From: a virus
Direction: 5' to 3' (one strand)
Length of the DNA: 39,036 nucleotides
IMG/VR virus record: IMGVR_UViG_3300044960_000328
Span: 1 to 39,036 of that record
Shown piece by piece: positions 1 through 39,036 of the stretch. Positions within the stretch are counted from its first letter, which is position 1. Every line of letters starts with the position of its first letter. Under the pieces are notes generated by a model, which did no database searches, had not been told where the DNA came from, and was given only the letters and a program-made list of their open reading frames with translations. A program made the translations under genes and the position numbers.

Positions 1-127
1 GGGAAAAAACGACAAGCTACCCGAAATCCCGGATGAGGCAAAGAAAATAGCCGTAGACCAAATAAAAATGGAGACACTCGTGGAAGATGCTCTAGTCCAA
101 GTTGAGGGAGATAAAGTTATCTTGGCT
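1..127. repeat. Terminal overlap with 38910-39036
   Basis: The first 127 bases repeat the last 127 exactly. The length equals a usual assembly k-mer, so this is probably an artefact of a circular contig and not a real terminal repeat of the phage. Confidence 0.9.
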
Positions 128-367
128 ATAGTTGTAAATGCCGCGACGAATGAGGAAACGGCTAAAGAATATGGGGATAATTTCGCAAGGATGCTTTCGA
201 GCATGACAGATGCGTACAATGAAGACGTAGACCTTGATTCTCCAACCAAGGATTACATAGGTGGGCTTTGGGATTATTACGACTTGCAGGTTGGCGTAGG
301 AACTGGGCCAGATAATTTCATAGTGCAGGGTGCAAAAGTGACATCAGCAAAAAAAATAACGTGGTAA
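1..367 (+). CDS. Lipoprotein, C-terminal part (continues from 38749)
   Basis: This is the 3' part of a gene that starts at 38749 and crosses the contig junction; frame 2 is open from the first base and the bases match 38910-39036 exactly. Joined, the product is about 175 residues: a signal peptide with a lipobox (LLGAC), an acidic Lys/Glu-rich linker, then a compact domain containing the segment here (DEAKKIAVDQIKMETLVEDA onward) and ending KKITW. It was not assigned to a named family. It is transcribed away from the integrase and stands alone before a terminator. A lone lipoprotein beside the integrase suggests a lysogen-expressed surface protein, possibly superinfection exclusion (inference). 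Confidence 0.85.
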   Translation, partial: GKNDKLPEIPDEAKKIAVDQIKMETLVEDALVQVEGDKVILAIVVNAATNEETAKEYGDNFARMLSSMTDAYNEDVDLDSPTKDYIGGLWDYYDLQVGVGTGPDNFIVQGAKVTSAKKITW

Positions 368-374
368 AGAAAAC

Positions 375-401
375 AACCGGGTGGACGATTCCCACCCGGT
401 T
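375..401. terminator. Bidirectional terminator between convergent genes
   Basis: A 10-bp perfect stem (AACCGGGTGG at 375-384 with CCACCCGGTT at 392-401) with a 7-nt loop lies just after the lipoprotein stop. It runs into TTTTC on the plus strand and into GTTGTTTTCTTT on the minus strand, so it can end both the lipoprotein transcript and the accessory minus operon whose last gene stops at 404. Confidence 0.85.
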
Positions 402-403
402 TT

Positions 404-1429
404 CTATGAAGCTTTCTGCTCCAGTTTCTTCAGTTTATTGGCAGTCATCTTGGCTGTGTGTTCGCTCATCCCCGCCTTCATGAGACGTGGACGTCCTGGA
501 CGTCTCTTCTCCACCTTCATGATCTCCAGGGCTACCTCCAGTGGATCGTCTCCAGCGTTATAACTGATGGTGGAGATTTCTCCAGTCTCCAGGGTGGAGA
601 TGGAGGATTTCCCTGTACTCTTTTTTCTGGAGGTGGAGGGTGGAGATTTCTTTTCTCCATCTCCAGGGTGGAGGGTGGAGCGGTTCCCACTCTCCAGTTT
701 CTCCACCTCCACATCTCCAGACTTGGCTTCCTCCACCTTCTCCACTTTCTCCACATCCAGACTATGAGCAGGTGGAGATTCCTTCACCTCTTTCGCGCTG
801 GATACATGGAGGTCTCCTGCTTCAATCTCCAGTTTAGGTGGAGAAGATTTCTCCACCTCTCCACGTCCAGTGGATGGGGTCTCCATATCCTCCACATCCA
901 AACTGGAGGATCGGGTGGAGGATGTGGAGGTATCCAGCTTCGTGGTGGAGGTCTCTGCTGGAGATGTGGAGGTTTCTCCACCTTCCTCCACTCCACTACC
1001 GGTATGTAGGATCGCTTTCCCTGCTACCGCCTCCGCGACGATAGCGCACAGGATGATAGCCACCCCGATCACCACCCCGCCACGACCATATTCCAACCCA
1101 TATGAGATATTCGACCAAGCCACGAACGAAGCACCAAGCAGTGTAGCAATTCGTACAGGTGCACCCGGCCGAACACCGATGAAATGAAAGATCATCGTAA
1201 CGAAGGCACCGAGAAAAAACAACGCTTCAAACATGACCACTCCCATATGCGCTTCCCACCCGCTGTAACCGTACTGCTGGAACAGATGGAGCGTATGGAC
1301 GTAAGACAGCACCTGAGCGCAACCGAAGATGACCACACTGAGTAAAACCGTTACCCAGCGCGCGAATGTTTTCGTCTTTCGGTATGAGAAACCCGGGCGG
1401 GTTCTCCCCGCCCGGTGAGTCGTATCCAT
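404..1429 (-). CDS. Four-TM membrane protein with repetitive DNA-binding-like tail
   Basis: The product is about 341 residues. The start is taken as the ATG at 1429, seven bases after AAAGGAGG; an ATG at 1435 is too close to it. The first ~140 residues hold about four hydrophobic segments. Residues ~145-300 are low-complexity Ser/Thr/Glu/Lys/Val (STST, VEKVEKVEE). The C-terminus has RRPGRPRL, an AT-hook-like motif, then a basic helix. The fold resembles SpdB/DUF2637-type membrane proteins of Gram-positive mobile elements, a weak recognition. It is the last gene of the accessory operon. The low-complexity part is encoded by dense TGGAG/CTCCA repeats, described separately. The role may be tethering DNA to the membrane (inference). 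Confidence 0.75.
   Translation of the reverse strand: MDTTHRAGRTRPGFSYRKTKTFARWVTVLLSVVIFGCAQVLSYVHTLHLFQQYGYSGWEAHMGVVMFEALFFLGAFVTMIFHFIGVRPGAPVRIATLLGASFVAWSNISYGLEYGRGGVVIGVAIILCAIVAEAVAGKAILHTGSGVEEGGETSTSPAETSTTKLDTSTSSTRSSSLDVEDMETPSTGRGEVEKSSPPKLEIEAGDLHVSSAKEVKESPPAHSLDVEKVEKVEEAKSGDVEVEKLESGNRSTLHPGDGEKKSPPSTSRKKSTGKSSISTLETGEISTISYNAGDDPLEVALEIMKVEKRRPGRPRLMKAGMSEHTAKMTANKLKKLEQKAS
509..995. repeat. Field of ~40 TGGAG/CTCCA motifs
   Basis: Counting by eye gives 23 CTCCA and 17 TGGAG in under 500 bp, where about one would be expected by chance. Many extend to GGTGGAGA or TCTCCACC. Some pair as palindromes: TGGAGA-TT-TCTCCA at 571-584, and GGTGGAGA-AGATT-TCTCCACC at 837-857. The motifs lie inside the membrane-protein gene but occur in several codon phases on the coding strand (TCC-AC, TCT-CCA and CTC-CA; TG-GAG and T-GGA-GA). 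Confidence 0.9.
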
Positions 1430-1431
1430 GG

Positions 1432-1630
1432 TCATTCCTCCTTTTTCTCATACTTTTCTTCATAATCTGCCAGAAACTCATCAAAATGTTTTTCCATGCA
1501 TTCGTTCGAGCAATAATGATTCGTCCATACTTTTCCTGTTGGAAGGGCAATGGAAAAAGGAATCCACCCCTTTGGGAGGCCGTCATTCCCTTTTTTCAAA
1601 CCCTTACAACCATCGCATCCATAAGGGCAT
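1432..1630 (-). pseudogene. Small zinc-finger protein, N-terminus out of frame
   Basis: One frame encodes a GCDGCKG motif, then LPKGWIPFSIALP, then HYCSNEC and an acidic tail ending EKKEE, stopping at 1432-1434. The two Cys pairs form a treble-clef-like zinc site and the layout matches the intact gene at 36461 (CDFC, PTNW, HYCSWEC). The reading frame is blocked by TGA codons just upstream of GCDGC and has no start before it; a TTG at 1599 would lose the first Cys pair. An ATG at 1628-1630 would give an in-frame start (MPYGCDGCKG) if the CCC after it were CC. So this is a one-base indel, either real or a sequencing error. It overlaps the preceding small ORF. Confidence 0.6.
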
Positions 1631-1757
1631 CCTCATCAAAGGAAGAAATCCAAGTGGATAGACTGAACTCCATCCCCTCCCGCTTTAGTTCCTCCAACTC
1701 TTCCTGAGTAGCAACAATCCGGCTGCCGTCGACAAAAGTAACGTCGTATAAGATCAT
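1596..1757 (-). CDS. Small protein of unknown function (53 aa)
   Basis: The ORF begins ATG at 1757 after a strong AAAGGAGG and overlaps the upstream gene's stop as ATGA. It starts MILYDVTFVDGSRIVATQEE, is acidic, and is probably a short beta-hairpin followed by a helix. The last ~10 codons overlap the zinc-finger reading frame below it; if the CCC at 1625-1627 is an indel error, the true C-terminus would differ (ending near DALWMRWL). No family was recognised. Confidence 0.6.
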   Translation of the reverse strand: MILYDVTFVDGSRIVATQEELEELKREGMEFSLSTWISSFDEDALMDAMVVRV

Positions 1758-1987
1758 GAACCTACCTCCTTTCGACCATTCTGCGCGAGTTCCTCAATCT
1801 TCTTTCGTGTTCGGGGCGGCAAGCTCTGCCGATCCAGAACCCGATAGACTCCCGCATTCGTAAAGTCATGGAGTTCAGCGGGAGTATCCGCGCCGAAAAC
1901 GCGGATTTCATCTGAAGCCATCTCGACGAACAGGAACTTTCCTTCGTTCATTTCTAGCTCATCTGAGCTAGAGTAAAAACTAGCCAT
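1754..1987 (-). CDS. Small hypothetical protein (77 aa)
   Basis: Translation probably begins at the ATG at 1987 (MASFYSSSDE), six bases after AAAGGGGAG. A longer frame reaching 2077 would translate the intergenic repeat and is not credited. The product has a central strand-rich part (FLFVEMASDEIRVFGADTPAEL) and a basic helical end. It is the gene downstream of repeat copy 1 and overlaps the next gene by ATGA. Function unknown. Confidence 0.65.
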   Translation of the reverse strand: MASFYSSSDELEMNEGKFLFVEMASDEIRVFGADTPAELHDFTNAGVYRVLDRQSLPPRTRKKIEELAQNGRKEVGS

Positions 1988-2000
1988 TTTCATCTCCCCT

Positions 2001-2072
2001 TTCGCGGAACCTTTCCGGTTCCCTGTCCCACCCACCTCATGCGAGATGGGCAGGGAGGGAGTCGGAAGCCGG
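2001..2072 (-). repeat. Start-associated double-hairpin repeat, copy 1
   Basis: This sits between the stop of the gene at 2074 and the ribosome binding site of the gene at 1987. One hairpin has arms GGAACC (2006-2011) and GGTTCC (2017-2022). The other pairs CCCACCCA (2027-2034) with TGGGCAGG (2047-2054) through wobble pairs around a loop with CCTCATGCGAGA. The same layout recurs three more times in this operon. Confidence 0.8.
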
Positions 2073-2073
2073 A

Positions 2074-2622
2074 TCACTGCTTTCGCGGTTTCGCTGCTAT
2101 GTAAACAGCGATTCCCCAGAAAATCGACAGTAGAATCGCGGATGCTGGAATCAAACCGCTGAAATTTTCTGGGAATGGACCATATTCATAAACGATCCAC
2201 CCCCCAGAAAACGTCAAGGCAACCAACCCTGCAATTCCAATCATGAACTGCATGCGGATGTACAGTATATCCGCACCTGATTCTTTAGCGATCTCCGCGG
2301 CAATTTGGGAGTATATGTCGCTATACTCCTCCAACTTCTCCTCAGCTAGTCTGAAGAGGAAGGAAGCCGACAATAGGAAAAGTAGATGGACAGCAAGCAA
2401 TCCGGTATGGTACCAGAACCCGGAGGCCATGGGATGAGCGGCTACATGGACGACGAACCCTAGAATGAAGAGGGAGATAGGAACATACAAGCCAATATTC
2501 CTCCACTTCTCTCTTTTCCTCTTCAGACTAGCTTCTTTTTGAAGCCGATCTTTTTTCTCGGACTCTGTCTCCAACACGTTCGCCATAACTCGGCGAAACA
2601 TAACGTCTGCCAAACTTTTCAT
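2074..2622 (-). CDS. Four-TM membrane protein (182 aa)
   Basis: It starts MKSLADVMFRRVMANVLETE after TTTAAGGAGGGATCGGA. A charged ~45-residue cytoplasmic N-terminus is followed by two TM segments (about 46-65 and 70-92), an amphipathic acidic stretch, then two more TM segments (about 127-147 and 157-176). It lies alone between two copies of the double-hairpin repeat. No family was recognised; an accessory role at the cell membrane of the lysogen or infected cell is inference. Confidence 0.75.
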   Translation of the reverse strand: MKSLADVMFRRVMANVLETESEKKDRLQKEASLKRKREKWRNIGLYVPISLFILGFVVHVAAHPMASGFWYHTGLLAVHLLFLLSASFLFRLAEEKLEEYSDIYSQIAAEIAKESGADILYIRMQFMIGIAGLVALTFSGGWIVYEYGPFPENFSGLIPASAILLSIFWGIAVYIAAKPRKQ

Positions 2623-2629
2623 TCCGATC

Positions 2630-2702
2630 CCTCCTTAAATTTTCAGGAACCTTCTGGTTCCCTATTCCGCTCACCTCATGCGAGATGAGCGGGTAAGAAG
2701 TC
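2630..2702 (-). repeat. Start-associated double-hairpin repeat, copy 2
   Basis: Hairpin arms are GGAACC (2646-2651)/GGTTCC (2656-2661) and CCGCTCA (2667-2673)/TGAGCGG (2686-2692). The loop of the second is CCTCATGCGAGA. It precedes the ribosome binding site of the gene starting at 2622. Confidence 0.85.
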
Positions 2703-2721
2703 AGACCAATTCCTCCGACCA

Positions 2722-3111
2722 TCAAATCGAATGGTACTCCCGGCATTGCGGACATCCCTCTAACTTTCTCACCTCCCCTCTAGGCTCGGGGGAGTAATGC
2801 TTCCCTCGCTCACAGTAGTAAATCCTCTTTTCGGTGCCGAAATGTGGGCCGCTAGTTCGCTTACCAATAATACAAACAAGTCGTCCTCCGCAATCAGGGC
2901 AGACCTCTTTCACTGGCTCTGGTGCGGACCCGTTAAGTATCCACACCTTATCTGTAATTACAGGCCGACCGCATTTTATTTCGCGGTATTCCTGGCCCTC
3001 GATATAGCCGGGAACCACATAGCACTCATCGTCGTAATCGTAAGCGATGCGCGGTGTCCCGCAATGCGAACACGGGCGGGTCGGCTCTACTCCGAAATAT
3101 TTGCCTTTCAT
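2722..3111 (-). CDS. Multi-zinc-ribbon protein (129 aa)
   Basis: It begins MKGKYFGVEPTRPCSHCGTP with GGGAG 11 bases upstream. Four Cys-rich sites are visible: CSHC near residue 14, a lone Cys before a conserved GRPVIT, CPDC near 71, a CERG near 100 and CPQC near 119. These would fold as two or three zinc ribbons, suggesting nucleic-acid or protein binding. It is bounded on both sides by the double-hairpin repeats. No named family was recognised. Confidence 0.7.
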   Translation of the reverse strand: MKGKYFGVEPTRPCSHCGTPRIAYDYDDECYVVPGYIEGQEYREIKCGRPVITDKVWILNGSAPEPVKEVCPDCGGRLVCIIGKRTSGPHFGTEKRIYYCERGKHYSPEPRGEVRKLEGCPQCREYHSI

Positions 3112-3124
3112 AATTGAATCATCT

Positions 3125-3195
3125 CCCTTTTTTTGTTTGGAGCTTCTGGCTCCTTATCCCGCCCACCTCCTGCGAGATGAGCGGGTAAGAAGTCG
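3125..3195 (-). repeat. Start-associated double-hairpin repeat, copy 3
   Basis: Arms are GGAGC (3139-3143)/GCTCC (3149-3153) and CCGCCCA (3159-3165)/TGAGCGG (3178-3184). The second pair needs one G-U wobble in the minus-strand RNA. The first stem differs from copies 1-2 by compensating changes on both arms (AA/TT to AG/CT). Confidence 0.85.
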
Positions 3196-3197
3196 GA

Positions 3198-3527
3198 TCA
3201 GCGGACGAACCGTCGGACGGCTTCGATCCGTCCATCTTCTCCCCGGATCGCACCTTGCGGGGAGGTGTCGGGAGACAGGAGATCATCCCGTTTCCCCTCC
3301 GCTGCCTGACGCACAACCATCGATACGATGTAGTATGTGTCCGGCTGCGGTTCCGGCAGACCCTCGATCTCACCGAAGGTCTGGGCGACAACTTCGCACC
3401 CGTCGATTTCCCCTACTACTTCGTTCACCGTGGCAACGCGGGCTGTTTGCCCGGTTGCGGGGTATTTTTTCTCTCCGGATTCGTTCCGGACAATCACGTC
3501 ATGAGGCGTCAAATTTACGATTTTCAT
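3198..3527 (-). CDS. Conserved phage/bacterial hypothetical protein (109 aa)
   Basis: It starts MKIVNLTPHDVIVRNESGEK. The pattern NLTPH...YPATGQTARV...TFGEIEGLPEP...YYIVS...RDDLLSPDTSPQGAIRGEDG matches a widespread small family in phages and bacteria that I recognise but whose function is not known to me. The start follows AAAGGGAGAG. It is a single-gene unit flanked by the hairpin repeats. Confidence 0.75.
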   Translation of the reverse strand: MKIVNLTPHDVIVRNESGEKKYPATGQTARVATVNEVVGEIDGCEVVAQTFGEIEGLPEPQPDTYYIVSMVVRQAAEGKRDDLLSPDTSPQGAIRGEDGRIEAVRRFVR

Positions 3528-3534
3528 TTTTCAT

Positions 3535-3606
3535 CTCTCCCTTTTTTTGTCGGAGCCTGTCCGGCTCCCTGTCCCGCTCACCCGGTGGATGAGCGGAGAG
3601 GAAGTC
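3535..3606 (-). repeat. Start-associated double-hairpin repeat, copy 4
   Basis: Arms are GGAGCC (3552-3557)/GGCTCC (3563-3568) and CCGCTCA (3574-3580)/TGAGCGG (3590-3596). Here the loop of the second hairpin is CCCGGTGGA, unlike the other three copies, while the stem is kept. Confidence 0.85.
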
Positions 3607-3608
3607 GG

Positions 3609-3833
3609 CTAGGTGATAATCTTCGATGCAACTAACACCCAGCGGGATATAAATTCCTCTTCATCCTCTATCTCGTAGAGGTGGTAGAAGCGGTAGCCTT
3701 CTTCTTTCGCTTCGTACACCCTTTCTTCTGACGGTTCATCCCCTTCTACGTCTTCCAGTGAATCATAATTCGGGTCATATTCTGTGATCTTTTGCGGAGC
3801 TGTGCTTTCTCCTGCAAACAAAACTTTCATCAT
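3609..3833 (-). CDS. Acidic small protein (74 aa)
   Basis: The start is ATG ATG at 3833/3830 after GAGGAAG, overlapping the upstream gene's stop. The product begins MMKVLFAGESTAPQKITEYD and is strongly acidic (Asp/Glu-rich middle). A final SRWVLVASK strand suggests a small globular fold. Acidic small phage proteins can mimic DNA, but nothing here shows that. Function unknown. Confidence 0.6.
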   Translation of the reverse strand: MMKVLFAGESTAPQKITEYDPNYDSLEDVEGDEPSEERVYEAKEEGYRFYHLYEIEDEEEFISRWVLVASKIIT

Positions 3834-4153
3834 TTTTCTTCCTCCTCAATTTCTCTTTCCAGGTCTCCTTGAATGCCCGCGTACTCCTCAAATACTTCAT
3901 CGAAAATGTGCTTTTCCGTTTCGGGATTGAACTCCCGATCCGAAATTTGTTCCGCTTTGCCGCCTATCACTCCGTACAAGGTTCCATCCTCGTATAAAAC
4001 GATGGTTTGGTACATTTCCATTCGCGGGATAAGTTCCCGCTCTAGGTATTCTTCATAAGACATTTCCCCCAGCACCTCTGGGACTTCTGCCTCATACCAA
4101 TCGGTGTAGTCGCCTTTCCGGAAGTACTCCGGCGTAACGAAAACCTTTTTCAT
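3830..4153 (-). CDS. Acidic protein of unknown function (107 aa)
   Basis: It starts MKKVFVTPEYFRKGDYTDWY and ends in a run of Glu and Lys. There is a central YQTIVLYEDGTLYGVIGG beta-hairpin-like segment. It overlaps the neighbours on both sides by ATGA, so it is translationally coupled to the HTH gene and to the acidic 74-aa protein. No family was recognised. Confidence 0.6.
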   Translation of the reverse strand: MKKVFVTPEYFRKGDYTDWYEAEVPEVLGEMSYEEYLERELIPRMEMYQTIVLYEDGTLYGVIGGKAEQISDREFNPETEKHIFDEVFEEYAGIQGDLEREIEEEEK

Positions 4154-4332
4154 TTCTCATTCTCCTTTTTCCATTTTAAAATTTGTTCTTCCGTCCAGAC
4201 CGGACGTCCTCCGATCCGGGTGACCGGTTCCGGAAGGATACCGCGCCTTCGATATTCCGATACCTTCCCCTTCGTCCAACCTAACTCTCGCGCTACATCC
4301 GTTACTCCAAGCAGTTTCGGTATTTTGTCCAT
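4150..4332 (-). CDS. MerR/excisionase-type HTH protein (60 aa)
   Basis: The start is the ATG at 4332 (MDKIPKLLGVTDVARELG) after GGAGGGGAAG. Nearly the whole protein is one winged helix-turn-helix: VTDVARELGWTKGKVSEYRR, then GILPEPVTRIGGRPVW and TEEQILKW, the AlpA/MerR-like pattern with a GRPVW wing. Such proteins act as excisionases or small regulators. On the circle it lies about 4.8 kb from the serine integrase, so it may be a directionality factor or the autoregulator of the operators at 4774-4829 (inference). Confidence 0.75.
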   Translation of the reverse strand: MDKIPKLLGVTDVARELGWTKGKVSEYRRRGILPEPVTRIGGRPVWTEEQILKWKKENEK

Positions 4333-4349
4333 GTCTTCCCCTCCATCTC

Positions 4350-4748
4350 CTATAATTTCTTCAGCACCTCCTCTGCTGTAATTTCCACAACTTCGCCATT
4401 CTCGACAGTGATGAACCAACGCCCTTTCCACGGTTCGTTCACCTCGTAAACCTTCCCCGCTTCCAACTCATACCGGGTGGTCCCGGTCTTTCCGCTCCCG
4501 CTCCATTTTCTTTCTATAGGAGAGAGAAACGAGCGCTCAAACTTGAATTTCGGGTGGCGACCGACTATTTCAGCCACCCACTCCTTGCCTCCGCTAGGCT
4601 GGTGATTCACGTTATAAATGACTGACTTTTTCATCCCCTTCGCCTCCTGCCAAGCCTGTTGGAGAGCGATGACCAAGCGGGCTCGGTAGTCGCCTTCCAT
4701 TTGTTTCGCCAAAGCGTGTGCCCGTTTCATCAATTCCCGCTTGGTCAT
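4350..4748 (-). CDS. First gene of accessory operon, unknown (132 aa)
   Basis: It starts MTKRELMKRAHALAKQMEGD after GGAGGGGATCACG and is the first gene behind the promoter at 4800-4828. The N-terminal ~45 residues form a basic helical region (phage proteins beginning this way often carry a similar helix). The rest has strands and a WKGRWFITVENGEVVEITAE C-terminal hairpin. No named family was recognised. Confidence 0.7.
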   Translation of the reverse strand: MTKRELMKRAHALAKQMEGDYRARLVIALQQAWQEAKGMKKSVIYNVNHQPSGGKEWVAEIVGRHPKFKFERSFLSPIERKWSGSGKTGTTRYELEAGKVYEVNEPWKGRWFITVENGEVVEITAEEVLKKL

Positions 4749-4773
4749 CGTGATCCCCTCCGCTTGTTTTTTC

Positions 4774-4829
4774 GTGAACTTTGTTCACTTCCTGATTCTA
4801 TAGTACACCCACCCGTGAACAAAGTCAAC
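4774..4829 (-). promoter_or_regulatory. Accessory-operon promoter with two operators
   Basis: On the minus strand, TTGACT (4823-4828) and TACTAT (4800-4805) are separated by exactly 17 bp. GTGAACTTTGTTCAC (4774-4788) is a perfect palindrome near the transcription start. GTGAACAAAGTCAAC (4815-4829) is an imperfect copy overlapping the -35. A dimeric repressor is implied. The half-site spacing (GAAC-N3-GTTC) is one base short of the Bacillus LexA box, so this is probably a phage repressor site. Confidence 0.85.
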
Positions 4830-4874
4830 ACCTAATCAGAAAAAAATTCCCCCTTTTTTTCTTGTGGAGGATGT

Positions 4875-4882
4875 GGTATAGT
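4875..4882 (+). promoter_or_regulatory. Extended -10 promoter of the crRNA-like locus
   Basis: TGG followed by TATAGT (4877-4882) fits the extended -10 pattern; there is no good -35 (a T-run instead). Transcription would start near 4889, within the first CRISPR-like repeat. Confidence 0.55.
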
Positions 4883-4894
4883 GTAACCAAGCGT

Positions 4895-4983
4895 TACCTA
4901 TGAGGATTTGAAACATGGTTTAATAATGGCGCAACCAAATATAAGGTTGTAGCTCATACGACTACCTATAAGGAGGAAGAGAC
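4895..4983 (+). CRISPR. Two degenerate CRISPR-like repeats around one spacer
   Basis: The 3' half of repeat A (4895-4914) and the 5' half plus core of repeat B (4946-4974) are the conserved parts; A is degenerate at its 5' side and B at its 3' side. The shared core is TACCTAT-R-AGGA. B contains the short GTAG...CTAC stem typical of these repeats. With one spacer only, automatic CRISPR finders would miss it. Confidence 0.45.
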
Positions 4984-5012
4984 GGGGTATATCCCCGTCT
5001 TCTTCCGTTTTC
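4974..5012 (+). terminator. Terminator of the crRNA-like RNA
   Basis: AGACGGGG (4980-4987) pairs with CCCCGTCT (4993-5000), extended by GAAG/CTTC, and is followed by GTTTTC. The 5' arm is formed by the degraded end of repeat B. Confidence 0.8.
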
Positions 5013-5018
5013 GGACAC

Positions 5019-5050
5019 AAAAAAAGCCGGACAGATTTCCCTATCCGGCT
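5019..5050 (-). terminator. Late-operon terminator
   Basis: On the minus strand AGCCGGA (5044-5050) pairs with TCCGGCT (5025-5031), followed by seven T. It lies downstream of the endolysin gene and closes the late transcript, insulating it from the opposing small RNA. Confidence 0.85.
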
Positions 5051-5144
5051 AAGTGGACACAAAAATGCGCGTCCACACGAATAACGATATAGAGGGTCAT
5101 ATCAGCAGGGTATGCCGCCTCACACCACTCTCTTTCTGTCACTT
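5043..5144 (-). CDS. Possible 33-aa peptide after the endolysin
   Basis: A GTG-started frame (MTEREWCEAAYPADMTLYIV onward) follows GGGGTGGGTAAA and ends in the stem of the late terminator. There is no recognisable family, and the region also carries an opposing hairpin, so this is only a candidate last gene of the lysis module. Confidence 0.3.
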
Positions 5145-5150
5145 TACCCA

Positions 5151-5170
5151 CCCCGCTTCCATGCGGGGCT
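5151..5170 (+). terminator. Plus-strand terminator facing the late operon
   Basis: CCCCGC-TTCCAT-GCGGGG is followed by CTTTTTCTTTTC on the plus strand. It would stop plus-strand readthrough from the small RNA before it runs antisense into the endolysin gene. Confidence 0.75.
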
Positions 5171-5179
5171 TTTTCTTTT

Positions 5180-6184
5180 CTAGCGCTTGATTTCGACGGT
5201 ATCGCCTTCTTTCACCGTCTCCCGGAACCAGCGTTCAGCGCTTTCTCGTTCCGCAAATGCATGCTGCTGTTTCCCGTTCACAACCACGCGAATCAACTTC
5301 GTCGGTCTCGGCTCCGGAAAGGGTCTGGGTGGTGGCTTTGGAGCTGGTTTTTCCTCCTTCCTCCCGAACATGCTGGCCCATGTGATCGGCCCTACCCAGC
5401 CGTCGACCACCAGCCCGTGCTTCTTCTGATATTCCTTCACCGCCGCTTCCGTTTTGGGACCGAAAATCCCTACCGGCTTCCCTTTTCTTACGACGGGATC
5501 AACACCCAACTTCTGCTGCACGGCTAGGATATCGTCTCCCTCCATCTGCGGTATGCGCCGCTCTAGGTTCCGCGTGAACTTCGCGCCGTTCGGAGCGGGA
5601 TTCAGGTGGGAGTAGTCCTGTTTCGCCTTCTTCTTCAGTTTCAGGAAGGCGGCTACCCCTTCCGCTGTCGCTTTCGCCAGCCCGTCCGCGAATGATGCTT
5701 GCTTTAGCAAGCCGGCTTCCCGCGCGTTCGTCAGAAAAAGATACTCAATGAGGATAGACGGAATGTTGTTGCTGGTGCGTAACACGCCGAAATTCGCGGA
5801 TTTCTTCCCGCGGTCGGTGATCCCGTGGCCACGCAAAAACCCCATGACGGAATCATGGACGGCATTTTGCAACGCCCGGTCATGCGCCTTCCCGCTTGAA
5901 TACCGGAACGTCTCGAAGCCGTTTGCGCTGGCACTGGTGAAGGCGTTGTTGTGGAGGCTCAGGAATGCTTGAGCCTCCATCCGCTCCGCCATCCGTCCCC
6001 GCTCCGTAACCTCGATGAATCGGTCACTGCTACGGGTGTACTCAACCACACACTCCCAGCCATCCGTCAGGTGCTTTCCGACACGTCGCGCCATATCCAG
6101 CGCCCAGTTCTTTTCTATGATCCCGTTCGCGCTGGCTCCCGGGTCGCTTCCACCGTGTCCGGGATCGATCACAATTTTACTCAT
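5180..6184 (-). CDS. N-acetylmuramoyl-L-alanine amidase endolysin
   Basis: The 334-aa lysin cuts the bond between muramic acid and L-Ala of peptidoglycan. Residues 1-185 are an Amidase_3 domain: DPGHGG (H10), E24, SLHNN (H78) and the catalytic E147 in ILIEYLF. A peptidoglycan-binding repeat follows at about 216-273 (DDILAVQQKLG...VDGWVGPITW). A proline-rich linker then leads to a SPOR-like end (about 296-334). There is no signal peptide, so export depends on the holin. The ATG overlaps the holin stop (ATGA). It is the last clear gene of the late operon. Confidence 0.95.
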   Translation of the reverse strand: MSKIVIDPGHGGSDPGASANGIIEKNWALDMARRVGKHLTDGWECVVEYTRSSDRFIEVTERGRMAERMEAQAFLSLHNNAFTSASANGFETFRYSSGKAHDRALQNAVHDSVMGFLRGHGITDRGKKSANFGVLRTSNNIPSILIEYLFLTNAREAGLLKQASFADGLAKATAEGVAAFLKLKKKAKQDYSHLNPAPNGAKFTRNLERRIPQMEGDDILAVQQKLGVDPVVRKGKPVGIFGPKTEAAVKEYQKKHGLVVDGWVGPITWASMFGRKEEKPAPKPPPRPFPEPRPTKLIRVVVNGKQQHAFAERESAERWFRETVKEGDTVEIKR

Positions 6185-6453
6185 CCCTGCTCTCCTCCCT
6201 CCTGTACGCTCTCTTTCACGTTCTTAGCCCCGCTATAAAGCCCGGACGCCGTCAGACCCAATACAATCCCAATCACAACGCCCTGAGCCACATCTCCGGG
6301 ATGGATCAGGAGTCCTCCTCCAATGCCCAATCCGACAGACAAAACCGGGCTCCATTTCGCGGGGAACCCGGCTCGTTTCACACCTTCCACAATCGCCATG
6401 ATGAACGGGACGACTGCCACGCCATATAGCTCCATCTGTCCAAAATCTAACAT
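6181..6453 (-). CDS. Holin
   Basis: The 90-aa protein has two or three hydrophobic segments (about 9-27, 36-51 and 56-76), a glycine-rich middle (GLGIGGGLLIHPGD) and a charged C-terminal tail. This is the usual form of small holins encoded immediately before an amidase. It would assemble in the inner membrane and release the endolysin at a timed point. It overlaps the amidase start by four bases. Confidence 0.85.
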   Translation of the reverse strand: MLDFGQMELYGVAVVPFIMAIVEGVKRAGFPAKWSPVLSVGLGIGGGLLIHPGDVAQGVVIGIVLGLTASGLYSGAKNVKESVQEGGEQG

Positions 6454-6457
6454 ATGA

Positions 6458-6817
6458 TCATCCCCCTAGCCCTCGCTGGGCGAAAAAAAATAAAGCGCCT
6501 ACCGCGCCGGTAATCACTGCTAAAATGATGCTCATCATAATCTTTTCTACCTTTTCCTCCACGCGTCGAATGCGTCGGTGGGCGTTCTTCGCTTCGTCGG
6601 TAGCATCCTTTGCCGCCTCCAATGCTTCTCGGCTCCGTTCGTCAGCTCGAACCAACGCTGTTTTTATTGCCTCACGGTTCCGCTCATCTGATCGGATGAG
6701 CGTTTTCACCGTCTCTTCCAACGATTCCACTTTGCCGCCAAGCCGTCGGATTTCCTGCAGCGCCTGCTGCTGATTCTGATACATCTCTCGATATGAAACG
6801 ATGACTCCCTGCTCCAT
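6458..6817 (-). CDS. XhlA-like membrane-anchored lysis accessory protein
   Basis: The start is taken as the ATG at 6817 (MEQGVIVSYREMYQNQQQAL) because AAGGAGGTGAGGGC precedes it; a GTG at 6859 would extend the frame. The 119-aa product is a long coiled coil (about 15-90, with repeated RSDER/RADER) followed by a single C-terminal TM segment (about 93-112). This is the architecture of XhlA/haemolysin-type proteins that work with the holin in Bacillus phages. Confidence 0.75.
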   Translation of the reverse strand: MEQGVIVSYREMYQNQQQALQEIRRLGGKVESLEETVKTLIRSDERNREAIKTALVRADERSREALEAAKDATDEAKNAHRRIRRVEEKVEKIMMSIILAVITGAVGALFFFAQRGLGG

Positions 6818-6855
6818 GCCCTCACCTCCTTGTCGTTGCACCGCTGACATTCGTC

Positions 6856-7044
6856 TCACTCCCCTTCCTCCCGGAGGTGCAACTGGCCATCCACCACCCT
6901 ATAGCGGTGAATATCCTGCGCTATAGGCCAATCAACCTCAAAAAAATAGTCGAACGATCTGGCAGGAACAATATCCACCCCTGCCATCGACGAAACAATG
7001 TTTCCGTCATCATCGGTATCCAAGTATATTTTCACCATCATCAT
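6856..7044 (-). CDS. Small tail-associated protein (about 62 aa)
   Basis: Three ATG codons in a row (7044, 7041, 7038) and a GTG follow GGAGGG; the first overlaps the Tal stop as TGATG. The product contains KIYLDTDDDGNIVSSMAG and a YRVVDGQLHLREE hairpin. Proteins of this size and position, between tail tip and holin, are common in Bacilli siphophages (XkdX-like position), but the family was not recognised. Confidence 0.6.
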   Translation of the reverse strand: MMMVKIYLDTDDDGNIVSSMAGVDIVPARSFDYFFEVDWPIAQDIHRYRVVDGQLHLREEGE

Positions 7045-8684
7045 CCCTCCAGCCACAGCCGGGATACCCGCGCGTATACATTCCGATCACTACGCGAAGA
7101 TCGGAGACGCAAATAAAAAGCCCGCCGATTCCCGGTCGGTGTCCCCAGATCGATCCGGATTTCCTCCGCTCGGCCTTCGGTGTCATCCGGATCTGTATTC
7201 GTAGAGGTAGTAGAGCCTAGAACAACTACATTCCCCGCCGAATACGTCCCGGTTTCAATCGAAAAATAAGCAGTCGCGCCAGCATCCACATACAGGAGAG
7301 CGCGTACTACAAGGAAGCGGGCTTTGTGTTCGTAGGTAAAGAATTGGCAGTTTTGCGGCTGGGTGTCGTTCGATGTCTGCCACCATATGCCGGAGTCGCC
7401 GCCTATCGTCACCGCCGGACTTTTCAACATTGGGTAAGCACCTTGGATGTCCAGATCATACTGAAGTGCTCCGCCTATTATGATGGGGAATCCGTCCTCC
7501 CTCTCTACCCGGATCAGACCCTTTCGGACATCGATCCCCCCGCTCCCCATGAACACATACCGGGTGGGATCGACCGGATTCACCGCCCAGTAGCCGAGAT
7601 TGTCCTGATATACATTGCTGTTCGAATATATCCGCTTCGTGGCTGCAGTGATATTCCCGTCCGAGTCCATCACCTCCGCTAGTCGCTTGGTGGTCGTTTG
7701 AAATCCCGCGTAGATGGTTGGCATATTGGGTCGAACGTTGGCCAGCACCACATCAGGGGACTTCCGCGATTCCGGGTAGTCGGTGATTTCTAGTATCCGC
7801 GCTGTCAAGTCCAGTCCTAGCGGCTCATAGATGACCGGAACCCGATCCCCCAGCCCCGGTGAAGCTGCAGGATACCCCTGTTCGCGTAACTGTACGAACG
7901 ACAACTCTAGACTCAACTCCGGTTCATCTTTCAGCCGCCGTTTGCATTCTTCAAGCAATGAATCGTAATCGAAAAAACGCTCATCCCGGACAGGTGGTGC
8001 ATGCCGGATACCGAGCGGTCCAAATGCTTTCGGTGAGGTGTATTCTGCGGTGACAACGTATTCCCCGGTCTCTTCATCGATTGCACCGAACCCGCGAATA
8101 TAGGTCGCTAGGTCTTTGGTGTCGATGGTGAGCCGAAGCGCTTTGGTGTTGTGTTTGAAGCGGAAAATAAAGTCCGCATCCTGCCCGATCTGATTTCGGA
8201 TGGTCAGATGGGTACCGGAAATATCAAATTCCGCGCCAAAACGCTGCATGATCTGATTCAGCAGTCGCAGGGAGTTGTCGTCACCGAAATTCTCGAACTC
8301 CCTCGACGAAAAGGAACCCTGCACTGAGAAAGTGTATCCGGTTCCCTGAAGCGCGAAAGAGAGAGCCGGGATAATCTGGAGCGTGCGGGATTCGGTCTCG
8401 TAGATATAGTTGTCGATCAGATCGGTGACCATTTTGTGCAGGGCTTCCACAACCTTCACCGGTGTGCGCCCCTGTAGCCGCTTTTCAAGCGACTTAATGA
8501 CGTATTTCTCACCGTCATAATCGATGACGGTTTCCTCAGCCACCAGCGGGAAAGCATGGGCATTTCGCTCCGTCTCCGGAACCCAAAAAGAAAGCGTCCG
8601 GTCGCCGTTCACCGCCCGCTTTCGGATGAGGTTCTGATAGTCCGTCAGCCGTTCGGGCTCTCCGCCCAATGCGGTCACAATCAA
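7041..8684 (-). CDS. Tail-associated lysin / tail tip protein (Tal)
   Basis: The 547-aa protein fits the prophage endopeptidase tail family. The N-terminal ~330 residues form the gp44-like hub domain (MIVTALGGEPERLTDYQNLI, then FRFKHNTKALRLTIDTKDLA, YIRGFGA, then GDRVPVIYEPLGLDLTARIL). The C-terminal ~180 residues look like a beta-rich receptor-binding or carbohydrate-binding domain. The start is a TTG at 8684 nine bases after AGGAGGTGATG. It sits after Dit and the fibre gene in reading direction, as expected for the tail tip. Confidence 0.85.
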   Translation of the reverse strand: MIVTALGGEPERLTDYQNLIRKRAVNGDRTLSFWVPETERNAHAFPLVAEETVIDYDGEKYVIKSLEKRLQGRTPVKVVEALHKMVTDLIDNYIYETESRTLQIIPALSFALQGTGYTFSVQGSFSSREFENFGDDNSLRLLNQIMQRFGAEFDISGTHLTIRNQIGQDADFIFRFKHNTKALRLTIDTKDLATYIRGFGAIDEETGEYVVTAEYTSPKAFGPLGIRHAPPVRDERFFDYDSLLEECKRRLKDEPELSLELSFVQLREQGYPAASPGLGDRVPVIYEPLGLDLTARILEITDYPESRKSPDVVLANVRPNMPTIYAGFQTTTKRLAEVMDSDGNITAATKRIYSNSNVYQDNLGYWAVNPVDPTRYVFMGSGGIDVRKGLIRVEREDGFPIIIGGALQYDLDIQGAYPMLKSPAVTIGGDSGIWWQTSNDTQPQNCQFFTYEHKARFLVVRALLYVDAGATAYFSIETGTYSAGNVVVLGSTTSTNTDPDDTEGRAEEIRIDLGTPTGNRRAFYLRLRSSRSDRNVYARVSRLWLEG

Positions 8685-8699
8685 CCGGCATCACCTCCT

Positions 8700-11045
8700 C
8701 TAATCGGATTCATTCTCCCCGCCGCCAAGCACAGGGAATGTCTTCGTCATCGCTGTCGCTCCCGATCCTTCTTTTTTCGATGCATTGTATACCTCGATCC
8801 GTTGCCCTGTGCCGGATGGGAAGAAGGAGACTCGAAGCCGGTAGGAATCGATGGTCACGGTCCCGCCGCTCCGTTTCGCTCGCAATCGAACTACCGCCTG
8901 CCCGGTTCTCCCGCTGACCCCCACATTGGTTACATCGGCGAAAATTTGGTTGGTCAGCGGAATGGTATGAGTCCCTGCCGGATACGCTCGCAACACTTCC
9001 GCCTGTGGGTTGTCCCGCGTCCCCTCCCACGAAAAAGTAGGAGAATTGAGTTGATACAGTTGCGGGATGAAAGCAATTTCGGCTTGCTGTGAGCAGGTAA
9101 AAGTGAGGTAGCCATCACAGGTGAGAATCCCCGGTGCTTTCAAATCGAACCGGTGTTCCATTTGGGTGATGGTACTGTATTTTTGCGACGAAACCGGAAT
9201 CGTCGGTGGCGATACCTCATACAGGAATTGATACCGCGCCGCCAAATCAGCCAGTGTAATGCGCCCATCTTGGAAATCGTTATATTCCTTTTCAGTGATT
9301 TGGACGAGCATATTCCCGTCCACGTATACCGTCCCCGTCCAAGCGACCGTTCGCCCATAAACCAACCGAGCTCCTCCACTCCTTCCTTCGAAAACACCAC
9401 CAGCGCGTACCCAATCCGGGTCGACAGTCGTCTGATTTTCTGTTACGAGCGACAGGTTGTTAAACCCCCCAATATCGTAGAGGTTCATACCGAAATGGCC
9501 ATCTTGCATGTCCGTTACCCGACGATAGAGTAGCCATAACCAGTATGTGCCCGTAGTTAATTCCGGATAGTCGCCGCGAGCGTTCACAATTTGGTTCGCC
9601 GCCACCATTTTCATCGAAGTGGAACCAAACACGGCATAATCATTGCTGAAAGTTCGGGTGGACGAAGTGGCGTGGTTCACTAGGTTGACCGGAACCTGTT
9701 CTCCCGGTGTGCCCTCATAGTTCCCGTCTGCACCGAAAAGACTGCCCCGGGATCGATCATAGATGAACCACTTGGCATATGGATTTTTCAGCACTTCTAC
9801 CTTGCCCCGCGCTGGAATGCGCGCTGCCTGCAGAGTCAGGTTCCCGAACCAATTGGCTGCTCTGGTCATTTCCGCGCTGTCACGGGTTGCCCCAGCGATG
9901 CCGTTCACGAACTCCGGTAGCGCGCTGTTCATCCCGTATTGGTTCGCGGCATGGTTGGTGGCGCTGGGGAGTGTGCTCGTTCCCCATACGATCCGCTCCC
10001 CGTTTTGATACAGGTGCTGAATCACACCTGCATACCGCGAAATGTCCTGTTCGATGAATCGCGGCATGAACAGGACATACTCGGCTGTCACGCTCGAGAT
10101 GGTATGGAAGTCCAGATATGCTACCGCGTCCGAGAACTCACTATACAGAGTATCCAGCGCCTGCGCTTCCGCCTCGGAGAGTGGAGCCGGCCCTTTGTAG
10201 TTGGATTGCCCCGGTTGGTTCTGGGAAAAGTTGTCCCAGTTGTAAGGGAAGTTTCGATTCAGGTCGACTTGGTTTGAATTTTGTCGCGTCTGGTTTGCGT
10301 GCCCCCACGGATTCGCGATAGGCACAGCAATAATTCGAACATTCTTCCGCAAGTAGGAGAGGTGTGGCCATTCCTTCCACCGCCTCACCAACAGGTCTAG
10401 AAACTGATACAGCGCATAGAACCCGGTGTATTCGTTTCCGTGCAAGCAAGCGGTCAGGATGATCGTCTTTTCATAGTTCTGAGGCACAAAATCGTACCGC
10501 CAGATTTCATAGGTGTCCGACGCATCCCGACCAATCGATTGTTTCGATACGTAGTCAGGCGCAACCGTCAACAGCGGATCGATGAGCGCTTGCAACTGCT
10601 CATCAGGATCATAACCCGCCGGGACGGTTCCGTTCCCTCGAATCGTATCCGGAAGGGTAGGAGGTTTCCAAAAAGCGTTGAAGTAGCCGTTCCCGGCTTC
10701 CACCTCCTGCTGAAGGTTGACGATGCTCGTTTTCGTCATCTCCAGCATGCCGTCCGAATCATCCAGCCGCGCCTTCAGCGTAGGAAACGCGAACCCGTCG
10801 GCATTTACTCGCGCCTGCGCTGCTTCTACGGACGAATCCCCTTCTACCACGATGGTGTCAAGCTGGGTTTGCACGCTATCCGCCCGTGTCACCGCCTGCT
10901 GCGCCGTCTGCTTCGCTTCATCTGCTTTTGTCTCTGCCGTCTGGGCGATGGCTTTCGCCTCTGCTGCCTGCCTCTCGGTGTCTGCGATGTCCTGTAATGC
11001 CGCTTTCACGTCACGCCCAATCACATTGTTCCAATTAGTTGACAT
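8700..11045 (-). CDS. Tail fibre with M14 zinc carboxypeptidase domain
   Basis: The 781-aa protein has an N-terminal coiled coil (about 13-115, Ala/Glu/Gln-rich), an M14-like peptidase (about 155-410) and beta-rich C-terminal modules (about 415-781). The peptidase signature is complete: HGNE (H202, E205), LNRN (N263, R264), DFH (H314) and PEF with E378 as the likely catalytic Glu. M14 enzymes remove C-terminal residues or cut gamma-D-Glu peptides; here the target may be peptidoglycan stem peptides or a surface polymer (inference). It lies between Dit and Tal, so it should be on the virion. RBS AGGAGGGTC precedes the start. Confidence 0.9.
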   Translation of the reverse strand: MSTNWNNVIGRDVKAALQDIADTERQAAEAKAIAQTAETKADEAKQTAQQAVTRADSVQTQLDTIVVEGDSSVEAAQARVNADGFAFPTLKARLDDSDGMLEMTKTSIVNLQQEVEAGNGYFNAFWKPPTLPDTIRGNGTVPAGYDPDEQLQALIDPLLTVAPDYVSKQSIGRDASDTYEIWRYDFVPQNYEKTIILTACLHGNEYTGFYALYQFLDLLVRRWKEWPHLSYLRKNVRIIAVPIANPWGHANQTRQNSNQVDLNRNFPYNWDNFSQNQPGQSNYKGPAPLSEAEAQALDTLYSEFSDAVAYLDFHTISSVTAEYVLFMPRFIEQDISRYAGVIQHLYQNGERIVWGTSTLPSATNHAANQYGMNSALPEFVNGIAGATRDSAEMTRAANWFGNLTLQAARIPARGKVEVLKNPYAKWFIYDRSRGSLFGADGNYEGTPGEQVPVNLVNHATSSTRTFSNDYAVFGSTSMKMVAANQIVNARGDYPELTTGTYWLWLLYRRVTDMQDGHFGMNLYDIGGFNNLSLVTENQTTVDPDWVRAGGVFEGRSGGARLVYGRTVAWTGTVYVDGNMLVQITEKEYNDFQDGRITLADLAARYQFLYEVSPPTIPVSSQKYSTITQMEHRFDLKAPGILTCDGYLTFTCSQQAEIAFIPQLYQLNSPTFSWEGTRDNPQAEVLRAYPAGTHTIPLTNQIFADVTNVGVSGRTGQAVVRLRAKRSGGTVTIDSYRLRVSFFPSGTGQRIEVYNASKKEGSGATAMTKTFPVLGGGENESD

Positions 11046-11057
11046 GGCATGACCCTC

Positions 11058-11891
11058 CTACAAATAGTAAAACCGAAAATCAAACTGAATCCGCTGAAAC
11101 TGCGGACATACTACCTCGAAGTCGTTCCAACCCGACTGCAAGGTGATCAACCCAAAATTCGTCCGTTTGGCAAGGGAAACCCCCTGCCGTAACACTCGCA
11201 CCCCATCCAGTATGATCGGGACACCATTCACCGTGTCGCCGTCGTATCGGAAATAATCTCCTGTCGTCCGATTGAACACCTCGATCCGGGTCTGTGAAGC
11301 CGATTCCGTATACAACAGGATTCGGAGAGGATTCGCTCGCGGGTCTACAGCGACATCTCCCATGTTGTATATCCGGAAGGTTCTGTTGGTATGCTCATAC
11401 CGGACATCCTCTAGTGGGATGCCGTGACTAAACTGCCATGCCTCGGACTCGAATATGAGCGGGTCTAAGGTGGTGGTGGTGGATTCGGCATAGGGAGAGG
11501 CGGAAACGAACGGTATGGTGAAATCCCCCCATAAATATGTCTGCTCCATCGAATATGGGGAAGCGTACCGCACCAGCCAGCGTTTGCCCGGCTCCGCATC
11601 ACAGGAAATAAAAAAAGCTTCCCGCGAATCAAAGATACGGAAAACCTCGTTCCTGAGCAGCGGATAATCATAAACATCTCGCGCCTTCATTCGACATACA
11701 GCCTGTATCGACCGTTCCCCGTAAAGGCTCCCCAGATCAATCAACCCATCCCTCCCGTCGATCTCCTCTTTCTCATGCCGGATTTCCGGAGCACTGACAA
11801 TAAAACTCCGCACATCTACCCCGATATCGGCAAGGTTGTACTTTGTCCCATTCATTCGCTCTACGATGACATTATGCTGGTTTGCTCGCAT
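11058..11891 (-). CDS. Distal tail protein (Dit)
   Basis: This is a Sipho_tail family protein of about 277 residues. The N-terminal ~150 residues form the ring domain (VERMNGTKYNLADIGVDVRS, then the EIDGRDGLIDLGSLYGERSI motif typical of Dit). The C-terminal half is a beta-sandwich with SLAKRTNFGLITLQSGWNDF near the end. It connects the tail tube to the tip. The ATG at 11891 is preferred to the GTG at 11903. It is immediately downstream of the tape measure gene. Confidence 0.9.
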   Translation of the reverse strand: MRANQHNVIVERMNGTKYNLADIGVDVRSFIVSAPEIRHEKEEIDGRDGLIDLGSLYGERSIQAVCRMKARDVYDYPLLRNEVFRIFDSREAFFISCDAEPGKRWLVRYASPYSMEQTYLWGDFTIPFVSASPYAESTTTTLDPLIFESEAWQFSHGIPLEDVRYEHTNRTFRIYNMGDVAVDPRANPLRILLYTESASQTRIEVFNRTTGDYFRYDGDTVNGVPIILDGVRVLRQGVSLAKRTNFGLITLQSGWNDFEVVCPQFQRIQFDFRFYYL

Positions 11892-11895
11892 CACC

Positions 11896-14331
11896 TCACC
11901 CACTCCTTATTCCTCGGACATAAAACGTGTTCAATGTGTCGGTTGTTTGCTTCCTCATGATCTGGTCATAGAGTTCGGTGTCCAGATTCCCCTCGACATT
12001 GATCCGGTTATGTTGGACGATTGTCACCCCGCGATTTGGAGTCATTTGCGGGGCAACGACACTCGGATTGGATAGGGGTGAAGCGATCCCAAGAACCCCA
12101 TCTCCGACCATTTTCCCCGCGCTGTCGGCAACCTTTTTCATCGACCGATCAAGGCCGATAGACAACCCTTCACCTGTCCATTTCCCAAACTCAATCATGA
12201 CTTTGGAGGGTGATGCTATCCCTAATGCCTTTTGGATGCGCGATTTCACACCGTCTGCTATTTCTTTCGCCTTATCAAGCACCTTCTTCGCCATGCTGCT
12301 AATTCCATTCAACAAACCGCGGATGATATCGGCTCCGATCTTGCGCAAGTCGATATTTTGCAGGAAACTTTTCGCCCGGTTCCATATCGATTTAATTCGC
12401 TCATAAGCTTCCGTCATCTTCGTGCGTACCGAAGAAACGATGCCGGTTAGTGTGGTCGTGAAAAACGACTTGATGCTGTTCCAAATCCGCGAAATGGTGC
12501 TTTTGATTGCTTCCGAAACACGGGAGATGATATTTTTCAGATTCTCCCATGCTGCAGATACTGCACCTTTCACAGCCGAAAGTGCACCGCTGAATATCTT
12601 CTTGATCGCTTCCCATATCGCCATTAGGTACCCCTTGATGTTGTCCCAAATGGCTTTAGCGTTGCTCCGCATCGCCTCGAAGTCCCCGGTAAACAGATTC
12701 AAGAGGAGAAGCAACGCACCAAGGAATATGTTCTTGATGAGCCCCCATACAGCGGTGAAATACTGCTTCAACCCCTCGAACACCATCATTACGCCGTCTT
12801 TCATCCCGTTGAAAATATTGGTTACTGCATCAATGAACGGCTGAAGAATCGCCATGATCCCGGTCACGATGGCATTCCAGACAGCGGAAGCTGCTTCTTT
12901 GAGGCCTTCCCATGTGGCGACGATGAATTGTTTGATTGCGTTCCAAACTGCCACCGCCGTTTCTTTGATTACGTTCCACGCCGCGATGAGGAAAGCCACG
13001 ATTTCATCCCAATACTTATAGATGAGAAAAGCCAGAATAATGACAGCGGTGATGATCAGACCGAAAGGGTTGGTTAGGAAGGCAAGTCGCAAGAGGTTGA
13101 ACGCCTTAACTACAAATCCGACCGCCGTTCCAATATGCCCAAATGCAGCCACCAAATGACCAATTACTAACAGCACTGGTCCAATCGCCGCCGCAATCGC
13201 CAAGATAGCGGACACCAGTTGTACCGTCTTCGGGTCGGCTTCAGAAATGGACGAAGCCAGATTCCGCAACCACTGCACTACTTGCCGGATAGCCGGTTCC
13301 CACTGCTCGTAGAAGGCTAATGCCACGGCCTCCACCGCGCTCAATAGGGATTTGAGATCGCCACCTGCATTGTCTGCCATCGTTTGCGCCATTTTTTTCG
13401 CTGACCCATCCGCGTTTTCAAGCTCCCCGGTAAACTCGGTCAGCCCAGCCGATCCCTCTTTCATCATCGCCAGCAGAGCAGGCCCAGCCTCCACACCCAC
13501 CAGTTCCATAGCGGTAGCCGTGTCCAACCCGGCCCCCTCCAAGGTCTTCAGAATCTCTGCGAGACTCTTGGTTTGCGGGTTCACATCTTCCGCTGTAAGT
13601 CCCAGTTTTTCCAACGCGTCTTTCGTTTGTCCAGCCGGGCTAATCAAGCTGGAGATGATACCGCGAAGTGCTGTCCCCGCTTTCTCCCCCTGAATACCTG
13701 CATTCGACATAATGCCGATAGCCGCTGAAGTCTCCTCGATAGACCATCCAGCCGCCTCAGCGACAGGTGCCACGTAGCTCATCGCATAGCCAAGCTGTTC
13801 AATGTTGGTGTTGGCGCTGGATGCCGTTTTCGCCATGACATCGGTCACGCGCCCCATATCTTCCGCCTTCAGCCCAAACCCGGTCAGGATGTTGGACGAG
13901 ATATCCGCCGCCCGTGCCAGATCGATATGCCCCGCCGTCGCCAAATCCAGTACTTGCGGCAGGCTGGCCATGATTTGGGTCGTATCAAACCCGGCCATCC
14001 CCAAAAAGCCCATCGCTTCCGCCGCTTCACTAGCGGAAAACTGGGTAGTCCGGCCCATCTCCTTCGCCATGTCCCGCATCTTGGCCAGTTCGTCACCCGT
14101 CGCGCCAGTAACCGCTGCCACCTTGCTCATCGACGTATCGAACTTCATCCCCGTCGCTATTGCCGCCACACCTGCGCCGATAATAGGGACGGTGACAGCC
14201 GCGGTCATGGTTTGACCCACGGATATCATTCGTTGTCCCGCGCTCTGCATGGATTGATTCAGACTGTTGAAGTCTTGTTGCGCCTTCTGACCGTTGAAAA
14301 TCGCGTCAATGACAACTCTACCGTCAGCCAT
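11896..14331 (-). CDS. Tail tape measure protein
   Basis: The 811-aa protein starts MADGRVVIDAIFNGQKAQQD. The PhageMin_Tail/TP901 core (about 60-310) includes SKVAAVTGATGDELAKMRDM and FLGMAGFDTTQIMASLPQVL. A hydrophobic region (about 370-440) follows, then amphipathic helices with repeated W-x-x-I/L-K motifs. The C-terminus holds ALGIASPSKVMIEFGKWTGE, conserved in this family. It sets tail length and helps DNA entry. Two tail-assembly genes precede it. Confidence 0.95.
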   Translation of the reverse strand: MADGRVVIDAIFNGQKAQQDFNSLNQSMQSAGQRMISVGQTMTAAVTVPIIGAGVAAIATGMKFDTSMSKVAAVTGATGDELAKMRDMAKEMGRTTQFSASEAAEAMGFLGMAGFDTTQIMASLPQVLDLATAGHIDLARAADISSNILTGFGLKAEDMGRVTDVMAKTASSANTNIEQLGYAMSYVAPVAEAAGWSIEETSAAIGIMSNAGIQGEKAGTALRGIISSLISPAGQTKDALEKLGLTAEDVNPQTKSLAEILKTLEGAGLDTATAMELVGVEAGPALLAMMKEGSAGLTEFTGELENADGSAKKMAQTMADNAGGDLKSLLSAVEAVALAFYEQWEPAIRQVVQWLRNLASSISEADPKTVQLVSAILAIAAAIGPVLLVIGHLVAAFGHIGTAVGFVVKAFNLLRLAFLTNPFGLIITAVIILAFLIYKYWDEIVAFLIAAWNVIKETAVAVWNAIKQFIVATWEGLKEAASAVWNAIVTGIMAILQPFIDAVTNIFNGMKDGVMMVFEGLKQYFTAVWGLIKNIFLGALLLLLNLFTGDFEAMRSNAKAIWDNIKGYLMAIWEAIKKIFSGALSAVKGAVSAAWENLKNIISRVSEAIKSTISRIWNSIKSFFTTTLTGIVSSVRTKMTEAYERIKSIWNRAKSFLQNIDLRKIGADIIRGLLNGISSMAKKVLDKAKEIADGVKSRIQKALGIASPSKVMIEFGKWTGEGLSIGLDRSMKKVADSAGKMVGDGVLGIASPLSNPSVVAPQMTPNRGVTIVQHNRINVEGNLDTELYDQIMRKQTTDTLNTFYVRGIRSG

Positions 14332-14335
14332 CTAC

Positions 14336-14965
14336 TCACCCCCTTCGCGCTCTGGCTCTGGTGCGCAAAGCCGCCGCTAATGCATCCATCTTCTCCTCAT
14401 TCAGGCGGATGAGGTTATCCGGTTCTCCATCGTCTGGCAACCGGTAGATTCTCTTGAGTTCGCGCAATCGCCGGATTTCTTCTTGGTTGTGCTTGGTTGC
14501 AGGTGGGATTCTTTCGCGCCGGATTTGCACAACTCGCTTGAATTTGCTTTCATCGCTCAACGAAGAAAGCAAAGCCAAAAACTTTTTCCAATGCAGTTTC
14601 CCGTGTAGTTCAAACAAGTCAATTCCATAATCGTACAGAAACGACGCATAAATGTATTTCGCGTCGTGATGCAAATCAAAAACGCGCTCACTAGGTTGCG
14701 CGTCTTTGTCGGCGTCCGTATTAATGAACTTGGTAAAAATGGTTTCAACAATCCTAGCTTTCTCTGATCCAGATAAGCCGGCTGTATCCTCGTAGTTCTC
14801 TATGAACATCTCCAACCATATCTCGATTTTCTCTAGCTCGCTAAAATCCGGATCATCAGCCAACTCATACGCCCGCAAAACCACGTCGAAAGACAAGAGC
14901 ACCCGGTAATCCACGCCCTCGAAGGTCAGAACATCGTCAAACCGATCTGTGAGCCTCATGATCAT
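14336..14965 (-). CDS. Gp15-family tail assembly protein
   Basis: The ~209-aa protein fits the bacteriophage Gp15 family: RLTDRFDDVLTFEGVDYRVL, DFSELEKIEIWLEMF, then DHHDAKYIYASFLYDYGIDL-like and LHWKKFLALLSSL. It corresponds to the second tail assembly chaperone of A118-like phages. The start may be ATG 14965 (overlapping the upstream stop) or ATG 14959, which is better spaced from CAGGG. Confidence 0.85.
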   Translation of the reverse strand: MIMRLTDRFDDVLTFEGVDYRVLLSFDVVLRAYELADDPDFSELEKIEIWLEMFIENYEDTAGLSGSEKARIVETIFTKFINTDADKDAQPSERVFDLHHDAKYIYASFLYDYGIDLFELHGKLHWKKFLALLSSLSDESKFKRVVQIRRERIPPATKHNQEEIRRLRELKRIYRLPDDGEPDNLIRLNEEKMDALAAALRTRARARRG

Positions 14966-15354
14966 CACCCTGCGCGGGTGTACTTTTTACGCTTTTCCTT
15001 TTTGAGCGTGGAGAATTTGCCTTCGATAAAGTCCATCACCGCGCCTATCACCTTAGCGACGTTAAGCATATGCCGCCCGGTGTCGGAATAGATTTTGTCG
15101 AATGCCCCCTCTCCAAAAAAGGCATCCAACGTGATCCTCATAGTTTCGGTATATTTTCGTTCAATCTTCATTTGCTCCTCGACAGACATACTATCGACAT
15201 CTAACCGCTCCGCTTCTTTTGATTCTTTTAGAAATTGGTCGCGTATTATCAAATACTCCCTCAGTTTGTCGTCACTATAGTCAAGCACATAAACTTTCCC
15301 GGCTATCTCAAATTCTTGTGTGGGTGTATCGAAGGAAATCTTTATTCGCGTCAT
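14965..15354 (-). CDS. Tail assembly chaperone
   Basis: It starts at the ATG at 15354 (MTRIKISFDTPTQEFEIAGK) after GGGAGG; the longer frame is not used. The 129-aa product is charged and mostly helical after a short beta part, and ends with basic residues (KKEKRKKYTRAG). Its place between major tail protein and Gp15, and its size, identify it as the first chaperone of the tape measure protein. Confidence 0.8.
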   Translation of the reverse strand: MTRIKISFDTPTQEFEIAGKVYVLDYSDDKLREYLIIRDQFLKESKEAERLDVDSMSVEEQMKIERKYTETMRITLDAFFGEGAFDKIYSDTGRHMLNVAKVIGAVMDFIEGKFSTLKKEKRKKYTRAG

Positions 15355-15405
15355 ATTAGAACCTCCCAGATAAAAGGTAGTCCCCTGCACAAGGCAGGGG
15401 ATGTT

Positions 15406-15858
15406 CTATGGCGTTACTGGTGCTGGTGTGAAAGTGGGTTCCGCATTGAAATGGACTTGAACCTCGATTTCACCTTTCGCATTTGCCGCCCCCGACGGCC
15501 CACTAATCCCCGCAATGGTAACCGCTCCCTCGAACTGGTCGCCAGAAGGCAATTCCCAGCGGAATTGTGTTTCTCGCTCGTTCCCGACCGCCACCATCTT
15601 GGAGAAAATCCAATCTTGTGCGGCATCACCGAACTTGCGGTGTCCACTGAATGTGAGTGTCAATTGTCCGCCGGTCACAGTCGAAGTAAGGAAGCCGTCA
15701 CCATCCAAGTACGGCGTTTGATCCACTTCCTCATTCATACTAGGTTCAAAACTGTTGAAGCCAGCCGCCAATCTCGTCCACGTCTCCATCCCTGCGCCGG
15801 CTTCTGGTGTAGTATTGATGAAAAACATATGTTTGGATTGTAGCAACAACCCTTCCAT
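15406..15858 (-). CDS. Major tail tube protein
   Basis: The 150-aa product starts MEGLLLQSKHMFFINTTPEA after AAGGAGGAATAG. It has the tail-tube pattern: early aromatic segment, ETWTRLAAGFNSFEPSMNEE, then SGHRKFGDAAQDWIF and a terminal beta-rich domain (GEIEVQVHFNAEPTF). It forms stacked hexamer rings around the tape measure. A longer gap downstream (15355-15405) separates it from the chaperone gene. Confidence 0.88.
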   Translation of the reverse strand: MEGLLLQSKHMFFINTTPEAGAGMETWTRLAAGFNSFEPSMNEEVDQTPYLDGDGFLTSTVTGGQLTLTFSGHRKFGDAAQDWIFSKMVAVGNERETQFRWELPSGDQFEGAVTIAGISGPSGAANAKGEIEVQVHFNAEPTFTPAPVTP

Positions 15859-15861
15859 GAT

Positions 15862-16257
15862 CTATTCCTCCTTCAAGTACAATTCAGCTTCCAGCAAGGC
15901 GGTATAGATTCCGCCATAGCTGTCCCGCTCCACAAAATTGATTGTCGTCGTCAAATTGCAAGTGATGAACTGGTACGTTCCGTTCGCGCTAAGAATTGCG
16001 CCATTTCGCAACCCGTCCAACCCAAGCGCAATCTCCTGACAGGTATCGAAAGCAAGTACCTCATTTTCATGCCGGGTCAGAATCTGAAAGGGGAACTGGA
16101 TATATCGACTGCCGTCCATATCCTTTTCCGGTTCCCCTCCCGGTGTGGGACGGAGCGCAATATCATTCGGTTTCACCAGTAGACCTACAGAAAGTGGGGA
16201 TTTATACAGGGTGAACTGATCTTCGATATATGATTTGAGACGGAGAAAAAAGTCCAC
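15862..16257 (-). CDS. Tail terminator (minor capsid 3 type)
   Basis: The start is a GTG at 16257 behind a G-rich site (GGGGGTAG). The 131-aa product has the pattern of A118-type Minor_capsid_3 proteins: helix (FFLRLKSYIEDQF), SVGLLVKPNDIALRPTPGGE, RYIQFPFQILTRHEN, CQEIALGL and a final strand EAELYLKEE. It completes the tail and joins it to the head. Confidence 0.8.
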   Translation of the reverse strand: MDFFLRLKSYIEDQFTLYKSPLSVGLLVKPNDIALRPTPGGEPEKDMDGSRYIQFPFQILTRHENEVLAFDTCQEIALGLDGLRNGAILSANGTYQFITCNLTTTINFVERDSYGGIYTALLEAELYLKEE

Positions 16258-16263
16258 CTGCCG

Positions 16264-16617
16264 CTACCCCCTCGCGTTCCGTTTCGCCACCGTCTTCAGC
16301 AACTTGACCCAACCCGCTAGGTGTGCAGCTTTCGCGCGGTTGAACCACAGCCCGCCTGCATTCGGGTTCTTGTCTTTGCTGAAGTTGTATTGCGGATTGT
16401 AAAACAACCTCCGCGCATACTTGGTGTTCCAAATGATCTTGCCTTTTCCAAACTGCGTCTCCCGGATAGAGGAAGCGATAAGCTCCCCTTTGTCTTGAGG
16501 AGCATAATAATTCGAATCCTTCAGCACCTGAGCATCCAGCTCTTTTTGCCCTTCCTCGCTGATTCGGGAAAGGGTTCGCGAGATACCACTAAGGTCAACC
16601 CGAACGTTGATTTTCAC
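16264..16617 (-). CDS. Head-tail joining protein (minor capsid 2 type)
   Basis: The 117-aa product starts MKINVRVDLSGISRTLSRIS. YYAPQDKGELIASSIRETQF followed by KGKIIWNTKYARRLFYNPQY is typical of the HK97 gp10/Minor_capsid_2 group. A second typical part is AGGLWFNRAKAAHLAGW. It acts as a neck protein. It overlaps the preceding gene by four bases. Confidence 0.82.
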   Translation of the reverse strand: MKINVRVDLSGISRTLSRISEEGQKELDAQVLKDSNYYAPQDKGELIASSIRETQFGKGKIIWNTKYARRLFYNPQYNFSKDKNPNAGGLWFNRAKAAHLAGWVKLLKTVAKRNARG

Positions 16618-16952
16618 TTTAGCCCCACCTCCACATGATGAAGACGGGAAGCGCCGTACATCGGTGACACCCGCACCACCTCATATGTCTGTCCGTTCCA
16701 CGTCACTTTCCCGCGCTCTTCTATCGTCACCGTCGGGGTGGAGTGGACGGCATCGACGAACATGACAAACCGTACCTCGATGTTGTCCTTGATTGCGGAT
16801 CGGGAAACAAATTCTCCCGTCGTAGGTGCCGAAATGCGGACATGCGATATCGTCACAGGCGGTTCCGGTGCGCTGTTCCACCCACCATCATCTTGCGGTG
16901 GTTGGTACTCCACCGAATGGATGAGGAGGCGCTTGGGTATCGGCCTACCCAT
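16614..16952 (-). CDS. Head closure protein (minor capsid 1 type)
   Basis: The 112-aa product is a small beta-barrel type neck protein: KRLLIHSVEYQPPQDDGGW, VRISAPTTGEFVSRSAIKDN and a terminal TWNGQTYEVVRVSPMYGASR with LHHVEVGLK. This matches Minor_capsid_1 proteins next to the adaptor in A118-like phages. It overlaps the adaptor gene by eight bases. Confidence 0.82.
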   Translation of the reverse strand: MGRPIPKRLLIHSVEYQPPQDDGGWNSAPEPPVTISHVRISAPTTGEFVSRSAIKDNIEVRFVMFVDAVHSTPTVTIEERGKVTWNGQTYEVVRVSPMYGASRLHHVEVGLK

Positions 16953-17346
16953 AAGTAGCCAACCCCCGATACAACAGCCCGGACGAAAGCAGGAAGGCAG
17001 TGGCTGACGGACTGATCCGGTTCGCCTTCATCTCCCCCTGCCCACCGCCTGAATAGCTGAATGAGCCAATGGCGACACTCTGCATATCACTCGTTCCCGC
17101 GTTTACCTCCGCGTCTCCGCCATTCATGACGTAAAACTCCACCTGCGCCGCCGTCGCTTTTTCCACCAAAGCGATTTGAAGTTCTGACAACCCTTCTTTC
17201 CAATCCTCTTTCCCGAACAGTCGATAGTCCGTCATCTGATCGACGATATCTGATGCCCGGTTGATGAACCGTTGCAGGTCGGCAGCGTCGGCTGGCTGGC
17301 TGCCTTGGTACTCATTTTCATAGTACTCTGGGGTGATATAGGACAT
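16945..17346 (-). CDS. Head-tail adaptor
   Basis: The 133-aa product starts MSYITPEYYENEYQGSQPAD after AGGAGGGGTGAACC. The helical connector pattern is clear (ADLQRFINRASDIVDQMTDY, LVEKATAAQVEFYVMNGGDA, SVAIGSFSYSGG, SPSATAFLLSSGLLYRG). It binds beneath the portal. It is the first of the neck genes. Confidence 0.85.
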   Translation of the reverse strand: MSYITPEYYENEYQGSQPADAADLQRFINRASDIVDQMTDYRLFGKEDWKEGLSELQIALVEKATAAQVEFYVMNGGDAEVNAGTSDMQSVAIGSFSYSGGGQGEMKANRISPSATAFLLSSGLLYRGLATYG

Positions 17347-17358
17347 GGTTCACCCCTC

Positions 17359-17589
17359 CTATTTGTCCGCCTTTTTCTTTGCTTTTTTCGCTTCCTCCAG
17401 CTCCGCTTTTAGCCGCTCGATTTCGTCCAGGGCTTTGTTGTGCTCTCCGATTGGAACGAATCGCCCTCCAGTAGCCCTCTGTACCACTTCCCCCTTATCG
17501 TCTATTTCGTCATACCCCTGTTTGAGGTAACTGGGTACCGCCTGCTCCATAACAGTCAGTACTCGATTCCCCTTTTTCACCTTTGCCAT
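17359..17589 (-). CDS. Small head-module protein (76 aa)
   Basis: It starts MAKVKKGNRVLTVMEQAVPS after AGGAGGGGATAAA. A short N-terminal globular part (SYLKQGYDEIDDKGEVVQRA) is followed by a Lys/Glu-rich coiled coil. Proteins of this form sit directly after the major capsid gene in many Bacilli siphophages; their role is not established. It may decorate or stabilise the head (inference). Confidence 0.7.
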   Translation of the reverse strand: MAKVKKGNRVLTVMEQAVPSYLKQGYDEIDDKGEVVQRATGGRFVPIGEHNKALDEIERLKAELEEAKKAKKKADK

Positions 17590-17638
17590 TTTATCCCCTC
17601 CTCAAAGGTAGGGAGAGCAGTTATATCCACTCTCCCGA

Positions 17639-18532
17639 TTAGACCGATGCCCGGTTGATTGCGATTCCCGGTACTTTGCGCTCGATAGCGAAGACATCCC
17701 AATATAGACGCTCATAATAGAGGTACTTCCCGCCGGTTGTTGCAGAAGGTTGATCCAAGGAAACAAACTCATACTTCTGAGGCGCAATGATAGACATGGG
17801 ATGGATCAAGATCATATTGATCTGCAACGCTCCAACCGCCGGGACAGCTCCTTCCGTGAAGTCATATGCGGTTTTCATGCGGGAAGAGGGGACCGTAACA
17901 AGCGTGACATCGTCCAAAGAGCGGACAGATCGATTGATTGCGCCGTTGTTGTTCGTCACCATGATTTGACGTTGGATTTGTTCGGCATTTTTCAATGCCC
18001 TATAAACAGGAGGAGTGACATAAAGGATACGCCCCTCACTCGGAACTTCCGCTTCATCCATCTGCTCCATCAAGTCATCATAGACCGTCAGGGCATTTGC
18101 GTCAGTGATCGCCGTTGTATCAGCAACACCACCGTACGTTTCGAACTCCGTGTGTAATTTACTTGCCATATACTTGTCCATCTCCGGGATTTTCTGCTCA
18201 TCGTTGAAAACCCGCGTGATATTGGCGATGCTGACAGCGAGATTCGTTTCGTCGATGTCCTGCGGGTCGACCAGAGTGCGGAACTCCCGGTCATGTTCCA
18301 GCGTTTTGGCTTCCCAACTGTTATCAACCTTGCGGGTATATGCCCCGATAGAATCCCGGTTAACGTCCACCATCCCCGTCACGTCAATGCGCGGGATTTG
18401 GATGGTCTTCGCATTCACCCACCGGATACGTTCATTGTTCGGGGTGTTATATAGCGCATTAAACCGCAATGCTTGGGAAAACTTCTGTTGCAACGCCTGT
18501 TGATACTGTTCAGCGTAGTTCAAAACTGCCAT
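17639..18532 (-). CDS. Major capsid protein
   Basis: The 297-aa product starts MAVLNYAEQYQQALQQKFSQ after AAGGAGTGGTAAACG. It has an HK97-fold pattern as in A118-like phages: WVNAKTIQIPRIDVTGMVD, the E-loop area YTRKVDNSWEAKTLEHDREF, the spine-helix region DKYMASKLHTEF, and RILYVTPPVYRAL. It follows the scaffold gene and precedes the connector genes. Confidence 0.92.
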   Translation of the reverse strand: MAVLNYAEQYQQALQQKFSQALRFNALYNTPNNERIRWVNAKTIQIPRIDVTGMVDVNRDSIGAYTRKVDNSWEAKTLEHDREFRTLVDPQDIDETNLAVSIANITRVFNDEQKIPEMDKYMASKLHTEFETYGGVADTTAITDANALTVYDDLMEQMDEAEVPSEGRILYVTPPVYRALKNAEQIQRQIMVTNNNGAINRSVRSLDDVTLVTVPSSRMKTAYDFTEGAVPAVGALQINMILIHPMSIIAPQKYEFVSLDQPSATTGGKYLYYERLYWDVFAIERKVPGIAINRASV

Positions 18533-18545
18533 CGTTTACCACTCC

Positions 18546-19166
18546 TTATGATTTGAATGCTTCCAGCCACTTGTCCATTTCCGTCTGTGGCTGTTTTTTG
18601 TGTTGCCCCGTCGTAAAAGTAGGCTTTTTTTCCTCCTGCTGTTCCTGTGCCGCCTTGAAATGCGGGTACCTTTCCACTACCTTTTGGATCGCCGCATCCA
18701 TGTCCGTTTCATCATCGACAAGTGTTTTCGCCAGGGTCACGACATCGGGAACGGCATCAGCATTAACACCCGCTTTCATAGCCGAAATTTGCGCCTTCAG
18801 CGTGGCATTTTCCTCAGCATAAGTGTTATGCTTCTCCTCCAGTTCCTTCAGCCGCTCCGCCTGCTTCTCGGCTTCCGTCTTCTGCGACTCCTGCCACTCC
18901 TTGAACTTCTGGAGCCCTTCTTTTGCGTTGTCGAAATCATCCATTCCCAACTGCTTCAAAAGCTTTTCCTGCGCCTTCTTCGCCTCTTTCGCCGCGATCC
19001 GGTTCAGATCGTCCTGCGTGAAAGTAGGCTGTTCTCCCGGTTGATCGGGTTGATCCGGTTGTTCTCCTCCCGCGTTTTCGGCTTGCGGGTTGCCATCTTC
19101 TCCTCCGCCTTCTTCGCCATCAGCGAAAAATTGGAGGTTCATACGCAATATATCTTGTTCCATCAT
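18546..19166 (-). CDS. Scaffolding protein (DUF4355 type)
   Basis: The start is the ATG at 19166, seven bases after GGGAGG. The ~206-aa product begins MMEQDILRMNLQFFADGEEG, which carries the MNLQFFA motif typical of phage scaffolds. It continues with an acidic Gln/Pro-rich part, a long coiled coil (about 60-125) and a charged C-terminal helix (TEMDKWLEAFK). It guides capsid assembly and is lost or cleaved later. Confidence 0.88.
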   Translation of the reverse strand: MMEQDILRMNLQFFADGEEGGGEDGNPQAENAGGEQPDQPDQPGEQPTFTQDDLNRIAAKEAKKAQEKLLKQLGMDDFDNAKEGLQKFKEWQESQKTEAEKQAERLKELEEKHNTYAEENATLKAQISAMKAGVNADAVPDVVTLAKTLVDDETDMDAAIQKVVERYPHFKAAQEQQEEKKPTFTTGQHKKQPQTEMDKWLEAFKS

Positions 19167-19244
19167 TTGAAATCCTCCCATTTATGGGTGTTTGGTACTT
19201 CCGTTTTCTTTAACGTCGCTCCCGGATAAACCGACAAGATGAAT

Positions 19245-20357
19245 CTATGAATAAATCTGTTCGCGGTCTCGCCGTCGTGTGCGCCCTGTTTCCTCAATGA
19301 ATTTTCTCATTTGCGCCTGCCGCTTTCTGACTAGTTTCCGGGCCTCTCTCGCTCCTTCTTCGTCACCCATCGCCTCCAGCATTCGGGCTTCCGTTTTCGC
19401 CTGTCGGATGGCTCTCTCCAGCCGCCTTTGTATCTGGCTGTTTTGGTACGCCCGGTCGTTCTGCTCAGCCGGATATGGGTTGTATCGCTTTTCAGAGATG
19501 CCAGGAAAGTATGGGTACTGGAAATGCCCACAGTTGATACCGAATAGCCCATCCGGTTGCCCCCGACTGGTGTTCGACAATGACGGGTATCCCGGTGTGC
19601 GTCCTCCACGGCTGTATATTTTCCCTTGATACGGCGCGCATTTGGGACGGGCTCCTGCGTGGCTCGATACTTCCACCAGATCGACACCCCATCCGTCGAA
19701 ACGTGTTTCCTGCATATCATTTGTTACCCGGTTGCTCATGGTACGGGTCACCATCGAAATATATCCTTCCGCGCTCCACCTGCGCCCCTGTTTGTCGATG
19801 AGTGCAGGAATCCCTTGCCGGGCCCACGCCTTCACTGTTGAACGGAGCGCCTCTTGGTGCGTTTTCGTCCCCGCCAGCACTTCCGCTGTCGTTCGGTTGA
19901 TGATGTCCCGGTATACCTGCTGAGATTGCGCCAGCATAGTGGAGTTCACCAGATTCAGAATGTCGCGGGCTTGCGCCTCATAGGTGCCGAGTATCCGGAT
20001 GATGGTAGGGTCTTGCATCGGTGGTGGTGGTGGCGTGATTGGAGCCCCCTTTTTCATCGCCGCCTGCAACAGGGATTCATTCGGCCCAATACCCTCAATA
20101 CCCGCCTCCCTCAGCATGTTCATGAAATCGCGAACGCCCACACCAGCCATCCGCGCTAACACTCGGATATTTTCCTGCGTCAGACCGCCTAATTGGTTGA
20201 GCTTGGTGGCTTGCCAAACTACCACGTCATCGATCACCAAGCCAGGGGTGCCTTTGAGCCGCTTGGCGATGTTGATTAGCATCTGCGTTTGAATTTGCAG
20301 ATAGATATCGATGACCGGCTGCGCTAGTTGCTGAAGTCGTACCGGGTTGATAGGCAT
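19245..20357 (-). CDS. Phage minor capsid protein 2
   Basis: The ~370-aa product starts at the ATG at 20357 (MPINPVRLQQLAQPVIDIYL), overlapping the portal stop (TGATG). It matches the Phage_min_cap2 family: helical N-terminus (IQTQMLINIAKRLKG), GIGPNESLLQAAM, then the MuF-like part with DGWGVDLVEVSSHAGARPKC, APYQGKIYS and NCGHFQYPYFPGIS. The C-terminus is a long charged helix. It is an internal or portal-bound head protein. Confidence 0.9.
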   Translation of the reverse strand: MPINPVRLQQLAQPVIDIYLQIQTQMLINIAKRLKGTPGLVIDDVVVWQATKLNQLGGLTQENIRVLARMAGVGVRDFMNMLREAGIEGIGPNESLLQAAMKKGAPITPPPPPMQDPTIIRILGTYEAQARDILNLVNSTMLAQSQQVYRDIINRTTAEVLAGTKTHQEALRSTVKAWARQGIPALIDKQGRRWSAEGYISMVTRTMSNRVTNDMQETRFDGWGVDLVEVSSHAGARPKCAPYQGKIYSRGGRTPGYPSLSNTSRGQPDGLFGINCGHFQYPYFPGISEKRYNPYPAEQNDRAYQNSQIQRRLERAIRQAKTEARMLEAMGDEEGAREARKLVRKRQAQMRKFIEETGRTRRRDREQIYS

Positions 20358-21874
20358 CAAGCATCACCTTCCCCCTGCTCCTCCCCATCCTGACCGAACA
20401 TGTCGAAAACATCCGGTGTATCGGTAGCCGTCTCCTCCCTCACCGCTCCCACCATTTCCTCCGCCTGTTCTTCGGTGAAGTGCAGGATTTTCTGTAGAGC
20501 GTATGCCTTCGTGATTACGCCGGCTGTCAGCAGTTTCAGGTAGTAGTCCGCGTTCGCGTCCCGATCCTCCGCTATGGAGTCGTCGAAATCAACCGTCACC
20601 TCATAGTCAGACGGAACGCTGAAAAGCCCGTACAACTGCGCCGCCTCACCGATAGTAGTGATGAGGTTTTTCAGTCCCTCTTCGACTATGGTTTCGTGGC
20701 TGTTTTTGGTGCGGAATGTCTTACTATTTTCGCTGACAACCTCTGTTGCCGTCTTCACGCCCTGACCGTCGAACGTGAACGTACCAGCAGAAAAACCAAT
20801 CTGCATCGAAAGGATATCCAGCAGTGCTTGAATCGCCGCAACATGTTCCTCCACGCGAAGTTCCACGCTGTTGTCATGTATTTTCTGCTGATCTATCGAC
20901 ATTTCAAGGTTGAAAGCTTGGTATACCTCATCATTTGCGTCGAAGTAACGGCGATGTGTTCCCGTTTCCGGATCGACAACCGTTTTCACCGCTGTCGCAG
21001 GAATGAGAATACGTTTTTTCCCTAGCCGAAACTCCCGCATAAAGGAATCGAAAGCCACGTCAAGCGCCTTCAGCGTGTCCAAAGCGTTCGCATAGATGGA
21101 GATCCCCAGCGGGCTTTGTAGGTCGAAGTTGTTCGCGATATTGGGTTTGAAGTAGACGAACAACGGCCGTGTAAGTCCTGTGATCCGCGTTTCCTCTTCC
21201 AATTCGGGATGAAGAGTCTCAAGCGGAACCAAGCGACCCAGTTCGCCCTCCGTCTCCGACTCATACAGTTCATTCCTAACGACGTATTCCACGCCTTCCC
21301 ACTCGTGCCATTCTAGGAGGGTATAGTGTTTGCTTTGCCGTCGTGCGACATTGACGAACACACCCTCCTGAATATCGCCGTTCGCGTAGGATAAGGGAAT
21401 GAAGCAGTCAGCGGTGACATAGGAAAGCTTCATTTTCAGTTGCCCGGTTCGATCCCTTGCGACGTGGACTTTCCAAACCTTCCCGCCCAGCGCAAACATG
21501 AACTCCAGCGCATCCTGAAATTCGTGGTAGAACCGGTTTTCGCTGAATACGGTCTGTATTTCGTCGGAGTACTGAGAATCCGATATATGAACCTCGCATT
21601 TCTCATTGAAAATCAGCTTCGCCATTTCTTCTGCGGCAATCTTACCCATGCGAAGGGTCTCCATCCTGCGTGTCTTCGGCCCTTCGACGGTCGTAAACTT
21701 CACCTTATGCCAATCCTCGCAATATCCCCTGTAAACCTCGAACCAATGCTCGATTTTCCTGTAAAACTCATCTTCAACCGGGATATTCGCTAGATTGTTA
21801 ACTGACTTGATGTTTTTAATCAGGCCCATTCTCTGCATCACCTGCCTTACTTTCGCCCATAGGCTTTTTATCAT
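20357..21874 (-). CDS. Portal protein
   Basis: The 505-aa product is a portal of the SPP1 gp6/A118 type, forming the ring through which DNA enters and leaves. Visible marks are RMGKIAAEEMAKLIFNEKCE, FALGGKVWKVHVARD, SPLGISIYANALDTLKALD (stem helix region), SAGTFTFDGQGVKTATEVVS and an acidic tail. The start follows a weak GGTGAG and a stem-loop in the TerL-portal gap. Confidence 0.93.
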   Translation of the reverse strand: MIKSLWAKVRQVMQRMGLIKNIKSVNNLANIPVEDEFYRKIEHWFEVYRGYCEDWHKVKFTTVEGPKTRRMETLRMGKIAAEEMAKLIFNEKCEVHISDSQYSDEIQTVFSENRFYHEFQDALEFMFALGGKVWKVHVARDRTGQLKMKLSYVTADCFIPLSYANGDIQEGVFVNVARRQSKHYTLLEWHEWEGVEYVVRNELYESETEGELGRLVPLETLHPELEEETRITGLTRPLFVYFKPNIANNFDLQSPLGISIYANALDTLKALDVAFDSFMREFRLGKKRILIPATAVKTVVDPETGTHRRYFDANDEVYQAFNLEMSIDQQKIHDNSVELRVEEHVAAIQALLDILSMQIGFSAGTFTFDGQGVKTATEVVSENSKTFRTKNSHETIVEEGLKNLITTIGEAAQLYGLFSVPSDYEVTVDFDDSIAEDRDANADYYLKLLTAGVITKAYALQKILHFTEEQAEEMVGAVREETATDTPDVFDMFGQDGEEQGEGDA

Positions 21875-21912
21875 GTTCTCACCGCCTAAAAAATGCCTTT
21901 TTTACGCCATTT

Positions 21913-21948
21913 CTAACTACCGATAAGAAAAGAGGTATCGGAAGTTAG
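21913..21948. other. Stem-loop overlapping the TerL stop codon
   Basis: CTAACT-A-CCGATA (21913-21925) pairs with TATCGG-A-AGTTAG (21936-21948), 12 of 13 positions, with a 10-nt loop. No clear T-run follows. It may tune portal expression relative to terminase by attenuation or processing (inference). Confidence 0.6.
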
Positions 21949-23210
21949 AGAACATATCTCCTATAAAAGTAATTGATTGCATATCGGAACTCGTCCATAG
22001 CGTGGTTAAAATCGTCGATGGGTTTCCCGTTCTGCGCGCGGCAATACATCCCGATCTCTTTGACAAAGTTGTAATGTCCATGTTTCTCGTTCTCGACAAG
22101 AAAAAAACGCCCTTCGGATATGGCGTTTTGCGCTCGTTCTATTCCTACCTCTATCCCCTTCGTGCTTCCCTTCACGTCCTTTGCGTTGTTGTCGGCGGGT
22201 CTTGTGTCGATCCCGACCAATCGCAATTCCTCCCGAAGTGATCGGCATGAAGGGTCTACGAAAAACTCAGTCCATCGCATTTCATACCGTTCAACGCACC
22301 ATTCCACGAAAGCCTTGATTTCCCGTGCATAGACCGACATGGCTTTTACCTGTCCCGTTTCCGTTCCGCTGTGGTAGTAATGCGCAACCCTGTTCAAGCG
22401 GAATTTCCCCTCGTGTCGCGTGACAATGTTGCAACTGACGGATGTTGCATCACTTTGCCCGCCGTCTGCGCTGAAATACATTTCGTAGCGCTTTCCCAAT
22501 ATGGTGGTTTCTATGTGCCGTTCCATATCGAACATGCCGTATATAACGCCTTCAGGCATCACCCGCTTCCCTTCCCAGTCCCGCGCGAAAAGATAAGGGT
22601 TCTTCTCTAGCGTCCGCCTGATCTCCTCTTTCCGCTCGTCGGTGATGATCGGGTTGTCACGAATCGTCCAATGCCTCCAGCGTGTATCCTGCACGTCGAA
22701 CACTTCCCGGATAACCGGGTGGTTCGGAGCGGGTGGGTTCAAATCCGCCAAATGATACCGCATCTTCGCCGCGAACGTCCGCCTGAAGCATTCTTGAATC
22801 ATGTCCATGTGGAGGAGGTTAATTTCACAGAACACAACGGAACCAAGCGACATCCCTGTAATCGCCTTCACGCTGTCCGCTTTCCCGCCGCCTTTGTAAT
22901 AGACGCGCTTTATCCCGTTCGGCGTGTGGGCTTCCAAATGATCCCCGTTTTCATCGTGTCGGATCGTCGCCAGACTGCCGAAAATGTGCTTCAGCCCTAA
23001 TCCATCAGATTCCATGATGAGTCTATACGCCTGCTCCTGATTGTACGCCACCACAAGATGGTTTTCGTCGGGAGTAATCGCCAAATACCGCGCATAACGA
23101 AAAACGCCCGCCGTCGTCTTACCGGATCTCGGCGTGCCTTCGTTCACCTCAAGTGTCACGTCAAACGGCGCGCGGATGATCTCCTTTTGCTTCGGCGAAA
23201 ACTCAATCAT
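21945..23210 (-). CDS. Terminase large subunit
   Basis: The ~421-aa packaging motor has an N-terminal ATPase and C-terminal nuclease. Numbered from the GTG at 23213, Walker A is GTPRSGKT (26-33), Walker B VVFCE (126-130) and the nuclease acidic residues D250 (SADGGQSD), D320 (FFVDPS) and D401/D407 (DDFNHAMDEFRYA). The ATG at 23210 is preferred; it overlaps the TerS 3' end. Confidence 0.95.
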   Translation of the reverse strand: MIEFSPKQKEIIRAPFDVTLEVNEGTPRSGKTTAGVFRYARYLAITPDENHLVVAYNQEQAYRLIMESDGLGLKHIFGSLATIRHDENGDHLEAHTPNGIKRVYYKGGGKADSVKAITGMSLGSVVFCEINLLHMDMIQECFRRTFAAKMRYHLADLNPPAPNHPVIREVFDVQDTRWRHWTIRDNPIITDERKEEIRRTLEKNPYLFARDWEGKRVMPEGVIYGMFDMERHIETTILGKRYEMYFSADGGQSDATSVSCNIVTRHEGKFRLNRVAHYYHSGTETGQVKAMSVYAREIKAFVEWCVERYEMRWTEFFVDPSCRSLREELRLVGIDTRPADNNAKDVKGSTKGIEVGIERAQNAISEGRFFLVENEKHGHYNFVKEIGMYCRAQNGKPIDDFNHAMDEFRYAINYFYRRYVL

Positions 23211-23700
23211 CACTTTTCACCACATCAATAAGCGCCTCTAATAAGCTTGTATCTTTACTTGCGCCCTTCAATAGCTTGGTTTTCTCTTTGATATGTTCCG
23301 TCTCCGCCGACTTCTTCTCAATCTCTGCCGCCGTCCGCTGGATCGAATCAGGCAACTTAAATTCCAACTCATTCAGTTCTTTCACTCCGCCCAAAAAGGC
23401 GTTACTGTTCGCCTGTCTAACGCCATTTATTTCTATATCAGCCCTAGAAGTATCAACCAACCAAATAAGCTCCTGAACGGCCCTTTCCCTCGTCCACAGA
23501 GCTTTCTTTTGGTGCTCTTTTATCAGTTCGTTGTACCTTGCAGCAATCTTGTGGTTAGAAAACAGTTTTGATGCCTGTTCATCTATCGTTGTTTCTTTCA
23601 TTCGTTCACAATTATAAGCCTGTTTGTACGCTTTACGCTGGCTTAAGCCAGCAACAATCCCTTGTACGAACTTCTCCTGCTTCGGTGTCAGCTTCGCCAT
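23203..23700 (-). CDS. Terminase small subunit
   Basis: The 165-aa product starts MAKLTPKQEKFVQGIVAGLS, the classic Terminase_2 HTH beginning, with AYKQAYNC and TIDEQASKLFSNHKIAARYN. The remainder is a central oligomerisation helix region ending in an acidic tail. It binds the packaging site and recruits TerL. Start after GGTGGTGAT. Confidence 0.93.
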   Translation of the reverse strand: MAKLTPKQEKFVQGIVAGLSQRKAYKQAYNCERMKETTIDEQASKLFSNHKIAARYNELIKEHQKKALWTRERAVQELIWLVDTSRADIEINGVRQANSNAFLGGVKELNELEFKLPDSIQRTAAEIEKKSAETEHIKEKTKLLKGASKDTSLLEALIDVVKSDD

Positions 23701-23727
23701 ATCACCACCTCATTCCGACTGATCCTT

Positions 23728-23814
23728 TCACTCCTCATCCTGTCTCAATGCTTTCACTTCTTTGACGAGTCGCTCGGAATTTCTAGCCATAGTTTTCGCG
23801 TATTTTTCATTCAT
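23728..23814 (-). CDS. Possible 28-aa peptide before TerS
   Basis: The frame begins MNEKYAKTMARNSERLVKEV and is a single charged helix. It fills the gap between the poly-gamma-glutamate hydrolase and TerS, with a weak GTGAAGAAAG upstream. No other support. Confidence 0.35.
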   Translation of the reverse strand: MNEKYAKTMARNSERLVKEVKALRQDEE

Positions 23815-23820
23815 CTTTCT

Positions 23821-24465
23821 TCACCCCGTCATATAGAACATATCGGCCGCCTCTTCCCGCACGGTTTCCACGAACAGATGAAACCGATCATTCCGGCTCC
23901 CCCATCTACCTGCCGCCGTGAAGGTGTCGAACATGGATCGCCTCAACCCATTCGTCAACTCCAACTGCACCCCGCGTCTGGTCAGGGTGTCGTTGCATAT
24001 GTTCGCGGGATCGGTTCCGGCTATGTGCGCGGGTGCAATCTGCGCATCGAATCCCGCCGCAAGCAATGCCGCAATGATCCGGTCGCGCATATATGTGTCC
24101 AACCCACCTACGTAGCAAATTTCCTCGCTGCCTGCTTCGCCGTGAACGCTCAACACCTGCGTCGCCTGCTGGACCATGTATCGGGCTCGTGGCTCATCGA
24201 AATTCGTCGAAGTAATATGCAGATCGCTATTGCTGCCCGGTGCTTTCGTGCCCTCGAACAGATAGAGCGAATGATCCGGGTATGGGTCGGTGGTTCCTTC
24301 TCCAGACAGTCCCCGCGCCAATTCGCTCGTTCCGGTCTCGATGCCGCCTGCATGAATCGCGATGACAGCCAGCCGGGTTTCGATATCGTCGGCGTATATG
24401 CGGTAATCCACTCCCTCGGTCTCGTTCGCCGCCAACTCTGCGTAGTTGGAATACTTATCCGCCAT
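23821..24465 (-). CDS. Poly-gamma-glutamate hydrolase (PghP/DUF867 family)
   Basis: The 214-aa product starts MADKYSNYAELAANETEGVD after TAGGAGGCGGAAAA. It matches the phage PghP/YmaC family, zinc enzymes with a carboxypeptidase-like fold that cut the gamma-glutamyl capsule. Visible residues are IHAGGIE (H38, E43), LSVHGEAG (H108) and LELTNGLR with the likely catalytic E169. There is no signal peptide, so release is probably at lysis, opening the capsule for progeny. Placement just before TerS, not near the lysis genes, is unusual and suggests a later addition to the late operon. Confidence 0.92.
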   Translation of the reverse strand: MADKYSNYAELAANETEGVDYRIYADDIETRLAVIAIHAGGIETGTSELARGLSGEGTTDPYPDHSLYLFEGTKAPGSNSDLHITSTNFDEPRARYMVQQATQVLSVHGEAGSEEICYVGGLDTYMRDRIIAALLAAGFDAQIAPAHIAGTDPANICNDTLTRRGVQLELTNGLRRSMFDTFTAAGRWGSRNDRFHLFVETVREEAADMFYMTG

Positions 24466-24476
24466 TTTTCCGCCTC

Positions 24477-24689
24477 CTATGCTGATTTCCAAGCAACCTT
24501 CGGCTCCGTTCTACGCGCACGCTTCGGGGGCATCCTCGTTTCAATCACCAACCCCGGATACCACCGCGTGCGCCGTTTGTGCATCTCGAAAATAATCAGA
24601 GCGACAAACCCGCCGCCAAAAAACCCGATCACGAAGCAGAAGCACGTCAATACCGCGATGCCCGCTAAATGGATAATCACCCTTTCCAC
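24477..24689 (-). CDS. Single-TM small membrane protein (70 aa)
   Basis: It starts MERVIIHLAGIAVLTCFCFV. Residues ~5-33 are hydrophobic with GFFGGGFVALIIFEM, followed by a basic tail (KRRTRW, PPKRARRTEP), so the tail should be cytoplasmic. It is the second gene of the late operon. Function unknown. Confidence 0.6.
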   Translation of the reverse strand: MERVIIHLAGIAVLTCFCFVIGFFGGGFVALIIFEMHKRRTRWYPGLVIETRMPPKRARRTEPKVAWKSA

Positions 24690-24702
24690 CTTCTTTTTTT
24701 AG

Positions 24703-24774
24703 CTATACTGCTAGCAATATAAAAAGCACCGCTATGGGTGCTAAGAGAAACAGAGTCCATGCAATATTCTTCAT
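24703..24774 (-). CDS. 23-aa hydrophobic micro-peptide
   Basis: The ATG at 24774 follows GGAGGGCAGCGCGA. The peptide begins MKNIAWTLFLLAPIAVLFIL and is one TM helix. A similar peptide (MRNWGWTLFLLLPLFVLFFL) is encoded at 38607 on the other strand. The close likeness (WTLFLL-x-P) supports both as real genes. Function unknown. Confidence 0.6.
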   Translation of the reverse strand: MKNIAWTLFLLAPIAVLFILLAV

Positions 24775-24937
24775 TCGCGCTGCCCTCCTGTATAAATGCG
24801 GACACGCCGGGGAAAAGGAGGGAAAACTCGGCGTGTCCGCCAAATTTGGGATGATTGCGTTCCCCCCGCTCGCTCGCCGTTGTCCGGGTCGTGGCGTCCC
24901 GCTCCCCGGTGACCGGATCATGGCGCCTAAAAGGGAA
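24775..24937. other. Noncoding gap with 12-bp inverted repeat, possible cos/pac or late promoter region
   Basis: GCGGACACGCCG (24798-24809) and CGGCGTGTCCGC (24829-24840) form a perfect 12-bp inverted repeat around a purine-rich 19-nt loop. It is followed by the palindrome CCAAATTTGG (24840-24849) and a GC-rich stretch with CCGGTGACCGG. The gap lies between early and late operons. No clear -35/-10 was found, consistent with an activator-dependent late promoter or a packaging site (inference). Confidence 0.5.
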
Positions 24938-24958
24938 AGCCGTCCAATTTGGACGGCT
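24929..24958 (-). terminator. Early-operon terminator
   Basis: AGCCGTCCAA (24938-24947) and TTGGACGGCT (24949-24958) form a stem. On the minus strand it is followed by TTTCCCTTTT. It closes the early operon just after the late regulator gene. Confidence 0.75.
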
Positions 24959-24980
24959 AGTATTTGCTACTACCATGATA

Positions 24981-25379
24981 TCACAGATTTTCAACCATAA
25001 AGTGCCTTCTTAGTGCCTTCGTGCGTTTCGTTCTTGCACTGAGCTTTTTCACCCAGTCATAGCTGTAGCCCAGTTCTGCCGCAATTTCTGGCAGTGTCAT
25101 CCCCTGAATATCCCGCATATATGCCACTCGGTGTTCCAAACCCTCGAAGCCAGCAATATGCTGTTCCATCTCTTTTCTCCGCTTTTCCTTCTCATCCAAT
25201 ATCCGGCTGTACATCTCCACCCGATCGCATATATCCTTCATGCGAATCAGGCAAGTGTCAAGCGGGAATCCTCCCTGATGGCACGCCTTATACCAAAACT
25301 TATATTCTGCCTCTAAATCCCGTATTCGAATTTCGTATACATCGATCTCCCGACAAAGGTCTTGGTAGAGCCCGGTCAT
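24981..25379 (-). CDS. Sigma-region-4-like late regulator
   Basis: The ATG at 25379 (MTGLYQDLCREIDVYEIRIR) after GAAGGGG is preferred. The 132-aa product is helical, with a C-terminal HTH: VAYMRDIQGMTLPEIAAELG followed by YSYDWVKKLSAR, the sigma-70 region 4 / ArpU pattern. Genes of this type at the end of the early operon usually activate late transcription. It has its own -10 (25420-25425) and stands directly before the late operon. Confidence 0.82.
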   Translation of the reverse strand: MTGLYQDLCREIDVYEIRIRDLEAEYKFWYKACHQGGFPLDTCLIRMKDICDRVEMYSRILDEKEKRRKEMEQHIAGFEGLEHRVAYMRDIQGMTLPEIAAELGYSYDWVKKLSARTKRTKALRRHFMVENL

Positions 25380-25419
25380 GCTCCACACCCCTTCGATGAC
25401 TCTAGTCTGCACTATAGTC

Positions 25420-25425
25420 ATTATA
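25420..25425 (-). promoter_or_regulatory. -10 box of the late-regulator promoter
   Basis: TATAAT on the minus strand lies 41 bp before the regulator start; no good -35 (CCGAAC at 17 bp). TGACT...AGTCA arms overlap the start region (25397-25420), so an activator or repressor site is possible. Confidence 0.5.
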
Positions 25426-25468
25426 CCCTATTCTATTTTAGAGTTCGGTTAAATTGTCATGACAGCGG

Positions 25469-25633
25469 TCATCCAAAGACCAAAGTCATGATCCCCCAAA
25501 GCAAACCCATAATGATCCAAAAGATCACGAACGCTCCCGATATAAAGCCGATAACATACCAGAAACGATGACAAGAGAACCCCGAAAACATATCCCCAAA
25601 CGGCTCCTTGAAGCCTTGCCAAAAGGCTTTCAT
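25469..25633 (-). CDS. Two-TM small membrane protein (54 aa)
   Basis: The ATG at 25633 overlaps the upstream stop (ATGA) and follows GGGGGAAGGGG. The product begins MKAFWQGFKEPFGDMFSGFS and then is hydrophobic to the end (about 23-54), forming one or two TM segments with no charged tail. Function unknown. Confidence 0.6.
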   Translation of the reverse strand: MKAFWQGFKEPFGDMFSGFSCHRFWYVIGFISGAFVIFWIIMGLLWGIMTLVFG

Positions 25634-25794
25634 TCCCCTTCCCCCTTCGCTTCTCTCCCTCTTTCGGACATACATTCAAGGATCGATACAAACCGCTCCA
25701 ACTCCTCATCCGTTGCCTTGTTGATGTCCGGTCCGTGGCCTGGGATCGTCTGAAACCGGCTCAACCTTTGCAACAGTTCATCCCGTTTGGTCAT
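25630..25794 (-). CDS. Small hypothetical protein (54 aa)
   Basis: The product begins MTKRDELLQRLSRFQTIPGH and ends EAKGEGE. It is helical and charged, with a conserved-looking GPDINKATDEELERFV segment. It overlaps both neighbours by ATGA, showing tight coupling. No family was recognised. Confidence 0.65.
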   Translation of the reverse strand: MTKRDELLQRLSRFQTIPGHGPDINKATDEELERFVSILECMSERGREAKGEGE

Positions 25795-25919
25795 TCCGTC
25801 TCCTCCTTCACTTCCAAAAAATCCCCCAAAAGCTCCGCTATGTGGTCAACCTCTTCTTGTGATAACGGTTTCTTTGATTGGATTGAAATGACTTCGCCCT
25901 TGGATGTTTTGTAAATCAT
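25791..25919 (-). CDS. Small hypothetical protein (42 aa)
   Basis: The ATG at 25919 follows AGGAGGCAGGGGA. The product is MIYKTSKGEVISIQSKKPLS followed by an acidic helix (EEVDHIAELLGDFLEVKEE). It overlaps its neighbours by ATGA. Function unknown. Confidence 0.65.
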   Translation of the reverse strand: MIYKTSKGEVISIQSKKPLSQEEVDHIAELLGDFLEVKEETE

Positions 25920-26140
25920 TCCCCTGCCTCCTCCTTTTCCATCGCACTGACAACCGCTTGTAAAAACTCCTCTGAACAATTTCGCAAGTGGTAAGCCAGG
26001 ACAAACAAATCATCAATATTGTCGATCTCCGAGAAGTACCCCAAGAAGTGGGTATTCTCGAAAAAATCTTTCGCTTGCTTTTTGATATCCGGATTGTCTT
26101 CAACCTCCAACACATAGCGGTTATTTTCGTACCTGACCAC
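25916..26140 (-). CDS. Small hypothetical protein (74 aa)
   Basis: The start is a GTG at 26140, eight bases after AAAGGAGG. The product begins MVRYENNRYVLEVEDNPDIK and is acidic, with a helical bundle pattern (LFVLAYHLRNCSEEFLQAVV). No family was recognised. Confidence 0.65.
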   Translation of the reverse strand: MVRYENNRYVLEVEDNPDIKKQAKDFFENTHFLGYFSEIDNIDDLFVLAYHLRNCSEEFLQAVVSAMEKEEAGE

Positions 26141-26226
26141 TGTTTCATCCTCCTTTTGTATCCTCCACCCCGATATGCTATGATCCGGAGTGGAGGTTTT
26201 CTACCCTTCCGCCTCCGCCCACCCGG

Positions 26227-26409
26227 TCAGCGTTTGGGTGGGCTTTCGCGTTTGAGGCGGCTGTCGGCCTGTCTAAGGCGGTTTTTGTCCTCGCACCTGT
26301 TCAGGTATTCTTTCGATGTTTCCGCCTCTTCTATGGCCCTTAGATTCGCCCTATGACGGTGTAGCCATCGTGCCCTTCTCCTGCGTCGCCTTCTCTCCTC
26401 CTCTTTCAT
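26227..26409 (-). CDS. Highly basic small protein (60 aa)
   Basis: The likely start is the ATG at 26409 (MKEEERRRRRRRARWLHRHR). The product is extremely Arg-rich and helical, suggesting nucleic-acid binding. Its start overlaps the upstream zinc-ribbon gene by 59 bp. Its stop lies in a GCCCACCC/GGGTGGGC hairpin (26217-26242). Moderately supported by frame and an upstream GGGAG. Confidence 0.5.
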   Translation of the reverse strand: MKEEERRRRRRRARWLHRHRANLRAIEEAETSKEYLNRCEDKNRLRQADSRLKRESPPKR

Positions 26410-26770
26410 TTCGATCACTCTCCCACTTTTGATAGAGCCACCGAGCAGCTTCCTTTCTCGTCTGATAGATAGAGCTCTTTTCATACGGTGTTCCCGCGCT
26501 ATACAATTCCTTCGCAATTTTCACCACATAACCAATCCTTTCTTCCTTGACCAGCACCGCCCAAACGGTCGGTTGCCATCGGGTTCGGCGTTTTTCTAGA
26601 CGGTATTGCCATGGATCACGTTTAGGCAGAATCTCTATGTCCTCACTATCGATATCAACAATATCCACCTTTGCTCCGCAATGAACGCATTTGGTTTCCC
26701 ACCATACGTCATTCTGGGAATATACTGTCGTCCTACATGCCGGACACGTGATTTTGTTCATCCGGCTCAT
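26351..26770 (-). CDS. Zinc-ribbon protein (139 aa)
   Basis: It starts MSRMNKITCPACRTTVYSQN after AGGAGGTGGCAGAGT. CPAC (9-12) and CVHC (29-32) form a zinc ribbon. The rest is a basic helical domain with RWQPTVWAVLVKEERIGYVV and YQTRKEAARWLYQKW. It overlaps the RusA-like gene. It may bind DNA or a replication protein (inference). Confidence 0.7.
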   Translation of the reverse strand: MSRMNKITCPACRTTVYSQNDVWWETKCVHCGAKVDIVDIDSEDIEILPKRDPWQYRLEKRRTRWQPTVWAVLVKEERIGYVVKIAKELYSAGTPYEKSSIYQTRKEAARWLYQKWESDRNERGGEKATQEKGTMATPS

Positions 26771-27131
26771 ACTCTGCCACCTCCTCTATAGTGATGACCA
26801 CACGCGGATTATGCTTGTCCACGCCACCCTTTTTCACCGTCAGGATGACATGGTCGAAATCATCATCCGCTATGATTCCTTCTTTCGTGAGCGGGTCCAT
26901 AAGCAGCTTTGGGGTGTAGTTGTCGGGATCGCGCCGTTTCCGATCCCCGAAATAGTACGTCACCGTCACCGCCGCTTTCCGGAACGGTGTCGCCGGTCGC
27001 TTCCGCCGGATGCCCGCTCCGATCATCGCCATATGCCACATGGCGACTTGGTTTTCCCTCTCCCGCCAGTGCATCCGTAGTAGTTGGTTCATCGACGGAG
27101 GGACGGAGGGGATTTCAATCCTGATCATCAT
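26733..27131 (-). CDS. RusA-like Holliday junction resolvase
   Basis: The start is one of two adjacent ATGs (27131/27128) after GGAGGTGTG. The ~132-aa product fits the RusA fold: MNQLLRMHWRERE near the N-terminus, FGDRKRRDPDNYTPKLLMDP with the catalytic Asp residues, then GIIADDDFDHV with two more Asp. RusA cuts four-way junctions before packaging. It lies downstream of the helicase and small genes of the early operon. Confidence 0.88.
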   Translation of the reverse strand: MMIRIEIPSVPPSMNQLLRMHWRERENQVAMWHMAMIGAGIRRKRPATPFRKAAVTVTYYFGDRKRRDPDNYTPKLLMDPLTKEGIIADDDFDHVILTVKKGGVDKHNPRVVITIEEVAEYEPDEQNHVSGM

Positions 27132-27327
27132 CACACCTCCAAGCCGTCGCTTTCAACTTCATCATGACCACGGTTCCGTCCATCCAGCACTGCGCGCATG
27201 CTGGGGACTGAAGCCCGATCAAGTATTCCGGCATCTCCCCCGCATGTCCGCACTTCGGACACTCGTAGCGACCGTATAGGATCATGTCTTCGTCGTTCGG
27301 GCCTTCTCCTTCGCGGATATATTTCAT
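27115..27327 (-). CDS. Zinc-ribbon small protein (70 aa)
   Basis: It starts MKYIREGEGPNDEDMILYGR. CPKC (24-27) and CAQC (44-47) form a zinc ribbon, and the last part is KLKATAWRCDD. It overlaps the RusA gene by about 17 bp and the upstream gene by ATGA. Function unknown. Confidence 0.7.
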   Translation of the reverse strand: MKYIREGEGPNDEDMILYGRYECPKCGHAGEMPEYLIGLQSPACAQCWMDGTVVMMKLKATAWRCDDDQD

Positions 27328-27494
27328 GCTTTCACGCTCCTTTGCCGCCGGATCTCCTCTCGCGCGGCTACGATCCCCCGGCTCATCTCATCCAAGGGAA
27401 CAAGCCCGGCAAACTTCAGAAATACCATTTCCTCGGTCGGCAGCCGGCCTTTGTGCCGGTGCCAATCTATCATCCAGTCCCGCACCTGTTTCAT
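27324..27494 (-). CDS. Small hypothetical protein (56 aa)
   Basis: The ATG at 27494 follows GAGGGAGGGGATGAA. The product begins MKQVRDWMIDWHRHKGRLPT and is helical with a basic end. It overlaps both neighbours by ATGA. Function unknown. Confidence 0.65.
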   Translation of the reverse strand: MKQVRDWMIDWHRHKGRLPTEEMVFLKFAGLVPLDEMSRGIVAAREEIRRQRSVKA

Positions 27495-27646
27495 TTCATC
27501 CCCTCCCTCATTTGGATTGCCTGCTGGCAAAGTTGATCATAGAGCTTTTCCCAGCGCCTCCGCTCACTCGGACTGATCAAGGGATTGTCCAAGTAGTGAG
27601 CACCTTTCACAATCCGCTTGAGTAGCTGGTGGTATTCGTCGCTCAT
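27491..27646 (-). CDS. Small helical protein after DnaB (51 aa)
   Basis: The product begins MSDEYHQLLKRIVKGAHYLD and contains NPLISPSERRRWEKLYDQLC. The ATG overlaps the helicase stop (ATGA), so it is coupled to helicase translation. This type of short protein next to phage DnaB could be a loader or adaptor, but there is no direct evidence. Function unknown. Confidence 0.65.
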   Translation of the reverse strand: MSDEYHQLLKRIVKGAHYLDNPLISPSERRRWEKLYDQLCQQAIQMREGMK

Positions 27647-28974
27647 TTTTCAGGTCTCCCCTCCCTCTCATGCGAAAGTAATTCAAACCGCTGTATCCAA
27701 TCGTGGAAAATCCCTTGAAACTCGTTTTTTCCTACTCTCCGATGTTTGACGATCTTGCATCGGATGAGTTGTTTCCCTATCGCTTTACTCTCCTCGACAT
27801 CATCGGGATGCTGGTATATCATCTCGATGGTGTCCGCGTCCTGCTCGATGGAACCCGATTCTTTCAGATGACCCATGTGCGGGATTGGCTCTCGTTCCTT
27901 CTCCCGGTTCAATTGGGAAAGGAGGATAACCGGACACTCCAAGTCACGAGCCATATTCTTTGCGGTCATCGTCACGTGACCGATGGCTTGCGCCCGCATC
28001 ATCCCATTTGGTTGCGGAATGTTCATGATCTGAAGATAATCGATCAGAATCCCGCCTAGCTTCCCTTTCTTCCGCTTCATCTGCCGAGCGGTGGCATAAA
28101 TCCGGTCGATATTTGCACCCGCCGCATCGTCGACATAGAAGGGATACTGCTCCAGCTCATCCAGCTTCATATCCACCTCCATCCGCAATTCAGGAGTCAT
28201 GCAATCCTTGTCTGCCGTCATATAGCGGTAGGGAATCGCTAGTTCGGCAGAAGTGATCCGCAATAACAAGTCATGGGTGCTCATCTCCTGACTCCAGATC
28301 ATGACCGGACCTTCTTCCTGCTTCGCCATCGCCGTCGCCATCTGAAGCATTTTCGCGGTTTTACCCACCGATGGCCTCCCCGCAAGGATATAGAGGTCCC
28401 CGCGTCGAATACCACGATAGTACCGGTCATAGGCAGGGAAACCGGTCTTCAGATAGTCATCCTCCCGGTCGAACTCCGCCCAGAACTCTTTTCGGGCTTC
28501 GCTGATATGCCGAAGCCCGCGCGTTTCGTCGGGCTGAACCGCATCCCGGATCTGATCCATCCGGGTGAGGATGTCTTCGACTTCTTCAGAGCTGGCCTTC
28601 TCCATTGAATCGGCCAGCTTCTGTATCTCCAGTTTCAACCGCTGAAGTTTGGCCTTCTCCTGCACCCGCCGGGCATAGTAGACGACGTTCTGTGTGGTGA
28701 TCGCCAACGATGCCAGTTCCGTCAAATACGGAACGCTCCCGACTTCCTCCAGGGTCTTCTGCTCCATCAGTAGCGCTGTCAGGGAAGGGAACTCGATGGG
28801 CTGCTGGGTATCCGCCAGATACCGCAGCCCATTCCATATCGCCTGATGCCGCCTGTCTGCGAAGTCGCGAGTTTCCAAGAATGATACGTCGTCGATCAAG
28901 GAAGGTGTAACCAAGACGGAACCCAAGACGATCTGCTCCGCTTCATACCCCAGTTTCATATGCACTTCGGTCAT
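27643..28974 (-). CDS. DnaB-like replicative helicase
   Basis: The 443-aa hexameric helicase has an N-terminal DnaB domain (about 8-105: EAEQIVLGSVLVTPSLIDDV) and RecA-like C-terminal domain (about 170-430). Walker A is GRPSVGKT (199-206) and Walker B ILIDYLQI (D312). LSQLNRE and EQDADTIEMIYQ are typical later motifs. It unwinds DNA at the fork and partners the initiator encoded just upstream, which it overlaps by ATGA. Confidence 0.95.
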   Translation of the reverse strand: MTEVHMKLGYEAEQIVLGSVLVTPSLIDDVSFLETRDFADRRHQAIWNGLRYLADTQQPIEFPSLTALLMEQKTLEEVGSVPYLTELASLAITTQNVVYYARRVQEKAKLQRLKLEIQKLADSMEKASSEEVEDILTRMDQIRDAVQPDETRGLRHISEARKEFWAEFDREDDYLKTGFPAYDRYYRGIRRGDLYILAGRPSVGKTAKMLQMATAMAKQEEGPVMIWSQEMSTHDLLLRITSAELAIPYRYMTADKDCMTPELRMEVDMKLDELEQYPFYVDDAAGANIDRIYATARQMKRKKGKLGGILIDYLQIMNIPQPNGMMRAQAIGHVTMTAKNMARDLECPVILLSQLNREKEREPIPHMGHLKESGSIEQDADTIEMIYQHPDDVEESKAIGKQLIRCKIVKHRRVGKNEFQGIFHDWIQRFELLSHEREGRPEK

Positions 28975-29903
28975 GTGCTCCCCTCCTGCGCCTGTCGTTT
29001 CGCTCGTTCCTCTCGAAATAGTCTAGCCAGCTCATCACCAACTGGGACAGGTATCACATCATCCTCAACTGGAGCTGCCCATTGCGCTGGCTTCTCCTCC
29101 CTGCCATTCATCAGGTATAGCAGTTTCTTTCTGGCCTCCTCCGGTTTCGTATTCCGGATGATCCCCGATGTATACTGTTCTTTCTTGTCGTCATGCTTCC
29201 GGATATGCAGAAGCATGGCGTAATTGACAACGACAGGATCACGCTTTTTCCATTTCTTGAATAGATTGAGGATGACGTTGGCCGATATCCGCGCGTTTCC
29301 ACGGGTCAATCTCAACATGTCGATATACTCTATGAGAATTTCTCTATCAATGGATTCCGAGACGTTGGGAGACGACAGACTCCCAACAAAAGTCTTTACG
29401 TCTTCGATAGAGCACAGGTTTTCCGCTTTGTCTTTTCTTTTCTTTCCTTTACTTTTCTTTTCTTTACTTTGTGGGGTTTCTGCATCGGTTTCTGCACTAG
29501 TTTCTGCGTCAGAAACTCCTGCCTTGTCCTGATGGTACTTTTCCCGCATTCTGACGCGCTTTTGGACGACTACATCCGCGCGTTTCTTAATGCCATTGGA
29601 GGTGAGCACGCCTCTTTCAGCGTAAATTTCCGGATCAAAACAACCCCACTTCAAACTTGTTTCCAACATGCTGTCGAATTTCTCCGGAGTTACTTCTACC
29701 TTTCGGCAAAGTATCTGCCGAGTTTCTGCGTCAGAAACATCTAGTTCGAAATCGTTGGTTCTATATATCCTCTCAAGCAGGATGAAGTAGAAGGCGTACC
29801 CATCGTTTCCGTACAGCATCCGTAACGCCTCGATCTTCTCATCATTGACGGCATCGGTATCATGAGGGAAATAGTCCATCCCCTCTTTTTTTGGTCTTGC
29901 CAT
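28971..29903 (-). CDS. Replication initiator (Lin1244/Lin1753 domain, DUF4373)
   Basis: The ATG at 29903 (MARPKKEGMDYFPHDTDAVN) follows GGAGTGAAATC. The 310-aa product has the DUF4373 winged helix at about 8-95 (DAVNDEKIEALRMLYGNDGY, AFYFILLERIY). A Lys-rich linker follows (about 140-160), with a DAET repeat. Then comes a DnaD-like helical C-terminal half (EILIEYIDMLRL, ANVILNLFKKW). It should bind the origin and load DnaB. Its gene contains the 12-bp iterons and a pyrimidine tract described separately. Confidence 0.85.
   Translation of the reverse strand: MARPKKEGMDYFPHDTDAVNDEKIEALRMLYGNDGYAFYFILLERIYRTNDFELDVSDAETRQILCRKVEVTPEKFDSMLETSLKWGCFDPEIYAERGVLTSNGIKKRADVVVQKRVRMREKYHQDKAGVSDAETSAETDAETPQSKEKKSKGKKRKDKAENLCSIEDVKTFVGSLSSPNVSESIDREILIEYIDMLRLTRGNARISANVILNLFKKWKKRDPVVVNYAMLLHIRKHDDKKEQYTSGIIRNTKPEEARKKLLYLMNGREEKPAQWAAPVEDDVIPVPVGDELARLFREERAKRQAQEGST
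29429..29516. other. Candidate replication origin: iterons plus pyrimidine tract
   Basis: Three 12-bp-spaced copies of (G/A)GTTTCTGC start at 29475, 29487 and 29499. The last forms the palindrome GTTTCTG-CGT-CAGAAAC (29500-29516). The same palindrome recurs at 29722-29738. A homopyrimidine-rich tract of about 45 bp (29429-29475) adjoins. The site lies inside the initiator gene, as phage origins often do. Confidence 0.5.
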
Positions 29904-29955
29904 GATTTCACTCCACCTCCCGATCCCCCGCGAAGGGGAGGGACGGAATCCGCCC

Positions 29956-30270
29956 CTAGAATAGCGCTCCCTGCTTCGGCTCCTCGGACACAACCTCATA
30001 CACCGCGCACCGCTTCCCGCCGATAGAGCATGTCCGCTTCCCGACGACAGCCACACGCCCGGCCTTCATCATCTCCGTCAGCCGGGGTTGGACGGCGTTT
30101 CTATCGCGGGTATGGATCACCCCACGCCGCCGCAACCGATCCGCCAACTCATTCGCCGTCAGCCGGGGGCACTTCTCCAGCTCCCGGTATACGATCTCCT
30201 GCCGGGTGGACAGGGTCTCCTGCACCTGCTGGAACGATTCGCGCCGGGTTTCAGTCGTGATCGGGTTCAT
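29956..30270 (-). CDS. Winged-helix DNA-binding protein (104 aa)
   Basis: It starts MNPITTETRRESFQQVQETL. Residues ~22-85 form a winged helix: EIVYRELEKCPRLTANELAD, RLRRRGV and VQPRLTEMMKAGRVAVVGK. A CSIGGKRCAVYEV hairpin ends the domain. It lies just upstream of the initiator and may regulate replication genes or the origin. It overlaps the upstream gene by ATGA. Confidence 0.78.
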   Translation of the reverse strand: MNPITTETRRESFQQVQETLSTRQEIVYRELEKCPRLTANELADRLRRRGVIHTRDRNAVQPRLTEMMKAGRVAVVGKRTCSIGGKRCAVYEVVSEEPKQGALF

Positions 30271-30491
30271 CGTTTCGCCCCCTCCCAGGTCACTTCATAT
30301 AGTCCATCCGCCAACCGTCTAGCATCGGCGTTGGTAAACTCGGCATGTGGGTTCCCGGTGGCTTCGACAACACACATAGTGACCAGCGCATCAATTTCGG
30401 CCAGATCTTCAACATCAAAAGGCGCGGAGGTTTCGACCAAGCACTGGTGAATCTCGCATCGATGCCGGATGGTATGAGAAAGAATCTGCAT
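30267..30491 (-). CDS. Hypothetical protein (74 aa)
   Basis: The ATG at 30491 overlaps the stop of the short peptide gene (TAATG) and follows GGAGGTGGCAGAGTA. The product begins MQILSHTIRHRCEIHQCLVE and is acidic in its middle. No family was recognised. Its ribosome binding site is inside the 72-bp duplicated segment. Confidence 0.6.
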   Translation of the reverse strand: MQILSHTIRHRCEIHQCLVETSAPFDVEDLAEIDALVTMCVVEATGNPHAEFTNADARRLADGLYEVTWEGAKR

Positions 30492-30556
30492 TACTCTGCC
30501 ACCTCCGTCCAGACCCAGATGTGATCGGGCTTCGCCATCTTGAATCCGCTCATCAT
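30491..30556 (-). pseudogene. Truncated 21-aa copy of the 66-aa protein at 30721
   Basis: The peptide MMSGFKMAKPDHIWVWTEVA is nearly identical to the first 20 residues of the 66-aa protein but then meets a stop. It has its own GAGGAGG site. It results from the 72-bp repeat (30498-30569 against 30863-30934). It may still be translated to couple the next gene. Confidence 0.7.
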
Positions 30557-30569
30557 TCGGCCTCCTCAA
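30498..30569. repeat. 72-bp direct repeat, copy 1
   Basis: This matches 30863-30934 with only about four differences. It covers the ribosome binding site and the first ~20 codons of the 66-aa gene family. Confidence 0.9.
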
Positions 30570-30720
30570 TTCCCTCGAGAAGCTCTAACTCATCTTCTGA
30601 AGCAATTGCAAACTGCGGCCCCCGCGGCCCCTTTCGAATTAACGTCCATCGCCCGTATTCCGCCCGGGAAAAAATTATCCATTCCCGGTCGGACCAGCGA
30701 ACCGTGTCAGCGATTTTCAT
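30553..30720 (-). CDS. Small hypothetical protein (55 aa)
   Basis: It starts MKIADTVRWSDREWIIFSRA and ends in an acidic helix (LELLEGIEEAE). The middle (GRWTLIRKGPRGPQF) looks like a small beta sheet. It lies between the two copies of the duplicated segment. Function unknown. Confidence 0.6.
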   Translation of the reverse strand: MKIADTVRWSDREWIIFSRAEYGRWTLIRKGPRGPQFAIASEDELELLEGIEEAE

Positions 30721-30921
30721 TTATACCGCCTCCTCTCGGACATATCCCTTCGCTACCCATGAAGCGGGAACGGTGCGCCCCGCCGCCTCCCCCGTCCGCG
30801 CATACCGCTCCTTCTCCTCCGGCTTCCCGTCGCGCTCGCACACATAGTGCCAGCGCCGGGTAGCCACCTCCGTCCAGACCCAGATGTGATCGGGCTTCGC
30901 CATCTTGAAATCGCTCATCAT
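30721..30921 (-). CDS. Hypothetical protein (66 aa)
   Basis: It starts MMSDFKMAKPDHIWVWTEVA (ATG at 30921 or 30918) after GAGGCGAA. Tryptophans and YVCERDGKPE suggest a compact beta fold. A full-length counterpart of the truncated peptide at 30491. Function unknown. Confidence 0.65.
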   Translation of the reverse strand: MMSDFKMAKPDHIWVWTEVATRRWHYVCERDGKPEEKERYARTGEAAGRTVPASWVAKGYVREEAV

Positions 30922-30934
30922 TTCGCCTCCTCAA
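30863..30934. repeat. 72-bp direct repeat, copy 2
   Basis: This is the second copy of the segment at 30498-30569, here leading into the intact 66-aa gene. Confidence 0.9.
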
Positions 30935-31325
30935 AATCTCGAAGCACTTTCTTCATGACAGCGTGCCCGATTCGAGCCGCATAGGCTTCATGCCGGTCAT
31001 ATTTTTGCAACAAATTTTCAAGGTTTCGTCTTTCCTGATTTCGCAAAATCTCTAGTTGCCTGTTCTTTTCTTTGAGCTTCTTAATCTCCGATCTGAAGCT
31101 TTCAATCACTTCACTTTGGCTTCGGAGGGAGGAGTCTTCCAGCCATTCCACGTACTCCGGGAAAGATCGGTTGGCTTCATCTGCTTTTTCCATGAGAGAT
31201 TTGTACACTTCGGCGTGTTCCGAGTCATCAAACCTTGCGATACCGACCCGGATATTCCCGTCTGAATGCTTGTACACAAATGTTGCTCCCACTCTCACGT
31301 CTGTTTCTGTACTGTATTTCATCAT
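30918..31325 (-). CDS. Coiled-coil protein (135 aa)
   Basis: The ATG at 31325 (MMKYSTETDVRVGATFVYKH) follows AAAAGGAGGAATC. The first ~60 residues form a beta-rich part and the rest is a long coiled coil (about 62-115: SQSEVIESFRSEIKKLKEKN). It overlaps the next gene by ATGA. It may act in recombination or structural roles; no family was recognised. Confidence 0.65.
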   Translation of the reverse strand: MMKYSTETDVRVGATFVYKHSDGNIRVGIARFDDSEHAEVYKSLMEKADEANRSFPEYVEWLEDSSLRSQSEVIESFRSEIKKLKEKNRQLEILRNQERRNLENLLQKYDRHEAYAARIGHAVMKKVLRDFEEAK

Positions 31326-31354
31326 GATTCCTCCTTTTGATCGGGTTGCTGGGG

Positions 31355-31597
31355 TCAAGCCCCGGCCAACAGTTCTCGCGCCTTCCGTCCGGCTTCATCC
31401 TTCCGCTCCAGAACCTGCTCCAGCCGCTGGATCTCCCGCATCCTCCACACCATTTCCTCCAGACAGGCGGTAGCCCGCTTCTCATCGCCTGCCGCTTGGT
31501 AGTACGCATAATTTCGCGTGGCCTCGGCATACAGCTCCCGGTGCGCTGCCAAGTCCTCCGCGTGGTTGATTCCGCGCTCCTGCCAGAAATATGTCAT
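31355..31597 (-). CDS. Helical hypothetical protein (80 aa)
   Basis: It starts MTYFWQERGINHAEDLAAHR after GAGGAACGATC. The product is almost entirely helical (YAEATRNYAYYQAAGDEKRA, RMREIQRLEQVL). It overlaps the upstream gene by ATGA. Function unknown. Confidence 0.65.
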   Translation of the reverse strand: MTYFWQERGINHAEDLAAHRELYAEATRNYAYYQAAGDEKRATACLEEMVWRMREIQRLEQVLERKDEAGRKARELLAGA

Positions 31598-31794
31598 GAT
31601 CGTTCCTCCTCAAAGTGTGATTGCATAGCCTTTCGTGCCTCTCGCTTCGTCATCCAGCGGTATATGATCCGGTTAGGGTGGCGCTGGGGATAGATACTCC
31701 AGCGCCCATCGTCGTCCGGCTTCGCTTCCAACGTCTCGCCGCCGTAGCGCCCATACATGACCGATCCCCAGTCGTCCACGACAACCCGCCTCAT
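31594..31794 (-). CDS. Hypothetical protein (66 aa)
   Basis: The ATG at 31794 overlaps the preceding stop (ATGA) with GAGG upstream. The product begins MRRVVVDDWGSVMYGRYGGE and ends in a helix (KREARKAMQSHFEEERS). It is compact and basic. Function unknown. Confidence 0.6.
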   Translation of the reverse strand: MRRVVVDDWGSVMYGRYGGETLEAKPDDDGRWSIYPQRHPNRIIYRWMTKREARKAMQSHFEEERS

Positions 31795-31928
31795 GGCCTC
31801 AGCACCTCGACCAACTCGACCCAACCCAACTCCATCAGGCTTTCATGATCCAGCGCATCCACCATCGCCGGATCATACCCGACCGATACCAGAAGCTCCC
31901 GGACTTCCTGCTCAACCGGCTTGGGCAT
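31791..31928 (-). CDS. Small helical protein (45 aa)
   Basis: The frame begins MPKPVEQEVRELLVSVGYDP after AGGAGGCGGAGCGG and overlaps the annealing-protein gene by 17 bp. It ends with an ATGA overlap. It is mostly helical and acidic. Function unknown. Confidence 0.6.
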   Translation of the reverse strand: MPKPVEQEVRELLVSVGYDPAMVDALDHESLMELGWVELVEVLRP

Positions 31929-32481
31929 CCGCTCCGCCTCCTCGTTCCTGAAGCATCTTGATCAACTTGCTGGCTTCTCGCGTGGTTAAATCCTTCCGTG
32001 ATTGCTTGCCAAACTCACGCATCATAGCTTTTTTCAATGCTTCCTCTGATACGTTTGCTCGGTCTGCCTCATACATGATTGCGTTTATCTGCTTCTGCGT
32101 GGCTGGCTTACCTTGCACTTGTCCGTTTCCGCTTTGCTTCTGTTGCGCTTTAGCATTTGCCACCTCTTCCCGACTGGCTATACTTTTTTTAACTTCAAAC
32201 CCTAGCAGCGCAAGAGCTCGGCCTACCGCTGATGTCTCGCAATTTTCCAAGGCAGAGGTTTCATTTATAAAGTTTGAACCTTCTTTTTCATAGGCGTGTC
32301 CTGTGGCTGCTGGCCTATCGTCTTCTGAGTTCCGGTAGACTTCTGCCCGCATGACTACAATGCCGTCCTCCCACTTCAGAAGTTGCGTCAATATCCGCCC
32401 TTCCGGGAACGTCTCGTAGAACTTTTCAATCCGGACATTCACCTCAACATAGTCTCTGAGTGCATTCTTTTTATCGCTCAT
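31912..32481 (-). CDS. Putative single-strand annealing / recombination protein
   Basis: The 189-aa product starts MSDKKNALRDYVEVNVRIEK. TGHAYEKEGSNFINETSALE and NCETSAVGRALALLGFEVKK form a motif common to phage recombination-module proteins (Sak/ERF-like position). A Gln/Gly-rich linker (about 112-125) leads to a C-terminal helical tail (ATQKQINAIMYEADRANVSE, TTREASKLIKML). Family assignment is by motif recall only; it could instead be an accessory of such a protein. Confidence 0.65.
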   Translation of the reverse strand: MSDKKNALRDYVEVNVRIEKFYETFPEGRILTQLLKWEDGIVVMRAEVYRNSEDDRPAATGHAYEKEGSNFINETSALENCETSAVGRALALLGFEVKKSIASREEVANAKAQQKQSGNGQVQGKPATQKQINAIMYEADRANVSEEALKKAMMREFGKQSRKDLTTREASKLIKMLQERGGGADAQAG

Positions 32482-32482
32482 A

Positions 32483-32728
32483 TCAATCCCCCGAGCTGGC
32501 GAACCGATCCCAGGTCACCCGGATCGTGCCGTCATTCATTGGTTTAGCTTCCGGCTTCAGCATGTCGTAGGCATATGGACTTTTACCAACGGCTGTAGCC
32601 GTTTTAAAAACCAGCGCCTTCACTGCCTGTTCATCGTTGGTGTCAACCGGCTCCTCCGCTTTCACGGTCGCTGTGTGGCGTACCTCGAACGGCGATATGC
32701 TGCTATACTGGTGGTTGATGATTTCCAT
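32483..32728 (-). CDS. Hypothetical protein (81 aa)
   Basis: It starts MEIINHQYSSISPFEVRHTA after AAAGGAGCGGATCAT. The product is beta-rich at the start with an acidic centre and TIRVTWDRFASSGD at the end. It lies beside the annealing protein. Its ribosome binding site is part of a 14-bp sequence (AACCAAAGGAGCGG) that also precedes the next gene. Confidence 0.6.
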   Translation of the reverse strand: MEIINHQYSSISPFEVRHTATVKAEEPVDTNDEQAVKALVFKTATAVGKSPYAYDMLKPEAKPMNDGTIRVTWDRFASSGD

Positions 32729-32747
32729 ATGATCCGCTCCTTTGGTT

Positions 32748-32933
32748 TTAGTCAGTCGACTTGGTCGGTGTTTTAAGTTTTCTCAACGCTTCCTCTGTGG
32801 TGTGAAGTTGTTTATATAGAAAAGCCAATTTTTCTCGTTCCTTTGTCTGATCGATTTTTTCAGTCAATTTTTCAATGCGTTCCTCCATCGCTTGTATAAT
32901 TGCAAGAACTTCATCAAAGGAAATTGTTCCCAT
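32748..32933 (-). CDS. Coiled-coil small protein (61 aa)
   Basis: It starts MGTISFDEVLAIIQAMEERI after AACCAAAGGAGCGGGTTAT. Almost all of it is a coiled coil (KLTEKIDQTKEREKLAFLYK). Function unknown. Confidence 0.65.
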   Translation of the reverse strand: MGTISFDEVLAIIQAMEERIEKLTEKIDQTKEREKLAFLYKQLHTTEEALRKLKTPTKSTD

Positions 32934-33006
32934 ATAACCCGCTCCTTTGGTTGCCCCAGCCCACCGGGGATGGTAAGCTGGGAGTAAGTTGGTTTGTTTG
33001 ATCGGC

Positions 33007-33171
33007 CTATTTCTCGTAGCTGCCGATCAGCTTTAGGTACAGGGGGGAGAACGCGGGCTGGCGTTCCTCTCCTTCTTCTTTTTGCTCCTCTTCCGTTTCC
33101 GCTGCATCTTCCGCGAAGATGTCCGCTGTCAACGGCCAGCAACGGTCAACGTGCGTGAATGGCTCCTTCAT
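33007..33171 (-). CDS. Acidic small protein (54 aa)
   Basis: The ATG at 33171 (MKEPFTHVDRCWPLTADIFA) follows AAAGGAGGTGATGTC. A very acidic middle (about 23-34) is followed by PAFSPLYLKLIGSYEK. A GATGTCCG/CGGACATC hairpin (33194-33214) lies upstream. Function unknown. Confidence 0.6.
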   Translation of the reverse strand: MKEPFTHVDRCWPLTADIFAEDAAETEEEQKEEGEERQPAFSPLYLKLIGSYEK

Positions 33172-33219
33172 GACATCACCTCCTTTCAAGTCAGATGTCC
33201 GTACCCCGGACATCGGGGA

Positions 33220-33942
33220 TCATCCAATCCGCTTCTGCTCCTCCTCCAAAAACGAAACCTTCTTAATCTGCTGACAAACCTGCTTGCATAGCTTGTATAT
33301 CTCTTTGTAAGCCGTGCCCTTCTCCGCTTCTTCTTGAATGACGTTTTTGATCGCGTGTTCCATCATGTTGATGGTGAGCAAATACCGGGAAGAAATCTTG
33401 TCACGCTGTTTACTGCTGATCCCCAAAATGCTGTTCACCAGCTTGGTGTAGTTCTGATAAACCCGGTCTGGATTCGACAGATAAGAAGAATCCGGGTTCT
33501 GGGCTTCCACTAGCGGTATGAGATAGTCCCGGATTGCGTCCGTCTCTCCGATACGAGTTTGCTTTCCCTCGGAACGTGCAAGCTTCCACTCCTTGTACTT
33601 GTTTGCAACACCTTGCTCCAAGATGAACTGTTTCATCCTGTAAAACTCTTGAACCAGCTCTAGCTTGAACTGGACTACCTTTTCGTTGTTTTCCAAGAGA
33701 GTGAGCAAGAAAGCCGCTTGCGGTTCGTTCAGATCGTATATCCGTGCCGGTCGCCCTCGTTTTGCGGCTTTTGATTTTACGGATGTGACATCCGTAAAAC
33801 AGATATTTCCAAGCTTCTCAAAGGAGGTTGAAAAGTCCCGAATTTTCTTTTGGATAGTGGCGTGTTCAAAACCAGTTCCTTCATGGATGATCCAGCTAGT
33901 GGTGAAAACATTATTTTTCTTCACGAACACAAGATCATTCAT
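33220..33942 (-). CDS. Rha-family regulatory protein
   Basis: The 240-aa product starts MNDLVFVKKNNVFTTSWIIH, with HATIQKKIRDF, then the Rha core KSKAAKRGRPARIYDLNEPQ, AAFLLTLLENNEKVVQFKLE and LVQEFYRM. A helical C-terminal region follows. Rha proteins occur in temperate phages and interfere with infection in some hosts; their mode is unclear. The gene contains a perfect 11-bp inverted repeat (33775-33799). Confidence 0.85.
   Translation of the reverse strand: MNDLVFVKKNNVFTTSWIIHEGTGFEHATIQKKIRDFSTSFEKLGNICFTDVTSVKSKAAKRGRPARIYDLNEPQAAFLLTLLENNEKVVQFKLELVQEFYRMKQFILEQGVANKYKEWKLARSEGKQTRIGETDAIRDYLIPLVEAQNPDSSYLSNPDRVYQNYTKLVNSILGISSKQRDKISSRYLLTINMMEHAIKNVIQEEAEKGTAYKEIYKLCKQVCQQIKKVSFLEEEQKRIG
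33775..33799. promoter_or_regulatory. 11-bp perfect inverted repeat inside rha
   Basis: TTTTACGGATG (33775-33785) and CATCCGTAAAA (33789-33799) are separated by TGA. The codons spell FTDVTSVKS. It could be an operator or an RNA stem that limits translation. Confidence 0.45.
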
Positions 33943-34241
33943 CGCTGACCCTCCTTGACTTCAATCACCTGATTCACAATCCGGTCATCCAGATAGCCCT
34001 GCGGATAATCAGTCGCCCATGTCCAAAACTCGGTTTCAATCATTCGCTTTTTGGTTGCTTCAGATTCAAACAAGTAAGTGATAAGCTCATCTACCAACTC
34101 CTCCACCAAGTCCCAATCACTTTCATGTGCAAGATCAGCGATAACGCCAATCTGGGAACGGATATAGAGCAACTCGATCTCTTTCGTAAGCTCCCAGTCC
34201 TTAACTCTGATACAGTGCCCGTTCCAGCTCTCCGTTTTCAT
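33939..34241 (-). CDS. Hypothetical protein (100 aa)
   Basis: The ATG at 34241 (MKTESWNGHCIRVKDWELTK) follows GAAAGGGAGGGGCAAGC. It is helical and acidic (SQIGVIADLAHESDWDLVEE) and ends with YPQGYLDDRIVNQVIEV. It overlaps rha by four bases. Function unknown. Confidence 0.65.
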   Translation of the reverse strand: MKTESWNGHCIRVKDWELTKEIELLYIRSQIGVIADLAHESDWDLVEELVDELITYLFESEATKKRMIETEFWTWATDYPQGYLDDRIVNQVIEVKEGQR

Positions 34242-34417
34242 GCTTGCCCCTCCCTTTCGCGGATCGACCGCCAAACTTTCTCTACTCCCCGTTGGAACTG
34301 CTCGACTCGCCGCTCCCACGCCTCCCGTCGCCGCTTCTTACACTTGCGGCAGATGGCGATTCCATCGTTGTTCGGCTTGGCGCGGGTTGGGCGTTCGCAA
34401 TCGAAGCATCTTCGCAT
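34238..34417 (-). CDS. Zinc-finger small protein (59 aa)
   Basis: The ATG at 34417 (MRRCFDCERPTRAKPNNDGI) follows GAGGAGTGAACCAA. CFDC (4-7) and CRKC (24-27) form a zinc finger, with a basic helix after it (KRRREAWERRVEQFQRGVEK). It may bind nucleic acid. A perfect CTATGTGC/GCACATAG hairpin (34444-34463) is upstream. Confidence 0.68.
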   Translation of the reverse strand: MRRCFDCERPTRAKPNNDGIAICRKCKKRRREAWERRVEQFQRGVEKVWRSIREREGQA

Positions 34418-34498
34418 TTGGTTCACTCCTCGATTTTGTGTAGCTATGTGCAAGCGCACATAGTAGAATGGTCTAGGGCTTGTCCACCACGCGGGAAC

Positions 34499-34630
34499 TC
34501 AGTCCCGCTTGGTCTCCTCCTTGGGCTCCGCGAAGTATGGAGCCAACGCCTCGCGGAATGCCTGCTCGATTGGCTTCGTGCCGTATGTGACTTTTATAAT
34601 GCGGAGTTTGGTCTTGCTCTTGGTTGCCAT
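34499..34630 (-). CDS. Small conserved phage protein (43 aa)
   Basis: The ATG at 34630 follows GAGGTGATTTC. The product begins MATKSKTKLRIIKVTYGTKP and continues IEQAFREALAPYF with an acidic end. Short proteins with the VTYGTKP segment are common near cro in Bacilli phages. Function unknown. Confidence 0.65.
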   Translation of the reverse strand: MATKSKTKLRIIKVTYGTKPIEQAFREALAPYFAEPKEETKRD

Positions 34631-34696
34631 GAAATCACCTCGCATAATCCAATTTATGCCGGAGTGGTTGTCTTCTTTGCGTGTAGAGGAATCTTG

Positions 34697-34942
34697 TTAC
34701 GCGGTTGTATACAACATATCGTTGTATTCATGGCCAAAAAAAACTTCTTTAACAGGCTTTTCAAATAAATCCGCTATTGCTATCGCAAGTTGCAAACTTG
34801 GCGTTCTAACACCTTGTTCAATCATCCCGTAATAACTAACTGAAATGCTAATCCCAAAGCGTTCATTCAATGCATCCACTACATCCTTTTGTAACCAATT
34901 ATTCTCAACTCTTAATGCAACCAAATTCTCGCGCCGCTTCAT
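34697..34942 (-). CDS. Cro-like XRE repressor
   Basis: The ATG at 34942 (MKRRENLVALRVENNWLQKD) is 12 bases after GGAGG; TTG 34948 is possible. The ~81-aa product has one XRE HTH (about 5-65): LQKDVVDALNERFGISISVS, YYGMIEQGVRTPSLQLAIAI and KPVKEVFFGH. It is divergent from the CI-like gene and is the first gene of the early operon, so it should act as Cro. An operator-like site lies in its own 3' end (34711-34725). Confidence 0.88.
   Translation of the reverse strand: MKRRENLVALRVENNWLQKDVVDALNERFGISISVSYYGMIEQGVRTPSLQLAIAIADLFEKPVKEVFFGHEYNDMLYTTA
34711..34725. promoter_or_regulatory. Operator-like site within cro 3' end
   Basis: ACAACATATCGTTGT follows the same ACAAC-N5-GTTGT design as the three sites in the cro/cI gap, about 230 bp away. 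A second palindrome GTTGTATACAAC (34704-34715) overlaps it. It could allow repression loops. Confidence 0.65.
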
Positions 34943-34955
34943 CTCCAAACCTCCT

Positions 34956-35061
34956 CCAACGTTTTGTTGTATATATCATAAACAACAATCGGTTGTATGT
35001 CAACACCTAAACAAACATTTCGTTGAATGATTTTCAATCACCCAACCCTTGGTTGTATAAT
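34956..35061. promoter_or_regulatory. Divergent cro/cI promoters and operators
   Basis: Cro promoter (minus): TTGACA (34998-35003), 17 bp, TATGAT (34975-34980). CI promoter (plus): TTTCAA (35032-35037), 18 bp, TATAAT (35056-35061). Operator-like 15-mers are CCAACGTTTTGTTGT (34956-34970), ACAACAATCGGTTGT (34982-34996, between the cro -35 and -10), CAAACATTTCGTTGA (35012-35026, weaker) and CCAACCCTTGGTTGT (35042-35056, abutting the cI -10). The geometry allows repression of cro by CI and of cI by Cro. Confidence 0.88.
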
Positions 35062-35111
35062 GATGGTGACAACAGCACAAAGCAAGCCGATAAAGGAGAC
35101 TTTCAAATATC

Positions 35112-35510
35112 ATGAGTAAATTCCCGATAAGGTTAAGAAAGCTAAGAGAAGAAAATGGTTGGTATCAAAAAGATGTAGCCTCTAAATTAGGTATTACTGT
35201 AAGCGCATATGGATATTATGAACAAGGCAAACGTGAAGCATCTTACGAAACTCTTACTAAATTAGCGGAAATCTTCGACACCTCAGTCGACTACTTACTC
35301 GGTCGGACAGAGGAACGCCATCCGCTCGGTTATGATCCCGACCAGGTGGATGCACTCTTTTTGTCTCGAAGAGGAAAGAAAGGGGAACGTGCGGATTATT
35401 TGGAAGACTTATCCGAGGCTGACCGAAAACTGATAGAAAGTCTTCTGAGAAAAGCAGCAGATATAGTGGCGAAGGAAGAAAAAGAAAAGGAGGATAACAA
35501 CAATGAGTGA
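35112..35510 (+). CDS. CI-like XRE repressor
   Basis: The 132-aa product has an N-terminal HTH (about 6-62: RLRKLREENGWYQKDVASKL, SAYGYYEQGKREASYETLTK, DTSVDYLLGRTEER). The C-terminal part is charged and helical, without a LexA-type protease domain. Inactivation may therefore go through the ImmA-like protein two genes downstream (known pattern in Bacilli elements). AAAGGAG lies about 13 bases upstream, a little far. The gene is more AT-rich than most of the genome. Confidence 0.88.
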   Translation: MSKFPIRLRKLREENGWYQKDVASKLGITVSAYGYYEQGKREASYETLTKLAEIFDTSVDYLLGRTEERHPLGYDPDQVDALFLSRRGKKGERADYLEDLSEADRKLIESLLRKAADIVAKEEKEKEDNNNE

Positions 35511-35754
35511 AGAGATCATCAGCATGTTGAAGGCGATCCGGGAGGCGCAAGAAATTACAAACGCCAAACTGGAATCCATGGATAAACGGATTGAGTCTTT
35601 AGAAGAGAGAGTGGAAAAAGGATTCGCAGAGGTAAACGAACGACTGGAGCGATTCGAACAGAGGCAAGTCCGGTCTGAAGCGGTCATAGAAACACTCTCT
35701 TACCGCTCGATTGAGCAGGAAACAGATATCAAAGCACTAAAAAGAGCAAGATAA
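35503..35754 (+). CDS. Coiled-coil protein (83 aa)
   Basis: The ATG overlaps the repressor gene by eight bases with AAAGGAGGATAACAAC upstream. The product is one long coiled coil (MSEEIISMLKAIREAQEITN, SMDKRIESLEERVEKGFAEV). Proteins of this type beside phage repressors may be partners or modulators; this is inference. It is co-transcribed with cI. Confidence 0.8.
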   Translation: MSEEIISMLKAIREAQEITNAKLESMDKRIESLEERVEKGFAEVNERLERFEQRQVRSEAVIETLSYRSIEQETDIKALKRAR

Positions 35755-36020
35755 CTGACTGCTCAATCTGTCGAATGTTGTCGCTTTTTGTTTTTTATTT
35801 TTTTGACTTCTAACTGTTATGTCGTGTTACTTTAAACCATTGAAGCGAAGAGAATAAAAACATGTCGCTTTGGTTCATTTTTCTAGTCTAAATTGACAGG
35901 AAACCATCGGTCTGCCAACGAATAACTAATTAAGGAGATTACGAACCGCCGTTTGGTCGCCGTGCGGTTTTCTTTGTCTCCGAAATAGGGGGTTAAATTA
36001 GGAGAACGGAGGGGGAGCCT
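35755..36020 (+). other. Gap between coiled-coil gene and immA, with probable terminator
   Basis: About 265 bp without a gene. It is AT-rich, with two TGTCGCTTT copies (near 35778 and 35863). AACCGC...GCGGTT followed by TTCTTTG (about 35944-35977) looks like a terminator or attenuator, nested in GGAGA...TCTCC. TTGACA at 35893 has no matching -10. The leader of the downstream gene may be controlled here. Confidence 0.45.
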
Positions 36021-36464
36021 ATGCCATCAGGATTGGACTTATTCAAGGTGGCCTCCCAGAAAGGTATCACTGTTCAACCATTTCATACTGATGACTTGGA
36101 TTCAGAGATCGAAGGTTGCTATATGGTTTATAAGCGCCGGCCATTCATCTTCTATCTAGCTAGTTTAGAGAAAGACATCCCACGGTTGCGGTGTGTGCTG
36201 GCTGAAGAAATTGGGCATCACCTGTCCAATTTCGGGAAGGGAATTGTCGAAACCCATTTCAGTTATCGGGATCGGCTGTATGTCGTGAAGGAGGAAAACA
36301 AGGCGTTGCGGTGGGCAGTGGATTATCTTCTACCCATCGACAAAGTGCTTGCCGCCATACGGAGTGGATTGAAATACTTATGGGAATTGGCTGAATATTT
36401 CTGTGTGACTGAGGAAATGGTACGGTTGCGGCTTGAAATTTTATCTAGGATGAGGATACGATGA
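36021..36464 (+). CDS. ImmA/IrrE-like metalloprotease
   Basis: The 147-aa product starts MPSGLDLFKVASQKGITVQP after GGAGGGGGAGCCT. The ImmA-type core is present: GCYMVYKRRPFIFYLASLE, then LRCVLAEEIGHHLS. The HEXXH first His is Glu (EEIGH, residues 62-66), a variant seen in phage members that keep the next His. It probably cleaves or inactivates the CI-like repressor during induction. The C-terminal half is helical with an HTH-like LAEYFCVTEEMVRLRL end. Confidence 0.85.
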   Translation: MPSGLDLFKVASQKGITVQPFHTDDLDSEIEGCYMVYKRRPFIFYLASLEKDIPRLRCVLAEEIGHHLSNFGKGIVETHFSYRDRLYVVKEENKALRWAVDYLLPIDKVLAAIRSGLKYLWELAEYFCVTEEMVRLRLEILSRMRIR

Positions 36465-36628
36465 TCAAATACATCTGCGACTTTTGTCAAACTGAACAGT
36501 CATCATCAGAGATGCCGACCAATTGGGTTATGTATGCCTGCCGCTTCCCGGACGGGAATATAGGGGAGGAACACTATTGCTCTTGGGAGTGCTTGGCCGC
36601 CATGCGCAAAGGAAACAAGCCAGCATAA
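36461..36628 (+). CDS. Zinc-finger small protein (55 aa)
   Basis: The ATG overlaps the ImmA-like stop (ATGA). CDFC (6-9) and CSWEC (40-44) form a zinc site with PTNWVMYACRFPDG between. It resembles the disrupted gene at 1432-1630, which shares the W-containing middle and HYCS-x-EC motif. It may be a small adaptor or DNA-binding protein. Confidence 0.75.
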   Translation: MIKYICDFCQTEQSSSEMPTNWVMYACRFPDGNIGEEHYCSWECLAAMRKGNKPA

Positions 36629-36630
36629 TA

Positions 36631-36656
36631 AAAACCCCGCCTGATGGTGGGGTTTT
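36631..36656. terminator. Terminator before toxin gene
   Basis: AAAACCCC (36631-36638) and GGGGTTTT (36649-36656) form an 8-bp perfect stem with a 10-nt loop. It works on both strands and ends the cI-immA operon. Confidence 0.85.
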
Positions 36657-36657
36657 C

Positions 36658-36666
36658 TGATATAAT
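36658..36666 (+). promoter_or_regulatory. Extended -10 promoter of the toxin mRNA
   Basis: TGA followed by TATAAT (36661-36666). No -35; the extended element is usual for this class of toxin. Confidence 0.7.
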
Positions 36667-36727
36667 TGCAAATGGTAGCTAGTCGGAGGGTGACGGCCCA
36701 CCTCCACCTTGTATAAGGAGGGAGGTG

Positions 36728-36826
36728 ATGCCTATGGATCTCGCTGACCTGATCGTAAAGGCGGCTGGTGTGTTCGTACAAGCATTGGCTGTCTATGTTG
36801 CGTATCAGGCTCTAAAGCGAAAATGA
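36728..36826 (+). CDS. TxpA/BsrG-like small toxin (type I TA)
   Basis: The start is ATG 36728 or ATG 36734 (MDLADLIVKAAGVFVQALAV); the latter is eight bases after GGAGG. The 30-32-aa peptide has one TM helix and ends with LKRK, typical of holin-like toxins. The leader carries a GGAGGGTGACGGCCCACCTCC-type structure and AAGGAGGGAGGTGATGCCTATG, characteristic of this family in Bacillus. Toxins of this class damage the membrane; an antisense RNA on the other strand is predicted. It may stabilise the prophage. Confidence 0.78.
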   Translation: MPMDLADLIVKAAGVFVQALAVYVAYQALKRK

Positions 36827-36861
36827 TCCCGCCCCCGACGAAGGTGTAGGATCATTTTCGC
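36817..36861. terminator. Shared terminator of toxin mRNA and antisense RNA
   Basis: GCGAAAATGATCC (36817-36829) and GGATCATTTTCGC (36849-36861) form a perfect 13-bp stem that includes the toxin stop codon. It may act for both RNAs and as the pairing region. Confidence 0.75.
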
Positions 36862-36906
36862 GCCTAACACCGGGTCGTCTACCCGACGACCGGCTACCAC
36901 TATTCT
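36817..36906 (-). ncRNA. Predicted antisense antitoxin RNA
   Basis: The start is predicted near 36906 from the promoter TTGAGT-N17-TAGTAT at 36913-36941. It would contain a 5' hairpin (GGTCGTC/GACGACC at 36873-36891) and overlap the 3' end of the toxin mRNA. This is the arrangement of TxpA/RatA and BsrG/SR4. Length and end are inferred. Confidence 0.6.
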
Positions 36907-36912
36907 ATGTAC

Positions 36913-36941
36913 ATACTACCACATGCATACACTCCACTCAA
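36913..36941 (-). promoter_or_regulatory. Promoter of the antisense RNA
   Basis: TTGAGT (36936-36941) and TAGTAT (36913-36918) on the minus strand with a 17-bp spacer. Confidence 0.7.
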
Positions 36942-37004
36942 TGGAGTGTTTTTGGTTTGCTATTGGTATGCATTAGAAACCTGTTATACCCCTTTCGCGG
37001 AATA

Positions 37005-37023
37005 CAAAGAGCCCTACACGGGC
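37005..37023. terminator. Terminator of the integrase gene
   Basis: AGCCC-TACAC-GGGCT (about 37009-37023) forms a stem; the minus strand continues CTCTTTGTATT. The integrase stop codon lies in the stem. The plus strand ends in TTTTC, so it is bidirectional. Confidence 0.65.
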
Positions 37024-38477
37024 TTTTCAAACGCGAAGTCAATTTCTATTTCGCCGTCTGGGTGCATGCGGATTTCGTCTATCAATCTCTGGAATGCAGT
37101 ATACAAATCCCGTTCTTGGTCATCCAGCAACTGAAACGCTTCTCGAATGGATCGGACGCTATGCTCGCGATACTCTCGCTTTTCCAAAACGAACATTTCG
37201 TCGCGTATATGTTCTAGTTGCTCGTCGATCTCCTGCCGCTTCTCCTCAAACTCCACCTTGCTTATGAGCTGATCCAAATATAAGTCCACCAATTGCTTTT
37301 TCCGGGTTTCTGCCTGCTCATGCTTCTTTCGCAACTGTAAAAGTTCGTTCTGCTTCCGTTCCTCAAAATCGCTCACGAAATCCAAAGCGACCGATCGGCC
37401 TTTTTCCCTCAAATGATTAAGTATGACTTCCCGGAAATCCTCATACAGGATCGGAACATGGTTGACGCACCCACCACCACGTCGATATTGGCTACACTTC
37501 ATGTAGTCGAAACTCTTCTTTTTCCCGCTGGCAAGCTTCTTTGGCGATTGCCATATGATCATATTGGAACCACAGCGAGAGCATTTGACCAAACCTCGGA
37601 ACTCATTCTTGGGCGTGATCTTGCTCCTGTTCCCTTTCCACTCTTTTGTATTCGCCTGCCGCCATACCTCGCGGGATACAATCGCTGGGTGGTGGTCTTT
37701 GAAAAAAATCCACTTTTCCCGTGGGTTGCGAATCTGTTTCCGTCGCCCTTCTGATTTCACCTTAGTAAACTGGTTCATGATGAAATCGCCGCAATAGATC
37801 GGATTATTTATAAGCCGTTTCACACTGGTGATTTGCCACCTACTAATGTGCTTGGGCTTAATACCCTGGGCGTTTAGCTGGCTGGTGATCCGCTTGTACC
37901 CCCAGCCCTGGTTATACCAGCCATATATTTGTCGGACTACCTCCGCCTCTTCTTCGTTTATAATCAGAAACCCATCTACCTTGTCGTAGCCGTACGGGGT
38001 CCGACCAATGTGTTCCCCCCGTCGTACCTTCGCCGCCAAAGCCGCCGAAACGCCGGAGGAAAGTGTCCGGCTGTACTGAGCGGAAAAGAGTGACCAGAGC
38101 TCGAAAGCCATGTCGTTCTTCCCCGCCTTATGACTGTCGTAGCCCTCTTCTACAGAGATGATCCGAACATTGTGCGCAATAAGCACCTCCCGGATTTCCA
38201 ATGAATCCTTCAAGTCCCGCGCTAGACGGCTGATAGATTTGAAAACAACCGTCTGGATTTCCTTTTTCTTCGCCTTCTCCAGAATTAGCTGGATCGCTGG
38301 TCGTTCAAGAAAAAGGGTTCCGCTGATGCCTTCGTCTTTATAGACGTTGTTCTCGTCCCAGCCGTAGCCGTTCCGCTCCAACCAGTTCCGGCATATGTCG
38401 ATCTGGTTTTCCACCGACGATATCTGTTCATCTCGGTCTGTCGATACTCGTACATATACGGCATATTCAGTATTCAT
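37014..38477 (-). CDS. int: Large serine recombinase integrase
   Basis: The 487-aa integrase inserts the phage DNA without a host factor. The resolvase domain is at about 4-150: YVRVST with catalytic S12, DEGISGT, and KSISRLARD. A recombinase domain follows (about 155-265: IGRTPYGYDK...RITSQLNAQGIKP...INNPIYCGD). A zinc ribbon comes next (CSRCGSNM...CSQYRRGGGC), then a long coiled coil (about 385-455). RBS CGGAGGGCAAT. Excision requires a directionality factor, possibly the HTH protein at 4150. Confidence 0.95.
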   Translation of the reverse strand: MNTEYAVYVRVSTDRDEQISSVENQIDICRNWLERNGYGWDENNVYKDEGISGTLFLERPAIQLILEKAKKKEIQTVVFKSISRLARDLKDSLEIREVLIAHNVRIISVEEGYDSHKAGKNDMAFELWSLFSAQYSRTLSSGVSAALAAKVRRGEHIGRTPYGYDKVDGFLIINEEEAEVVRQIYGWYNQGWGYKRITSQLNAQGIKPKHISRWQITSVKRLINNPIYCGDFIMNQFTKVKSEGRRKQIRNPREKWIFFKDHHPAIVSREVWRQANTKEWKGNRSKITPKNEFRGLVKCSRCGSNMIIWQSPKKLASGKKKSFDYMKCSQYRRGGGCVNHVPILYEDFREVILNHLREKGRSVALDFVSDFEERKQNELLQLRKKHEQAETRKKQLVDLYLDQLISKVEFEEKRQEIDEQLEHIRDEMFVLEKREYREHSVRSIREAFQLLDDQERDLYTAFQRLIDEIRMHPDGEIEIDFAFEKPV

Positions 38478-38606
38478 ATTGCCCTCCGTTTGCAGGGGAT
38501 CATATCACCATTTTGCCGAATTTGCCGGATGCTTTCAATGACCGATAGACACGGAAACATATGTATGATACGAAGGATACAGAGAAAAAAATAAAAGGTG
38601 CTGGAT
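38478..38606. other. Integrase upstream region, possible attP
   Basis: TGA-TATGAT on the minus strand (-10 at 38499-38504) is a possible extended -10 integrase promoter. CGGCAAA occurs twice in tandem (about 38513-38531). attP sites of large serine integrases are often next to the gene, so the site may lie here, but no core was identified. Confidence 0.4.
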
Positions 38607-38684
38607 ATGCGTAATTGGGGATGGACTTTATTTTTGCTTCTACCGCTGTTCGTGTTGTTTTTTCTGCTGTGGCTGAGGGGATAA
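38607..38684 (+). CDS. 25-aa hydrophobic micro-peptide
   Basis: The ATG follows AAAAGGTGCTGGAT. The peptide MRNWGWTLFLLLPLFVLFFL plus LWLRG is one TM helix. It resembles the 23-aa peptide at 24703 (shared WTLFLL-x-P and VLF). The stop is in the first of two tandem 13-bp repeats. Function unknown. Confidence 0.6.
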   Translation: MRNWGWTLFLLLPLFVLFFLLWLRG

Positions 38685-38697
38685 GCTGAGGGGATAA
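38672..38697 (+). repeat. Tandem 13-bp repeat
   Basis: GCTGAGGGGATAA occurs twice without a gap (38672-38684 and 38685-38697), between the micro-peptide stop and the lipoprotein ribosome binding site. Confidence 0.85.
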
Positions 38698-38748
38698 GTG
38701 GACACAAAATTTGTCTTGGTTGCGAAGTATACGAATAGGAGGGATATC

Positions 38749-39036
38749 ATGAAAAAAGTACTCATTGGATGTGGCGCTGTCTTTGGACTTTTCCTATTGC
38801 TGGGCGCATGCGTTGCTATCGTGGGTGGTCTGAGCGACGACACCACTACCGCAGATCAGCCGGAGGAAAACGCGGAGAAGGAACCGGAGGAAAAGGAAGA
38901 GTCGAAGAAGGGAAAAAACGACAAGCTACCCGAAATCCCGGATGAGGCAAAGAAAATAGCCGTAGACCAAATAAAAATGGAGACACTCGTGGAAGATGCT
39001 CTAGTCCAAGTTGAGGGAGATAAAGTTATCTTGGCT
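38749..39036 (+). CDS. Lipoprotein, N-terminal part (continues at 1-367)
   Basis: It begins MKKVLIGCGAVFGLFLLLGA then C at the lipobox after AGGAGGGATATC. The signal peptide is about 20 residues with lipidation at Cys21; the mature part starts with a Thr/Glu/Lys-rich linker (EEKEESKKGKND). The frame continues exactly into base 2 of the window, giving about 175 residues in total. Location beside the integrase and outside the lytic operons suggests expression from the prophage. A role in superinfection exclusion, as for Ltp of phage TP-J34, is a guess from context. Confidence 0.88.
   Translation, partial: MKKVLIGCGAVFGLFLLLGACVAIVGGLSDDTTTADQPEENAEKEPEEKEESKKGKNDKLPEIPDEAKKIAVDQIKMETLVEDALVQVEGDKVILA

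Follow-up and report, generated by a model that had tools for sequence, protein, structure and literature searches.

The Streptomyces SpdB2/Spd proteins (pSVH1, pIJ101, and SLP2) are integral membrane proteins that bind dsDNA and have been linked to intramycelial spread and plasmid stability (PMC4170104, excerpted text; cited therein, Tiffert 2007; Hsu & Chen 2010). The gene family analyzed here is like SpdB2/Spd in that it encodes a membrane protein of mobile elements in mycelial hosts, for which DNA binding is predicted. Unlike this family, SpdB2 is reported to bind DNA non-specifically, an array in its own gene is not described in the excerpted text of that source, and pIJ101 SpdB has no detectable homology to the family. 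According to the same excerpts, SpdA2/sps of pIJ101 comprises a DNA-binding protein and a site inside its own coding region, which affects segregational stability. The predicted site of the family is likewise located inside its own coding region; however, the SpdA2/sps site is a 12-bp palindrome that occurs once or a few times, while the family carries 20-57 copies of a 5-6-bp word, and membrane anchoring of SpdA2 is not described in these excerpts, whereas the family protein has a membrane part. Streptomyces TraB recognizes 8-bp repeats (TRS) at clt (PMC4170104, excerpted text), which is similar to the family in that short repeated words serve, for the family by prediction, as a handle for DNA at the membrane, but its reader is an FtsK-like translocase, and none was found among the window proteins scanned.

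Two further systems are comparable in part. The omega/parS system of pSM19035 consists of many non-palindromic 7-bp heptads in either orientation and has a ParA partner (PMC9499535). It is resembled by ParA-linked ribbon-helix-helix (RHH)-like genes near some relatives of the window gene, but omega is an RHH protein with sites overlapping promoters, whereas the family arrays are in coding DNA. In phage lambda, the origin lies within gene O and contains four 19-bp iterons for replication initiation (PMC4488673). Sites for a gene's own product inside its own coding sequence are the shared feature, predicted in the case of the family, while the gene O product has no membrane part, unlike the family protein, and its sites serve replication initiation.

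Window gene and carrier phage

The window, i.e., the whole stretch of DNA analyzed (39,036 nucleotides), is a 39-kb IMG/VR virus record. Its carrier is a temperate, siphovirus-like phage encoding terminase, an SPP1/A118-type portal, tape measure, and a Prophage_tail protein, as well as a DnaB helicase and a Cro/C1-like repressor. The window gene is located at the record end, beyond the lysis genes. The features discussed below are as follows.

404..1435, minus strand: window gene, 343 aa; its translation and homologues of the same layout indicate a four-helix membrane domain, a disordered tail, and a C-terminal HTH
998..1435, minus strand: N-terminal membrane domain (residues 1-146), DUF2637-like in alignment, with the SxxH, F, and SN hallmarks
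509-995, both orientations: CTCCA/TGGAG array, 40 copies, within the tail-coding part (about 533-997) and extending from there into the DNA that codes for the HTH
407..532, minus strand: C-terminal winged-HTH-like domain (...KRRPGRPRLMKAGMSEHTAKMTANKLKKLEQKAS), the proposed array reader according to alignment, Pfam hits in relatives, and motif covariation
37014..38477, minus strand: carrier-phage gene for a large serine recombinase, with Pfam matches to Resolvase (1.6e-28) and Recombinase (3.8e-25), the context being an integrating temperate phage

Neither a ParA nor an FtsK-like protein, including the FtsK-like TraB of clt conjugation, was found among the window proteins scanned, whose genes are those of phage head, tail, lysis, recombinase, and helicase. 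The window also encodes a poly-gamma-glutamate hydrolase (23821-24492, Pfam E 1e-59), which is a possible depolymerase for a PGA-coated host, and a zinc carboxypeptidase (M14) domain is present in a tail-module protein (8700-11045).

The first-pass annotation had suggested a likeness to partition or conjugation (clt/SpdB-like) systems. A likeness in kind to Streptomyces Spd/clt is plausible, but formal SpdB/DUF2637 membership was not obtained. The Pfam DUF2637 profile (PF10935) matched the window protein with 10-11 bits (E 0.37-0.7) and did not reach the curated cut-off of 22.8 bits, and weak matches were obtained in 6 of 20 relatives (best E 0.0014). A search of three carrier genomes with this profile returned no match, but none was returned in the controls either, so it says nothing on absence. 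With a single pIJ101 SpdB sequence as the partner, hhalign detected no homology (probability of 0.8% and E of 0.07, aligned over 19 columns).

The tail of the window protein is rich in V, E, S, and T. For the C-terminal domain, HTH_36-, GntR-, and MarR-like Pfam hits were found in family members, the HTH profile gave a weak CRP-like wHTH match and nothing else against the PDB, and single-sequence AlphaFold of the window C-terminus produced a low-information model (pTM 0.29). The GRPR residues, which had been read as an AT-hook-like end, are instead the N-terminal edge of the winged-HTH-like domain; the same position is occupied by PGRP, PSIR, TVR, or PSQR in relatives, and the R-G-R-P minor-groove core of the AT-hook is not conserved there across the relatives.

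Short-word arrays in the window gene and its relatives

The roughly 40 copies noted earlier at 509-995 amount to exactly 40 (23 CTCCA and 17 TGGAG), and CTCCA forms the top 5-mer cluster in the window, which holds 152 CTCCA/TGGAG in total versus 84 ± 10 in dinucleotide shuffles. Across the whole gene there are 42 copies, with 38 in the tail (465 bp), one in the membrane part, and three in the HTH part. When synonymous codons were permuted with amino acids and codon counts fixed (2000 shuffles), the gene contained a mean of 13.0 copies (s.d. 2.7, maximum 22). The earlier observation that copies fall in different codon phases also holds, since all three phases and both strands are occupied: on the coding strand, TGGAG occurs in phase 1 (16) and phase 2 (8), and CTCCA in phase 0 (3), phase 1 (4), and phase 2 (11), and the motif is accordingly translated as V/L/M-E, x-G-E/D, L-H, S-P, or S-S/T. 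The copies have near-random flanking bases and are irregularly spaced, with a median of 9 bp, exact repeats reach at most 16 bp, and no tandem array was reported at this position by Tandem Repeats Finder, so the array is not a tandem duplication. From the shuffle test, the phases, both strands, the random flanks, and the irregular spacing, the motif excess is a property of the DNA, and the window array is not a protein repeat. The palindromic pairs pointed out at 571-584 and 837-857 are real, but such pairs are expected from 40 sites in both orientations. A Shine-Dalgarno-like GGAG was ruled out as the cause of TGGAG, because arrays occur in both orientations and words lacking GGAG are used by relatives.

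Direct searches with the window protein gave no matches in IMG/VR or the phage collection. The sole lead was a 26% match to a gene on a 32-kb plasmid of Laceyella sacchari, which opened up the family. This 391-aa family gene lies downstream of a ParA gene, and its tail DNA is dense in CGAACA (35 copies in the gene), occurring in all three frames as T/I-E-Q, R-T, and S/P-N. A profile built from these two membrane parts detected relatives in 22 of 399 Bacilli genomes, all belonging to one order, in which they make up 22 of 42 genomes; an improved profile found no relatives in the 397 other Bacillota genomes sampled. The order is probably Thermoactinomycetales, as suggested by the Laceyella member and by its plasmid, which is partially similar in DNA to genomes from the order. 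Thermoactinomyces and relatives show branched, septate mycelial growth (PMC7840651).

All family members possess the four-helix membrane part with the S..H, F, and SN hallmarks, which is DUF2637-like below threshold, and most have a disordered tail of variable length followed by a short winged-HTH-like C-terminal domain. A 535-aa member without the usual HTH (L113:9612-11219) has a C-terminal part that by eye resembles a T5orf172/GIY-YIG-type domain. A GIY-YIG endonuclease (L116:4487-5185) with the family's kind of HTH (YPSIRKLAEIAGCARYKAEKAL) adjoins another member. The family genes of L102 and L115 contain stops or changes of frame, reflecting either pseudogenes or errors in sequencing, and L115 retains its CACCAG array. 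In the literature searched, beyond which most subscription papers lie, no description of the family or of own-gene arrays this dense was found.

A tail array of one short word is present in 24 of the 38 family genes, each above all same-protein shuffles (z ≥ 3.9). The same test flagged 17 of 254 other ORFs, mostly near the threshold, and about seven of these either shadow or extend the same arrays or are an RHH gene that carries an array. Among the 14 family genes without a clear tail array, three have a 3' array instead, and the remainder showed none in the flanks examined (up to about 9 kb each side). The CTCCA word is shared by the window gene, L085, L093, L106, L110, and L114, while words of other genes include CTCCC, CACCAG, CTGGA/TCCAG, CGGTAG, CGTACC, CGACCA, CAGCCA, CAAACA, CGAACA, TGAACA, CGGACA, and CTCACA. 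The words are thus gene-specific yet of a common shape, about NNN[A/C]CA. The tail-coding part holds most copies, and the membrane part, the HTH part, and the flanks hold few each. For example, CGGTAG in L101 occurs 17 times in the tail, never in the membrane or HTH parts, and once in the 16.8 kb outside, and the corresponding numbers for tail versus outside are 26 versus 1 in L116 and 11 versus 1 in L115. Co-resident family members in one genome mostly differ in word, although chance sharing is also low and exclusivity is not claimed.

The arrays also extend into non-coding DNA. Past its stop codon, L106 has a further 478 bp of the CTCCA array (29 copies) without a convincing ORF. The tails of L090 and L091 lack a word, and an approximately 900-bp GGTGG array (94 and 105 copies) directly follows the gene on its 3' side; L103 also has a 3' GGTGG array, at a contig end. 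These cases show that the array is a DNA element. The tails of the window protein and L085 (155 versus 93 aa) are 53% identical where aligned, while motif density is 8.2 versus 7.9 per 100 bp. The comparison of homologues proposed earlier therefore shows that the motif persists when the amino acids change, and the suggested selection at the DNA level is borne out, because the motif outlasts amino acid change, the word varies among relatives, and arrays reach non-coding DNA. An AACATT array near L104 was rejected as a family array and is an unrelated CRISPR array (L104:1425-2154, repeat GTTTAAATACATCTCATGTTAATGTTCAAC), about 7 kb from the family member.

Covariation of array word and C-terminal domain

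Similarity of the HTH was correlated with similarity of the word given the membrane part (partial Mantel r 0.51, P 0.0002, 21 genes, phylogeny ignored), whereas the membrane part was not correlated with the word given the HTH (r 0.05, P 0.26, 21 genes). The word count for this test left out the HTH-coding DNA and its neighbourhood, a looser version was also run, and the HTH-word correlation persisted without the closest relative.

At the level of single residues, alignment column 22 is associated with the third base from the word end, which is C in genes with Arg (12) or Gln (1) and A in those with Ile, Val, or Tyr (6). This rule is followed in 19 of 19 genes, with a family-wise P of 0.0013 from a permutation that ignores phylogeny, in a small sample with motifs anchored by eye. 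Such pairing makes chemical sense, in that Arg would suit a G-C pair and an aliphatic or aromatic residue an A-T pair. C at the fifth base is associated with Glu/Asp in column 33 and Lys/Arg in column 37 (P 0.003). L107 and L119 have distant membrane parts, yet share PSIR and K-A-[DE]-K together with CGGACA, and L111, which the tests did not include, shows this pairing as well (PSIR...SKYKAEK with a CGGACA array). RENHA and CACCAG are common to L092 and L115, while L089 (PGR HTH, CAACAG) is an exception to the column 22 rule. The earlier proposal that the C-terminus reads the repeat gains support from this covariation, from which we strongly infer that the HTH binds the word, CTCCA in the window gene, and that its specificity has diversified together with the array.

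Proposed membrane tether and alternative functions

On the sequence comparisons above, the window gene appears somewhat more probably than otherwise to encode a membrane-anchored DNA-binding protein whose tail-coding stretch is the cognate array and which tethers the DNA of its element to the membrane. The HTH end would bind the array word inside its own gene, and many protein copies along the array would tether the DNA of the mobile element to the membrane, a step that is plausible. The tether would be a centromere-like or clt-like handle that positions, segregates, or spreads the element through the septate mycelium. Since nearly any amino acid sequence can serve as a disordered linker, the tail-coding stretch would be a free site to house the array.

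The wider proposal, to which we give about an even chance, is that these genes represent a new class of self-encoded DNA handle on mobile elements of mycelial Bacilli, phages and phage-plasmids among them, in which the disordered linker is coded by its own dense word array, and word and HTH co-diversify by a residue-to-base code, so that every element would have a tether private to it for segregation or mycelial spread. If true, selection would act on one DNA stretch in two roles, as coding sequence and as an array of 20-57 protein-binding sites, with many unrelated words, and mycelial Bacilli might have solved in their own way the problem, known from Streptomyces, of how plasmids and phages move through septate filaments. 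The residue-to-base pattern would allow HTH specificity to be predicted from sequence, and repetitive disordered tails on mobile elements may reflect centromere-like sites rather than features of the protein.

It is unlikely that the array, although a site for its own HTH, serves roadblock or silencing of its own gene and not tethering. Sites inside or just 3' of the family gene itself are consistent with such autoregulation, but their number, together with a conserved membrane anchor, exceeds a repressor's needs, and the non-coding arrays lie 3' of the gene and not at its promoter.

The arrays of several relatives sit in partition-like neighbourhoods, while that of the window phage does not. 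At ten relatives, a ParA gene is located at most 2.6 kb upstream of the family gene, and an RHH-like (ParB-like) gene lies between them with its own array of other words. Such candidates with in-gene arrays were found at L092:10548-11174, L105:10136-10675, L109:6430-7035, and L116:7030-8001; the arrays (TACAGG, AAAACC, AACCAG, and ACCAG) are in the disordered N-terminal part and are weaker than those of the main family. This arrangement, together with the recognition of clt repeats by TraB (PMC4170104, excerpted text), would fit a clt/TRS-like or centromere array read mainly by a ParA/ParB pair, an FtsK-like translocase, or a host factor. We regard such a reader as quite unlikely, because the word covaries with the gene's own HTH beyond the membrane part and residue by base, the array of the neighbouring gene is built of different words, and the window proteins scanned include neither ParA nor an FtsK-like protein. 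Partition is also not obvious for the window phage, given its integrase and the lack of a ParA among those proteins.

Compared with tethering by the gene's own HTH, neutral expansion of a short word by non-triplet steps in a freely evolving linker, without any role for the DNA itself, is improbable. Tails are disordered and variable in length, and tandem expansion is visible in the arrays of L109 and L112, as such expansion would predict; however, the copies occur in both orientations and all frames with near-random flanks and irregular spacing, density is constant despite tail turnover, the word is matched to HTH residues, and arrays also occur in non-coding DNA. Finally, selection for charged V-E/S-T-rich tails, which could yield the word through codon bias given the V/E/S/T-rich window tail, is highly improbable for the family and refuted for the window, where same-protein, same-codon shuffles give 13 copies and not 42, and L031/L093 have the same CTCCA word in an amino acid context unlike that of the window.

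Follow-up and report, generated by a model that had tools for sequence, protein, structure and literature searches.

Attenuators of the ermC type rely on mutually exclusive pairings, and a ribosome on the upstream frame frees the downstream Shine-Dalgarno sequence (SD). Translational coupling by RNA unfolding is an established model: at rpmI-rplT, phage f1 VII-IX and MS2 coat-lysis, a structure that includes ribosome-covered sequence hides the SD, and junctions tens of nucleotides long are known, that of rpmI-rplT being +52 nt (PMC12548453). The start-associated sequences (SAS) and extended SAS (ESAS) of cluster K mycobacteriophages are, like the locus described here, repeats at the starts of some non-structural, mostly unrelated phage genes (PMC3203893, PMC12699233). 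The SAS stands immediately before the start, 3-7 nt upstream (PMC3203893, PMC12699233); an inverted repeat lies upstream, again as at our locus, and the inverted repeats of ESAS show no covariation as RNA (PMC3203893). Coupled junctions and start-associated repeats are known already, and the element reported below adds a variant of both.

The element was found in an uncultivated virus record (IMG/VR IMGVR_UViG_3300044960_000328), whose positions 1 to 39,036 were analysed as a whole and are referred to as the window. Because an identical 127-bp direct repeat occupies both ends (1-127 and 38910-39036), the record probably represents a whole genome of ~38.9 kb, either circular or terminally redundant; across the join of the ends runs a 175-aa lipoprotein-like ORF. 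The encoded proteins, including a serine recombinase, a terminase and a portal, suggest a tailed phage with a Gram-positive host; an accessory protein is similar to sequences of Geobacillus phages. The lysis genes are followed by an array of accessory genes on the minus strand, which is preceded by a terminator-like hairpin and a promoter-like site. The hairpin, of the intrinsic-terminator type with TTTTTT (5025-5050, minus strand), separates the endolysin gene from the array. A candidate promoter and operator, recognised by consensus matches only, follows at 4774-4829 (minus strand): the promoter-like TTGACT-17-TACTAT at 4828-4800 heads the array and is flanked by the palindrome GTGAACAAAGTTCAC at 4774-4788 and a partial copy at 4815-4829. 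Sites similar to GTGAACAAAGTTCAC do not occur elsewhere above chance. Two perfect inverted repeats were also noted, one of 18 nt (2344-2361/2516-2533, arms 154 nt apart) within the coding sequence of a 182-aa protein and one of 15 nt (4667-4681/4736-4750), and the 343-aa ORF at 404-1435 (minus strand) contains a long region of TCCACC/GGTGGA-type DNA repeats in several orientations.

Within the array, an element of ~75 nt is present in four minus-strand copies, c1 (1985-2063), c2 (2620-2702), c3 (3109-3194) and c4 (3525-3606), directly followed by ORF starts at 1987, 2622, 3111 and 3527, respectively. Each copy spans the gap between the stop codon of one gene and the ribosome site of the next, and its parts come in a constant order: upstream stop, a strand that we call strand 1 (GACUUCYU), hairpin P2, hairpin P3, an A-rich linker, an SD of the GGGAG/AGGAG type and the start codon. 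P2 is of the CCGCTCATCTC-GCAT-GAGGTGAGCGG type and is separated by 4-5 nt from P3, which reads GGARCC-loop-GGYTCC. The sequence-only reading had already recognised the first stem but gave it too short a length, since P2 has 11-12 bp; it was right that the loop differs in the fourth copy, where ACC replaces GCAT or GCAG.

Listed in the direction of transcription, junction 4 (c4, 3525-3611, minus strand) begins with the TAG at 3611-3609 of a gene (3609-3833, minus strand) that overlaps its own predecessor and is without an element. Strand 1 CCGACTTCCT, P2 (3596-3574), P3 (GGAGCC/GGCTCC, 3568-3552), the linker GACAAAAAAA and the SD GGGAG (3541-3537) lead to the ATG at 3527-3525 of a 109-aa protein gene (3198-3527, minus strand) assigned to PHROG 30542, which has no function attached. 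Junction 3 (c3, 3109-3200, minus strand) runs from the TGA at 3200-3198 through strand 1 GACTTCTTA, P2 (about 3185-3158), P3 (GGAGC/GCTCC, 3153-3139), the linker AAACAAAAAAA and the SD GGGAG (3127-3123) to the ATG at 3111-3109, where a cysteine-rich protein of 129 aa begins (2722-3111, minus strand); this protein distantly matches, at about 32% identity, stretches of Geobacillus virus E2 and phage D6E. At junction 2 (c2, 2620-2703, minus strand), strand 1 is again GACTTCTTA, followed by P2 (2692-2667), P3 (GGAACC/GGTTCC, 2661-2646), the linker TGAAAATTTA, the SD AGGAGG and the ATG at 2622-2620 of a 182-aa protein gene (2074-2622, minus strand), whose product belongs to no family and, judged by inspection of its hydrophobic stretches, would be a membrane protein. 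The upstream ORF (2722-3111) first stops in frame at the TGA at 2724-2722, 7 codons before a second in-frame TGA (2703-2701) that exactly adjoins c2, which suggests that the first is a recent premature stop. Junction 1 (c1, 1985-2076, minus strand) comprises the TGA at 2076-2074, a spacer, strand 1 GACTCCCT (2063-2056), P2 (2053-2028), P3 (GGAACC/GGTTCC, 2022-2006), the SD GGGGAG (1999-1994) and the ATG at 1987-1985 of a gene for a 77-aa protein of no family (1754-1987, minus strand). The four proteins encoded after c1-c4 are mutually unrelated.

That four repeats precede successive start codons, as the sequence-only reading had proposed, was recovered by several routes. A direct-repeat search returned c1-c4 as families D1, D2 and D4; in a blastn comparison of 96 putative leader regions of the genome only c1-c4 paired with one another (E 3.5e-17 to 2e-7); and a consensus pattern matched exactly four times in the window and 0 times in 100 shuffles. 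The proposal that an RNA structure is conserved was likewise upheld. The fold energy of every copy lies below those of dinucleotide shuffles (z -3.9 to -6.0), and in an alignment of the four copies, in which N padding in the loops and the linker keeps the arms in register, 98.9% of the cells in 23 pairs are standard pairs. Sliding the partners lowers this value to 44-60%, a control that is not decisive by itself given that the structure was derived from the same four copies. P1 (the helix that strand 1 forms with the SD), P2 and P3 each contain at least one double-sided change, P1 in one pair only; the copies are related by descent and therefore do not amount to four independent tests, which limits the covariation that they can offer. 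The changes reported earlier are compensatory, as claimed, but had been assigned to the wrong stems: the A-U to G-C change (GGAACC/GGTTCC to GGAGCC/GGCTCC) falls in the second hairpin, P3, and the G-U pairs are mostly in the first. Both stems of the earlier description exist, and a third helix, involving the ribosome site, had been missed. Judged from these alignments and folds, the element is a covarying RNA junction module.

The third helix arises because strand 1 can base-pair with the SD, and this pairing closes a three-way junction that carries P2 and P3. Strand 1 has an alternative partner, the SD-like 5' arm of P3 (ARGGARCC), and when it is placed there the 3' arm of P3 (GGYUCC), an anti-SD sequence, is left free for the SD. 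Isolated elements are predicted to form P1 in c1, c2 and c4 and the strand 1-P3 pairing in c3, which also forms the three-way junction when it is folded from its own stop codon; with flanking sequence included both alternatives appear, and c3 and c4 then place strand 1 against the 5' arm of P3. In the free copies c1-c4 the predicted unpaired value of the SD is 0.15-0.32. When a mask of 12-14 nt is laid from the stop onwards, the value climbs to 0.82 for c3 and 0.92 for c4; c2 attains 0.93, only if the count begins at the second in-frame stop, and c1 releases its SD only when 20-22 nt from the stop are masked. The pattern of hiding and release is similar at 60 C. When strand 1 is exchanged for random stretches of the same genome, mean SD accessibility is 0.50-0.72, and the native elements rank in the lowest 3-12%. 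Shuffling strand 1 within itself leaves the SD hidden in c1, c3 and c4, so that pyrimidine-rich composition alone does much of the hiding. Two further structural ideas were set aside. Perfect kissing between the P3 loop and strand 1 (AGAAG/CUUCU) is confined to c2 and c3, and the interaction merges into the strand 1-P3 alternative; an RNA thermometer is not favoured because between 37 and 65 C the SD opens gradually and only in part.

We favour a reading not among the roles offered by the sequence-only reading, that the window elements bring about translational coupling by RNA unfolding, to which we would assign a probability of roughly 45%. On this model a cis-acting RNA module would occupy each gene junction of a co-transcribed accessory array. 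In the absence of upstream translation, strand 1 would pair with the SD or with the 5' arm of P3 and the downstream start would be shut; a ribosome terminating at the upstream stop would cover strand 1, P2 and P3 would form alone and the SD would be exposed. Each gene would then be translated mainly while the preceding gene is translated, and the module would be retained because it hands each inserted gene its own ready-made coupled start. The order of the parts, the covariation of the hairpins, the predicted pairing of the SD and its predicted release in three copies (in c2 by way of the second stop) are direct results of the analysis; from them we infer co-transcription, the fold in vivo, termination as the trigger and the reason for retention. 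In favour of coupling, the sequence from stop to SD is kept in four copies despite unrelated neighbouring genes, the junctions have neither terminators nor promoters, and an unrelated viral group described below sets the same layout between stop and start. Against it, the mask of 20-22 nt that c1 needs exceeds the cover of a terminating ribosome, and c2 releases its SD only from the second stop; the hiding of the SD by shuffled strand 1 and the open SD of many elements in that viral group also count against it.

Compared with the known coupled junctions, the window adds a double hairpin together with a distinct anti-SD strand that directly follows the stop, and where the described examples of RNA unfolding are single gene-specific structures, here a conserved module is repeated at four unrelated gene junctions. 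With ermC-type translational attenuators the window shares alternative pairings that an upstream ribosome frees; it differs from them in having neither drug-induced stalling nor a leader peptide, the trigger here being, on the coupling model, the ordinary termination of a full gene.

Searches for the window's own sequence family yielded no second genome. Rfam covariance models gave no match in the window at the gathering threshold or at E<=1. Exact and near-consensus blastn searches of phage records returned nothing relevant apart from one chance 23-nt match, plasmid records searched by blastn contained no match to the element, and near-consensus motif scans of viral contigs found no element. 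A near-consensus scan of 84,980 genomes, one per species, produced four matches in unrelated organisms with unconvincing model scores. The pattern GGTGRGYGGRAYARGGARCC recurs in seven contigs, where it belongs to one common coding sequence and not to the element. The sequence-only reading had suggested a covariance search of other Bacilli phages, and a model of the element gave no significant match in terminase relatives (most of them 50-80% identical) or in the thermophile phages E2, GBSV1, D6E, phiOH2, NIIg3.2 and A403; weak matches in G012, G026 and L082 were judged to be chance. Searching the literature for this repeat in phages yielded nothing apart from SAS/ESAS.

One contig (L004, of G003) carries a single element-like double-hairpin copy after a stop codon, at about 95-160, in which masking does not release the SD. 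The same contig has near-identical 14-bp hairpins directly before the SDs of two genes (about 9945-9985 and 10450-10490), and one of these genes is a relative of the 109-aa window protein. Other repeats at gene starts were seen as well. In L086 (G008), a repeated GGAACGGAGGTTCCGAAGATTCGnGGTTGAC, a hairpin followed by a -35-like TTGAC, precedes three starts and is perhaps a phage promoter or operator family. In L115 (G022), two copies of CCGAAACACCGGTTCATCCGGTGTCCTAAAGGAGG lie directly after or near stop codons before two starts; the layout may have a simpler relative in this single-hairpin junction.

A relaxed motif (GCTCATC...GGTGRGC, then GGARC) detected 28 viral stretches, about a dozen of them chance-like and 16 in one group of AT-rich contigs that has no close isolate and is unrelated to the window phage. 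These contigs contain 58 unique elements of the same layout in three sequence classes; after 56 of the elements come an SD and an ORF of 20 codons or more, and 32 gene families lie downstream. The likeness in class I P2 and in GGARC is built into the search, whereas the placement, second hairpin, linker and repetition are not. The window model's best score in the group, 19.1 bits (E 0.0044 in 374 kb), falls on a class II copy in L152 that had not been selected by the motif. Rfam gave no match for the AT-rich contigs at the gathering threshold. The window and AT-rich elements may be homologous or convergent.

Class I elements stand first in the AT-rich arrays. In class II the upstream stop ends -4 to +3 nt from strand 1 in 38 of 40 elements, and as strand 1 there begins with TAA it can itself supply the stop; in class III, a stop ends within the same range in 4 of 5. 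The fold conservation seen in the window is reinforced by this group. All 8 pairs of class II P2 are 100% paired and 5 show double-sided changes, with 33 double-changed cells against 9.9 in shuffles, a value that 0 of 500 shuffles reach. P3 varies in concert too, from GGAAC/GTTCC to GGAAG/CTTCC in one class I copy and in a GTAAC/GTTAC variant, and three class II copies (L165:14487, L173:1773 and L162:5989, the latter two by minus-strand index) keep their arms paired around P2-loop inserts of tens of nucleotides. Homologous genes stand behind different classes: proteins with 47 of 52 identities follow class I in L166 and class II in L161, and proteins with 35 of 63 identities follow class II in L161 and class III in L175. 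Modules and genes therefore recombine, and the modular gene shuffling once offered as a possible role is seen here as an exchange of hairpin modules between genes. In every group strand 1, beginning at the stop or close to it, lengthens P2 in register and reaches into P3, which sets strand 1 and the P3 3' arm in competition; the single p-values are modest (0.01-0.35) and the outer pairs do not covary, and the pattern across groups is suggestive. Since the SD is predicted to be open without masking in classes II and III (0.82 and 0.94), hiding the SD cannot be the purpose that every element of this kind serves, and the function common to the window and the AT-rich elements may be a different one, such as processing or insulation.

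Intercistronic RNase III sites are known from phage T7 early mRNA and from Bacillus phage SP82, and these, like the window elements, place hairpins in the gap between phage genes, a short way before an A-rich SD. The main rival to coupling is a processing or stabilising site, in which strand 1, P2 and the first part of P3 would make an RNase III-type target helix; cutting this imperfect helix of ~19-21 bp would leave P3 as a 5' hairpin before an A-rich, open SD on a stable and well-translated mRNA. Such processing with 5' stabilisation may be the function that the groups have in common: strand 1 extends P2 in each of the three AT-rich classes as well as in the window and G003 copies, the extended helices would come near two turns, and an A-rich SD region is common to the groups and stays open in classes II and III. 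We nevertheless consider it rather unlikely, since in the window the extended helix competes with P3 and P1 and is the best fold in only some copies, none of its nine outer pairs covaries in class II and, taken element by element, the p-values for the extension are weak. The window moreover adds a conserved anti-SD strand and a second overlapping hairpin to what the T7 and SP82 sites possess, and cleavage here is hypothetical. That the junction is essentially a recombination linker, a sequence through which accessory genes are gained, lost and swapped while the hairpins are secondary or insulate the starts, would account for near-identical elements before unrelated genes, for the different element classes of homologous AT-rich genes and for the sharing of elements by 32 gene families. 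Recombination alone leaves the compensatory changes of class II P2 (5 of 8 pairs, 100% paired) unexplained, which makes a linker improbable as the whole account; the role is compatible with either coupling or processing.

Inverted repeats at gene starts in non-structural regions would also be expected of DNA sites for a protein, repressor or promoter half-sites of the kind proposed for cluster K ESAS, but the arms covary instead of holding a fixed motif, the loops accept inserts of tens of nucleotides and promoter-like sites are absent at the elements, so that we regard this reading as very improbable. Farther still from probable is a cis-acting antiterminator RNA. The put RNA of HK022 has two adjacent stem-loops and a total length similar to that of the window element; there is, however, one window copy per gene, at the translation start and not at the operon head, and the elements have no terminators to overcome. 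Transcription attenuation, raised in the sequence-only reading, is not supported in the form of an intrinsic terminator, as no U-run follows either hairpin and no terminator was found at any element on either strand. The scan for terminators and promoters gave none at the four junctions and a single promoter-like site at the array head.

The earlier comparison with start-associated sequences holds for position and fails for consensus, spacing and RNA covariation. The 13-nt SAS consensus GGGATAGGAGCCC has 8 matches in the window at <=3 mismatches against 11.3 expected, none of them in the elements, and the stretch most similar to it, GGGAYARGGARCC, falls inside P2/P3, about 40 nt before the start. 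Unlike the SAS/ESAS repeats, P2 and P3 show covariation, and some 20-30 nt separate their end from the start. Membership in SAS/ESAS is ruled out by the missing consensus enrichment and the wrong distance from the start. Integron attC sites are hairpins with variable loops that lie directly after stop codons in arrays of unrelated genes, with core sites RYYYAAC and GTTRRRY. Variable-loop hairpins directly after stops are a shared feature, and the class II left end ATCTAAC fits RYYYAAC, but the right end is GATAGAT or CATAGGT and not GTTRRRY, and the other AT-rich classes and the window copies have neither core end. An integron attC is excluded by the missing GTT core site.

Because an unrelated uncultured phage group uses the same layout before dozens of genes, the layout looks like a recurrent, largely undescribed wiring of accessory genes. 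It is possible, though on balance doubtful, that double-hairpin junctions running from stop to start make up a general class of RNA module in phages, one that arose or spread in several unrelated lineages; a strand that begins at the stop would then compete for P3, termination would set the folding, processing or translation of the next gene, and arrays would be built by swapping genes and junctions. Phage arrays of small accessory genes change rapidly, and the question addressed is how a newly acquired gene gains proper expression. A repeated RNA junction that fills the gap between stop and start and folds by a logic of its own would, as a genetic part that can be used again, explain this, and the element gives the start-associated sequences of mycobacteriophages, themselves unexplained, a structural counterpart that can be tested.
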